Shown: positions 1 through 64,000 of the stretch, in pieces
How the letters are laid out: each line of letters starts with the position of its first letter
How positions within the stretch are numbered: the stretch's first letter is position 1
DNA from: Cavenderia fasciculata
Lineage: Eukaryota; Evosea; Eumycetozoa; Acytosteliales; Cavenderiaceae
NCBI RefSeq assembly: GCF_000203815.1
Contig: NW_004457711.1
Coordinates: 62,001-126,000, forward strand
Reading direction: 5' to 3'
Length of the DNA stretch: 64,000 bases
The notes under the pieces: model-generated
The model's input: the letters and a program-made list of their open reading frames with translations, nothing else
What the model was told of the DNA's origin: nothing
The model's database searches: none
Position numbers and translations under genes: made by a program

Positions 1-14
1 GTGTGTGATTGAGA

Positions 15-1091
15 TTACCAATTTAAAGTGTTGATTGGGAAATATTTATCGATTAATGACTGATAGTATGGTTTAAGTGATTCAACGTTGACTGGTTCAG
101 AGTCTTTGGAATAAAGATCAAACTATATATAGTTGTTGTTGTTGGATTTAAATTGGATTTTTTTTGGTCAGAAAAGTGTATATATTTGATTTATGTATTA
201 TCAATCATAATGCAAAGTCTATACTCACCAAATTAAACTCTTTTACCCATTTTAACATTTGTTCATCCTTTTCATTTGTTAAATGTTTGTAACCACCTTG
301 TTTGTGCCATGGATAGAATGAATGATATCTAATAATATATAAAGCTTCATCTGGTAGTAAACATTGATTGCCTACACACACTTGGTACAAATACTCATCA
401 TGCCCCCATGACATTACCACATTATCCAATCCACAATTTCGTTGATATATTCCCAATTCACTATTGTATTTTGGATCATTAGAATCTGGATTATCCTTGA
501 AAAATTGATAAAATATATTGGTTTCTAAAGAAGGAAATAGAAAATAGAAAAAAGGGTAATTGGTTGTTAATCTAAATTTATCAACAATGAACAAAAGAAA
601 GTAGACAAAACAAAAATATATTAAGGAAAAAAAAAAAAGAATATTAATATTTTTTTAATATACCCTCAAATTTACAACCAAGTGGAAAAGTGTCTCCAAC
701 GACCGCCCATTGAGGTTCATTAAAATGCTTGGAAAGTAGTATTTTGCCCAAGTCATGTATAAAACCAGTGAGATGGAACCAATCATATTTTGGATCAGGG
801 TATGCCTTTCTGATAGTTTCTGCCGTTTGTAAAAGGTGGTTGATTTGTGGAATATTAGAGTCGGGATCGGATTCATCAATAATGGTGTTGAGTAGCTCGG
901 CAGCATCCCACACTGACAAACGAATAGATGAATTCAATTGTTCGAATCGGCTGAGCATTTTAGATGCATAGTCATAGGTTTGTTTGGTGTGACTGTTGAA
1001 ATAGGCACGAGACACTTGATCGATAAGAGTGCCGTCTTGATAATTTCTAAATTCATCTACATCTTTGGTGGTTACTGGTCGATTGTTGAGG

Positions 1092-1148
<57 letters not shown>

Positions 1149-1288
1149 GAAGACAATGACTCTGATGACAATGATGAAATAGTAGGTGGCGGTGAGGTTA
1201 TCAAATCAACAGTTGGTGTAGACACATTTGATGATGGTGATGTTAAAATAATATTAGTTGAAGCTTTGTTTTCTTCTTGTTGAATCAT
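15..1288 (-). CDS. miox: myo-inositol oxygenase
   Basis: Three exons (1288-664, 524-229, 122-15) join in frame to 342 residues ending at TAA. The enzyme is a di-iron oxygenase that cleaves myo-inositol to D-glucuronate in the cytosol, the first step of inositol catabolism. Visible family motifs include FHLTGFIHDLGKI (HD metal ligands), MSWGHDEYLYQV and IIRYHSFYPWH (further His ligands), and KEFN-L-FDLYSK across the last splice, which carries the final Asp ligand. The C-terminus (KPYYQSLIDKYFP) also matches the family. An N-terminal extension of about 75 residues is low complexity with a poly-Asn run encoded at 1090-1147; metazoan MIOX lacks it. The start is the first ATG of the open frame. 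The gene is divergent from the AGC kinase at 1883. Assignment is secure. Confidence 0.95.
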
Positions 1289-1320
1289 TGCTCTTTCTTT
1301 CTTTTGTTGTCAATCTATCT

Positions 1321-1355
<35 letters not shown>

Positions 1356-1882
1356 TATAGATAATAATAAAACACTTTTCAAATTAAAATTATGACAGTA
1401 ATAATGAGAATGATTACTCCAGTTTGCAACAACCTCTTTTTTTTTTTTTAATGGTGGTGTGTAGGGGTAATGGGGGTTGTGATAAAGTTTATTGGTGTTG
1501 TTGTCCTTTTCTTTATTATTAGCTAATAATAATAATATTAATTTTTGGTTAAAAAAGCTTGCAACAACCTCTTTTTTTTTTCAAACACCTTTTTTTTTAT
1601 TTTTTTTTTCATACGAAGCAAAAGCGGTTGGGAGAGAGTATCGTGCCATTCAAAATTTTCCCAATAGCTATTGTGATAATCAAACAACAAAAGCACCCTA
1701 TCATATCATTATTATTATTATTAAATTGTATTATAAATTAAGTAGCAACAATATTTCATTGTTGTTTTATTCACCATCTCGCACGGACGATAATTGATCA
1801 TTAACCACATTATAACACAACCTATTAGAATAACAAGAAGAAAGAATAGAAATAGAATAGCCAACAACAACAACAACAAGTC
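1289..1882. promoter_or_regulatory. divergent intergenic region MIOX / AGC kinase
   Basis: This shared upstream region of two divergent genes contains no convincing gene. It holds a TA-then-GA dinucleotide tract (about 1321-1355), several oligo-T runs typical of dictyostelid promoters, and a direct repeat of about 23 bp at 1424-1446 and 1559-1581 (TTGCAACAACCTC followed by T's). Open frames here are low-complexity noise. Confidence 0.5.
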
Positions 1883-3451
1883 ATGGGAAAAGGTCATAGT
1901 AAAGAAAAGAGAAGTAATAGTACCTCGAACGGTGGAGGTAAATCTTCTTCTAAAAAGGACAAGAAACGTCAAAGTGTAAATGGAGTAAAACAAGATTCTT
2001 CTGTACAACCAACTGTAGATAATAAGACCAACACCACCAATACCACTTCAACAACAACAACTCAGGAGCCAGTTACAACAACAGCTGCTTCACAACAACA
2101 AAATACAGACCAACAAACCAACAACAACACTAATGGTAGTGAAAAGTCAACAAGTGTAACTAGTAATCCAGGTTCACCAACCCTTTCACCATCTTCTGCC
2201 TCACAAAAGCAATCACTTAGTATCACTGCTGCAGAAGGTATCAACAAGGAAAATGGAGCAACAGAGGCATCTGGACATGATTCACCATCGATTGGTAGCA
2301 GCAACAGTGGAGGTGGATTAGGTAACAACGACGACGGTGACGAAGGTCCCGAGGAGACAATCTTTTCAAAGAACAAACAAACAGTTACAAAAGATGACTT
2401 TGATCTTCTTTCGGTCATTGGAAAGGGTAGTTTTGGAAAGGTGATGCAAGTAAAGAAAAAAGACGACGGAAAAATCTATGCCATGAAGGTACTCAGAAAG
2501 GATGCCATCATAGCTCGTAAACAAGTCAATCACACAAAATCGGAAAAGACAATTCTTCAAGGTGTCTCTCATCCATTCATTGTTAATCTTCATTTTGCTT
2601 TCCAAGTATGTATAGTAGGCTAGCAAAAAAAAATAGACTAGAGTATAAATTATTAATAATATTTTCTTTTCTAGACAAGAGATAAACTTTATATGATTTT
2701 AGATTTTGTAAATGGTGGAGAGTTATTCTATCATCTCAAGAGAGAAGGTAGATTCTCAGAGCCAAGAGTAAAGTTGTATGCAGCTGAAATTGTATCTGCA
2801 TTGGCACATTTGCATCAACAAGATATTGTCTATCGTGATCTCAAGCCAGAGAATATCCTTCTCGATTCTGATGGACACATTTGTATCACTGATTTTGGAT
2901 TGTCAAAAAAGATTGAAACAACAGATGGTACCTTTACATTTTGTGGTACACCAGAATATCTCGCACCAGAGGTACTCAATGGTCACGGTCACGGTTGTGC
3001 TGTCGATTGGTGGAGTTTGGGTACTCTTCTCTTTGAAATGCTCACTGGTCTTCCACCATTTTACTCGCAAAACGTTAGCATGATGTATCAAAAAATTTTG
3101 AATGGTGAACTCAAAATTCCATCCTACATTTCACCAGAGGCAAAATCATTGTTGGAAGGCCTGTTGACTAGAGATGTCGACAGACGTCTTGGTAGCAAGG
3201 GTGGTCCAGAGGTTAAAAATCATCCATGGTTCAAGAATATCGACTGGGACATGCTTGACAGAAAGGAGATAGAGGTTCACTTTAAGCCAAAGGTAAAGTC
3301 TGGAACTGATACCTCTCAAATTGATCCTGTATTTACTCAAGAAAGACCAATGGACAGTGTTGTTGAAGGTACCACTCTTGCTGATGCCATAAGTAAAGAT
3401 AACAGTTTTGAAGGTTTTACCTATGTAGCAGATTCTGTATTAAAAATTTAA
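1883..3451 (+). CDS. pkgB: PKBR1-like AGC protein kinase (Akt relative, N-myristoylated)
   Basis: Two exons (1883-2605, 2675-3451) give 499 residues. The protein starts MGKGHSKEK, a Gly2 N-myristoylation signal followed by basic residues, and has no PH domain. That combination identifies PKBR1 (pkgB), the dictyostelid kinase held at the plasma membrane by its lipid and activated by TORC2 and PDK1 in chemotaxis, rather than PH-domain Akt (pkbA). Residues about 10-165 are Ser/Thr/Asn-rich. The kinase domain (about 172-430) shows GKGSFGKV, the YAMKVLRK lysine, VYRDLKPEN, ITDFGLSK and the activation loop TFTFCGTPEYLAPE. The C-terminal hydrophobic motif is FEGFTYV, the expected TORC2 site. No key residue is missing. 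The orthology call rests on the N-terminus plus the lack of a PH domain. Confidence 0.9.
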
Positions 3452-4035
3452 AAAAAAAATAATCATCAACAACAACAACAACAACAACAACAATATCAAC
3501 GTAACATTAGTATTAGTAGCATTTCTCAAATAATATTTATATTTCTATATATATATCCCAATCATCATAATCATCATCGTAATAATAATAATAAGTCACT
3601 TTGTAATAATATTAATAAAAAATAATACATCATAAACCAAATCTTTGTCTTTTCAAACACACACACACACTCTCAATCATGATAGCAACGAGATATCCAA
3701 TAACAACAATGGACAGCAGATAATAATAATAAAGTTAATAAAAAAAGATTATAACAATTATTCTTTTAAGATTACATTGATCGCAATCGGAAAAGAGGGT
3801 TGAAAAAAAGGAGGAAGGAGGAGGAGGAGGAGGAGGAAAGTAGGCCATTTTTCATAGGTTGGTAGTTTACAAGATCAACACCATCCTCCTCGTACTGGGG
3901 GGGGGTGCGCATTGAGATAATAGGTAAGCTTTTAAAAAAATAACAATCCCCATCAAATAGATTTGGTTAGATTTTAATGGTACCATTTTTAAAGACACGC
4001 ATTACTCATCTTCTTGTTATTGCTGATCACACAAC

Positions 4036-4101
<66 letters not shown>
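4036..4101. repeat. (TAA)n trinucleotide microsatellite
   Basis: Nearly pure TAA/AAT repeat of about 66 bp in non-coding DNA. It is likely length-variable between strains. Confidence 0.9.
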
Positions 4102-4102
<1 letters not shown>

Positions 4103-4243
4103 TTTCTTCAACCATCCTAATAAAAGTTTATTTCCCACCAAAACACGATCCACTCGATGTAGGGTATAAATACTGATCCCACCCACCCACCCACAAACCC
4201 CTGTTCTACTCTTTCCAAACCGATGATGATGATCATTCAATTC

Positions 4244-4275
<32 letters not shown>

Positions 4276-4602
4276 CAAAGTTGACAACAGAAGAGAGAAA
4301 GAGAGAGCAACGAGTTGATTATAATAGAGAGGAGGAGGAAAGTAGGCCATTTTTTTTGAATATTCAACTACCAAAACAAAAACATCATGAATTTAGTGGC
4401 AATAAAACAAGGATTGTACAAAACAAAAGGGAGAAAACCACCACACTCTATATTGATGAACGATTAATCGTCGTTGTGTTTGTTTAAACAACAACCAATA
4501 TGTATGGAATTCCAACTCTTTCACCCTTTTGCTTTGGCGAATTTATAAATTGGCTATTTATATTAACGATTGTTGAGGTTAGGTTGTTGTATTAAAAACA
4601 AT

Positions 4603-4637
<35 letters not shown>

Positions 4638-5186
4638 CTACTACTACTACTAATACTACTACACCCTCTTTATTATTGTTTTAATAAAATGTTAATGAAT
4701 GATGATGATGATAAAAATAAATCATGATCACCCACAATTCAGTAATAAAAGAAATTTAATCAATATTCTCTCTCTGTCTGGATGATGGATGGTATTGAAA
4801 GTGGTTGATGGGTTCACAAAAATATGATAATGTGTGAATGTGATGATGGATGTTGTTTTTGGATGATATTATTGACAACAGTAGAATCGCAGAGGAAAGT
4901 AGTAGTAGAGGAGAGAGTGTTTGTTGAAAACGGCAACAACAGAGATATCTTTTAAAAGGGAAATATAATTTTGATTTCATCCTTTTTTAAAGTGCATCCT
5001 TATCACAACACAATTAAAATAATTTTAAATAACCAATACCAACAACTCAGCATCCAGGAACAATAAACAGTTTTAACTAAAAGAAAAAATAACAAAAGTA
5101 CTCTATCAGTTTAAATATATTTATCTACATTTTTTATATTTATTGAAATTTACAATCACTCAAAAAAGGGTATGGAACCATCAATC

Positions 5187-5187
<1 letters not shown>

Positions 5188-5260
<73 letters not shown>
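5188..5260. repeat. (AAT)n trinucleotide microsatellite
   Basis: Pure AAT repeat of about 73 bp in the large gene-free stretch, the longest non-coding trinucleotide tract in the window. Confidence 0.9.
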
Positions 5261-5261
<1 letters not shown>

Positions 5262-5341
5262 TCCTATTTTTCCAATGTACAATTTTGTTTTTAAAAATAT
5301 TAAATCATTCTACTTTTGATAATAAGAACCTTTGATGTTGG

Positions 5342-5373
<32 letters not shown>

Positions 5374-7376
5374 GGATAATTTTGTAAATAGAATAATATA
5401 GAGATATTTATAGTCACCCATTCTCATCACCGAAACTCATTTCAACCAAATTCGTATCTATCCATTCCAATATATCCATTCCACATTCCAATCAATAATC
5501 CATTCGTCCATCCACCCTCCATCCAATTTTTTATATATCTTATATGGACAATATTGTTGGTAGTATTAGACATGGTAGACAATCTTGATTGTTCCTAAAA
5601 ATCCTATCATGTTTAAAATAGGATTCAGAGGTACTTGTATCCAACATGTTGGTATTTTAATTGTTTTATTGATTATTTGCCAACATAAAATCGTATTACT
5701 TTAATTTCCACAACTACCCACCAACCCTACCACCAACACCACCACCACCATAATTACCTCCTCCTTTTCCACACAATCTAAAACTATTATCATCCCTATC
5801 ACCAAAAAAATGATTGAATGAATAGATTTTTTCTATTATGACCTATTTTTGAAGTTTATTTTGATTTTAAAGATGGTACTTGTAACAAAGAAAAACTGAT
5901 TTAGAAAGATGATGTACCTATTGAAATTTAAAATCAAAATATTTATATATATTTGGAAATAATATTAATACCATATATCCATATGTAATGTCTACCAAGT
6001 ACCAAAGTGATTAACAACCATATTTTGTTTGACAATTAAAATAGTCACACCTCGGTAAAATAACATCTTCCATCACAACTATATTCATGGTGATAACAAC
6101 AGTAATAGTGTGTGGTTATTACCATAACTAAAGTGCGCCATTTACACTTTTATTATTTCCCCTCTCACACTACCATCATCACCACCACCACCACCACCTC
6201 TTGTCCCAAAATATCTAAAATCATGATTGATTTTGGTGGGGGTATTGGATGAAGGTTATGATTTAATATCAAAGAATCATATCAATTTCACCATTCGACA
6301 ATTGTATTTTTCTACCTACGATTTGTCGTATCAAATCAATCATTACACTTTTTTTTTAAAATCTATAATTTATATTACAATATCTCTTGTCATCCACCAA
6401 CAACAACAACCAACAACAACAACAACAATTGAAAAACATCTATTTTAAAATAACTCTCTCACTCTGTCTCTCTCTCTCTCTCGCTCCCTCTCTACCAACA
6501 AGACTCTCTTTATTTTAATAACAACATCTTGTTTACTGCTGGACAATTAATAATAATAATAATAATTTTTATTACAATTATTTTTTATTTTTATCATTAT
6601 TGTGCCAATTTTGTTTAAATAATAATAATAATAATAGGATTAAATAGTTTGTATTTTAAATCTCTGTTTATTGTGTATGACGATTATTAAATAGTCTAAA
6701 AAATTTATAGATTATTTCTCAGTACATTGGATTTATATATGTTATATGGTAGGATAAACTTTAAATAATCAATATTTATTACAAACACACACAATAATAA
6801 TAATAATAATAATTATCCCCTTTCAAATACCCATTTTATTTATTTATTTATATGATGATCATAAAATTGTATAACCCAATTGGATCATGTTTTCTTCATT
6901 TTGATTGAATTCATCATTTACTATTTTTTTTTATATCAAAAACCACATGGTTTGTTTTTAATTTTCTATTACAAAAAATCAAACAACAGGAAATCGAATG
7001 TTTTTATTTTTAGAATCCTGTTGTATTTCACATGTCAACTCTCTATATGAATACTACTACCAAACCCCACTCACTTACCCCACACACTTTTGAAAGTTGT
7101 AATTATCTTTTTTGTTCATCATCAAAAAGAGTTTATTTGTTTCATCATCTTCAATAATTAATTAAAATAATGATTCATTTTATCAACATTTAATATTGAT
7201 ATTCCTTTTCTCTCTCTCTCTCTATAAATCAACAATATTTAATTTATAGATTAAAATATTATTTTTAAAAGGGTATTGATTCAAAAGAAGAAGAAACTAG
7301 TTCATTTTAATCAAATCCAAGGACATACAAAAAAAAAAAAACCAAACAAAAAAGACAAAATTGACAACCAACATAA

Positions 7377-9129
7377 ATGGATAGAGATCCAATAGAAAGA
7401 ACATTAAGTGATTCATCAGATCAAGTAATGAAAAATTCAGAAGTTAGTTCAGATTCATCCTCGAGAGGAGGTGATCTATCATCAGAGTCATCAGATAATA
7501 AATATACAAATAATAGTAATGAAAACACTGGAAGTGCCAATTCCAACGATAATGATGTCGAAAGTAACCCCAACAAAAAAGTTCAATCTGGGTTCTTATC
7601 TAGTTCATTGTTTTATTTTAAAATATCCCTGTATGTATAAAAAATAATATTTAATAGGTTTTTTATTTTACAATACTAACAATTCTTTTTTTTTTTTTTT
7701 TTAAGATGGTTTTTGGGGTATAGTGTAATATCTGGAGCTACAACAGCTTTACTTATACCATTTCAAGTCCAGACAATACATCCCGAAAGACATGAATATT
7801 GGAATGGTGTTGTACCAATTGCTGGAATGTTTGTCAATTTAATATCAACTCCTGTATTTGGTTACTTGAGTGATCGTACCAAAACTCCATTTGGTAAAAG
7901 AAGACCTTATATCTTGGTATGTTTTAAAAACTAGATCTAAATTTATAGAAAACTCTCTAGAGATTAATTTTGTTTTTTTTTCCCTATGATAGTTTGGAAC
8001 CATAATAATGTTAATATTTTTAGCATTGATGGCACGGTTTAACAAACAAGGTGACTCTATTGGAGCATATATTGTTATTTTGATGGCTTACAACTTTGGC
8101 TATGGCATTGCTGGAGGTGCATTCTCTGGAATCATCCCAGATATCGTACATGTCAGTCAAGCAGGTATTGCCAGTGGTTGGTTAGGTGTTACCTGGTCCA
8201 TTGGAATGTTGACAGGATCATTGATGAGTGGTCACTTCCTCTTAAACTATCCAACCTTGTGGCCATTGATTGGTACTTTGATCGCTATTTTAGGTGCAAC
8301 CTCTTTGGCAGCAGTCATTCTCCTCTGGGAAGATAGCTATGACGAGTGGTCATACTCTGGATCATTCAAAGAATTCTTCTCGTCTCTTTATCTTCCATCT
8401 GCCATCTACTATGACTTTTACTGGGTACTCATCACACGTTTCTTCAATACGATGGGAGTAAATATGATCCTTCAATTCATTCTCTATTTCTCCAACCAAG
8501 TTCTCCTTCGTCCATCGCCACTTGAAACATCGATTGCTCTCACAGTTATCATTGTCTTTAGTATTCCAGCATCTATTGTTGGTGGATACCTTGCCGACTT
8601 TTTCAATACCAAGTTGTTGGTATACATCTCTAGCTCAATCCAAGTCGTCGCCATTGCTCTCTTGATTGCAGTTTGTTTCTCGCCAAGCTACGCAGGGTTC
8701 CTCACATTGGCAGGTCTATTGGGTGTCGGTTATGGATGTTACCAATGTGTCGATTGGGCATTGGCTCTCCATTCACTTCCCAACAGAACCATCGGCAAGG
8801 ATATGGGTATTTGGCATTTATCCTTTATTGCACCTGCAGTTATTGCACCATTCATCTCTGGTAACATTCTGGATAGAGTGATCCCAACACATGGTTATCC
8901 AACTGCCTATGCAGTAGTATTCGGAGTAGCCACTCTATGGTTTATCTTGGCAACAGTCTTTATTTTCCCAATGAAAGTTCACACCTTTGGTCGACGTAAA
9001 CAACAAAGAATGATGGAACAACAACAAAAAGAAAAAGAAAAACAATTAAACAACCAACATTCTCCAGCCACCGCTGCCACTACTACTGCCACTGCAACGT
9101 CAACCTCTCCATCTGATGGAGCTGTATAA
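7377..9129 (+). CDS. MFS transporter, GPH/SLC45-like
   Basis: Three exons (7377-7630, 7706-7916, 7993-9129) encode 533 residues. The cytosolic N-terminus of about 80 residues is acidic and Ser/Asn-rich. About twelve hydrophobic segments follow. The MFS loop signature is clear: FGYLSDRTKTPFGKRRPYI between helices 2 and 3. The run from WFLGYSVISG to the loop resembles the glycoside-pentoside-hexuronide and SLC45 sugar-transporter branch of the MFS. The C-terminal tail is Gln/Lys then Thr/Ala-rich, probably cytosolic. Substrate is unknown; a sugar or sugar conjugate with protons is the family-based guess. It sits alone downstream of the 3.9-kb non-coding stretch. Splice phases agree at both introns. 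I am confident of the MFS fold and unsure of the subfamily. Confidence 0.8.
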
Positions 9130-9636
9130 AGGTTTTTTTTAAAAAAAACCATCATCCACCAAAGTAAACATCAGCACAACCAACCACCCTAAATAGTAAC
9201 ATTGTAAAAAAAACAACAACTGATAACATTCCACACTTCATCCTACATACCATTTCCTAATCATTCTACCTACCTCTACCATTGTGTGTGCGCCAATGCA
9301 TGCCATTGTTGTTACTTTTATCCAATTGGGGTGTATTTATCCAATGACCATCTGGTATTTTAGAAACAATATTACAATGATGATGATCATTATTCAACCA
9401 ATCTTAATCTTTGCTGCTGCTGCTGTTGTTTCATTTCTTTTTGCACCATAAATATCTCTCTATCTATACCCTCGCCTCCGATATTATTTATCTTTAATAA
9501 ACTATTTGTTTAAAAATTAATCAATCTTCCACCAACGAACGTATTATTGACAATAGATGATATATTTATATATCAAATACTGCGATTATTTGTTTCTATT
9601 AAATTATAAGTATATATATATATATTTGGGCGATGT
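9130..9636. other. convergent intergenic region transporter / MRPL30
   Basis: About 500 bp between two gene ends. It holds a short T/A hairpin-like run just after the transporter stop (9131-9150), GCT repeats near 9415 and AATAAA-type signals (9497). No gene is apparent. Confidence 0.5.
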
Positions 9637-10097
9637 TTATTGTAATGGTACTTCTTCGACTGATAAATGTGTTCTGGCCTATAAATATAAAATGATTGTT
9701 AATATCAAAAGTATTATCGTCATTGTCATCGTATACATATTAATCTTTATCATCATTATCAACAACATCTAAACACACATACTTTGTGAATCATTCCTCT
9801 AATTTCAGGGGTATTCTTTTGGAAAACAGATCTGTATCTCTTTCTAAGACCCAATGCAGCAATAGTGCCTTGAATCTCCTTGTCGCTATGATATGGTGAT
9901 TTATGTAATGTAATCTTTACAATACCTGCTGGTACTACAGGTAAATCCTTTACAAATGTCTCTGGTAATGATCTGACTATATGTTCTGGGTATTGTGTCA
10001 AGATACCATGTGGTACATGTTTGAATATCTTTCTGCGAAGGTATTGTGCAAATGATGGTGTAATCTTTGAGACTGCTGATGTTGCTGTTGATGACAT
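9637..10097 (-). CDS. mrpl30: mitochondrial ribosomal protein uL30m
   Basis: Two exons (10097-9783 and 9678-9637) give 118 residues. The L30 fold is visible: VKITLHKSPYHSDKEIQGT, then ALGLRKRYRSVFQKNTPEIRG, then IHK. Reading through without splicing ends in CVFRCC. Using GTATGT after HK and the TATAG acceptor at 9679 instead gives ARTHLSVEEVPLQ, which restores the usual L30 ending (family pattern NKV-RHLVKVEE). That is why I added the 14-codon last exon. The first ~20 residues are Ser/Thr/Ala-rich with basic residues following, as expected for mitochondrial import. The protein is part of the central protuberance side of the large mitoribosomal subunit. Confidence 0.88.
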
Positions 10098-10450
10098 TAT
10101 TATTATTATTATTGCTGATTAATATAGTACACAAACGAAAGCTTTGCATATGTATCTCTTATCATCAGCTGTCTACCTCCCAAACGATGAATTTCGAAAA
10201 AAAAACATATTTTTTTTTTTTTGAAACATGATAGATTTAAATCAAACCAAAGTATTATCAATAGTATTTATTGAATTGTGTGCCTCCAACCAATTGAATA
10301 CAAAGAAGAAGAAGCAATAGATCTACACAAACGAGTACAATGTACTGATCATAAAGAATTCACTATAATAACAACAATACTATATCATTATAATTACAAC
10401 AAAAGATAAACATACACGAAAGCGATATTGTACAACAAAGAAGAAACAAC
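10098..10450. promoter_or_regulatory. divergent intergenic region MRPL30 / TBL1
   Basis: A 350-bp shared promoter region with an ATT run right at the L30 start, an A/T homopolymer pair at about 10198-10222 and AT-rich DNA. No additional gene or specific motif was recognised. Confidence 0.45.
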
Positions 10451-12403
10451 ATGTCGTCGATGAACATAACAAGCGATGAAGTAAACTTACTCATTTACAA
10501 GTATCTCCAAGAGTCTGGTAAGACAACACAACAAACAAACCCCCATTCTCATTCTCCTATACTTGATATTAACAATACAATCATATTCTTTTTCTTTTTC
10601 TTCTTCTTCTTCTTCTTCTTCTTCTTTGCAACAACTAAAGGATTTGGACACTCTGCATTTACATTTTACAATGAATGTAATGTAGCGAAATCAGATATAA
10701 CACAATACAACAATGAAATACCTCATGGAAGTTTGATATCAGTACTTCAAAAAGGATTACAATATATAGAAGTAGAAACTCATCTTCAAGATGATGGTTC
10801 TGAACTAAATTGCAGTGAACCATTTTCATTGATACATAAACATGTTTGCAATATAAAAAAGAAATCATCTTCATCATCGACAAATGCATCAAGTGCAACC
10901 ACAGCATCAACAACCAGTAGTAGTAGCAAAGAAACCTCTAAAAACGCATCAAAAGAGAAATCGAAAAAAGAAAAAGAAATTGATCGAGATGTTAAAATGA
11001 AAGATAGAGATAAAGAAAGCAAGAGTATGTTTCGATATACAAAATACGATACGACCAACAGTTATACTAATTAGTTCATTATCATCATATCACATGATCA
11101 TCATTATCGAATACTATATTATATATATATAGAAAAAGATAAAGATCAAACAATGACAAACTCTATGGAAATACCTGATAGTTTAGTAACTACACTTACA
11201 GGTCATAATAATGAAGTATTTATTTGTTCATGGAACCCAGTCAACTCATTATTGGCATCGGGTAGTGGAGACAGTACTGCTAGAATTTGGAATCTACCAA
11301 ATGAAGGTTTGGTATCAGCTTCAAAAGGTCAAATATCTTCTCTTGTCCTAAATCACTTTAATGATAACTCTCTAGAAAAGAGTATTGATGTTACAACTTT
11401 GGATTGGAATGTATGTAGAAACAGAAAAAAAAAAAAAGATATTTATCAACTCCTCTTATTTATTTATTTGTTTGTTTGTTTTTTTGTCTTTAGTTTGATG
11501 GATCATTATTAGCAACAGGATCATATGATGGATTAGCAAGAGTATGGAATAGTAAAGGAGAGTTATTATATGTATTATCACAACACCAAGCACCAATATT
11601 TTCATTAAAATGGAACAAAAATGGAGACTATCTGCTAAGTGGCAGTGTTGACAAGCGATCTATAGTGTGGGATTTCCGTACTGGTAGTATTGTACAACAA
11701 TTTGAATTTCATACAGCCCCTACACTCGATATTGACTGGAGAAGTAATACGCAATTTGCTTCTTGTAGCACCGACAAAATGATCTATCTTTGCGAAATTG
11801 GCAAAACAAAACCAATTAAAACATTCCAAGGACATGGTGACGAAATTAATGCAATCAAGTGGGACTCTAGTGGAACTTTACTTGCTTCTTGTTCTGATGA
11901 CAAGACTGCAAAGATATGGAGTGTAAAGAGCGATAGTTATCTTCACAATCTCGAACACAAAAAAGAGATTTACACCATCAAATGGAGTCCAACCGGTCCA
12001 GGTTCTCAAAACCCAAACAAAAATTTGGTACTTGCAAGTGCCTCTTTTGATACAACTGTAAAATTGTGGGATGTTGAAACTGGAAGTTGTTTAAATAGTC
12101 TAACCAAACATATGTAAGTAAAACAAAAAACAAAAACAAAAATAACAACAACTAACGTTATTTTCAAACATATTTATTTATAGGGATCCAGTTTATACAG
12201 TTTCATTTAGTCCAAATGGAGAATATATAGCTAGTGGATCATTTGATAAGCATTTGTACATATGGTCGGTAAAGGATGGTAGTCTAGTCAAATCGTTTAA
12301 GGGTAGTGGTGGTATTTTTGAAGTTTGTTGGAATAATACTGGTGATAAATTGGCTGCCAGCTTTTCAAACAGTACTGTATCGGTCATTGATATTCGACTT
12401 TAA
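10451..12403 (+). CDS. tbl1: TBL1/TBLR1-like LisH-WD40 corepressor subunit
   Basis: Five exons (10451-10517, 10641-11024, 11133-11410, 11494-12113, 12184-12403) give 522 residues. The N-terminus has a LisH motif ([19 protein letters not shown], interrupted by intron 1) and the F-box-like part ([20 protein letters not shown]). A Ser/Lys-rich linker follows, then about eight WD40 repeats from residue 165 to the end (for example [45 protein letters not shown]). This is the TBL1X/TBL1XR1 architecture, a core subunit of NCoR/SMRT-HDAC3 complexes that also recruits E3 ligases in animals; the amoebal complex is inferred. Intron 1 contains a long pyrimidine (TTC)n tract. All phases match and the domain plan is complete. 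Confidence 0.92.
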
Positions 12404-12687
12404 AAAGTATCAATGTTATTTAAAATAAAATAGATAATTAAACAAATACTATCTGTTTTGATGATCAGCCATTTTCATTTTATTTTTTTTTATTTTTTTT
12501 TTTAGAAACAAATATATGTAGGAGTATCATTCATTCATTCATTCATTCATTCTTCTTTATTTTGTATTAGTTAAACAATATTGAAGAGTAGAGAACAGGC
12601 AGGTACTAAAAGAGAGAGAGAGAGAGAAACAAGTGTGATCAAGTACATCACATCATCATGATCAGTAATTAAGAAATAAAGAAAGAA

Positions 12688-13536
12688 ATGAATAATATGT
12701 GGCAACAACAACCATTTGGCAATAATAATAATAATAACGAAGGAATGCAACAACAACAACAGCAGCAGCAGCAATGGAATCAACAACAAATGTGGAACAA
12801 TCAAGAAACAGGTATTGGAGGTGTTGCATCATTTTATCAGCAACAATCATATCCAAACAACAACAACAACAACTCTTTGAACCATAATACACCAAGTGGT
12901 AGTAACAACAATAATAGTAGTAGTAGTAGTAGTAGTAGTTATACAACTATTAATTGGTATAATGATGGTACTACACCTATTACAAACGCTACAAATACTA
13001 CTCCGATCACTAACAATAATGATCAACTGACAATGAATACTGCATTTATGAGTAATACTACCAATTGGTATGATCAACAAAATCAATATAATAGTTTCTA
13101 TCAACAGCAACAACCGATGACATCAATAACAAGCACCTCATCGACGACTGGTGGATCTTCTATTATTGTTCCTCCACCTGTTTTTAAATCAAAGTCAAAG
13201 AGACTAGTTAATAATACTGCTGATCAACAAATACAACAACAACAACCAATACAACAACAACAACAATTATCAACTATGCAACCACAACAATTACAACAAC
13301 AATTATTTATGCAACAACAACAATACAATTATTATCAACAAATGCCATATCAACAAAATAACAATCCATTTGGTAATGGTATAGATCAAACGCAACAACA
13401 AAATCAACAATTGCAACAACAACCACAACAACAACAAACCTACGCAAGTATAGCAGCTTCTCAAATTCCACCAACAACAAACAAAAATACTCTACAACAA
13501 CCTCAACAACCTACTGGGAAAAAACAATTTAGTAAG

Positions 13537-13598
<62 letters not shown>

Positions 13599-15071
13599 GA
13601 ATCAACAAAATCAACAACATCAACAACAACAAATGGATGAAATGAAAAAGAAAAAGTTTGAAGAGACTTTAACACGATTTGTTCAAAGATCTTTAGAAAG
13701 TTGTTCGACAGGGGATCTAGATGAAATGCAAACAAAAATTAAGCAAGTTATTCAAGAGGCAAGAAAAAGACCTGATTTTAATATGATTGATTGGGATAAA
13801 GAACCAACTGTCTATTTGTATGTATATACATGATATGAAATCCAAATATCAGGTGATATATCGATCTAACATGTTTTAATTTCTTTATTTCAAGGGATAA
13901 AAAAAGAAATGAAAATGTTTGGAAAAATGATGTCTTTCCACTAAAAGGTAATAAACAACAAAAAGAAAAAAAGAGAAAACAATTGTATGTATCAATGTTA
14001 AAAAGTAATTGAATATATATATATATATATATATAATATTATTTGACTCTTACCTTTTTATTCCTCTTTTTTTTGTTAGTAATGAATTTAATGATTCAGC
14101 AACCAATATATATAAGCGATCGATGAGATTCAAAGATACAAGTACATCAACATCGACTACATCGACGATGACTACATATACAGCAGATGGTGAGTTGGAT
14201 TGGGATTCAATGACTATAAAAGGTACATGTAACGATTTAGAGAAACCATATTTGAGATTGACATCGGCACCTGACCCATCAACCGTAAGATCAGAGACTA
14301 CACTTAAAAAAACATTGGAATATTTGAAAAAACATTGGATCGAACATCAAGACTATATTTATACATGTGAGCAATTTAGATCGATGAGACAAGATCTCAC
14401 AGTACAGAGAATCAAGAATCAATTCACTATTCAGGTATATGAAACTCATGCTAGATTGGCAATGGAGAATGGCGATTTGGGACAATTTAATCAATGTCAA
14501 ACTCAATTATTCGAACTTTACAAACAACCAGGATTAACGGGAAGTATTGCAGAATTCTACAGCTACAGAATCATTTATTGTATATATCAAAATAACAGTA
14601 CGGATATGACAAAAACCTTGTCAGAGTTGACAAAACAACTCTCAATGGAAGAATGTGTCAAACATGCACTCAACATTAGAACAGCCTTTTACGGCAACAA
14701 CTATGTCCTCTATTTTAAGCTTTGCAAGAAATCTATATTTATGGAAAATTATTTGCTAGATAAAATTACTCCAAGAATTAGAATCACTGCTTTACAGGCT
14801 TTATTTAAATCGTAAGTAGTACTAGACAAATCATCAAAAAATTATTCGTTATTAATCTTAATCTTTTATTAGGTTCCGACCAACATTACAACTCGAACAA
14901 ATCATTCAACTTGGATTCATCAACGAAAGGGATACAAGAGAGTTTTTGGAAAAGAATAAGATTATTTTCACAAGCAAGGAAAAGAATGAAATCGATACAA
15001 AAATTAATCTTCAAACTGCTTTGTCAATGGAGCCCCCAACCATCACTGTAATTACAAATGATAGATTATAG
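12688..15071 (+). CDS. leng8: LENG8-like SAC3/GANP-family protein
   Basis: Four exons (12688-13817, 13895-13984, 14080-14811, 14873-15071) give 716 residues. The first ~310 residues are almost pure Gln/Asn/Ser low complexity, including a run of about 20 Gln encoded at 13540-13598. The C-terminal half is strongly LENG8-like: EKPYLRLTSAPDPSTVR, then EHQDYIYTCEQFRSMRQDL, VYETHARLAMENGDLGQFNQ and CQTQLFELYKQPG. This is the SAC3/PCI-type helical domain found in TREX-2 and related mRNA-export proteins; LENG8 is the metazoan paralogue. The expected role is in nuclear mRNA processing or export. Exon 2 had to extend to 13984, not the first GTAATA, to keep frame with exon 3. Domain assignment is firm and function is by family. 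Confidence 0.9.
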
Positions 15072-15188
15072 ATAGAATAATAAATCATCAAGTTTGATTT
15101 CAATGTGATAATCGATATGGATGTTTGGGGAGAGAGAAATAGAATAGCTCTTGGTTTTTTTTTTAATGATTATATAATACAAAAAGAG

Positions 15189-16303
15189 TTATTTTTTTTT
15201 GAGAGCAGATCGAAGAGGTTTATCAGAGGCAGTTGCTGATTTGGTCACGATGATTGGTTGTTTCGAGTTGGTAGAAGATGTTGTTGATGAAGTGGATGCT
15301 TTTCCTTGTTTGTCTGATAATTCCTCGTCGTAGTCGTCTTCATTTTCGTCATCTAAATGTTGGTTCTTCTTTTCAATTTTATAATGTGCCTTTCGTAAAT
15401 CATCAAACTTTGATTTTCTTTCCTTGTCCTCTTTAGTCAATTCTTCATCAGAGTCATCTTGATTGTTGTTTCCACCACCACCACCACCACCATCATTTTC
15501 CTCTTCCTCTTCTTCTGAATCCCATTCACTCTTTTGTTGTTCCAATGCTTGTTCCAATTCCTTAAATTTTCTTTCAAGATACTTTTTAGATTCGTCTTTT
15601 TTGATTGATTGATTGATGTAATAATGTTAATAATGTAATATTCTTCTTCTTCTTCTTCTTCTTCTTTTTACATACCACTTTCTTCCTCTGATTCATAATA
15701 ATGATAGGGTGTTTTTGGTTCATCAATCTTCATGGTTGATGACTTTTGCATTTCATTGGTTGCCAAGTTATCTTCATCCCATACGATCTTTCTCTTTTGA
15801 GGACTAGGAGTATTCTCAATGACCACTACCGGTTTCTTATTTTTGAGAATACTCTTTGTAGGTGTTTGATTCTTTAATGTTTCATAGGATATGACACTGA
15901 ATTCAATATTTGTTGTTGATGATGATGATGAATCCATATCTTCATCATCGTCGGTACTAGTGTTGTTGTTATTATTCTTTTTCTTATTTTTTGAAAAGGA
16001 TGAAGAAGATATTTTATCTATTCTCTTGTTGTTTAGGTTAAAGGTTGTAGTTATTTTACCATCATCTTCACTATCTACTTCATCGTCTCCATCATCGTCA
16101 TCATCATCATAACCATCTACTCTATAAATATCTTCATCTATTTCATCATCATCATCGGTGGTATCCTGACCATCAATCTTGTAAATATCTTCATCTATTT
16201 CATCATCCTCTTGTATATTCATTTTATCATCCTCTTTCTTTTTGTGATCCTTCTTTTCCTCTACTATATGTACTATTTTACTATTCTTTTTTGGTCTATT
16301 CAT
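15189..16303 (-). CDS. ppp1r2: protein phosphatase 1 inhibitor-2 homologue
   Basis: Two exons (16303-15676, 15595-15189) give 344 residues. All three PP1-docking elements of inhibitor-2 can be read in order. The SILK motif is KSILKNKKP. The RVxF-like motif with its following helix is RKIVWDEDNLATNEMQKSS followed by MKIDEPKTPYHYY. The C-terminal helix element is LRKAHYKIEKKN, equivalent to KLHYN. TPYH contains the Thr-Pro that GSK3 or MAPK phosphorylates in animals to release inhibition. The N-terminal ~150 residues are Asp/Glu-rich and not in animal inhibitor-2, making this protein longer than usual. I started at MNRPKK because the frame upstream has no ATG. Expected role: chaperone and inhibitor of PP1 catalytic subunit. 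Confidence 0.9.
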
Positions 16304-16519
16304 TCTGTTTATTATTATTATTATTATTATCAAAGATTCAACACAATGATGGTATAATTTTGATTTTTGTCAAAAGATTAACAAAAATTTTTTTTGGAGG
16401 GGTAATAATTATTTTTTAAATTATTTTGGTAAACAAATCTCTGTATCTCTTGATTTCAAGATAACCATAAATATATTTTTATAATCTATTTTTTTTTTTG
16501 GTTTATTAACAATTATAAT

Positions 16520-18102
16520 TTAGTGATGTTTTCTGTTGTTTCTTGATTTCTTTTTCTTTTTGTTTTGGTTGTGTTGTTGGTTATTATGTTTGTTATTGTT
16601 TTGTTGGGTGATCTGTTCTTTTACTTCTGTTGTTTCTTTTTCAATTTCCATTTTGTTGCCAGTGACTGTTGTATTTTCTTTTACTTGTACTGACTCTGTT
16701 TCTTCTTTTACTTCTACTGTTTCGTTCTTGTGAGTGATTGGAGGTGATGATATCATTGTGATTGTACTAGCTGGTTCTGATGTGAATACCGTAGTTGTTT
16801 TGGTTTGACCATCTTTTCCTACGACTGTAGTGGTGGTGGATGGTGATAGAAGCAATGGGGATGGTGGTCTCTCTGCACTAATTCTTGACCATGTAAGAGG
16901 TGTAGTATTGATACTTGATTTAATCTGTGGTGACATGATAACAGGTGCTGAACTAGATGTTATAAATGGTGAGGTCGTTGGAGAGAATACTTGAGCTGGC
17001 ATATTCAACGATGGGGCAGATGATGGAGGTGCACTGGAAATGACCTTTTGTGTGGTTTCCTCGATGGTTGTAACTCGTCCACCGGTAGTGGTAGTGGTGG
17101 TGGTGCTCTTATCAAATAGAGTTGATTTCATAACTGGACCGGCGGGTTTAACATCTTGTGCAGTTCTTAGAGGTGCCTTGTTTTCAAGAGTTGGCATTTC
17201 CCTTAGATAGTATTGATTCATGATGGCAAATCCCTTGGCAAAGAACGCTTGTAATTCCAAGAGTAAACTTTGAATGTATTCAACCAAACATCCATCACTT
17301 TGATATTCCAAACTGATAATCAAATCATTATATTGTTTGTATTGTTGATCATATTCTTGAACTGCTATATCTCTTTCTCTTTGCAACTAATAAATAAAAA
17401 AAGATTTTGAATTAGTATAGTTTCCAAAAAAAAAAGAATCTATTTGATTTAAACATACTTTTAATAACTTTTCATTATTTTTGTTCTTTTGACAATACTT
17501 TATGTATCTACTATTGGCATGATCAGCTTTTGATTGTGAAATCTGAATTCTTGATTGCATTTTCTAAAAAGAAAGAGGATTGACATTTAAAAAATAATTA
17601 GAAATTGATAAAAGATTTGGAATAATGACTCTATTTAAATATGCATACCTTTAATAAAGTAACATCACCTTTATAAATTCTTTCAACTTCAGACCACAAG
17701 CCAGATTTTGTTGTTTGAATGATAGGAGTTAGGAGTAATTGTAATTCATGTTGAATCTCTGCAATTCTGAGGAAGGAATGTGAATCTTTGTATTCATCAC
17801 TTGCAAAATTCTTGATCATATAGGATAGAGTCTCCCATTTATATTGAAAATCTGTTGGAAAATTATAAATAAAAGGAGTTAAAAAAGAAAATATTATATT
17901 CTAAATTTAATAAATATTCTAAAAAATGTACCATACCATGAATAGCATTGATCCATCTATTTGTTCTTCCCAATAGTTCAGAGTAATCATTCTTTAGAAT
18001 CTTTCCAGTATCCTTTAAATGTTGACTTTCTACCTTTTCGACGCTATGTTCCTTTGGTACTGGTGAGAATGTATTCTGAATTTTGGTTTTAATCGTTTCC
18101 AT
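16520..18102 (-). CDS. BAR-domain protein with low-complexity tail
   Basis: Four exons (18102-17937, 17851-17649, 17563-17459, 17386-16520) give 446 residues, all phases consistent. Residues 10-250 are helical and arranged like a classical BAR domain: an N-terminal stretch (HLKDTGKILKNDYSELLGR), then long amphipathic helices rich in Lys/Gln/Tyr (SRYIKYCQKNKNN; LQRERDIAVQEYDQQYKQY) and a final helix SLLLELQAFFAKGFAIMNQY. The rest is Thr/Ser/Pro-rich with a basic end (KKKKKSRNNRKHH). No SH3, GAP or PH domain follows. It likely binds curved membranes, and the basic tail may add phospholipid or nucleic-acid contact. The exact subfamily cannot be told. It is divergent from another BAR protein (19243), a possible local pairing. 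Confidence 0.78.
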
Positions 18103-18627
18103 TTTTTTTATTTAATTTTTATCTATAGATTTATTTATTTATTTATTTTATCTATCAATCTATCTCTCTCTTTATGTTTATGTCTATGTATCTATTTCTA
18201 TATAGTTGTATTTCTATTATAAATGCTTATTTATTGCAAACAAACCTCTATGTATTTAACATTTGAAATTAAATTGTTCTCTTGTCGAAACATTAATTTA
18301 ATCTTCCACAAAAGGAAATTTTATTTATATGAAAAGAGATTTCAAAATAAAAATTAAAATAATAAAAATTATTAATAATATTTTTTTAGCTAATCGATTC
18401 AACTTTGAGCTCAAAGTCAAGACTATTTAGTTTTTTTATATTTAAAAAATATCAAGCAAGTTCCTCCTCCAACTAACTGATTTTTTAGTTAAAAATCCAA
18501 TGGCTTCCCATTTGCCACTCTTTGCAGGCTGACCAACTTATTCCACACCACCAGTGCCAAGGACCATTTTTTATAGTGAGCTAACAAAAATAAAAAAAAA
18601 AAGAGATAATACACAAATAAACAACAA

Positions 18628-18665
<38 letters not shown>

Positions 18666-19242
18666 AGAGAGAAGGAGAGAGAGAGAGAGAGATTTGTAGG
18701 TAAGATTAATCCCAATACATCGTTTTCACAACACACACACACCCCTAAGCTTTGTGTGTACAAACAACCACCATTCAGAAAATTGGTGTAATCTACATTC
18801 ATAGACTATACGGTGATGATGATGATGATGATCTGCAACTTGTGGGTGTGTATGGCCAATACATACGATGGATGATGATGATGGATAAAGGTGATGATGA
18901 TCTGCAACTGTTTGTGTCTTCTTCATTAAATCTGTTAACCACAACCACCACCCACAAGTTGAAAGAAAAGGGAGGGAGGGATCTTTTTTCTATAATGAAA
19001 ATATCTCATCAGAAAATTCTTTATTTTATTTTTTTCATACACTGTTTGTCTGTCTGTTGAAGAGCAAGCAATCAAGCTGCTGATCATCATTGCACCCCTC
19101 CTCTAGATTATCTGGTTTAAACCATTGACTCTTACAACCATTTCTTTCTTCTAGATTCATCATTAGAGAATAGCAGGCAAACAACAAGCTAATTGATAGC
19201 TAATATATTTATATATATATATATAGCTCAACCAACTCCTCA
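18103..19242. promoter_or_regulatory. 1.1-kb divergent region between two BAR genes
   Basis: No gene is supported. Features seen: a perfect 16-bp palindrome ACTTTGAGCTCAAAGT (18402-18417); a less AT-rich patch at about 18488-18565; a (GA)n tract (18634-18692); a direct repeat containing GATGATGATCTGCAACT (about 18823-18840 and 18893-18909); and a perfect 13-bp inverted repeat CAACTTGTGGGTG (18836-18848) with CACCCACAAGTTG (18949-18961). Open frames in this block are histidine or aspartate repeat artefacts. Confidence 0.5.
18634..18692. repeat. (GA)n microsatellite
   Basis: Purine dinucleotide tract with a few interruptions, in the divergent promoter region. Confidence 0.9.
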
Positions 19243-20072
19243 ATGGTCTATTATTCAGTAAGTATTGAAACTATCATATCATGATGACACACCCCATCAT
19301 CATCATCAATACTAATATATCTATTTTTTTCATTATTACCCACTATACTACCACCCACCCACTGATTTATTATTATTTATTTATTTAGCTTTCAGAGGAC
19401 TCGATAGAGATTAATCCATCATCACTTCGTAAATATAATCTAAATATTCATACATTACATTCATTATGTATTTCATTAAATAGTGCCTTGGAAGGTTCAA
19501 AACATTATGTTGAACAAGTTGAATGTAGGTTACAATCATCATCATCATCAATGATCTTCTTTAATTCAAACCTATTATTAACATTAATATATCGGTACGT
19601 AAATTTAAGCATTTATGGCATCATCATTTACACTTGCCAATGATCTCTATAAGATTGGATTACAAATACCACAGATTGGAGAATTGTCAACATCCATCTC
19701 ACAATTAAACAAAGAGATCAATGTATTATTGCCAGCAAGTGTAAGAGATTGCAAGGTTATTCTAGACTATTCAGTAGAGAATTCTGTATTTGTAGATCAA
19801 ACTGAAACATTCAAGAATCTAAAACAAGAGGTAGATAAATACTTGGTAGAATCTATTCAATATAGAAGAGATCTTAAAATGCTACTTCAAAAATACTCTG
19901 CAAAATCATTATCCGATAGTCAGAGTGATAAGATTGCTTCGGTCATGGCTAAACTAACTCAATCAATTAGTTTCTATGAAAAGTATCTATCTCTATTGGA
20001 ATCAGAGTTGGATGAGTTTTGTGGTGCTAGAAAGAAATATTTATTAAATTTATCTCAAAATGTAAGAAAGAG

Positions 20073-20103
<31 letters not shown>

Positions 20104-22476
20104 TCAAATTCAATTTATTTATGTTTCTAATTATTTAATTTTCTTTTTTTTCTTAGATTTTAAATTTACATCATTTGGTTCACTTTGGTAGAAAGTTACC
20201 ACCCACTCAATCCTCTCCAGACACTACTACTACTACTACAACTACAGAAGAAGATAAATCAATACCAACATTAACAGCATCAGAAGCATCACTTATAAGA
20301 AAGACATTTTCAGCAGATAGTATAAGTAGTTTGAACCACTTGAATATTACCAAAAAGACAATGTCACCACCACCAACCAACTTTGATGACATTATTGAAA
20401 ATACTATCTACCTCAAAGCCTTTAGAATATTCTCTGAAAAACATCATGGTATCGAAAATCTATTATTCTATCTTGATTGTCATTCACTCAAGCAATTGGA
20501 AGCTCGTTCAGCACCACGTGAAACAGTCAGATCAATGTTTTTAAATATGTACAATAATTATATCACTCCGGGTTCATCTTTTGAAATTAATATCGATTCT
20601 GAAGCAAGATCTGCTATCGATGATAGACGTTTAAATCTATTTTTAGATCAAGGTAAAAAACAAAGAAAAAAAAAACAATATATATTATATATATATCTAT
20701 CTGATCAATTTATTAATTTTTATTTTAAATTTTTTATTTTTAGATATTTATCCAAGTTTATCAATTGCAATTGAAGCAATTTCCTCTTTATTAAATTATT
20801 CAATGTTTCCATTATTTTTAAAGAGTCCACTCTATCAAGCAGCAGCAATATTAGAAAGAGGTAGTCAACAACCAACAGAGACTATAGGTGTATCTAAACT
20901 TACCAAATCACTCGATACATTGATTAGTAATCCAATTGGTTTGGAATACTTTTTACTCTACCTCAGACCATCTAGACCAACATCACCAAACAGCGGTAGC
21001 AGCAACAATACAACACCTTCATCTTCATCACCCTATTTTAGAGATAGATCCAACAGTATGGTTATTGGAGGTTCATCACCAAGCCATTCTGCACCCTCAT
21101 CTGCTTCTACTTCACCCAATTCAGTTTCTCCATTGACATCATCACTTTTATCACCAAGATTCTCACCACTACTTTTACAAACACCCGCCGTTTCTCCCAT
21201 CGACGCTAGAAACATGGTCTTTTTGTGGCTCAATATCAATAGACTCAAGGTACTTGCTGAAGAGTTTATTGATCAGTATGCATACGAACTGTACGACACT
21301 TATATTCGTAATGGTGCTGAAAAGGAGATTTCTGTGCTATCTGCTGTAGACTCTGTTAGACATTCGATTCAAGAAGCTATTGCCTCTAAACAAAGAGCCA
21401 AAGTATTGATGGCATTTGACAATATTGGTCAAGATATCATACTTCAACTCACAAACACCCATTTCCAACTATTCCTTCAAAGCAATGTTTGCAAGGATAT
21501 GTTGGGACGTGAGGAAAAGATGATTAAATACATGGAAAAGGATAAAAAGAAACCAGAAAACAAGGTTGACCTTCAGTTTGAACAAATCTCTAGAGAGAAA
21601 TTAAAAGCAATATTCCCAAGAACTAGAGAACGTCAAGTATCTGTTAAACCAGGTGCACTCTCACCCATTACAATCTCTCCTACTCTTTTGGACAAACCCG
21701 TATCTTCTGGTCAACCTTCTCTTTCACCAACTTCCACTAGTTCCTACAACAAAGCTTTACCACCACTTCCAGCATCAGCATTATCTAATTCCAACAATTC
21801 ATCTTCATCTAATCCAACCATTGTAACAACAACAACAGCACCATTAAATAGTAGTACAAGTAGTAATGGTAGTAATAGTGGTGGCGGTACAACAACAACA
21901 ACATCAACAGTATTTGAACACTCTACCTCTCATCCATCGACACCATCAAAAGCACCATTGACACCAAATATTTCACAACAAAGAAAACAATCCAACTTTG
22001 ATCTAACTACCACACTTCCAGGTGGAGGTGGACCAACAACAGCAGCCGACAAACCAAATGAAGTTTTTTGTTATATTCTCTCTGAACCAACATGGTTGGA
22101 TACCTTTAAACGATTTGTAAAGTCTGAGAAATGTGAAGAACTACTTCTTTGTTGGATGGAGTTGGAGAGATACTGTAGATCGAGTAAATCATCATTGGCA
22201 GCTGCCAACAATATCTATGAAAACTTCTTCCTCGAAGGATCTCCACTCGAAGTCAATCTGGAGCCAGAATTAAAACTTGCTGTAAGGGATGCACTCAAAT
22301 CAGAAGTATTGTCAACCATTGACCAACAACTCAAACTTAGTTGTCAATCATCATTTGAATTGTTACGTGTTGATTGCTTTGGTAGATTCATCAGAAGCAA
22401 TGTATTTAAAGATTTGGTTCAACAAGTTGGTGATCCATTCGATTCAAAGAATAGAAAAAAAATAACAAAGAAATAA
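19243..22476 (+). CDS. BAR protein with three RGS domains
   Basis: Five exons (19243-19257, 19389-19524, 19610-20061, 20157-20652, 20744-22476) give 943 residues. Exon 1 is only MVYYS. Residues 10-215 form a BAR-like helical domain (HSLCISLNSALEGSKHYVEQV, then LANDLYKIGLQIPQ, then VMAKLTQSISFYEKYLSLLES and LHHLVHFGRK). Three RGS-type segments follow: about 275-405 (FDDIIENTIYLKAFRIF, HGIENLLFYLDC), about 430-625 (split by a Ser-rich insert; ARNMVFLWLNINRLK, HFQLFLQSNVCKDML) and about 805-930 (TWLDTFKRFVKSEKCEELLL, FGRFIRSNVFKDLV). RGS domains accelerate GTP hydrolysis by G-alpha; the BAR part would place this activity on curved membrane. RGS 2 looks most divergent. Ser/Pro-rich linkers separate the units. 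The first two short exons are the least certain part. Confidence 0.82.
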
Positions 22477-22672
22477 ATAAATAAATAAATCTAATAATAT
22501 CAATATTTACTAATTATCATAAAATATAAATATAAATAATTAATATTATTTATCTTTGGACTTGAAAAAAAATTCAAATTTGGATAATTTAGAAACAAAA
22601 TCATTCACTAGTAATATCAATAGTAATAACTATAGTAGTTTTGTAGTATAGTAGGAGGAGATATATCTCAAG

Positions 22673-23948
22673 ATGAGTGAAGATAGGAATGATGAATGTA
22701 TCATGTGTAAAAACAGTTTATATCTGGCTCCACAGATGAAGTTGATGACTGCTCCTTGTAGTCATAGATAGTATGTTTGAATCTTAACAGGTGTTCTGAC
22801 ACAAATACATATCATCATTCTAATCATTATAATCATTTATTATAACTTGAAGTTGTGAATCATGTATACATGCAGCTTATATGAAAGATGCTGTATTGGT
22901 TTGTTTAGGTTGTAATGTTCAAATTAGAAGACAAACATTTGTAAGCCAAAGATTCGATGATGTAAACGATAAGGAAAATAATACAAGAAGAAGAGTTTTA
23001 AGAGTGTATGTATATACCCCCCCAACTTCTATACCCATGGTATCAACAAATAGATCTAACCAACCAAACTTTCTTATAGATATAACAAAAGAAGAGAAGA
23101 TTTTAATAATTTGAATGAATACAATGATTACCTAGAGATTGTGGAAGATTTGATATTTGAATTTATGAGAGGAGGTGAACATCAAGCATTGGCTGAACAA
23201 AAACTTAAAGACTATAACAAACAGAATCAACAATCGATTATCATAAACAAAAAGAAAAAAGAAGAAGAAGATGCTAAAATAGCATCGTTGATCGAAGAGG
23301 AACAAAGAGAGGCAATAGAAAAGAGAAACTTTTACAAGAAACAAGATTTAATCGATCAAACAACCAAGATTCAAGAGAGTATAAAAGCAATGGAAGATTT
23401 GGCAGATGGTAAAATCTCTGCAAGTGAACTCAAAGAATTGGATAGAAAGAAAATGATTGAACAACAACAAAATAATTCTGCAACCTCTATCTTGTCGTAT
23501 AGTGAAAGTAAAAAATTAATGGGTGCTCCTGAAACAAATATATTAAATAATCATAATAATCAACATCAACAACAACAGCAACAAAATCAACAAAATCAAC
23601 AACCAACAACAGGAGATCAATCAAATAAATATAGTTACCAAGCGAAACAACAACAACAACCACAACCAGTAGCACAGCCTCATGCAATTGACAGTCAACA
23701 CAAACCTGTATTTTCACAACCAATGCCAACCGAACAATTTAAATATGATGATTTAGGACTCAAAGATTTAATACCGTATGTAGTATTATTCTTTTTTGAA
23801 ATTTCCATGGACCTGGAATATTAACCATTTAATTTAATTTAATTTAATTAGGACATTAAAACAATCAGAAGCATCAGGATTTAAACAAAAATATATTAAA
23901 CAAAGAGCATTTGAAGAGGCATTTGATTTTATGATACCAACTAGTTGA
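22673..23948 (+). CDS. mnat1: MAT1/TFB3, CDK-activating kinase assembly factor
   Basis: Four exons (22673-22770, 22853-23005, 23080-23775, 23852-23948) give 347 residues. The N-terminal RING is restored by splicing: DECIMCKN, then PCSHR-YCESC across intron 1, then VCLGCNVQIRR. The MAT1 signature follows: RRRVLRVYNKRREDFNNLNE and YNDYLEIVEDLIFEF. A long Lys/Glu coiled coil (about residues 125-210), a Gln-rich stretch and a short C-terminal segment ending FDFMIPTS complete it. MAT1 bridges CDK7 and cyclin H and anchors the kinase module to TFIIH. The acceptor at 22851-22852 was chosen because it alone gives the second RING Cys pair in frame. Length is close to the animal protein. Confidence 0.93.
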
Positions 23949-24121
23949 GAAATGGAGGTCTCAACCGGATTGTACATACAAATAATAATAAACCCCTTTC
24001 TTTTTAAATTCTAATTTTTTATATTTTGCAGTTGCATTTTCTGATTTTTTTTTTTTTTGTCCTCCAAGATATCTTTATTGATCAAAATGTTTTATTAGTA
24101 TTATTATTATTATTATCAATA

Positions 24122-26308
24122 ATGAATCAACAACAACAACAACAAAAAATAGAACAACCAATAAAAAAAGTTTTAACTAGTATATATTTATTAAAGAATA
24201 TAAAGAAATGGATAACTTTAATACACAAGATAGAGTCTAGAGATATCATTCGTTATAGAATCATCAATGATAAGACACAATCATTTTCACCTGTCAACTT
24301 GAATCCAATATTACCACATCCAGATCTATTGATAAAGACATTCAATCAAGCATCAAAGGTTATTTGGTTGTTGGACAATGGTTATGAACAGGTGATACTT
24401 GACAAACTCAGACTAAACCATTCGTTGCTATTTGAAGGTATTGGATGGTTAGATCATATCAAACCAAATAGCTTTTCTGCTGTTTCTTTTCAAACCGACA
24501 AGATACGTGACCTTCTCAATCGTTCCATCAGAGAGCTTGGTATCACAGAACAAGAAGATTTCCTAGACCACATCTCTAGAATTGGAAAGACTAGAAACAA
24601 GTTGTTATTTAATGAATCGATTACTATCTTTCTTGAAACCTATAGGTTGGAACCTTTTACCAATCTATACCATTTCTACAAACAATTTGGTCCAAAACTA
24701 TATACAGACATTATCAGCAAAGATGTATCGTTTCGTGGTGGTGATCATCAAAATCTATTTGAACGATACATGTCTAATCCACAACTCAGCATTGGTCGTT
24801 TTCTACTTTTCGAGATAACCAACGATGCAATGATCCATTTCAGACAACAAGATATCAGTCATATTCAACTCTTTGATGTCTATCAACTATTGTTCCAACT
24901 CAACGACTACTCTCTCTTTCAAAAGGTTCAATCTTTTGATCCTCAAATTGGCTCTGTAAATCCATCTTCATTTGGTGAATACATTGCTCAAACTCTTGAC
25001 GATATCATCAACGTTAAAGAGGATAACATCAAGATTATAGAATCTGTCTGGACAAAGTTCTTCCTTCGAACCATTCCAGATAGTTTATTGGAAAGCGCAG
25101 TTAAAGAGTTGCAAGGATTTGATGACCAAGAAAGATCCAAACTTTCAAATGTTCTAAAGGCTATCGAAACATGTTTGCTTGTAGTCAAATTTTTACCATC
25201 AATATCGCACGTCAACAATGCACTCACACAACTATTAAAGCACTATGAAAACCCAAAGGTTTTGGAAATCATCATTCAAATCATCGTTCCCCATATTCCA
25301 ATCGACGATAAAATAATGTATTTGTTTAGAGCTGCCTGTTCATCGGGTCGTCTACAACACGTCGAATATGTCCACGCCAAGATGAAAGGGATGGAATCTT
25401 ATCAACACCTAAAGATCAAACAAACAAACCCACCCGTCACAGAGAATATTCATATTTTTAAATACCTTGAACGTTATTATCACTATACTCAAGAGGATCT
25501 TTCCGCCCAACTTGATTTAGTAATCAAGGACTATACATTTGCTACATATATCATCCACACTCACATTCAAAATTTACCAACCATTCCGAAAATGCATATT
25601 GTCGACGCAATCACTGGTGGAGATGTTGACGTGGTTGTTTATCTTTTGGAAACATACTACCGTACCAATTACATCTTCTTTTTAGATGAAGAGCTTTTAC
25701 ATCTATTTAAACACTCTCACTCTATCTACTTTCTTGTAAAGAACTTCAAAACACTCAAACAGTGGTTCAACGAAACAACCTTTGGCCAGTATTCTAGGTG
25801 CCTTATTCACATGGCAATCTATTTTGACAAGTTGGATATAGTCAAATTCCTCAGACCAAGGGATTGTTCTCTGGAATACTGTTTTGCTAGCTCACCGGAA
25901 TTAATCACCTATTGTACAAAGCTATTGGGTGAACAAGGTTTCTACTGTGAGCCAAATAGTTGGGTCAATATTGGAAGAATCGGAAACATTAGAATATTGG
26001 AATTGGTGATTACAAACAACTCAAATACCACAAATAATCTAAATCATGTACTTAGGGGAGCCTTTGAATACGGAAACCTGTCAATCATTAGTCATATCGA
26101 AGAGAAATATCATCTCATCAAGTACAACGCCACCAATTTAACCCGTTCATTAATGTATAATGCAACCAATATTGTCGAATATTATTTGACCAACAGAAGC
26201 TCCTCTGTTGATCCACAACTTATCGATCTCCTCCTAACACAAGAAAGAATAGATCCAAAAATTGTTAAATTATTAAAAGATCATAAGAACAAAGTAAATA
26301 AAAATTAA
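24122..26308 (+). CDS. large dictyostelid ankyrin-like repeat protein
   Basis: Single exon, 728 residues, starting at MNQQQQ; the open frame reaches back to 24026 but that part translates T-rich 5' leader. The body is built of loosely repeated 30-35-residue helix pairs of ankyrin type, for example LFRAACSSGRLQHVEYVHAKM, DAITGGDVDVVVYLLE, IHMAIYFDKLDIVKFLR and LRGAFEYGNLSIISHIEEKY. The first ~330 residues are helical without clear repeats. This organisation, long intronless genes with an N-terminal unknown region and C-terminal ankyrin-like repeats, matches an expanded dictyostelid family known from general knowledge of these genomes. No catalytic motif was seen. Function is unknown, presumably protein binding. 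Confidence 0.75.
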   Translation: MNQQQQQQKIEQPIKKVLTSIYLLKNIKKWITLIHKIESRDIIRYRIINDKTQSFSPVNLNPILPHPDLLIKTFNQASKVIWLLDNGYEQVILDKLRLNHSLLFEGIGWLDHIKPNSFSAVSFQTDKIRDLLNRSIRELGITEQEDFLDHISRIGKTRNKLLFNESITIFLETYRLEPFTNLYHFYKQFGPKLYTDIISKDVSFRGGDHQNLFERYMSNPQLSIGRFLLFEITNDAMIHFRQQDISHIQLFDVYQLLFQLNDYSLFQKVQSFDPQIGSVNPSSFGEYIAQTLDDIINVKEDNIKIIESVWTKFFLRTIPDSLLESAVKELQGFDDQERSKLSNVLKAIETCLLVVKFLPSISHVNNALTQLLKHYENPKVLEIIIQIIVPHIPIDDKIMYLFRAACSSGRLQHVEYVHAKMKGMESYQHLKIKQTNPPVTENIHIFKYLERYYHYTQEDLSAQLDLVIKDYTFATYIIHTHIQNLPTIPKMHIVDAITGGDVDVVVYLLETYYRTNYIFFLDEELLHLFKHSHSIYFLVKNFKTLKQWFNETTFGQYSRCLIHMAIYFDKLDIVKFLRPRDCSLEYCFASSPELITYCTKLLGEQGFYCEPNSWVNIGRIGNIRILELVITNNSNTTNNLNHVLRGAFEYGNLSIISHIEEKYHLIKYNATNLTRSLMYNATNIVEYYLTNRSSSVDPQLIDLLLTQERIDPKIVKLLKDHKNKVNKN

Positions 26309-26436
26309 ATCTTTATAAGATGATTCTGTTGAATCCTTCAAAATTTAAATGATAAGTTAATTAAAAATTAAACTCGACCGCTACTTCAAAAAAATGATAT
26401 GATTTTGTTCATTATCATTCTAATTACAAATATAGA

Positions 26437-27034
26437 ATGACAGATAAAGCATCATTGGTAGAGGATTTAACAAAAAAGTTGAATCTAAAAGAAGATGATA
26501 TTCAATATACAGCATACAAAGGTGAAATAGAGATACAAGAGATCATTGCGCTGATCGAGTGTGAACTCTCAGAACCATATACCATCTTTACATATAGATT
26601 CTTTTTAAACAATTGGCCTGAACTATGCTTTCTAGCACGTGATCCAAGTGGTCAACTTGTTGGGATTGTCATCTCTAAGAAATCGATTCACAATCATTTA
26701 CAAAGAGGTTATATAGGAATGATTGTAGTTGATAAAAGATATAGAAGATTAGGAATAGGTATGAAAAGAGAGAAAGAAGAACATATTAGATAGATTATGA
26801 TTAACAAGTTTAACTTTGAGTTTAGGTTCGAAGCTTGTGAAAACTACTATTACTAAAATGATTGAACTCGATTGTGATGAAGTTGTTTTGGAGACTATCA
26901 TCACCAATACACCTGCTATTACACTCTATGAAAACCTTGGATTCTTGCGCGTTAAAAGATTATTTAGATATTACACATCGGGGACTGATGCCATCCGTTT
27001 ATTATTACCCCTTAAACTACAACCAATTATTTAA
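26437..27034 (+). CDS. naa30: N-alpha-acetyltransferase 30 (NatC catalytic subunit)
   Basis: Two exons (26437-26758, 26826-27034) give 176 residues. This GNAT fold carries NAA30/MAK3 hallmarks: LSEPYTIFTYRFFLNNWPEL, YIGMIVVDKRYRRLGIG-S across the intron (acetyl-CoA P-loop RxxGxGxxL), and the motif-B ending TNTPAITLYENLGF followed by RLFRYYTSGTDAIRL. NatC acetylates nascent proteins starting Met-Leu, Met-Ile, Met-Phe or Met-Trp at the ribosome with NAA35 and NAA38. The phase-1 intron interrupts the acetyl-CoA binding loop. It is complete, with no long extension. Its 3' end lies 74 bp from the convergent BRWD gene. Confidence 0.93.
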
Positions 27035-27108
27035 TAATGTATAAATAAATATGTAAGAACCAAATATAAAGGTTTATAATGGATAATAATCGAAAGGCTA
27101 TTGTACCT

Positions 27109-30100
27109 TTAGGAAATTAGTTTATTGGTGCGTATTTTTAAAGACAATGGCATCTTTTTGGCAATTGGCGTAACTGGATTCTCTTGTTGTTGTTGTTGGA
27201 CATTATTGTTGTTGGATTCAGTACTAGAATTAACAGAGTCTACTTCTATATCATCATTGGAAATATCTTCAAAACTACTATCTTTTTCTTCTTCTTCCTC
27301 TTCTAGACTTTCTTCCTCTTCTTCAATTAATTTTGTTGGTTTTCTTCTCTTGATTTGATGAGTTGATTTTCCATTTTGGGTAGTGGTAGACTTTCTTTTA
27401 AACTTGTTACCAAGTTCATTATCAGAGTCAATTGAAAAGTCATCATCGTTTTCTTGTTCCGACTCTATTTGCTCTTCCTCTTCTTCTTCCTGTGGAACAA
27501 TGTCATTTTGTTTTTTTAATCTAGATGTTCTTGTTGAAACCATTGTTTGAGGAATTGTGATGACTAGTGATTTTGATCTTGTTATTCCTGTTGTTGGTGT
27601 TGGATTAATATTATTATTATTTGCCAAAGCTGATCTTGTTCTTCGTGGTGGATTCCTAACAACCATATCTTCTTCCTCTTCATCATCTTCATCCTTTTCA
27701 CTTTGATCTTCTTCTTGTTGTTGTTCTATATCAACTTCCATTGATTCTTCTTGGTCAGTTTTATTATCAATTGATTCTTGTCCATGATCTATTTCGCTAC
27801 CTGGTGGAAGATATTCCCTGAGGGAAGCCAAAACTTGATGATACACGAGCTTTGAGTTTCTTGCAATTTTGGTGTTGGGTTGGTTGTATGTAAATGCACT
27901 TCGCATGATCAACTCTGTATCGTGTGCAACCGATTCAACTCGACGATAATAGTCGTTTCTCAGACGAGAGAATATGGTTGAAAAGTCCATTGGGTGGGCG
28001 ACATAATGGATGTAGAGGGGATACGATTCCAAATCTACTGGCTCCAAATAGGGCAAACATATTTCATTTTCGACGATATCTTCCAATGTAGCAATGATCG
28101 AATCACGTACTTGAGGTTCGATAACCTCTTCTGATTCATCAGTCATTGTTCGCAATAATTTATCGACAAGCATCAAATAAGATGTTTGGTCTATATCTTG
28201 TTCCATTTCCGAATCATCCTCTTCTTGCTCTCCTGCTGCTGCTGCTGCTTCTATTTCTTGATCGGTCAATAATTCTATTTCCCAAGGACTAACCCTGTCA
28301 TCATTGCCATCCTGACTCCAACAAACCAATATTCTTTCCCATAAACTGTCTGGGTAATTTGGATCCGAAGGGGCAATACTCTTGATTCTACCATTGTACC
28401 ACTTTTCTTCATCGGGATAATACATTTTAAATTTCATTCCTGGTGCCCATCGCGTCTCGAGGCTCCTTTTAACCTTACTTGCCAATACCAAATAATCTGG
28501 AATGTCACTAACATGATAAAATACCTTGATTTCATCTTCTTCATCGGGACTTGAAACAGGTTTTAGCGTGATTTGTGCCTGATGCAATCCGGGATTGCTA
28601 GATTGAGGCGAGGTGATAATATATTTTAATTCTTTGATAATACATTCTTCTGCTGTAGACAACCACAATAGAGATAAACCAACGTCTTGGACAACCTCAT
28701 CTGGGTACATATCTAAATATTTTTTATGTCCTTGGTGGAAATAAATTACATTATCTCCAATCTAAAAAAGGAATCAATTGTTAGAAATATTCAAGGTAAA
28801 AGATATTATTAATATTGTTTACATACTTGTGGTATATAAGAGGTAATAGAATTATTAGAGTCAACCAATAACCATTTTGGACAAAGAGGAGGTGAAGAGG
28901 AGGGTTTTAAAGCTGTAGGTACACTGTTGGGTTTTAAGGTGAACCTTGCTTTTCTCTTTTTCTTGTTTGTTTTATCTTTTTTCATTCGATCATCATCATC
29001 TTGATCATCTTGTTGGTCATCTCCACTTTCAAATTCCTCTTGGTAATCCTCATCATCATCGTCTTCATCTTCTTCGTCATCCTCGCCGTTTGCATTGTTA
29101 CTATAGGCATAAATAGAACGAGTTGACATTGGACGACCTCTTTTTCTTTTTATCATTGAATCAGCTGTTGTTGATTCGTTACCATCCTGTCCATTATCTT
29201 CATCACTTGGTATTTCAGTTGGTAGCCCCAATGTCTCTATAATTTCATCAAGTTGTCCATTTGTTGTTCTACTTCTTGTCAATGGGATTTTTCTTCTTAA
29301 TATTTTCTTTTTCTTTTCTAAAAAGTTTGATAAAACAAATTAAAAGATTTAATAAATAGATAATAATAAATAAATAAATAATTTCTTTTTTTCTACTTAC
29401 GTTCAACCATTTTCCTACTTTGACTTCTTGTTGTAATTTGGTTTTCATCATTTGAGTCTTCTTCCTCTTCTTCTTCTTCCTCTTCAGATTCTTCTTCTTC
29501 AGAGGATTCTGACTGATTTCTCTCTGATTCCTCCTCAGAGGGGACAAAATCGTCATCTGAAAGATCACTAGGAATTGGAAGATCATAATCATCAACAGAC
29601 TCTTCCTCTTCTGTTTCTTCTTGTTGTGCTTGTGTTGGTGGTTGTTTTCTTCCTCTTGGTTTTTTTGTTGGTGTGGGTGGTTCTGGAGGTATAATAAACT
29701 CTCTTTTTTGTTTTGGTTCCTCTTTGAGAGAGAGCTCTGTTTCATACTCTAATAATTGTTTGTATCGACGCAGATCCTCTTGATATTGAGCTGTTTTGGA
29801 ATAATTTTTGGGTTCAGGTGGGGGTGGTGGTTGGAAACCATAGGATTGTCCTTGATAGTTGACAAGCAGCGGTTGTGGTAAAAGATGAGGTGCTGTTTGA
29901 GTAAGATCATCCAATACATAACCATAAAGATCACGAATGAGTGAATGATAGTCGTTGTGAAAAAATTGTTCAAATGGTGTATTTGAAAAGCGGGTGGAAT
30001 TTACATCTCCTCCAATTTCAAACATGTACCATTTTCCAGTGTTGGTTGTAACACACAACTGTGTTCCATCGGGAGAGAATCCACCATCTGAAATCTGTGA

Positions 30101-31397
30101 CGAAGCAATCAAATTATCCAAAATAAACTTTTTTACAACTACTCCTCTTTCAATATCCCACAATAAAACCATAGAGTCATAGCCAGCACTCATCACTAGT
30201 CTTCTATCAAACGGATGAGTATCCAATACAAATACATCTGAAAGATGTTCTGTTAATTCTCTACACAATGACCCATCGTTGGCATCCCAAACTCTTATAA
30301 CATGATCAGCTGTTATGATAAATCTATCATCCAACGACCAAACAACTGTTCTTAATTTATCTTTAAAATTTCTTTTTTGAGAATTAATTCCTCTTGAATT
30401 AACTAAAGTAGATGGAAAATAAAATTAGAATAGGTTTTCTATTTCTTTTTTTCTTTTTTTTTCTCTCATACAAGTTATTTGATTCCAAATGGTACCATAG
30501 GAATGTTTCCAAATGATTACAGTACCATCGTCGGTACCAGATATGATAGAATCACTTTTATGATTACAAGATAATAATTTTATAGTGGGGGTATGACCCT
30601 CCAAAGTATTTACAAGTACGGGTGGATGTGATGCAAGTGACCAGATAGTGATAGATGTTCCACTGGCAATAAATACAAGTGTACCAGCATTGTTAAAACT
30701 GGCACTGTTGATTGAAGATGTTGAAGATTGTAAAATACAAGACTTTGATAAATCGTCGAGATCCCATAGACGACAAACGCCATAAGAATCTGAACTGAGA
30801 ACAAGATTTCTATCGGGTGTTGGACAAAATGATACAGAGGTGATAAAATTCTTTGTCGATACTTCGTGTCCTAGTAGAGTGTGTATGGGGGCATAGCTAT
30901 ACAAATCCCAAACACGAACAGTACTATCATTGGACGCAGATACCAACATTGAATTATCAAAACTAACAGACATATCTGTAATATCACCTGCATGCGCTCG
31001 TAAAGTCCTTATTAATCTACCAGTACTCGATGACCAAACTTTAACCAAATGATCATCTGCTCCAGTTATAAATCTATCTCCTGTTTTATCAAATGTAAAA
31101 CAATATGTTGGTGCTTTATGTGCTTGAACTGTTACAATCTAAATAAAATTATAAATATTATTAATAAATGGAATAAATGAATAGATATTAATTAATTTAC
31201 ATACCAATTGGAAATTTGATGAAAATGGTAATGGTTGTTGTAATTTTCTAGATCCATCAAGTTCTCTTGATAAAACTTTAGATGTAAATGGTACCATTTC
31301 ATTATTTTCATTATTCTTTGATCGAGTGTTTCTTATTGCATTATTAATGGTTCTCTTGTTTGTCGTTGTTAGAGGGTATAATAATTTTGGTAATTGA

Positions 31398-31461
<64 letters not shown>

Positions 31462-31536
31462 GAACAATAGGTAAATGTTGATTCTGTTGAAAAGTCTCAC
31501 CAATAATATCTGGTGAAGAATTTGTCAATTCTTTTA

Positions 31537-31573
<37 letters not shown>

Positions 31574-31657
31574 TACATTTTGAACAATGAAATTATTGAT
31601 GCCATTGTTATTATTATTATTATTATTTTGAGGTGTCAGTATAGGAGGAGTTGGTAA

Positions 31658-31689
<32 letters not shown>

Positions 31690-32401
31690 ATCTAATTCTA
31701 TTCAGGTTTGTTGTTGGAGTTGTTGTTGTTGTCGGAGGAGGAGTCATTGAATAATCACCTGATGCCAATAGTGATTTAGTTTTGAGTGGTAGTCTTGAAT
31801 GATGTCCCTTTTCATTCATTAAATATTTATAAGATTGAATCATTGATTTCAAATAGTCTGGTGAACAATGTTTATATTTATTCCTCTACACATGTGGATG
31901 ATAATAGAAAGTTGTTAGAGTTTGTAGAGTAGAGATTTAATCTTTGTCAAAGAGACATACCAAATCAGTCATATCATAGTTGTATTCATCACCATCCCAA
32001 GATATTCTTTTCTCCAATAGATCATGTTCATTTAGTTGATCAAATAGTGATGATTGGAGATGAGGAGTGATTGGTAATTTAGACAACCATTGTAATACCA
32101 GAAAGTTTAGTTCCTTTTCGCTTATATCTAATTCCTTTCTATCGGTTTCAAGTTTTTGTTGTTGTTGTTGTAATAGTAGTAATTGTTGTTTCTGTTGTTG
32201 TTGTTGCTGTTGTTGATGTTGTTCAAATGTTATTATATTAGTAGTTGTAGTTGTTGTCGATGTAGTCGTAGTCGTTGTTGTTGTTGTTGTTGGTATAGTT
32301 ATCGTAGTATTAACAGGTGAAACAACCGCTGCTGCTGCTGCAACAGTCACTCCATTATTATTATTATTGCTACTGTTATCAAGTAGAGTATTGGTTACAA
32401 A

Positions 32402-32446
<45 letters not shown>

Positions 32447-32524
32447 GTTGTTGTTATTATTATTATTATTTTGAATTATATTCTCAGTAGTTGTACTGCT
32501 GAGTGGTACATCGATATTCATCAT
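27109..32524 (-). CDS. BRWD/PHIP-type WD40-Tudor-bromodomain protein
   Basis: Six exons (32524-31961, 31885-31205, 31138-30472, 30402-29401, 29317-28827, 28761-27109) give 1685 residues in a continuous frame. The N-terminus is poly-Asn/Thr/Gln, then a BRWD-type helical segment (ELNFLVLQWLSKLP; SWDGDEYNYDM; HSRLPLKTKSLLASGDYS). About eight WD40 repeats occupy residues 416-750 (TYCFTFDKTGDRFITGADD; MLVSASNDSTVRVWDL; DDRFIITADHVIRVWDA). Acidic linkers lead to a crypto-Tudor segment (MKFKMYYPDEEKWYNGRIKS, about residue 1230) and one bromodomain (about 1355-1450; CLPYLEPVDLESYPLYIHYV, FTYNQPNTKI). Animal BRWD proteins have two bromodomains; the first seems reduced to the Tudor-like part. Expected role is a chromatin reader, possibly a CUL4-DDB1 substrate receptor. 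Long poly-Gln and poly-Asn tracts are encoded at 31399-31461 and 32400-32470. Confidence 0.9.
31399..31461. repeat. (TTG)n tract encoding poly-Gln in the BRWD-like protein
   Basis: About 63 bp of nearly pure TTG on the plus strand, read as CAA on the minus strand, inside exon 2 of the BRWD-like gene. Confidence 0.9.
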
Positions 32525-32972
32525 TATATAATTCTATTGTGCGTTATTATCTTGTCTGATGGTACATTATCATAAATATCCTTATCCTTGTATATATATA
32601 GATATAGATATAATATATCTCAGTCTGTGTTTCTCTTCTACAATTTAGTTGAAAGGGAGTAGTAGTTTTTGTTTCCCTCCCAAAAAAATTAATTCGAATT
32701 TTGGGGCTAATATTATAAAATATAACAAATAATTTCAACAATACTTTAAATTGACTGTATAGATTATTCAATCAAAATTTATCTATCTATCTATCTATCT
32801 AAATATATTTCTCTGGGGATTTGTCTATTGTCCTATTTATACGTACTAACAACAATTATTTGTTTTTTTTTTAATTTTTGAAAGTCCGCACCAATCACTT
32901 GAACTTCTTGGGTACCCTATCAATCAATGATATCATAACAGATAGATAGATAGATATAGAAAACCTTCAAAG
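32525..32972. promoter_or_regulatory. divergent region BRWD-like / OST4
   Basis: About 450 bp with no gene other than the flanking ones. It holds TATA-like alternating runs (32594-32615) and two GATA/TATC tetranucleotide tracts (about 32779-32801 and 32941-32957). Confidence 0.45.
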
Positions 32973-33089
32973 ATGATGACCGATACCCAATTATCATTCT
33001 TGGCAAACTCACTAGGTGCTATTGCCTTCTTATTAATTGTATTATATCACTACATCACCGCTACTCCTGCTACTCAAAAGCGTGATTAA
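32973..33089 (+). CDS. ost4: OST4, oligosaccharyltransferase micro-subunit
   Basis: A 38-residue open frame, too short for ordinary gene callers. The protein reads MMTDTQLSFLANSLG, then AIAFLLIVLYHYITA and a short tail ending QKRD. It matches the OST4 pattern position by position (human MITDVQLAIFANMLG, then the VLYHY membrane segment). OST4 is a single-pass ER membrane peptide that links STT3 to the ribophorin and OST3/6 part of the N-glycosylation complex. It has no intron, and either of two adjacent ATGs could serve as start. It is embedded in repeat-rich DNA between the divergent BRWD-like and convergent PFD5 genes. Confidence 0.93.
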   Translation: MMTDTQLSFLANSLGAIAFLLIVLYHYITATPATQKRD

Positions 33090-33516
33090 GATAGATAGAT
33101 ATAGATAGATAGACAGACAACAACGATAGATAATAGATAGTCAATCAATAGAAATGTATGTAGATTAATAAAATACTTGTACCTTATAAGGGTGCTAATA
33201 ATACCTTCGTTATCCCCTTCCTCTCTCTCTCTCTCTCTCTCTGTATCTATCTCTTTGCACTCACTACATATATATCTAGGTATACAATAATAATAATGAA
33301 AAATAAACATTCAATAATTAATAACAATAACAACCATCATACTTTATGTAAGGTATACAACGCGGCAGGCAGGCAGGCAGGTAGGCAGTTGTCGATTACA
33401 AAAGGTGATGTCACCGTTTAACAATGCATTTAACATGGTGGTTTGAATCACCAATCACTTTGGAATCATAGTAGGTGGGATATTTTTAGTGCAGCTATAT
33501 AGTATGGTACCATTTA
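33090..33516. other. convergent intergenic region OST4 / PFD5
   Basis: About 430 bp with ATAG tetranucleotide runs after the OST4 stop, a CT tract (33223-33242), a short GCAG/GGCA tandem (33366-33387) and a hairpin-like GGTGATGTCACC (33403-33414). No gene is apparent. Confidence 0.45.
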
Positions 33517-34275
33517 TTATTTCTTTTCTTGTTGTCTCATTAAAGTGATCTTTTGTTGTGCTACTTGCATAACTTGATCCATATGAGATCTCTTTACATT
33601 GATAGCTTGTTGTAATTTTCCTAATTGTTCTGAAATGATTTGTACTTTTCTATTTGTAAATCCTTGTCCTTGATCCAATCCCTTGCATTTTTGGATAATA
33701 ATCATAATTAGTTCATTGTTATTGTTATTATTATTATTATTGTTGTTGTTATTATAGATTGTATATAATACATACCATTTCAACAAAATATTGAGTACCT
33801 ATATCAACCAAAACCTTTTCATTGCAATTAACCTTTCCTGGCAAGTATAGCGACGATGTCAATGGAACTAGAATTTCTTTACCCTCTGCACCTTTTAATC
33901 CTGCAATTGCTTCTTTTGCTTCTATATATTTGTTGGCTGCATGCTTTAATTGTGCTGCAGAGTCTGATAATGTTTGTATTTCCTTTGAGAGATTGTTGAT
34001 TGTTGATTGATAGGATGTTTTGATGTTAGCACCCAACCTTTACCGAATAATCACTTGTGTCTGCTATCTTTTAAGCTATCCTGACTATCATCTGCAAGTA
34101 TACACATCATCGATTGATTGATGAGTATGCTTACCAACTCTATAGCAAGATGCTCAACAATCGATAAAAGTCATTGCTGTGTGTCTTTGTCTATTCATAC
34201 ATTTTCAACTTGTTCTCTGACCATTTCCAATTGTTCTAAACTGAGTGTATTTAAATTGACTTGTTGATCTGCCAT
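33517..34275 (-). CDS. pfdn5: prefoldin subunit 5
   Basis: Three exons (34275-34201, 33982-33776, 33681-33517) give 148 residues. The alpha-prefoldin plan is clear: LSLEQLEMVREQVEN joins EIQTLSDSAAQLKHAANKYI, then LVPLTSSLYLPGKV and VLVDIGTQYFVEM, then the second coiled coil FTNRKVQIISEQLGKLQQAI. Human PFDN5 aligns without gaps across the first junction, which is why I place the acceptor at 33983 rather than keep the upstream in-frame stretch starting LGANIKTSYQ. Prefoldin passes unfolded actin and tubulin to the CCT chaperonin. Intron 1 is about 218 bp and unusually GC-rich for this genome. Confidence 0.9.
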
Positions 34276-34719
34276 CTTGATGTTGGTGGTTGTGCGTATA
34301 TGTATATGTGTATGTATATGTATAAATAGATAGATTGAGATCAAGTAATACTCAGTTGTCGACTGATGTATCTGAACCTCCTCTTTTTTTGTTTTTTTAC
34401 ATTCCAAAGGTTGAATAAATATTGTATAAATCTATAGATGTTATCTCTCTCTCACTCTCTCTCTCTCTCTTTCTCTCTTTTGGTATAACACCAATGTATG
34501 AATATTCTTATTTATACAAAATTGGTTTAATAATTAAAATAATAATATTATTGTCCATTAACCTATCGATTAAATTATCTGTATCAAAATTTTAATTTAT
34601 TTATTATTTATTTAATCAAGAGGATTATTATTTATTATTTATTTATTTATTGTTTAATCAATCAAGTTTTGATATTACTATTGTTGTTGATCTATTTATT
34701 TATTCCATTTAATTTTAAT

Positions 34720-34753
<34 letters not shown>

Positions 34754-34859
34754 CGAACGAAAGCTGAAAACAGACAGCCACCACAAATTAAAGAGACCAC
34801 ACCATTGATTAAATATAGAGAGAGATATAGATAGATAGAGTAGGAGTAATAAAGTAAAG
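34276..34859. promoter_or_regulatory. divergent region PFD5 / KRR1
   Basis: 584 bp of AT-rich DNA with a CT tract (34444-34478), TTTA repeats and a 27-bp poly-A run (34727-34753) placed about 110 bp upstream of the KRR1 start, resembling the homopolymer element common in dictyostelid promoters. No gene is apparent. Confidence 0.5.
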
Positions 34860-35270
34860 ATGGAGACAGAAACAACAACAACAACGTCGACAACATCGAC
34901 AACAACAGATAAAACCAACAAAAAGAATTATCAAAAGAAATCAGATATCAGAGCCAAGAGAGATGTACCAGCAGGTGTTGATATGTGGAAACCAACACCA
35001 CTAAAGAGAGATGAAGTACCAAAGAGAGTACTATACGATGAATCATCATTCTCTACAGTATTCCCAAAGTATAGAGAGAAATATATTAAAGAGATTTGGC
35101 CACTCGTCGAAAAGGAACTTGTTGAACATGGTATCGATTGCAAGTTGGATTTTATCGAAGGTACAATGACCGTTGTCACTACTAAAAAGTGTTGGGATCC
35201 TGTTGCTATCTTAAAGGCTCGTGATCTTATTAAATTATTATCTAGATCTGTACCTTTTGTTCATGTATGT

Positions 35271-35308
<38 letters not shown>

Positions 35309-36131
35309 TAATATAAAGATATCAATATATTCTTATTCTATTTATGTTTATATTTTATTTGTTTAGGCAAAGAAGATTATGGAAGATGATAATAATTGTG
35401 ATATTATAAAGATTGGAGGATTAGTACGTAACAAGGAAAGATTTGTAAAGAGAAGACAAAGATTGATTGGACCAGATGGAGCTACATTGAAATCGATAGA
35501 GTTGTTGACACGTTGCTATGTACTCATTCAAGGTACAACGGTAGCATCGATTGGACCATGGGATGGTTTGGAAAAGGTTAGAAAGATTGTAGAGGATTGT
35601 ATGAAGAATATTCATCCAATCTACAATATCAAAGAGTTGATGATCAGAAGAGAACTCTTTAAAAACGATGCATTAAAGTCTGAGGATTGGTCTAGATTCA
35701 TTCCAAAGTTCAAAAAGAGAAACGTTCAATCAAAGGCACCAGCTCCAAAGAAGAAAAAGAACAGAGATGCTCCATCGGCAAGCACCATCTTTACACCAAG
35801 AAAGGAGGATTTGGAGATGGAATCGGGAGAGTACTTTATGTCAAAGGAGAGCAAAGACAAAAAGAAAAAGGTCGAACGAGAAAAGAAACAAGAAGAAGCT
35901 ACTATTAGACGTCAACAAGCACAGGCCAAGCATTATATTGCTCCTGCTGAAAAGGAATTTGTACAAAATGCTGCTGCTGCTGCCGCTGCTTCAGCCAAAT
36001 CAACCACCGACACCCTTAAAAATATTCAATCAAATATCAACAAGAACAAGAGAAAGGATATTGATTCCTCTTCTGCAAATGATTTTATTCAAGGTAGTGC
36101 TGTTGAACAACCAATAAAGAAAAAGAAATAA
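34860..36131 (+). CDS. krr1: KRR1, small-subunit processome KH protein
   Basis: Two exons (34860-35264, 35367-36131) give 389 residues. After a Thr-rich N-terminus the sequence follows KRR1 closely: [19 protein letters not shown], then [59 protein letters not shown] and [15 protein letters not shown]. The two KH-like units mediate binding to pre-rRNA and Faf1. The tail is Lys/Ala-rich with nuclear signals. The role is early 40S ribosome assembly in the nucleolus. The intron begins GTATGT and carries a (GA)n run. Confidence 0.95.
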
Positions 36132-36362
36132 AAACTCTAAAATTAATTAATTATCTGTAACTAAAAGAAATGAAATGAAATGAAATGGTTAGAGGGGGGT
36201 TGTTGTGATCGATCTAATTTAAATTATTTATTTTTATTATTACTTTGGTAGTGTGTCAAACCGTTTGGTCGTAGTTGGTATACCAACTACACTATATATA
36301 TATTCATGTATTATCAATTATAGGTAGACCAACTTAATTAAAATTAAAGTACTTTTTTTAAA
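36132..36362. promoter_or_regulatory. KRR1 3' region and GT13-like gene promoter with 20-bp palindrome
   Basis: A 230-bp spacer between two plus-strand genes. It contains the perfect 20-bp palindrome GTAGTTGGTATACCAACTAC (36271-36290), which could form a hairpin at the KRR1 transcript end or bind a dimeric regulator of the next gene. A TATA-like alternating run follows at 36292-36301. Confidence 0.5.
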
Positions 36363-38003
36363 ATGATTAAAACTAGAATTCTAGTTTTGGTTCTTTTTAT
36401 TTTTATTTTGTCTTTGACAAATGCATTAAATCATCCTCAACAACAAAGACATAATAATCAACAACATCAACATCATAATGATATTAGATACTTTAAATAT
36501 TATCAAAATCATAGACTTGGTAGTCCTATTCATCATTTAAATGTAAATCTAACATCAAGAGATAGAGTTTCATCATTGTATGCACTCGATCCACCACCTC
36601 CTCTACAAGAAAAGAATAAATCAAATAATAAGATCATTTTAATTATGGCATACAAGAGGATAGATGAATTTAGACAATGTTTACATAGTTTAATGGCTGC
36701 TAATCATTCTCATGGATATCATCTGGTTGTTACTCAATCTGTCAACAATGCTGATGGCAACGTCAATGTGAGCTATTATGAAAGAATGGTTCAACTTCTT
36801 CATCAACGTGACATTACATCACATTTTAAATCAATCACTCATATTACAACTCCTTCTACTTGTTCGGCACCTTATGGTAATGCTTATCATGCTTTTAGAA
36901 ATTTGGTTCATGGATTTGTTTATACTATTAAATCATTTCCTTATTTGGATTCTTTAATTGTTTTTGAAGTATGATGATGTAAAACAAACAAACAAACAAA
37001 ATTATAATTATAATTATATTAATTTATTCTCTTTTCTTTTTTTTTTTTTTTAGGAAGATACATTAGTTTCAAAAGATATATTCGAATTCTTTAAAATTTG
37101 TAGAAAAAAGATAAATAATGATAAAGGAGAGACTATCAAATTTGCAACAAGTGCTTATTTTCTTCATACTACTCATCCACAATATGATTGGAGATTAGAT
37201 AAACCAATCAAGAGAAAGAGTATAAAGAATGAAATGTCTCTATCTCTATTGAAACCAAAAGAGATTGTAAAGGTTAAATTACAAGGGCAAATAGAATTTA
37301 AAGTATTGGCATGGATGATTCATAAATCTGCAATTAAAACAATCATTCATGATTTTAAATCAATTGAAGATTGGGTATTTAATAATGTATGTAGAAGAAA
37401 GAAAGAAAGAAAGAAAATAACTTAAATACTAATAATTAATATTTTATTGATTATTTATAATGTTTTTAGGGAGAAGAATCAATTATTAATAATCAAGATT
37501 CTATAAAACCAGATATATTGATAGATAATTGTAATTGTTGGAATCATGATAGATATTTAGAGTATAGATTTAGATCAAGTTACTTTTTGGGATCACAATC
37601 ACCAAGATGTACTCATACAACTGGTAATGGATTGAGTAATCCAGGTGATGATTATGGATTCCCAGTCAACCAAATCTATACAAACAACACTGAATTTTAT
37701 CAATCATCAAATAGTGTCGATGGTGAAAAGGGTTGGTGGACAAGAGCAAAGGAGTATCTACCTCAATTAGAGTGTCCCAATCGACTAGATTGTTATCTAT
37801 CTAAAAAAGGTGATCCATCTGATGGAATGAAATGTGGATCAGTAACAATGTCAACATGTTTAAATATTTGGCGTCTCCAATGTAATCCTTGTAGTGGAAG
37901 AGATCCATCTTTTTATTCGTCACAATGTAATGAAAAATATCAACAATGTTGTTTAAATGGTACTAGTTGTACAGTTTCTTCACCATTTATGATTGATATT
38001 TAA
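36363..38003 (+). CDS. putative Golgi/secretory glycosyltransferase, GT13-like
   Basis: Three exons (36363-36968, 37054-37386, 37470-38003) give 490 residues. An N-terminal hydrophobic segment (VLVLFIFILSLTNA) acts as signal peptide or signal anchor, followed by a Gln/His-rich stem. The middle resembles the GT-A fold of the GnT-I/POMGnT1 family (GT13): KIILIMAYKRIDEFRQCL at the first beta strand, then YLDSLIVFEEDTLVSKDIFE, where EED lies where GT13 enzymes carry the EDD metal motif. A Cys-rich C-terminal part (CNCWNHDRY; RLQCNPCSGRDPSFY) with N-glycosylation sequons suits a lumenal protein. Donor and acceptor are unknown. GT13 membership is inferred from pattern, not demonstrated. Confidence 0.6.
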
Positions 38004-38141
38004 ATAACAGTGGTGAATCAATGGTAAATAATTATGGCTCTGGTCTACATTCCTTACCATTCCAATAACTATAAATAATAATAATTAGAAAAATAACTAT
38101 AGTTAGCATTGATCGATCAAGTATTGTATAAATAATATTAT

Positions 38142-38336
38142 TTACCATTTTTGTAGTAACCATTGATTGAATAAACAATTTACAGCATTTAAACCTTTAC
38201 ACATATTTACACCTTCTTCTTCGGTAGTAGCGGTCTTTGATTCTGGCATGGTTGGGGATGCATTGCTGGTAGTTGCTAGTGACGCAAAAACAGCTACTAT
38301 TGCAACAAGTACTAAAAGATAATTAATTCTATTCAT
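38142..38336 (-). CDS. small secreted peptide precursor (64 residues)
   Basis: A 64-residue open frame with a convincing signal peptide: MNRINY, then the hydrophobic core LLVLVAIVAVFASLA, with cleavage likely after TTSNA. The predicted mature peptide of about 37 residues is acidic then hydrophobic and has two cysteines ten residues apart or less (MCKGLNAVNCLFNQW). I recognise no family. Coding status is supported only by the signal peptide and by the clean start. It lies convergent to the GT13-like gene and divergent from the HLS1-like gene. It could be a dictyostelid-specific secreted peptide. Confidence 0.55.
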   Translation of the reverse strand: MNRINYLLVLVAIVAVFASLATTSNASPTMPESKTATTEEEGVNMCKGLNAVNCLFNQWLLQKW

Positions 38337-38733
38337 ATTTCTATGATTGATTGATGATAATAAATGAAAGGAGTCCTAAAAAATTTCACAAACCTTCAGG
38401 TTAACTTTGGACCTTCCCTGGTGTCTCCGAAAAGAAGATACTTTTTTAATAGATAAGATATCTTTTTTGGATATTTGTTGGTGTCTGAAACTTTCGATTA
38501 AAAGAAACAAGGACATGAAAGATGCATCAATCTTTTTTTGATGTGTTGTTAATTAAGTGTATTTATACAACTCAATGGATAATCTCAAAGGTGGAATATA
38601 CAATCTTGTTTATTTTATAAACTAGACGTATAACCATGTGACCGCGACCGAGCCTACTACTTTTTATTGCGTAGGGTTTACATTTATAAATTAATTAAGT
38701 ATGAATAATATTTATAATGATCATGTTAGCAAT

Positions 38734-38770
<37 letters not shown>

Positions 38771-38776
38771 GCAACA
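38337..38776. promoter_or_regulatory. divergent region secreted peptide / HLS1-like gene
   Basis: About 440 bp with a mixed-composition block (38395-38480), a GATGCATC palindrome (38521-38528) and an (AAC)n run leading into the HLS1-like start. The open frame could begin at an ATG at 38717. No separate gene seen. Confidence 0.45.
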
Positions 38777-39883
38777 ATGAGTAGATTTATATTAAGAGAA
38801 TTTTCAAAAGAAAAGGATGATTTAAAAGTTATTTCATCAATTCCACGTTTACCAAACACCCACAACAACAATAATAATAATAATGGAGTGTTGGAGGGAA
38901 TGTCACATCCAATCGATTTTAATATTAGACCAACATTGACAAGAAATAATAAAATTGTAGTGGCAGAGGATGTACATCAACAACAAACAATTGGTGCATA
39001 CGCTTGCAATATTAAAGATATGATTATATGTGGTGAAAAAAAAACAGTCTACTATGTCTTTGATGTCAACGTTCATCCAGAATATCGTGGTCACTCCATT
39101 TCTAGTATGTTTTTTAGAGATATTCACCAAGCTGTCAAAGATCGTCAATCTTCCATCATCGTTGCATCGACATCCAAATCCAATACACCAATTAAAAAGG
39201 CAACTGCCAATGTAGAGATGCAACCACAATATGACCAGTACCAAATGGCTTGGAGATTGGATCAACCTGTCATTGTCGATGTCATTCCACACAAGATGAA
39301 GAAGAAGGATGTAGTAGTTGAATTTACAAAGTTGGTACACTCTGATGATGTAAAATAAAGATGGGATAATGCATTCAAGCAATACAACTTTATTCCCTCC
39401 AACTTTTCAGATATCCTTGTTGACAATGAAAAGTACCATGAATCTACTTTTATGGCCACTATCAAACGTGATGAAGATAGTCAATGTTACGAAGCATCTA
39501 TATCAGTTTGGAATCAAGATCTAATCTTTACACTAAAGAATAATCAGAATGAGGAGACACAAAAGCATCGTCAACTCTATTGTTGTTATTCTTTAGGTAA
39601 AGATCAACAAGTTAGAGACCAACTATTTAGATATCTATTGCAACGAGTACACAATGAATTGTATTCCAAAGGTATCAATTATGTATTTGCAGGCTTCTCA
39701 ATGACCGATCCAATTAGACACCACTTTCCACTAGTATCTGGTATCAAGACGTTAGAGTTTACATCTGTAGCTAGATTCTCTTCTGTTGGTGAACACAATC
39801 AATTCAGATTGCAATCATCCTATCCTATTTGGAATGATCCTCGTGATTATGGAATATTAATGTTATATCCGGATGAACAATAA
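38777..39883 (+). pseudogene. HLS1-like GNAT acetyltransferase with one in-frame stop
   Basis: From MSRFILREFSKEKDDLK to LMLYPDEQ the frame stays open for about 1.1 kb except for one TAA at 39356-39358. Both sides belong to one protein resembling plant HOOKLESS1-type N-acetyltransferases. The N-terminal GNAT half has YVFDVNVHPEYRGHSISSMF (acetyl-CoA region). The C-terminal half has RWDNAFKQYNFIPSNFSDIL, then STFMATIKRDED and ISVWNQDL, which follows the HLS1 order with no gap at the stop. Downstream codons show no other damage. Options are a recent nonsense mutation, a sequencing or assembly error, programmed read-through, or a very short 30-bp intron (39351-39380) that would be exceptional. 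An upstream in-frame ATG at 38717 adds a Thr run. Recorded as pseudogene only because of the stop. Confidence 0.6.
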
Positions 39884-40224
39884 ATAAATAAATATAGTTG
39901 ATGAAGTTATCTAACTGTGTGTTGTAAGATAAAGTAATAAAATGTTTTTTTTGTGAGTTATAATGTCTTTTTGTGTGTGTTTCATCTTTTTTAAAGTCGG
40001 AAAACCTGGTGGTACGATTTTTATTGAATGATCGAAAGATCTGATATTATAACCGATGAGGATGATGGGGAAATCTTAACATTTGATTTTTTTTTTTTAT
40101 TCTACTATTCTTTTCTCTTCACTTTACAATAACAACAACAACAACAACAAAGTGTTAGACTAGTATTAGTCACAACTTGGCTTGACCTCTCTCTCTCTCT
40201 TCTTTTGTGTAAATAATAATAACA
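39884..40224. promoter_or_regulatory. intergenic region upstream of the TBC gene
   Basis: About 340 bp of AT-rich DNA with T runs, a CAA tract (40130-40150) and a CT tract just before the TBC start. No gene is apparent. Confidence 0.4.
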
Positions 40225-43200
40225 ATGGAGCCAACCCAAGATGACACTGATCATCTAGTCAATCAACAAGAAGAAGAACAACCACAACAACATACAGAAC
40301 AAGAGAGTCAAGAGAGAAATCAATCTATTGACAATTTAAAACAACAAGATGATAAAGAGAGAGAAAAAGAAGAAGAAGCCGTTCAACCTGCCTCTATTCT
40401 TCCAATTCAAGAGGTAGGGGAAACTTTTGAACAAGTTGCTGAAAAGACAGAGTCACAACCAACAACTGACCTTCAAGGGAAAGATCATTCATCTTTACCA
40501 ATTCGACAAGATGAATCATCGGATCAAGAGGAAGAACAAGGAACTTCTCCAAAGAGTGGTTCTATTTTAAAGTTTATTGAAAGTACTAGAGGTCAACCAT
40601 CAAGAGATCAAACTAGAAAGAGAACTTTTACAATTGGATCAAGAGGTACTCCAACTATATCATTATCAAATGAACAACAACAACAAGACACTACTACTAC
40701 TATTATTGGTAATCAAGAGTCTTCTTCAACTGCTTCTATCTCTATCATTACCACCTCCACTACGAATGGTACTGGCACAACATTTTTATCAACTTCACCA
40801 TCCCCTTCTACATCACCAAATTCTACAACGGCTACCAATCTATTATCAAATCATCGTTCTACTTCCAACGAAGATTCACCTCTTTCTAGTCCATCACAAA
40901 CAAGAAAGAAAAAAGTACAGAAAAAGGTTACAATCAATCCAGATGATATAAAACCAGATGGTGCTACCAATGACTATGCTTCTCAAGATAACATCATAGT
41001 TACAATTGGAAATGGTGAAGATAATTATAATACTCTTGTCAAAGATGGTATGAAAAGAGATATACATGGATTTATTGTTGATGATTTCTATGAAGAGTTG
41101 AAAAAATTCCAAGTACAAGAGGAATTAATGTCTAAACAAAGATTGGAAAAGTGGACTGCCTTTAACGAACACTACAAGCATGTTGGTCTTTGTTCAAATC
41201 CAAAACAACTTCATAAATTATTATCTCATGGTATTCCCCATGGTGTCAGAAATGTCGTATGTAAAAAAAAAGAAAACAAGTAAAAAGAAGAAGTATATTG
41301 TATCAATCAAGTTTAACTCTTTCCTTTTTTTTTTTTGTTAGTTATGGAAAATTTATTCAGGAGCAGGAGAAAAACAAAGAAAAGAGGAGATTGAATTATT
41401 TAAACAACAAAAGGAAGAGAGATTAAAGTCAAGATTGAATGGAATGGGAACTATTAGAGGATTAAATCCACCTGCCAATAGAAAATCATATTACCAACAC
41501 TTGCACCAAATCATTCGTTCATCAAATAGAATATCAACTAGATTACAATCTACGGCAGTAGAGATTGATAAAGATATTGAAAGAACTTTTCCCGGCCATC
41601 CATTCTTTGAAAGTGATGAGGGTAAAAGAAAATTGACACGTGTTCTTCAGGCATATTCAGTTCGTAATAGAAAGGTAGGATATTGCCAGTCTATGAACAT
41701 TGTCGCAGGATATCTCTTGTATGTAGTCAATAGAAACGAAGAGGATGCATTTTGGTTGCTGTCAACCATTGTCGAAGACTATTGCCACAATTATTACTCG
41801 ACCAATCTCTTGGGTGCACAGGTAGACATGCAAGTATTTGACCACCTCGTCAAGACTCACCTACCAACACTCTACAATCACATGCAAAATCTGTCAGTTT
41901 CCCTTTCATTGCTTTCTACCAAGTGGTTCATGTGTCTCTATGTGGGCGTTTTGCCAAATGAAATTGTTTTTAGAATCTGGGACCATCTCTTTGTCGAGTG
42001 TGGTATCTATGGTTTCCACAAACCATCACAAGAATCAAAATGGCTCGAAGAGGACATTATTCTCAACGACAAGCTCAACCAACCATTCAAATGTCAAGGT
42101 CTCGCCAGTTATAACCTTCTCTTGACTGCTCTGGCCATTCTATCCTACTTGGAAGAAAGCCTTCTCAAGACCAATTCCACACCAGAACTTCTCACCATCC
42201 TTTCAAACAATTGCAAGGGTATTTTTGATGCAAAGAGATTTTTCAAAAAGTATTACAAATGGAGAGATAGAATCAATGAAGAATCTTTTATCGAATCTAA
42301 AAAGGTTTCTGAAATTAATTTAATTCAAGAATTGGAAGAAATGAGAAAATTAAGAGATCTTAGATCAACTTCAAAGATTACTAGATGTAAATATATAGAA
42401 AGAAAAGGAAAGAAAGATTATTTATTTATTAAATTTTTTTTTTTTTTAACTTTTAGTTTCAAAAGGAGAATTGGAAAAGATTTGGGATGGATTTAGAAAT
42501 TTGAATCTTGGAATGGGACAAAGATCGCGAGTAAGCATGGGGAAATCATTAAAGTTGGATTTTGATATATTTAAAAAGGTATTTTCATACATTTTACCAA
42601 CTTATGATACAAGTGCCAAGGAAGTGATCATTCAACAACTCTTTAAAATTTTTGATAAAAATAAGGATGGATGTTTGGATTTCTCTGAATTAATGAGTGG
42701 TCTTTGTATTTTAGCAAAAGGAACTTCCGAAGAAAGATTACAATGTAAGGAAAAAAACAAAATAAGAAATAATAATATTTATATTTATTTATTTTCTTTT
42801 TTATTAGTATACTTTTCATTTTTTGATAGTGATAATTCAGGTTTTGTAACAAAAGAAGAGATGAAGTTGATGCTTCAAACGGCCTATGAAAAAATAGATC
42901 TAGATCCATTGGCTGTTACACAATCATCTATTGATGACTATGTTGATGTTGTATTTTCAAATCTTGGCATCTCAAACAACAGTTTGTCATTTGATGATTT
43001 CAGACGAGCCATTCTCTCTTATCCAAGAATATTCAAATGTTTCATGTTGGAGGAAGAAACATTTACAATTGAAGATTTTGAAATGTTTGATGAATCAGAT
43101 ACAGTAAAATCTAATGTAAATACTCCTCCTCTTGTTGATAATGTAAATAATAATAATGATATCGATAATAATATACAACGAGGAGAAAACAATTTAAAAA

Positions 43201-43643
43201 CAAGTGATGGTATAAAGAATAATAATGAAACCAACAACAATTCAGAGCCAACAACAACAACAAATGACTCTAATAATTCACTACAAAACCATCCTTTATT
43301 AAACACCAACATAACCTATACCAAACCAAAATCAAATACAGGATCCAACACTAGTATTAACAGCAATAATGGTAATAATTCCAATTTTAAATCAACATTA
43401 ATTCAAGCAATTGAACAAGCACAAATGGAGAAAGAGCCAGGGGTAAAGCATCAAACCATTAGTTCTTCTAATGAAACAGTATCGACATCTTCCTCTGCTG
43501 CTCCATCTGAAAATTCAGCAACTGCTGTGCCAGCTCCCTCATCTTCACCTTCACCTTCTTCTGCTCAAACTGACAGATCAAGAAGATTATCTCGTGCAGT
43601 TGAACCAGAAGGAGCTCCACTTTCTTGTTGCAAGTTTATGTAA
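40225..43643 (+). CDS. TBC-domain Rab GAP with EF hands and CaaX box
   Basis: Four exons (40225-41256, 41342-42386, 42457-42744, 42808-43643) give 1066 residues. The first ~290 residues are Gln/Glu/Ser-rich. The TBC domain (about 340-640) carries both catalytic fingers: IDKDIERTFPGHP (Arg finger) and KVGYCQSMNIVAGYLL (Gln finger), then WDHLFVECGIYGF. Two EF hands follow (about 757 and 797): DKNKDGCLDFSE and DSDNSGFVTKEE, with ligands at the expected positions. After an Asn/Ser-rich stretch the protein ends PLSCCKFM, a CaaX farnesylation box preceded by a Cys that could be palmitoylated. The layout resembles TBC1D8/9 proteins but lacks GRAM domains and gains a lipid anchor. Predicted role: calcium-tuned, membrane-anchored Rab inactivation. 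Confidence 0.9.
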
Positions 43644-43761
43644 TAAACAATCTTTAGTATTTGCAACCAATCAATCCATATTATAGAAAAAAAACAATTA
43701 TTTATTTACAAAAGGGGATTTATATTTTTTTTGTTTACATGTACAGATTAATCAACTTTGA

Positions 43762-46700
43762 TTATTGTTGATTATTATTATTATTACTATTATTATTTTC
43801 ATTTCTATATAAACTTTGGAAATTAATAATATAAGAACTTAAATTTGCCATAGAATGACTAAGGTAACCAATAGTTGACTTTGTGATTTGAGGAGCCTTT
43901 TTACTAATTGCACGAGAAGTATCTGTGATGTATTGCTGCAAAGAATCTTTGTGAATGTCCAAAAGTCTTTCAAAATGTTGTTCGGCAATCTTTGTTGGAA
44001 GTCCTGGGAAGAAACGATTGGCAACTTCATCTTGGATATAGGTCTGACTGAATCGACTAGAGTTGTCCAAAACTGGATCGAGTTTGTTCAAAAACATAAG
44101 ATGGTATAAAAAGAATGGTGCTTCTTTTCTCAAAATACTAAATACCAATGTTGATAACTTTTTAAATGTTTCGATATTCTCTGTAGATTCAATAGTCTTT
44201 GTAAAATCATCACTAAATCTTAAAAAGTTTGATATTGGTTTTGGTTCCTAAAGAAAAATTAAATAGAAAAGGATGTTATTAAATATTTTTATCTTTGTTT
44301 TTTTTGTTTTTGTTCTTTTTTACCTTTCCTAAAATAAAACCATAATCAATGTGAAAGAAATAACCATTATAAGTGATCATAATATTTTCATTATGACGAT
44401 CACCAACACCCAAGAGATGAGTGATGACCATCCAAGAAGCAAGAGATCTTTTAAAACTTTGAATACATGGATGAATACTGTTGCTGCTATTTCTTTCCTT
44501 AAAGTATGTTGGGATGGAAGTTTCGTTGATCTTGCAAAGTGTCTCTGCGTTTTGGACCACCTCGATAAAACCATATTCATTGTTGCAAGGAAGCACACGA
44601 TAGGTCACTATAGAGTCGAGAACTTTTTCCATGTCTTCATCAAAGTCTTCGTAGCAGTTGAAAAAGTCTGTCTTCATCTTGGATATGGTTTCTGTAAAGA
44701 CAGAGGTTGACATTTTCTTGTAGGAATCGATAAGCATGGATAGATGCTCTGGATCATAATCTGCTTTGACAATGTTTTCAATCTGAGTATTTTTGACCAT
44801 CGATAGGATGTTGTGGAGTTTTGAGAGACTAGAAAATGCCTGAATGGCATTGGTATGAGACTGAGAGTAAATCGAATCCATGACAGAGTCGAAAAGCTTT
44901 TTATGGTCCATCTTTAGTTTTCTGATGTCATTAATCTTTTCCTGGAGGATCTTTTTCATGACCGAGATAATGTTGAGAATGATACGGTCTTTTCTGACAT
45001 CGTCCTTTTTAAAGATGAGATCAAAGATTTCTTCCTTTTTAGTGTCGGTGTTGAGACATCTAAATACCATCTTGATTGGACGTGTTGCACTGTCTTTGAT
45101 TGTCATACGATCGGGAAAGAATTCCTTGATGACGTACGATGGATCGATGGGATAACGAATTTCAATGGGGACAACCTCGTACTTTTCAGTACGTGGATTA
45201 AAAGTACGGACCTGTCGATTGATAAGGTTACTGATTTCATTCTTTTTCACATCAAACTCTGGACCATAATAGGGTGGTATACTCTTTAGAATGTTTAAAA
45301 GTTCGACACCATAAATGTAACTTTGTGTGGTCTTGTCATTCTTTGTAGCTTGCAACATTGAATGATTGTGAAGTAGTTCACATTTAAACACTTCATACTT
45401 GTGGAAATATTCTTTACTTGTTTGACAGTTGTTCAATTCCCACAATAAAAAGTGTGCAATTCTTGGTGATTTTAATGATTTATCAAATAAATATTCTTTT
45501 AAATCATTTCTTTCAACTGATTTTTCAAATCTAAAATAAAAAAAAAAGAAATTATTAATAATTTAATTAACTGATATAATTTTGTTTTTTTTTCTCACCT
45601 TAGATAATAAACCAATTGAGGTAAGAAATAAATTAAATCATCATCACAATCTATTGTTTTTAGAATATCAACTGCAAACTTTCTAATTTCTTGACAAGTA
45701 ATGTTTTCATCCAAAAGTGGAAAGACGTCTTTGATTGGGATTGTTGAACAACAAGATGAAGAACACATTAAATAGTAACAGTTCATTTCTGTCTTTTCGC
45801 ACCCCTTGACAATCTTTAGAATCTTTTCCAATTTTTGTTGATCGATACCTCTCCAGTCGATTGATTCTACCAATTTGACGATCCATTTTGAATGTCCTTC
45901 CAAATATTTACGATTTCTCCAAAGTGATTCTCTTTCAAATGGTTCAAATTGGTGGGTAGGGAAACAATATTGAATCTCTCGAATAGAAGACATGTAGGCA
46001 ACAGATGCCTGTCTCCACATTACACGGAGCGATGAAAACTTTCTAACAATTGGGAATTTTAAAGCCATCAACTCTAGTGATTGATGAATCGTTCCATATC
46101 TTGTATGTTGAACAAGATTACTAAAACAATCTGAACATACCCTAAGCTTTCTATAAAAATAATCCTTTGAACTAGTATATTTTGGTGAAGGTATAGAAGA
46201 ATGTTGAATTGAATTATTTGTACAACTACTACAAAATATATATCCTAAAAATAATCAAAAAAATTAAATAAATTAGAATATGTGATTGAATTTGCAAATT
46301 ATTTGTTTTAACATACCACATTCTCTACAATGATGTTTTCTATTTAAAAGATTAAATTCTGCTCGACATTTATGACAATGAAGAGTAGTTGAATCTTTGA
46401 TCGCTTTGTAGAGACGACGATTCTTTACATCCAATACAATGTCTGGCTTGAAATCCTTTTGCCGATTTGTTTCAAAAATCGTCGAGAGTTGCATATTCTT
46501 TTTTGATGGTTTGCATTCTTGGTGTGGGGAGGTGTGTTTTAATACTGGCGAGTGAGAGGATTGAGAATTGTCGACAACCGGCTCTTCTCGAAGAGAGAGA
46601 ACCGGTGAATCACCATATGATTTTGAAAAGTTATCTTCAGTTTCAATCTTGAACATTGTTTCTGGTTCAAAATCACATGAAATATCCAAAAGATAACGAG

Positions 46701-47675
46701 CTTCATCGGCCGATGCTGCATTGGTCAATAATCTTTCCAATTGAAATCTAACACTTTTGATTAAAAGGTTACCAATAATATCAAAATAGTGTGCACATAG
46801 AATCCATGTATCCAATATATATCCCTTGCCTTTAACCGATACTGTATTATATAAAAACTCTTTAATAGTAACATCTCTTTGATCGAAACAAATGTTTTTC
46901 ATTTCATTACTATCATCGTTGTAGTTGTTATTATTGTTGTTATTGTTGATATGATTATGTAAAACACTAAGACTGTGTGTATCTTCTAGACTAACAAATT
47001 GATCTTCCTCAAAGGTTGGTGATAATATTTGTTCAAAAGTATCATTTGATAAATTTACTGGAAGAGGTGGTGGTATATATTTCCTATTCTTATTGTTATT
47101 CTGTTGTTGTTGTTGTTGTTGTTGTTGTTGTGTTTGTCTATTTAATTTTTAGGATTAATTAATTGATTCTGATAATTAACCTTTACTATTTTTTTTAATA
47201 TTAATTTAATTGAATCATTATCAATGATTGGGTATTGTTTTGCAGATGTAAATATAGGTGAAGTTGATCCTTTGGGTGAAGATGAAGATGAAGACTCTGT
47301 ATGATTTGGTGTATTTGAACCTGTAGAGGTGGATGAAGAAGAATATGATGATGACGACATAGGTTGAGAAGAGGATGATGATAGACCTCCACCACCGATT
47401 GAAAGAGGTGTAGCATTGGTTGGAGAGTCTACCTTTGGTCTTTGATAGATAGTTGATAATACGGAATCTAAAGCTAGCAAGAATGAAATGATTTGATTGC
47501 CTACAGTTTCGCTGATATTAAGATCGTGTGGAAGATAAATCTCTACTATTGGTTTGTTTGATGTCTTTCTATCACGTTCATACTCTGCTCTCAACATTGA
47601 AGAGTACTGTATGAAATGTGTTGGTAGAGGTTGTAATCTTTTCTTATCAGGTAATATAATTTCTAATGTTGACAT
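43762..47675 (-). CDS. Skp1-like / FYVE / class III PI3-kinase fusion protein
   Basis: Five exons (47675-47187, 47100-46317, 46244-45599, 45530-44324, 44247-43762) give 1203 residues. N-terminal POZ half: LEIILPDKKRLQPLP, then VEIYLPHDLNISETVGNQI. After a Ser/Asn-rich insert comes the Skp1-type C-terminal half (about 235-310): LCAHYFDIIGNLLIKSV and ADEARYLLDISCDFEPE, which parallels Skp1 AANYLDIKGLL and PEEIRKTFNIKNDF. FYVE finger (about 404-470): CHKC, RKHHCRECG, CSSC, RVCSDC. PI3K helical domain about 490-700. Kinase lobe about 770-1190: KKDDVRKDRIILNIISVMKK, GVGDRHNEN, FHIDYGFILGKEPKPIS; the Vps34-like tail is VANRFFPGLPTKIAEQHFER. About 100 extra residues sit between KKIL and VTYRVLPC. 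There is no C2 domain. Least certain is intron 1 (47101-47186); without it the Skp1-like N-terminus would be a separate gene. Confidence 0.8.
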
Positions 47676-48017
47676 TGTTTTGTTTTGTTTTGTTTGTTTG
47701 AATGAATAGATTCTATTCTTTAGATAATTATACAAGTGAAAAATGATCTGTGTTTTGTTTGGTTTAAAAAATAAATAAATAAATTGCTATTTACAAATAA
47801 ATAAAAGGTTATTATATAGTGAAGTGAAAATATAGTAGTAAAACAAATTAATTTATGACTTGGTTGGCCTACCATAGAGTTTTATTTTCCTGTTTTTTCG
47901 AAACCCAATAAAAAAATTAGTGTATGAATGTGTGGTGTCATTCATTATCACCAACCACACCTTCTATTTCAGTGTAGTTTGTGAAAAGCGAGAGATAGAG
48001 AAAGGACAGAAAGAGAG
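47676..48017. promoter_or_regulatory. divergent region PI3K fusion / alpha-beta hydrolase
   Basis: About 340 bp of AT-rich DNA with a TTTTG pentamer run (47680-47698) and AAAT runs near 47768-47804. No gene or specific motif was recognised. Confidence 0.4.
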
Positions 48018-49260
48018 ATGGATGAGAGTAAAGTAATTCAGTGTGAAACGCATTAGTATGTTTGATAGTAGTAGAGTGTAGTAATAGTTAGGAGTAGAGA
48101 TATAACAATTAAAAACTCATCAATCACCTTAATCTATCTATATCTATATATATATATCTATCTGTACAGCTTAGATTTGATAGTACCTTCATTAAAATAT
48201 AAACATACTATATGTTATTATCTATGGAGAAAAAATAATGTTGTTCTACAACAACAACCAACAAGATATATCTATTGTTTTCATAGATTGGCTGGAAATG
48301 GAAAAGAGTTTGATTATTTGGCAAGACAATTATTAGAACGAATAAATAATGATGATGATGATGATCAACCTATTGTAGTTGTTTGTGCAGATGTTTGTGG
48401 TCGTGGACAATCACAATACTTGGAAGATCCTCAAGACTATGAATACAAGACTTATATTGCTGATGCAATGGCACTCATCAATCATGTGTCTCCCAATCAA
48501 CCTATCGATCTCATTGGTACATCTATGGGTGGTCTAATTGGTATTAGTTTATTGGTCACTAGTTTTTACAACAAACTAAAACAGGAAACTGCAGACGATC
48601 AACAACAACCAAAAGATCATTTTGTAGTATTAAATAGAAATGATAATATCAATATAAATCAACAACCAACAGCATTACTACCATATATAGAAATTAATAG
48701 ATTAATTTTAAATGATGTTGGAGCATTTGTAACACTGGAATCATTAAGTTCGATAGCCAGTTATGTAGGATGCATGCCAACATTTTCATCAAGACAAGAG
48801 GCAACCCAGTTTTTCCAAAAGGTTTACAATGGATTTGGTAACCTTACAGATGATCAATGGTCTTATTTCGTTGATAGATGTATTATTCCAGAAAATGAGA
48901 ATAAATTAAAGTTCCATTTCGATCCTTCTATTTCAATCAATTTAAAAAAGGTAAAAAGTTTGAAAATAATAATAATAATAATATTTTATAAAATAATAAA
49001 TTAATAATGTATTTTTTTATAATTTATAGGTTGAATCAGATGTAGATATGTGGTCATTTTGGAATAATATTATAGTTAAAAGTACAAAACAAATATTAAT
49101 ATTGAGAGGTAAACTGTCAAAGATATTGACAAATGAAACATTTAATAGAATGGTCAATGGCAACGACAATGTACAAGGAATTGAATTTGAAAATGTTGGA
49201 CATGCTCCATCGCTTTTAGTTGAAGATCAAATACAACCAATCATTAAATTCTTATCCTAG
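48018..49260 (+). CDS. alpha/beta-hydrolase fold protein
   Basis: Proposed exons 48018-48027, 48175-48950 and 49030-49260 give 338 residues. The long open frame has no ATG of its own. A ten-base exon (ATG GAT GAG A) followed by GTAAAG and an acceptor at 48174 restores a start in frame; this first exon is tentative. Alpha/beta-hydrolase features: YIYCFHRLAGNGKEFDYLAR (oxyanion region), CADVCGRGQSQYLEDP, the nucleophile elbow DLIGTSMGGLIGIS with Ser, RLILNDVGAF, and the C-terminal His context FENVGHAPSLLVEDQI. The acid is probably in the strand before it. The sequence recalls the bacterial AB-hydrolase/MhpC type, where GTSMGG is common. Substrate is unknown. Confidence 0.75.
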
Positions 49261-49454
49261 AATGTTTCAACAAACAAACAAACAAATAATTGTATTTTTA
49301 TAATAAAATAAAAAGGAAATTAAAATAATTTTAAAAAAAGAGGAATTAAAAAGTTTGGTCGATCATGACTGTTGCATTTAAAAGCAAATTAATTAATGAA
49401 ACGTTTCATTTGATAAAGTAACATATATACATTTTTATATATATAATTTAAATC

Positions 49455-50163
49455 ATGTCATCAGCGTATAGGAGATTAATGCAAGAATATAAAGGTAATT
49501 AATCTCAAGTGTTATCACTTTACTTGTGATGAATCAATAGTCCTCTCTCTCTCTCTTTGCTCTCACTAACACACAACATTGACTACTATTCATTATCAAT
49601 CAATCATCAATCAATCATTAATCAACAGAGCTAACATTAGATCCACCAGAAGGTATTACAGCGGGTCCAGTAGATGAAGAGAACCTATTTCAATGGGAAG
49701 CTGTTATCATGGGACCAAGTGGAACCGATTATGAAAATGGTCTATTTAGTGCATCACTTACCTTTCCTCAAACATATCCTCTTTCTCCTCCTAAGATGAA
49801 ATTCACTTCTGATATGTTTCATCCTAATGGTATGTAATAGATAGATAGATCAAGATAGATAGAGACTGTCATTCTAATGATTTTAATCAATTTTTTTGAT
49901 TAGTTTATCCAAATGGTGAAGTTTGTATAAGTATACTTCATCCACCTGGAGAAGATCCAAATCATTATGAAACGGTATCAGAGAGATGGTCACCTGTTCA
50001 ATCTGTCGAAAAAATACTTTTATCTGTTGTTTCAATGTTTGCAGAACCAAATGTTGAAAGTCCTGCAAATATTGAAGCTGCAAAGCTTTGGAGAGAAGAT
50101 AGAGAACAATACAAAGACAAAGTGACTAGTATCGTTAAAAAATCATTAGAGCTGGAGGAATAA
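49455..50163 (+). CDS. ube2g2: ubiquitin-conjugating enzyme E2 G2 (UBC7)
   Basis: Three exons (49455-49494, 49629-49829, 49904-50163) encode 166 residues. It reads as UBE2G2: [58 protein letters not shown], then the active site [15 protein letters not shown] with catalytic Cys and the acidic loop typical of the UBC7/G2 class, and [20 protein letters not shown]. This E2 works with gp78/HRD1-type ligases in ER-associated degradation and is recruited by G2BR or CUE factors. Splicing into short exons leaves no long open frame. Every family position expected for activity is present. Confidence 0.96.
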
Positions 50164-50577
50164 TTATATGATTATCCCTTCATCCCATATATCTTGTTAA
50201 ATTATTGCCACCTACCCCCATTTCCTGGATAAAGTTATCAACCCCATATATAACATTGGTAACTACTACTACTACTGCTTATTGTTGACATATCTCTGTA
50301 TTGGACAAATATGTGATTCGTTACTTTTTTTTATCACATTCCATTAGAGCCAACAAGTAAGTATTCAAATTAATTAAAAGAGAAAAGACAATGACTATGG
50401 TAATGAAATTAATTTTATTCTTTTTTTATAGTTAACTAATATATAAATACAATTATTATTTCAAATGTAACAAATAAATGAATGTATCCTCCTCCTCCCC
50501 TCCCCGACCAAATTTGTAATCTGATTAGAATTATTATTATTTGATTATTAGATTATATTGATTTATTTAATTTAGAG
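50164..50577. other. convergent intergenic region UBE2G2 / NUP58
   Basis: About 410 bp of AT-rich 3' flanking DNA with an ACT triplet run (50264-50275) and poly-A signal-like AATAAA runs. No gene is apparent. Confidence 0.45.
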
Positions 50578-52658
50578 TTAATTAATTAAACCTCTGCTTG
50601 CAGCAATTTCTTTTTTAGTTTTCTTTTTAGTGGTTGAACCTGAAGAGGATGAACCTAATCTGGCAGCGTCACTAATTGAAAAGCCATTGGTACTGGCACT
50701 AATGGAACCTCCAAATCCAGACAGCGATGGAGTTTGTGGAGGAAGTGTCATTGATGAACGTAATGATGGTGTTTGTGATCCATACGAAGACAAGCTTCCC
50801 AATGATGATGCAGATCCAAGTGAGCCGGCAGAGCTACCAGCTTGTGATCCTCCAAATAGCGAGCCGGCAGAATTACCAGCTTGCGATCCTCCAAATAGAG
50901 AACCAGTTGTTGGTGCAACTAGAGGTGTAGTCGTGGTTGTAGCTCCAAACAATGGTGCTGAAACAGATCCAGAGTTTAATGAAAAGGGTGAGGTCGTGGT
51001 AGGTGTTGCGTTTTGTGATGTTGCAACGTTGCTTTGTGGTGTTGGATGATTAACAGATGACCCAAAAACAGAGTAATTTGATTTAAAGTTGTATTGAGAT
51101 GCATCTGGAGTATAAATAGATGACGATAATAATTGGTTTTGTTGATTATGATGATGATGATGGTGGTGATGATGATGAACCTTTCTCTTTGGGAATGGAT
51201 TATAATTATCATTGTAATAGGTTCTCTTGAAATTCATATAATCCTTTTTCATCTTTTCTAAATCACTTGATAATTGTTCCAAAATAATGGCTTCATTCTT
51301 TAATGTGTTTTGATTGGTTTGTAAACTTGTTAAAAATGCTAAAACAAAAAGAAAGAGCCTATGATTAGAATCCATCATTCATATTTTGATTATTATGTTT
51401 TCTCTTTTGTTTTGATTTGTTTTGTTTTGTACCTTCTTGTGGATTCAAGTTTGCAATATATTTTCTCGAAGTTGGAGTTAGGGAATGTATAGTTTGATAC
51501 AATCTTTCGATTCGAGTGGTGAAATGATTCACTATTTCCTCCATTTCGAGAGATGGTAGAGATACAGAATAGGGTGATATAAATCCAATCGATAATTGAT
51601 GGTATTGTTCGCTTACCGAATTGATCGGTTTGTAAATCTCGGTATTTAAATTTTCAAATGATTGTATATAATTGTTAAAGTTGTTATTTAAACTATCAAC
51701 TTTCTATAAAATATAAATATGATTATGGATTAGTATTATTTAAATAAATAAAGTAGTTGAATCAATGATACAAACAGATTGAATTTGATTAATTAATGAA
51801 GGTAACTTGTCCAACTTGTCATCATAATCAGAGAATGATTTCATTTTAATATTGTTGTCTACTATCATTTTTCTATATATATATATATATATATAATAGA
51901 ATGCGTATGTTAGTACTATTTCGTTGATTGTTATATATTTAGTTTAGTTGTACATACTGTAATTTTGTACATTCTTGTTTTAAAGCTTGTGATAGTTCTC
52001 CAAACTTTGAATTCTCTGTATATAATGGAGCTGCTGGGACCATTTGTAGTTGTTGTTGTTGTGGTTGTTGTCCATACATCATTGATCCAAACATTCCTCC
52101 TCCCGATGCTGGTGCAACTGATCCAAACATTCCACCTGCTGGTGATGATGTAGCAAATAGACCTCCACTAGTTGATGGAGCTGCTGCACCGAATAAGCCT
52201 CCACCTGTTGATGGTGCTGGTGCACCGAATAAACCTCCACCTGTTGATGGTGCTGTTGAAAATAAACCTCCACTAGCCATACTAGTTGAAGGTGTTGATG
52301 ACAATCCACCAAATAGACCTCCACCCGTTGATGGTGCTGCTGTTGATCCACCAAACAACCCTCCACCTGTTGATGGAGCTGCTGTTGATCCTCCGAACAA
52401 TCCACCACCTGTTGATGGTGCTGCTGATCCACCACCGAACAAACCTCCACCTGTTGATGGTGCTGCCGTTGATCCTCCGAACAACCCTCCACCTGTCGAT
52501 GGAGCTGCTGATCCACCACCGAATAGACCTCCACCTGTTGACGGTGCTGCAGCTCCACCACCGAATAGACCTCCACCTGTTGATGGTGCAGCTGTCGATC
52601 CACCGAATAAACCACCTCCAGATGGTTGATTACCAAACAAACTACTTGAAGCAAGCAT
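50578..52658 (-). CDS. nup58: nucleoporin Nup58/45
   Basis: Four exons (52658-51958, 51872-51776, 51703-51433, 51338-50578) give 609 residues. The first ~210 residues are a tandem GLFG array with the unit STAAPSTGGGLFGG repeated about seven times and variants after it. The central coiled coils (about 235-400) follow Nup58/45: SLPSLEMEEIVNHFTTRIER, then LEKMKKDYMNFKRTYYND, equivalent to LKEQYLGYRKMFLGD in animals. A second FG region (SLFGGSQAGSSAGSLFGG) and a basic end (TTKKKTKKEIAASRG) complete the match. Nup58 forms the Nup62-54-58 central channel complex. A run of ten His lies at the coil end (51143-51176). Splice phases fit at all three introns. Confidence 0.88.
52270..52640. repeat. tandem 39-42-bp coding repeats in NUP58 (GLFG array)
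   Basis: The minus strand encodes repeated GGGLFGG units with alternating STAAPST, GAAAPST and GSAAPST spacers. Neighbouring copies are almost identical in DNA, suggesting recent unequal exchange. Alternate frames give long artefactual open frames. Confidence 0.85.
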
Positions 52659-52890
52659 AATTTACTCTACTCTATTGTTATCTATTGATATCTACCTTAT
52701 TGTTATCTATTTACTTGCTTCCTCCTCCCTCTGAATGGTTTCTCTTTTCTTTGTTTGTTTGTTACTTGAAAGATGAAGAACAAAGTAATTATAATCGACT
52801 AAGATCACGAAAAATGATAACTGTCACCTTTTTTGGCGCATTGTCGAAAATTGTTTGAAAATGCAAGTATTTATTTATTTGTTACCTATT

Positions 52891-54415
52891 TTAATCTTTA
52901 TTTAAAATGAGATCAAGATCTTTAGTTTGAAGTTGTAAGATGATTTCTTCGATTAGATCATTTAATGATTCACCTGCCATGACAGACTCGATGTTGTTGG
53001 TAGAGATATTGACACGATGATCAGTGACACGGTCTTGTGGGAAGTTGTAGGTACGGATCTTTTCGGAACGTGACGCATCTCCAATTTGAGAGGATCGATG
53101 TGACGATCGTTCATTGTGTAGTCGTGAACGTTCAGCTTCATAGAGACGTGCACGAAGGATCTTCATGGCCTTGGCTCTATTCATGAGCTGTGAACGTTCA
53201 TCTTGCATGGCCACTACGGTGCCAGTTGGAAGATGGGTAATACGTACGGCAGAATCTGTAGTATTGACAGATTGACCACCATTACCCGACGACCGATACA
53301 CATCGATACGTAACTCTGAATCACGAATCTTAATATCAACTTCCTTTGGTTCTGGTAGAATGGCGACGGTGACAGTACTAGTATGTACACGACCCATCGT
53401 TTCAGTCTCTGGTATTCTCTGTACACGATGTACACCACTTTCATTTTTCAAGAATCCAAATACACCTCTGCCAGAGATACTTGCACTTGCATCACGACAA
53501 GCTTTGTTACCGACGGCATCGGTCCAACCAATTTCGAGTACTTCAAACTTCCAACCCATCGTTTGAGCGTATCCCTCGTACATACCAAGCATTTCCAATG
53601 CAAATAGTTGTGCCTCAGAACCACCAGTACCAGCACGAATTTCCATGATGGCATTACCTTCGTCATCCTTGTCACTCGGCAATAGACTCATAACCAATGC
53701 TCTTTCACTATCTTTTACCTGTTCCACCATTTCCTTTAAATCTTGATTCATCAACTCTTTTTCTTCCTTGTCTTTTACCTCTGATACCATCTCCTCCAAT
53801 TCTCTCAACTCTTGACATTTCACCAACAATACCTTCCAACTATTAACTTGTTCTCGAAGTTCATCCAATTCTTTTGATACCTTTTTAATCTCTGATTGTG
53901 GTAATGATTGCTAAAACGAACAATAGAATCAAACAAACAAACAAATTAGTCAATTTGACGAAGAATCATTACATATTTGTTTGCATACATACAGATTCTA
54001 TTAAACGTTGTAAACCATCGAATTTAGTTTCATTTGAATATACTTTACTGAGGATATTCTCTGGTAGAGTTGATTTATAATGAAATGAATGTCTGATAAA
54101 CAAATCTTTTAGTTGATCAAATGGCATTTGTTGATTTGCATTACTCATCATCATCATCATTGATTCTGTACAATATTGTCTCTTTTGTTGAAAGTAGTTA
54201 TTATTATTATTATTATTATTATTATTTCTTATATAGTTGTTGTTATTCTTAGTTTCATTGTTGTTATTACAAAACCCAAAACAGAGTTGATCGATTGTTA
54301 TTGGTGTTGTTATTGGTGTTGTTGTTGTTGTTGTTGTTGTTGCTGTTGGTAATAAGAGATATCTCGATACAATTGATCTCGTCGTTGAATTACAACCCCT
54401 TAATAGTGAATTCAT
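52891..54415 (-). CDS. mtrf1: mitochondrial peptide chain release factor 1
   Basis: Two exons (54415-53993, 53910-52891) give 480 residues. The first ~110 residues carry a basic start (MNSLLRGCNSTTRSIVSRYL) then Thr and Asn runs, consistent with an import presequence. The rest is bacterial-type RF1: GTGGSEAQLFALEMLGMYEG, SGVHRVQRIPETE, then the peptidyl-hydrolysis loop SGNGGQSVNTTDSAVRI, with GGQ where mitochondrial and bacterial factors often have GAGGQHVN. The end is RVTDHRVNISTNNIESVM. It terminates mitochondrial translation at UAA/UAG. The start was chosen at MNSLLRG because upstream frame codons are CT-repeat derived. Confidence 0.93.
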
Positions 54416-54484
54416 TCTTTCTCTCTCTCTTTTACATAAATACACAGATATAGTGCAGATGACCAAAATCAATCGGTCGTCTAG

Positions 54485-54613
54485 AATGTTTTTTATTATT
54501 ATTTTTTTTGATTGTATCATCCAGAGGATTGAATATTGTACAATTATTTAATTCATCTGTCCATTGTTTGATACTAATCTCTTTCATTTCTCCATTATCT
54601 GATAGCTCATTGT
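54485..54613 (-). pseudogene. fragment of the carboxylic acid reductase gene 3' end
   Basis: Bases 54522-54613 match 56116-56207 of the reductase's last exon with one difference in 92 bp. Bases 54485-54513 match 55898-55926 at that gene's stop and 3' flank. The roughly 190 bp between these blocks in the parent is missing here. The fragment still translates NELSDNGEMKEISIKQWTDE, but it is not attached to any recognisable gene. This is a recent partial duplication across the EF-hand gene, with an internal deletion. An open frame at 54432-54713 includes it but the other parts are unrelated and probably not coding. Confidence 0.8.
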
Positions 54614-54802
54614 TCGATATGGCGAGACTGAGCATCCATTTTGCCGTGTTAGCCATCTTTGTCAACACAAATACTATCAACGACTTTTTATTAAAGAATT
54701 GAATTGGTGACATAATTATGTCTGGATAAACAGTAATTTTAAAACTATTGTAATTTAAAAGGATCTGACAGTCTCAAGTGTTCCACACACGGGGTAATTG
54801 TC

Positions 54803-54901
54803 TGAGCCAGCCATCACATACAAAAAAAAACCGGTCTCATATTAAAAAAATATAGTACTCCGGTTATTTTCAAAAGGAGTGTAAGAGAGTTGGCTGGCTC
54901 A
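54803..54901. mobile_element. 99-bp non-autonomous inverted-repeat element (MITE)
   Basis: The ends are perfect 11-bp terminal inverted repeats, TGAGCCAGCCA and TGGCTGGCTCA. They are flanked by a perfect 10-bp direct duplication GGTAATTGTC at 54793-54802 and 54902-54911. An internal AACCGG/CCGGTT pair suggests a folded structure. No coding capacity. A 9-11-bp target duplication is typical of Mutator-like (MULE) elements; hAT would give 8. Identity of both duplicates implies a young insertion. Confidence 0.85.
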
Positions 54902-55053
54902 GGTAATTGTCACTTTGAAGACATTGGACATATTACAAATTTAACCGCGGTTTTTGGTGTAGTATAATTTAATTTTCATTTCTCCTCTGAATTGAATTGA
55001 ATATAAAAGTAAGGTTGTATAACCTCTGTATTCATTTTCATTATAAAACAAAA

Positions 55054-55791
55054 ATGTCACAATCAAAAGATATCCAGGTAACATGCATTAAAAATGTTTG
55101 CAAAAGAATTCAAGTTTGAACATTTTCTTATTTTCTTTCAATCTTTATTTAGTTTTTATTAGATAGATACGATCAAAACAAAGATGGTAAGATTACCTAT
55201 GCCGAAGTATTTAATTGCTTAAAGGAAGGTGGATCCGATAAGCCGTTCATGGCTGCTAACCAAATTTTTTTTGAACTTGACAAGAATCATAATGGAACGG
55301 TTGACATTAAAGAGCTTTCAAGTATGTTTTTTATGTATTTTCAATCAATGGTTCAACCCCATTTTAAACAAATTCTTTCTTTTCTTCTTTTACATTCTTA
55401 GAGCACACCAACTATGGAAACACTCAATACCTTGATCAAACTCAAAAGGAGATTGATGAATTTTTGTCAAAGTATGACAAAGATGGTGACCAGATGATAT
55501 CTTACCAAGAAGTCCTTGAACATTTCCAAAGAGAAAAAGTTAAAAATCCAAGTATGTAATTGTATTTCAATAAATAACACCCATCAAACCAATCTAACAC
55601 CATTTCCTCCTAAAGGTTATTTAACTGAGAAACTTTTCTTTGCAGTAGATAAAAATAAAAGGTAAATATTAAAGAAAAACTCTGACCAAAACAATTCTAA
55701 CCTACACCCATTTCTCCAATACAGTGGTGTTATTAATCTCAAAGAGCTAAGACAATTTAAAGCCAAATCCATGGGACTTGGAAATAAATAA
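55054..55791 (+). CDS. four-EF-hand calcium-binding protein (CBP family)
   Basis: Five short exons (55054-55077, 55153-55321, 55402-55551, 55616-55661, 55725-55791) give 151 residues; phases agree at all four introns. Four EF loops can be read: DQNKDGKITYAE, DKNHNGTVDIKE, DKDGDQMISYQE and, restored by the last splice, DKNKSGVINLKE. All have acidic ligands at positions 1, 3 or 5 and Glu at 12. Size and layout match the small dictyostelid CBP family (cbpA-like), often regulated in development, rather than calmodulin, which has longer conserved blocks. Which member it is cannot be told. A MITE inserted about 140 bp upstream of the ATG and could influence expression. Confidence 0.9.
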
Positions 55792-55911
55792 ACTCTGGGA
55801 TACTCTATCTTTACGTGGCAACAAAAAAGATTAAATAAATGCTCTAGTGATATTTAATATTTTTCCTATTTTCCTATCAATCGTCTCGACCCAGTAAAAT
55901 GTTTTTTATTA

Positions 55912-56281
55912 TTATTTTTTTTGATTATTAATTAAATAATTAATATTTTTAATGATCAATGAATTTGAAATTGGTTGACATGGATCAAGACCAAGTTGTT
56001 GTAATGATAGTGTCGTAAATGGTGTTTTAAATTGTAGGTTGTTTGTGTATCCTTCTCCACTACCGTTGTTGTTGCTGTCATTACTGTTGCTATGGATAAC
56101 TGATTTCATTGGATACAGAGGATTGGATATTGTACAATTATTTAATTCATCTGTCCATTGTTTGATACTAATCTCTTTCATTTCTCCATTATCTGATAGC
56201 TCATTGTCTCTTATAATTGATCCAATAGTTCCAATTGATACATTGGTTTCATTAATCATATGATAGATTGATAAATTATTA

Positions 56282-56312
<31 letters not shown>

Positions 56313-59300
56313 GATTTAATGATAATTGAATGATTGATTTTGATACCCAATCAACTGGAACTAAATTATATGAATTTAAATTTGAATCTTTTTCCATTTG
56401 ATTGTCATCTGTTGTTGATGGATAAGATTTCATATATAATAATCCTTTAATTACCATTCTAACTAGATCATGTTCATTGTCTACACCAGTTCTAGAGTCT
56501 GCATAGATGGTAGCTGGACGATGCATTATGATAGGGAAACCACGACAATAAGCCTCTTTGATGAGTTGTTCTGCAACTAGTTTAGATTGACGGTATCCAT
56601 TTAATTTTGAAAGGTTGTCAAGTGATGGTATAGATTGTTCAGTGATGATACCATTGTACAATTCATCTTCGACGTGGAATACTCCAACTGAAGACACGTG
56701 AGACAGTGGTATGAGATAATCACCAATACTAGCAAGTTTAAGCATTTCTCTTGTAGAGTTGACATTGGCTGCTTTAGTGTTGTTGTAAGGGATGGCCATA
56801 TTAACAAGTGCACCATTGTGAATGAGTAGATCAACATTATTGGCCAACTCTAAAAATGATTCATCTGAAAGACCAAATTGATCCAATGATAAATCACCTG
56901 AAACAATCACAATTCTTGAAATGTTGTTATCGTTTAATGGAACATCCAAAAGATACTTGTTATTTAATTGTTTGATCATATCTACAGATGTCTTTTCACC
57001 ACTATTTCTAATTAGACAATAGATAGTGTCTACTCTATCATCAATCAACAATTGATAGAGTAGGAATGATCCAAGATATCCTGTTGATCCTGTTAAAAAT
57101 ACATTAAACTTGTCAACCAAATTTGGTTTTCTGACAGATTTGTTGCCAATTTGAATTGAATCATCAAGTTGGATTTCTTTTTCCCAATCAATATCTTGAT
57201 TCTTAATCTCTTGATTATTATTCATATGTTGTTGTAGTAAATCTGTCAACTTTGATAGATTATTATCTACATTTAAAATAATTGATGTTGGTATTTCAAT
57301 ATTTATTTTTCTAAATAAAAAAGTAAATAACAAAGTTTTATTAATTATCTTTTTTTTTTTGATAATTTACATACCTTTAATCATATGACAAAGTTTAATA
57401 GCAGTTAAAGAATCACCACCTAGTTGAGTAAATGAAAGTGAATCAATTTGATCACCATTATCAATATTTAGAATAGATTTGATGATTGATACAACATTAT
57501 TGTCTTGTTGAGATTGGTACATTGATTGAAAGGTTGATTGATAGAAATGGTAGAGGGCAGGTCTACACACTTTACTAGTTTGAGTCAATAATCCATTTGA
57601 TTCACTCCAAATGGTATGGTAATCAAGTTCTACTAATCTTGGCATTTCATAATGTTGCATATTTGTTTCTTTTGCAATCTCAAGTAAATCATTGTAAATC
57701 AATGCTTGTAATTCTGATTTTCTTTCGATCGGGTAAATATCAATCATTTCTTTGGTTGGTATGACAATTGAAACTAAAAATGATTGTTTTAAATCTCCAT
57801 AAATTAAAATTGATTCAATCATTTTAGAATTTCTAAAAAATGATTCTATTACTTCTGGACTAAATATAAATAGTATAAATAAATATAAATATTAAATTAT
57901 TATTATTATTATTATTATTTATATTATTTTTACATACGCAACAAATTCACCATTTAATAATTTAAAAACATTTTTCTTTCTATCAATGATTTTAAAATGT
58001 CTTTCACCCAATTGTTCTACTATATCTCCGGTATAGTACCAACCATCAATAAATACGGTAGAGGTGAGTTCAGGTTTTCTATAATACCCAGGAGAAATGG
58101 TTTTCTTTTGATAGACAAGTTCACCTCTTGGATAAGGTTTGTCTTGTAATGTGTAACCCAATTCTGGAACTGGGTCAACACGAGTAATGACAGTATGATC
58201 TTGAATCATACCATTCATCATGAAACCAAATCCTATATCCTCACTCATCCCGTAAATATCAATAATCATAGCCTCTGGCCAATTCTCTACTAAAAAATCT
58301 TTAATTGATTGTCCAGTCAATGATCCAAATGTTATTAAAATCTTTACTCTATTTCCTAAAATATTTTTAATTTTGTCTTGTTGATTCTAGAATATAAGAT
58401 ATAGAAATAAATAAAAAATGTTAGAAAGAAAGAAATATAGATGACTTGTTTATATATATATATATATTTATATATGTTTCTGTTTCACATACCAATTGTT
58501 TTAAAATACTACATTGTTCATAGATAACATTATAAAATCTACTGATAGCTGAAAACATTGTTGGATTTAATGTTTGAATGTCATCAAAAATAGTTTCCAT
58601 TGAACCAGAGTACATCCCAATTTGACCACCTTCAAATATACTGGAAAGATCTATCTTTCTTTGTAAATGTGACATGGTAAGAAAACTAAGGTGAACCGAT
58701 GGATTTGGTTTGGGTGCAACGGTAAGACTGTTGTGGTAGAGATCCTCTGGCATCATCACTCCTTTAGGTGTACCAGTACTACCCGATGTGTAAAGTAGAC
58801 CAAACAACTCATCACTTTCAAATGGATGGTGAGGTACTGGTTCCATAGATTGACCATTTTCAACCATCTCATCAAAATAGACAATTCGAACTTTAGTCGA
58901 GATGGAATCGATCAATTGTTGTTCATCGGTTGTTGGTTTGTGATACTCTGTGAGAATAATTATAGTCTCGAGTGTAGGTAATTTGTTTTGGTGAATCAAC
59001 TCTGACAATACACCTGCATTGTCAGGTGTCATCAAGAGACAGTTGGACTGACAGTTGTTGACAATCTCTTCAATGGTCGCTGTTGAAGCTTGGTGATGAA
59101 TTGGTACTGCTCTGATTCCATGCCAAATACATGCCAAGTCAGTCATGGTCCATTCAACACAATTGTTGGCACAGATGGTTAGGAATGATCTTGGATCGAT
59201 TAATTGACGCAATCCATTACCAATGGCAATCGAGTAATCATAGACTTGTTGATAAGTCATCCATTTGAATTCACCCAATACAACCTTTTCTCCAACAAGA

Positions 59301-59446
59301 TATTGTTGTTGTACGATTGTTCTCTCTCTCTTTCCCAAACAATCCTTTTCACTATGACATTTGAATGCATTTTGGAATGATTCATAGATTGTTTTACCTT
59401 TTAGGAGAGATGGTGATGGAGATGGTTCTTGATTTGGTTCAATCAT
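55912..59446 (-). CDS. carboxylic acid reductase-like A-T-R enzyme
   Basis: Four exons (59446-58493, 58386-57938, 57859-57371, 57310-55912) give 1096 residues. Adenylation domain (1-600): LLYTSGSTGTPKGVMMPED (AMP loop), YTGDIVEQLGERHFKIIDR and KNVFKLLNGEFVAPEVIES (hinge and C-lobe Lys region). Carrier domain: LGGDSLTAIKLCHMIKGIKI, with the phosphopantetheine Ser. Reductase domain: FNVFLTGSTGYLGSFLLYQL (NADPH Rossmann) and NGYRQSKLVAEQLIKEA (YxxxK). Such enzymes activate an acid with ATP, tether it, and release an aldehyde with NADPH. The substrate cannot be read from sequence. The last intron uses GTAAAT at 57370, because the nearer GTATGT breaks frame. Part of the 3' end is duplicated at 54485-54613. 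Confidence 0.9.
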
Positions 59447-60038
59447 CTTTTAAAACAACAAATTTTTATTAGTAGGTTGGTTTGATCAAAGTATCTAATA
59501 CTTATGTGATCACATATAAACATACCTTTATTTTCTGAGAAGAGTTCTACAATATTGTTTTAAAAAGTTTGTTGTTATTGATGTTGTTGTTTGTTGTTTA
59601 AAGTAAATTATCTTCTTCTTTCTCTTTCTCTCTCTTTTAAAGAGAAAGAGACAAAGGTGGATACATGTTCAAAATCATCTCTCTCCAATCCAAATGCAAA
59701 CAATAATAATACACCACCATCTATGTGTAGAGAATAGATTTCAAAATAAAGAATTGAGACCCCCACTATTCATATCTGTTATATATATGTATATAACCAT
59801 TGACTTTTATAGTGCACTATCGACTGATAATTAGAGAGAGAGAGAGAGGTTATTATACATATAAACCACACATCTCTCCCCTTTGCTACTTAGTAGTTGT
59901 AGCAGATTATTTTTCCACTTTAATTATTAATTTTAATAATAATTTTTGCAAAGCACGACAATCGGCTAGAAAAACGAACGAACCATGCTTCAAATATAAC
60001 AATTCGGTAGATTGATAGATAGATACTAACTAATAATA
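59447..60038. promoter_or_regulatory. divergent region reductase / C8orf33-like gene
   Basis: About 590 bp, mainly AT-rich with a CT tract then AGAGAAAGAG purine run (59609-59653), TATA-like runs (59778-59794) and a GA tract. No gene is apparent; an open frame at 59800-60015 lacks coding character. Confidence 0.45.
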
Positions 60039-60750
60039 ATGGAATCTCAAACAGGAACTCAATTAGGTAATACTCCTTCTACCACTACTGCTACTGCTGC
60101 ACCACCAACAACAACACCAGCAGTTGTAGAGTCGACATCGACAGGAGAACCAGCTAAATTAAGTGTTGGTCAAAAGAAGAGACTTAAAGAAAAGGCTAAA
60201 AAAGAAGCTGCTAGATTAGCAAAGGAGAATGAAGCTGCCACCCCTGTAGCCGATGTAAAGGAAGATGAAGAATCTAAACATCAAAGAAAGATGGATTGGG
60301 CACTCTATCAATTGGAATTGGGTCAACAAAGAAAGGGTGCTACTAGAGATCAATGTATGTTTTTTCTTTCTTTTTACAATCATCTATCTATATATCATTC
60401 TTATTAAAAAACTAATATATTATTATTATTATTTTACTATAGTGGAAGAATCAAGACAAGTTGTTCGTAAATTACTCTCACCAAAGAGTACATTGGTTCA
60501 AAAGGAACACTTGATGCACGTTGTATTTGGTGGAAAGATTGAAAAGTATATGAAAGAGATGCCAATACCAAAGGAATATTTGGCAAAGAAACAAAAGGAA
60601 AAGGATGCTCTTGCTGCCGTTACAGCTGCTACTGCCGCTGCCTCAATATCCCCATCAACATCATCAACCCCATCATCAACCACATCTGCTGACGGAACCA
60701 CCACTACTACTGGTACCGTTTCCGATGAACCTACTGTTGAATCAAATTAA
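60039..60750 (+). CDS. UPF0488 / C8orf33-like protein
   Basis: Two exons (60039-60354, 60443-60750) give 207 residues. The Thr/Ala-rich N-terminus is followed by a Lys/Glu/Ala helix (SVGQKKRLKEKAKKEAARLA), then the conserved block DWALYQLELGQQRKGATRDQ continuing LEESRQVVRKLLSPKSTLVQ and KEHLMHVVFGGKIEKYMKEM. That block is the signature of the uncharacterised UPF0488 family (human C8orf33: WC-EQLELG, LRSPRAALVKKRQLM). The C-terminus is Ala/Ser/Thr low complexity. The intron falls inside the conserved block in phase 1. No enzymatic motif is evident; the role is unknown, probably nuclear or nucleic-acid related judging by the basic helix. Confidence 0.82.
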
Positions 60751-60801
60751 ACTAAATAATAATAATAATAAATAGATAGATAAAATGTAGATAGAATAAT
60801 T

Positions 60802-60864
60802 TATAATATAATATAATATAATATAATATAATATAATATAATATAATATAATATAATATAATAT
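60802..60864. repeat. (ATAAT)n pentanucleotide repeat
   Basis: About 12 copies of a 5-bp AT-only unit between the convergent C8orf33-like and MYDGF genes; likely variable in length. Confidence 0.9.
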
Positions 60865-60882
60865 ATCATTCATTGGGTTTGG

Positions 60883-61511
60883 TTAAAGTAGTAAAGTTGC
60901 CAATACCAAATTTTTGTTCCAATTACGACCAGGACGTACATTGTGTTTATCATCAATGATAAATTGATCTTTAATTAATAATGAACCATCATTGTCCATC
61001 AACTCTGCAGTATGTAAAGATTGTTTACCATTGGTAAATGATATTGTAATGTCTTTGAACAAGATATAACTTGGTGGTTGAGGTCTATTATAAATGTCAT
61101 CAAAAAGGTATATCATTAGTTGTCAATGACTAGATACAAGATATGTATATATATATATTTCAAACATACCTTCCAATCATACACATATAACCATCACCAT
61201 TATCAACTATATTAATAGCCCATGTTTCACTTGATCCTAAATAAACGTATAATAAATCATATAATTAGATCAAACTGGTCAGGTTTTGACTGGTATCATC
61301 AACATATTCATATATATATATATATATATATCATACCACCAGAAGCTTCATATGTGATAGCACATCTTAGTGATTGATGTACTAGTTCTACTGTCTCTTT
61401 CCCTTCTGGTTTTACGACAAACTCTTTATCTACATTTAATGGATCACTACCCAATACTATAGATACGATAAGTAAGAGTACTAATAATATAATGCTTGAT
61501 ATTGAAGTCAT
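60883..61511 (-). CDS. mydgf: MYDGF/C19orf10-like secreted protein
   Basis: Three exons (61511-61337, 61236-61170, 61084-60883) give 147 residues. A signal peptide (MTSISSIILLVLLLIVSIVLG) leads into the MYDGF beta-sandwich: VELVHQSLRCAITYEASGGS, TWAINIVDNGDGYMCMIGRP, PSYILFKDITISFTNGK, and EFNV-like core RNWNKNLVLATLL at the end. Two cysteines (RCAIT and MCMIG) are at the positions of the family disulfide. Mammalian MYDGF ends RTEL, an ER-retrieval signal; this protein ends LATLLL and lacks it, so it may be fully secreted. Its function in amoebae is unknown. Exon 2 is only 67 bp. Confidence 0.87.
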
Positions 61512-61928
61512 TAATTAATTAAAATATATAAAGAGATAATTTTTGCAAAATGTTTATTTAAATAATTTTTTTCTTTTTTAGGGGTTTTTAAAACCCCCAC
61601 GCTAGCAATGATCGTCTTCGCGTTTGACAATTTGTTTGATTATGAAATTTAATAGTCAATTGAAAAGAGAGTAGGACCCTAGAACTGCACGCTTACAGTT
61701 GATCTTTTACTTCTTTGAACTATCTTTTTTGTTGGTCTCTCTACTAAATCAAAGAAGAGAGCCTAGACTTTACCAACATACAATGCAAGATCAAACAAAA
61801 AAAACGATCAAGGTTGGAGACTCCTTTGGATCTTGCCGATCACATTTAGACTGTATGTAATTACTACTACTATTATTCTTTATTAATCGTTATTTATTAT
61901 TATTACAACATTTCAAATTCAAAGTACA
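61512..61928. other. intergenic region with inverted repeats, MYDGF / CBS protein
   Basis: About 420 bp. It contains a near-perfect palindrome GGGGTTTTTAAAACCCC (61581-61597), a 9-bp inverted pair CTTCTTTGA / TCAAAGAAG (61710-61718, 61749-61757) and a central block clearly less AT-rich than neighbouring spacers (about 61590-61850). It holds no open frame of note. An unannotated non-coding RNA is possible but unproven. Confidence 0.45.
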
Positions 61929-63237
61929 TTAGTCATTCATCGATGTTGACAAATTCAAAAAGTATTTCAATAGAGATAATTGTGTGACTGCAGAGACTGG
62001 TTTGTTTTGATTGTCAACGATCCATAATATTGGTGATTCAGATTCTACAAACTTTCTAATCGTGCTTCGTAGTGTAGACGATGGATTAATAATAATTGAT
62101 TCATCAATCGCTAATGGATCTTCTGATACTTTAATAAACATTGAAATTGGTTCCAAACATCTATTAAATGTATAAATTGATAATTTCTATAAATAAATAA
62201 AATAAAGAAATAATTAATAAAGTACAATAATAATAATTCTTTTTTTCTATTACATACACGTAAATCAGAAGAACTAAAACTACCAATTAAATGACCATCA
62301 TCATTGACAACAGCAATCTCTGTAATATGTTCATTATTTAATTTGTGTAGAGCGTCGATTACTTTTTGTGAAGAATTGATGGTAGTGATCGATTTGGAAA
62401 GCAGTGACAATGAAGAGAGTGATGCACTTGACTTGTTTCCAAGTGCTTCAATATTGTCATAGATGAATTTAATGACATTTAATCTTGATACAATATCTAC
62501 TACAACTGTTTCATTTGACATGATAGCAACTTGTGATACTCGTTGTGTCATGATATGAATTAATAATTGAATTGGTGAATTTACAAATAATGGTACAAAT
62601 GGTTCTCTATTATATTCTAGAAAAATGATAGAGAGAGAAAATTAGTATATATATATATATATATATGTACTATGATATATAAGGTTTATAGCTTACTTAA
62701 AACTTCAGCAACAGAAGTATTTGGAGCAAATTCATTGGTTGGTTGACTACCAAGAAAACTACAGACATCGACAATTGATAACATGCCAATGTATTGTTTG
62801 TGTTGAAGATCGACGACGGGTAGTGAAGTTACATTATTTTCATTCATACGCATCAATGCATAGTCGAGTGTAGACAAACTGTCAATAGTTATTACATTGT
62901 GTGTATCGTCACCCAAGATGTATTCAATGAGTGTATTTTGTAATAGATCGACTAGACTGATCGATGCATCGGTCGAATTGGACAATGATCTCGATCGCTT
63001 ATGATTGATTCCTCCAGACGATGATTGTAGTGATGAAGATGATGTAGATTGTTGTTGTTGAAATTGTTGTTGTTGTAACTGTAGTTGGTATTGTCTTCTT
63101 TCGTATTCAAGTATCTGTTGGATTTGGTCGTCTTCTATCGATGTCTTTTTAATCACCCAATAGATAACTGCTCCTGCTGCTCCACTTGCAAGTATCTTTA
63201 CTAATGTATTTAATGTACCTGATGTTATTAATGACAT
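61929..63237 (-). CDS. membrane-anchored four-CBS-domain protein (AMPK-gamma-like plan)
   Basis: Three exons (63237-62697, 62616-62258, 62186-61929) give 385 residues. Near the N-terminus one hydrophobic helix (LVKILASGAAGAVIYWVI) precedes a Gln/Ser-rich coil (about 35-80). Four CBS motifs follow: about 100-160 (YALMRMNENNVTSLPVVDLQ), 185-240 (HIMTQRVSQVAIMSN), 245-300 (ALHKLNNEHITEIAVVNDDG) and 320-385 (FVESESPILWIVDNQNKPVS). Two CBS pairs make a Bateman module that commonly binds adenine nucleotides, as in AMPK-gamma/SNF4. I see no evidence that this one joins an AMPK complex; the membrane segment argues for a different role, perhaps at an organelle surface. The start at MSLIT is the first ATG after AT-repeat leader. 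Confidence 0.8.
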
Positions 63238-63380
63238 CTTTTTAAATAAATACAAATAAATATAAATAAATAAATAAATTAAAGTGGATGGATCGGTTGT
63301 TGGTCTTTGCAAAGTTTATATCTTCACTACTTTTTAAAAAAAAACATTTATTTTATTTTTTTTTGTAGAATCTATCTATC

Positions 63381-64000
63381 TTAAGAGGATGGAGGACCAC
63401 TATTATTATTATTTTGATTATTATTTTGATTAATATTAATATTTGGACAATAATCAGCAAGACATTCAATATGACAATCTTGAAGAGTATTATTATGTTT
63501 TGCATTGATGGCATGTTTTTCGTGACCGTCCATTGATTCGACGGTGAGAGCAAAACCAGTTGGTAATAGACCAGGTGTTGACATTGGTATACGTAGCCAT
63601 TGGCCAGAATTGTGTTCATCAAATTTCTCTGTTGCATCTACTGGTATCCATCCATGTGTAGAATCATAAAACTCGGCAATGCAATGTGATCCAAACTTTT
63701 TGGTATGTGCATCCAAACATGGATGGAATAGTCTACGAGCTGGTATACCTGCACTTCTACACAACATTACAAAAAAGAGTGCATGTCCTCCACACTCTAC
63801 ATATCTGAATCCACTTGATAGATATTGTTCAAGTGTAGGCCATTGCATACCAGGTTTAATCATTTCATAAGGTATATCACCAACCCATCTAGCTATTACC
63901 TTTGCTTTTTCTAATATTGTATAATTTTCTTTACCTCTTAATATTTCATTTCTAATTTCAATTATCTAAATATATAAAATAAGTATATTTAATTGGTATC
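63381..64000 (-). CDS. transglutaminase-like (PNGase-type) protein, 3' end only
   Basis: The last exon covers 63965-63381 and its 5' part lies beyond the window; an acceptor TTTAG at 63966-63970 marks the upstream intron. The exon gives about 194 residues: GDIPYEMIKPGMQWP, then the active-site stretch GFRYVECGGHALFFVMLCRS with Cys, RLFHPCLDAHTKKFGSHCIA with His, and HGWIPVDATEKFDEHNSGQW with Asp. This Cys-His-Asp triad is the transglutaminase-like fold found in peptide N-glycanase and bacterial protease relatives. Spacing is not that of PNGase (which has CGEWAN), so it is better named transglutaminase-like. The tail is Asn-rich and ends SGPPSS. It is a fragment because the window ends. Confidence 0.8.

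Follow-up and report, generated by a model that had tools for sequence, protein, structure and literature searches.

A FYVE zinc finger joined to a PI3-kinase in Cavenderia fasciculata: a candidate product-anchored lipid kinase

Vps34 reaches membranes through partner proteins. A locus of the social amoeba Cavenderia fasciculata raises the question whether a PI3-kinase may carry its own reader of PI3P, and such an enzyme, joined to its own PI3P finger in one protein, would be unusual in anchoring itself. The locus lies in a stretch of genomic DNA of 64,000 nucleotides (hereafter, the window), on the minus strand from position 47675 to 43762, where in-phase reading across the introns gives an open product of 1205 amino acids in five blocks. 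The continuous five-exon frame of the initial annotation therefore stands, with the reservation that its intron 1 is doubtful as an intron. Block 1 (47181..47675) holds the start codon, an N-terminal segment (amino acids 1-82, 47430-47675) that had been described as the first half of a Skp1, and a Ser-rich linker. After the modelled intron 1 (47101..47180), block 2 (46317..47100) is a single open frame that contains a segment similar to the C-terminal half of Skp1 (amino acids 234-325, 46621..46896) and the first half of a FYVE finger. The end of the kinase domain, a C-terminal tail, and the stop codon are in block 5 (43762..44247). Coding bias was scored using frames of at least 350 amino acids elsewhere in the window as the training set, and the frame used was positive and the highest of the 3 forward frames in all five blocks. 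Within block 1, it scored 0.22 per codon in the N-terminal segment and 0.39 in the Ser-rich linker, the other 2 forward frames being negative and one reverse frame of the linker scoring 0.23, and a stretch lying mostly within an insert of the kinase domain scored 0.14 in the true frame. An Rfam search of positions 43000-48600 gave no matches and an NCBIfam search a single chance match (E 0.18), and none of the 77 and 5 pattern matches obtained with block 4 in prokaryote and virus collections, respectively, was confirmed.

Three domains were detected in this product with Pfam: a FYVE zinc finger (PF01363, E 2e-16, 60.3 bits against a cut-off of 27.8; amino acids 399-470, 46114..46401), a PIK helical domain (PI3Ka, PF00613, E 1.5e-20, 73.9 bits against a cut-off of 31; amino acids ~526-698, 45362..45948), and a PI3/PI4-kinase domain (PF00454, E 6.4e-24, 85.6 bits against a cut-off of 27.1; amino acids ~793-1091, 44107..45079). 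The best stretch of the PIK match comprises amino acids 562-698 (profile positions 44-176 of 185) and that of the kinase amino acids 813-1091, the first 36 and 20 residues of these domains, respectively, having been placed by eye. Both PI3-kinase domains claimed by the initial annotation are thus found well above cut-off in one product. The FYVE finger with its RKHHCRECG motif was equally borne out: all 8 zinc-binding cysteines are present (amino acids 407, 410, 423, 426, 431, 434, 463, and 466) and the RKHHCR and RVC motifs are kept. The best match among solved structures is the FYVE domain of RUFY1 (E 1.4e-12), and in the alignment to RUFY1 the WxxD motif of the candidate reads AIKD, with the tryptophan replaced by alanine. 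The finger is likely to bind PI3P.

Introns 2 to 4, all with GT...AG borders, fall inside these domains. Intron 2 (46316-46245, 72 bases) splits the FYVE finger at about amino acid 426, in the glycine codon of ECGYIFC; intron 3 (45598-45531, 68 bases) splits the PIK domain at about amino acid 642; and intron 4 (44323-44248, 76 bases) lies in the activation loop of the kinase at about amino acid 1044. Because the introns interrupt domains whose halves match in phase, the FYVE finger, the PIK domain, and the kinase are fused in one gene. Only about 55 amino acids separate the FYVE finger from the PIK domain, and the C2 domain (PF00792) gave no match in the protein at E <= 10 or on the contig at E <= 0.01, which confirms the earlier claim that this domain is missing. 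The pairing was then placed in the context of the genome (30,995,898 bases in 21 contigs), in which at least 18 places match FYVE and at least 19 match the PI3/PI4-kinase profile, some of the latter being exons of one gene. When these places were compared by eye, the pair in this gene was the only one in which a FYVE finger and a kinase lie within 5 kb; the next-nearest FYVE finger (C11:45245) is about 61 kb from the same kinase, followed by a pair about 81 kb apart on contig C2. PI3K_C2 was found at 7 or more places (6 above cut-off), none of them on this contig, and the same comparison put each of the 7 no more than about 2 kb from one of the kinase places listed.

The connection between block 1 and the rest of the gene is less regular. 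The 3' end of intron 1, CAACAACAG, has no T among the last 15 bases before AG, whereas introns 2, 3, and 4 have 12, 14, and 11, respectively. Introns of kinase paralogues were resolved in 6 of 7 attempts, the one in L015 giving no solution, and all 6 are T-rich at the 3' end. Intron 1 thus differs from the nine other introns checked, and its atypical 3' end makes it doubtful. A longer version of this intron given by the initial annotation (47186-47101, donor GTAAAG) likewise leaves the frame open in phase. Read from stop to stop, the frames of block 1 and block 2 share 7 bases (47142-47148, stop codon included), and by frame arithmetic they differ by one inserted base; therefore, an extra A in the AAAAA run at 47150-47146 joins them without an intron, and in this joined reading the CAA repeat would be polyglutamine. 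Polyglutamine is common in dictyostelid proteins, and 454 reads are known to miscount homopolymers. According to the available text of a study of dictyostelid genomes, the genome of Dictyostelium (Cavenderia) fasciculatum was read by dideoxy sequencing together with Roche 454 (PMC5282741), so this genome was probably sequenced in part by 454. We judge an assembly error in the A run at least as likely as intron 1, because 454 miscounts such runs, and under either reading block 1 joins block 2.

To which class of PI3-kinase the domain belongs is a separate matter. In an alignment with its paralogues, the kinase keeps the lysine of FKK, the DD of DDVRKD, GVGDRHNENIM, and HIDYG; Lys, DRH-N, and the Asp of DFG are presumably catalytic. 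It deviates in that DFG is DYG and GDD is DD, one residue shorter, and therefore kinase activity could be altered. The catalytic HIDYG and the activation loop (44215..44353, split by intron 4) contain GFILGKEPKPISNFLRF, which has the same length as GYILGKDPKILPPPMKL of L012 and shares with it a G-ILGK-PK pattern (GKEPKP in the candidate, GKDPKI in this Vps34-like kinase of the same genome). Basic boxes like those of the class I-type paralogues (L002 has NYKKKFGFKRERAPF) are missing from the loop. L012, which has a C2 domain about 1.3 kb upstream of its kinase place (C21:2299122), was taken as the Vps34 gene of this genome. The kinase also contains a 101-amino acid insert that the initial annotation did not mention (amino acids 850-950, 44606..44908), which follows the helix after DDVRKD. 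At the insert site, 9 of 10 aligned paralogues and a p110-gamma chain are continuous, while L015 has an unresolved break; no Pfam family matched the insert above cut-off. The best solved structure matched the kinase with E 4.9e-39 when the insert was left out and E 4.8e-34 when it was included. With the insert left out, p110-gamma reached 137.5 bits and the best Vps34 chain 132.7 bits. A tree of 12 rows was built from the candidate, 10 paralogues of the genome, and a stretch of p110-gamma, omitting the distant or partial loci L001, L006, L008, L013, and L014. It separated 3 PI4Ks from the 9 other kinases, among them the candidate, with support 100/99, and paired the candidate, on a branch of length 1.8, with L012 at a support of 47/0. 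In AU tests, neither a position with class I (p-AU 0.474) nor one beside the PI4Ks (p-AU 0.477) was rejected. Close kinship with L015, a paralogue that shares FKKDDVR, was also considered and was rejected (p-AU 0.0158). Hence, of the features expected under the class III assignment proposed earlier, the Vps34-type activation loop without basic boxes is present and the C2 domain is absent. The best score is with p110-gamma, and the 12-row tree, with its support of 47/0, fits class I or class III alike, so that "Vps34-like" refers to the activation loop and no more.

The N-terminal region had been described as two Skp1-like halves, and we compared each half with known Skp1 proteins. Aligned by Smith-Waterman with the second Skp1 of the genome (L021), the C-terminal half (46896-46621) scored 55, which was reached by 5 of 20,000 shuffles. 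Because this is one chosen comparison among the thousands of families that could have been seen, we consider it a lead. Among 947 tiles of other frames, from which the candidate's own frame had been removed, the score was reached once, by a tile of L045 (score 61). The next tile, from L046, scored 53, and the best tiles beyond these two loci scored 49. L045 and L046 are not neutral controls since both were fetched for weak Skp1_POZ matches, and the L045 frame is, we assume, elongin-C-like. Against two genome Skp1 proteins and one PDB Skp1, 0, 1, and 6 of 1,000 shuffles, respectively, reached the score of this half, and its identities are collinear with the genome's Skp1 over about 80 residues (AHYFDIIG/ANYLDIKG and DFEPE/DFTPE). 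A profile hidden Markov model of three Skp1 rows gave 12.2 bits for this half (E 0.0027 in a set of 359 frames, each 80 amino acids or longer, from the window and the other loci, minus 11 loci of Skp1 or of this gene), compared to 20.2 for the L045 frame, 11.7 for the candidate's longer frame, and 8.9 for the L046 frame. The two segments joined scored 10.3 bits and the whole protein 3.9 bits (E 1). With hhalign, the C-terminal half matched Skp1 with a probability of 20.7 (P 0.0011, 33% identity over 58 columns).

The N-terminal half, by contrast, scored at chance level against the three Skp1 proteins (348, 247, and 820 of 1,000 shuffles reaching its score). Pfam searches, whose HMMER filters may drop weak matches, gave no Skp1, Skp1_POZ (PF03931, at E <= 10), or BTB match for the whole protein or its pieces. 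In the genome, Skp1 as a query found nothing in the window at E <= 10, and profile searches with PF01466, the Skp1 C-terminal domain (E <= 0.001), and PF03931 (E <= 10) gave no match in this gene; such a Skp1/POZ profile search had been proposed as a check on the Skp1 claim. A search of PDB sequences with the C-terminal half returned 2 unrelated matches (best E 0.28), and a second genome copy of the N-terminal region was not found at E <= 10. AlphaFold2 models of each half alone were of low confidence (pLDDT 46 and 52), and structure searches with them gave nothing below E 1. A Skp1 chain that ranked second in one of these searches (E 5.1) was set aside and does not count as evidence because low-confidence models give meaningless matches. 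Altogether, the proposed Skp1-like halves reduce to a weak resemblance of the C-terminal half, the N-terminal half being at chance and Pfam giving no match. From these comparisons, a real Skp1 or BTB fold in the N-terminal region is conceivable, at slightly worse than even odds.

The reading that we favor, with a probability of roughly 60%, is that the gene encodes a product-anchored PI3-kinase of endosomes, which would act beside the genome's own C2-bearing Vps34-like kinase. In this product-anchored enzyme, a FYVE finger would stand where Vps34 has its C2 domain. Its Vps34-type activation loop without class I basic boxes suggests that the kinase makes PI3P from PI, and family knowledge suggests that the finger would bind this PI3P on endosomes or phagosomes. 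The enzyme would then stay at the site of its product, and the PI3P patch could be self-sustaining, with no need for Vps15 and Beclin-1 as recruiters. The positive feedback on endosomes proposed by the initial annotation is in this sense a fair inference from the predicted domains. For the N-terminal region, a module that binds proteins or forms dimers is the most likely role, and a Skp1/BTB-like module would, by self-association, raise the avidity of the FYVE finger. In the available part of a study of D. discoideum AdcA, the FYVE finger by itself did not arrive at endosomes; according to the authors, other domains, acting via oligomerization or partners, may be needed (PMC3001460). Since a FYVE finger alone was insufficient there and a dimer module would answer this need, we prefer self-association, as the simpler proposal, over a link to SCF ubiquitin ligases.

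Three other explanations were weighed against the product-anchored enzyme. Block 1 could be mis-assembled or form a short gene of its own, with the FYVE-PI3K gene beginning in block 2 near 46902. Such a two-gene reading is possible, given the atypical 3' end of intron 1 and the wrongly fused or split gene models reported for dictyostelid genomes in the available text of PMC5282741, but we think it improbable: a change of one base in the A5 run is enough to join the overlapping frames, weak coding bias runs into the junction from both sides (over no more than 12 codons on the first and 15, mostly CAA, on the second), and the sole gap of some hundred bases lies elsewhere, upstream of 47675, toward the opposite-strand frame 48075-49001. 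Alternatively, the enzyme could be a class I-type or catalytically altered PI3-kinase whose product is not PI3P or whose activity is lost, and the protein would then be a FYVE scaffold. This would fit the long branch, a tree that does not fix the class, the few bits by which p110-gamma scores highest, the changes of GDD and DFG, and the N-lobe insert. The conserved Lys, DRH-N, and Asp of DYG, and an activation loop devoid of class I basic boxes, speak against it, and we regard it as an unlikely reading.

The remaining explanation keeps the fusion and adds to it a true Skp1-derived N-terminal domain that ties the PI3-kinase and the FYVE finger to SCF ubiquitin ligases. In its favor are the 5 in 20,000 shuffles, the collinearity of the C-terminal half with the genome's Skp1, and the conserved proline of DFTPE, which we take to correspond to Pro143 of D. 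discoideum Skp1. This Pro143 is hydroxylated in D. discoideum, according to the accessible text of PMC9485057. Set against these points are the N-terminal half, no better than shuffles, the lack of Pfam matches for the whole or its pieces, the unrelated PDB matches, the 3.9 bits of the whole protein and the hhalign probability of 20.7, the reciprocal genome searches (Skp1, PF01466, and PF03931) that miss the window, and the AlphaFold2 models, which are unusable. On this balance, we hold little expectation that the domain is Skp1-derived and SCF-bound. The ubiquitin-ligase link of the initial annotation is accordingly not supported, the similarity being weak and limited to one half, and we doubt that such an SCF link operates. 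More speculative, and to our mind no likelier, is a three-part enzyme in which a Skp1-derived module, a FYVE finger, and a PI3P-making kinase would build a self-sustaining PI3P patch through product binding and self-association, recruiting ubiquitin ligation or an oxygen-dependent modification of the Skp1 type directly to that patch.

If the product-anchored enzyme is real, a PI3-kinase with its own PI3P reader would make it directly testable whether product binding alone localizes and amplifies a PI3P zone, in genetically tractable phagocytes, the social amoebae. Among the literature matches listed, which were mainly open-access main text, no description of a FYVE-PI3K enzyme was found, and the available sections of PMC3823935 and PMC6563779 do not mention one. 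A survey of 2010 names PI3_PI4_kinase and BTB among FYVE-associated domains in its Table 1, and elsewhere in the available text describes PI3_PI4_kinase as selectively associated with PX (PMC2837644). Because it is listed in that catalogue, the pairing of FYVE and kinase is rare, not unheard of. The kinase domain catalogued there may or may not be a PI3K, and the protein behind the entry could be an orthologue from a dictyostelid. The earlier statement that no enzyme with this architecture had been described consequently holds for the triple combination, which was not found among the matches listed, and has to be qualified for its parts, as the same survey lists both PI3_PI4_kinase and BTB with FYVE.

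Several known systems share parts of this architecture. With Skp1, the candidate has a weak collinear similarity in the C-terminal half, none being detectable in the N-terminal half and Pfam giving no match. Rabankyrin-5/ANKFY1 is a BTB-ankyrin-FYVE protein and thus also joins a BTB-fold module to a FYVE finger; it has no kinase, and the BTB nature of the candidate's N terminus is putative. Class II PI3-kinases carry a PX domain, and they resemble the candidate as PI3-kinases bearing a phosphoinositide-binding module, which is PX in their case and FYVE here. PIKfyve/Fab1, a type III PIP 5-kinase, likewise places a FYVE finger on an endosomal phosphoinositide kinase. PIPK and PI3K catalytic domains belong to unrelated families. 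In PIKfyve, a PIPK catalytic domain is combined with FYVE and TCP1 domains, as given in the available text of PMC3823935. The catalytic domain of the candidate is, in contrast, of the PI3K type. To class I PI3-kinases (p110-gamma, PikA-like) the candidate is related by the top PDB score of 137.5 bits and by the N after DRH, as in DRHNDNIM, and it differs from them in having neither a C2 match nor a basic activation loop. With Vps34 (PIK3C3; PikE in Dictyostelium) it shares the PIK and kinase domains and an activation loop in which GKEPKP is near the GKDPKI of L012; it differs in lacking C2 and, with a placement in the tree that is not firm, in carrying a FYVE finger, an N-terminal region, and a 101-amino acid insert in the kinase.

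The kinase gene, which encodes FYVE, PIK and PI3/PI4-kinase domains, carries an insert of 101 amino acids in the N-lobe of its kinase domain (window 44606-44908, (-) strand), which looks helix-prone when its letters are judged by eye. As in this candidate, the G of the GDD motif is absent from L015, a divergent PI3K paralogue elsewhere in the same genome (C1:1239680-1242979), which reads FKKDDVRPD. The only C2 match near L015 lies approximately 2 kb away and is sub-threshold (21 bits). L015 was rejected as sister of the candidate by a tree topology test.

On the (+) strand, domains were detected in two frames at window 41342-43640, a RabGAP-TBC domain and, in the frame next to it, EF-hands, which probably form a single TBC/EF-hand gene. 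They converge on the kinase gene, whose 3' end lies approximately 120 bases from where these frames stop. A (-) strand frame with a bromodomain and a BRWD/PHIP ancillary domain (window 27112-28761) and the separate WD40 frame upstream of it, at higher coordinates (29396-30424), are probably one BRWD/PHIP-like gene (27112-30424). A 609-amino acid open frame (20647-22473, (+) strand) contains a Pfam RGS domain close to its C-terminal end and no further Pfam match at E ≤ 1e-5.

Locus L045 (C21:1889990-1893055) has a weak match to the Pfam Skp1_POZ profile, under the cut-off at 20.0 bits; its frame, which we take to be Elongin-C/Skp1-like, gave the top score with the HMM built from three Skp1 rows.
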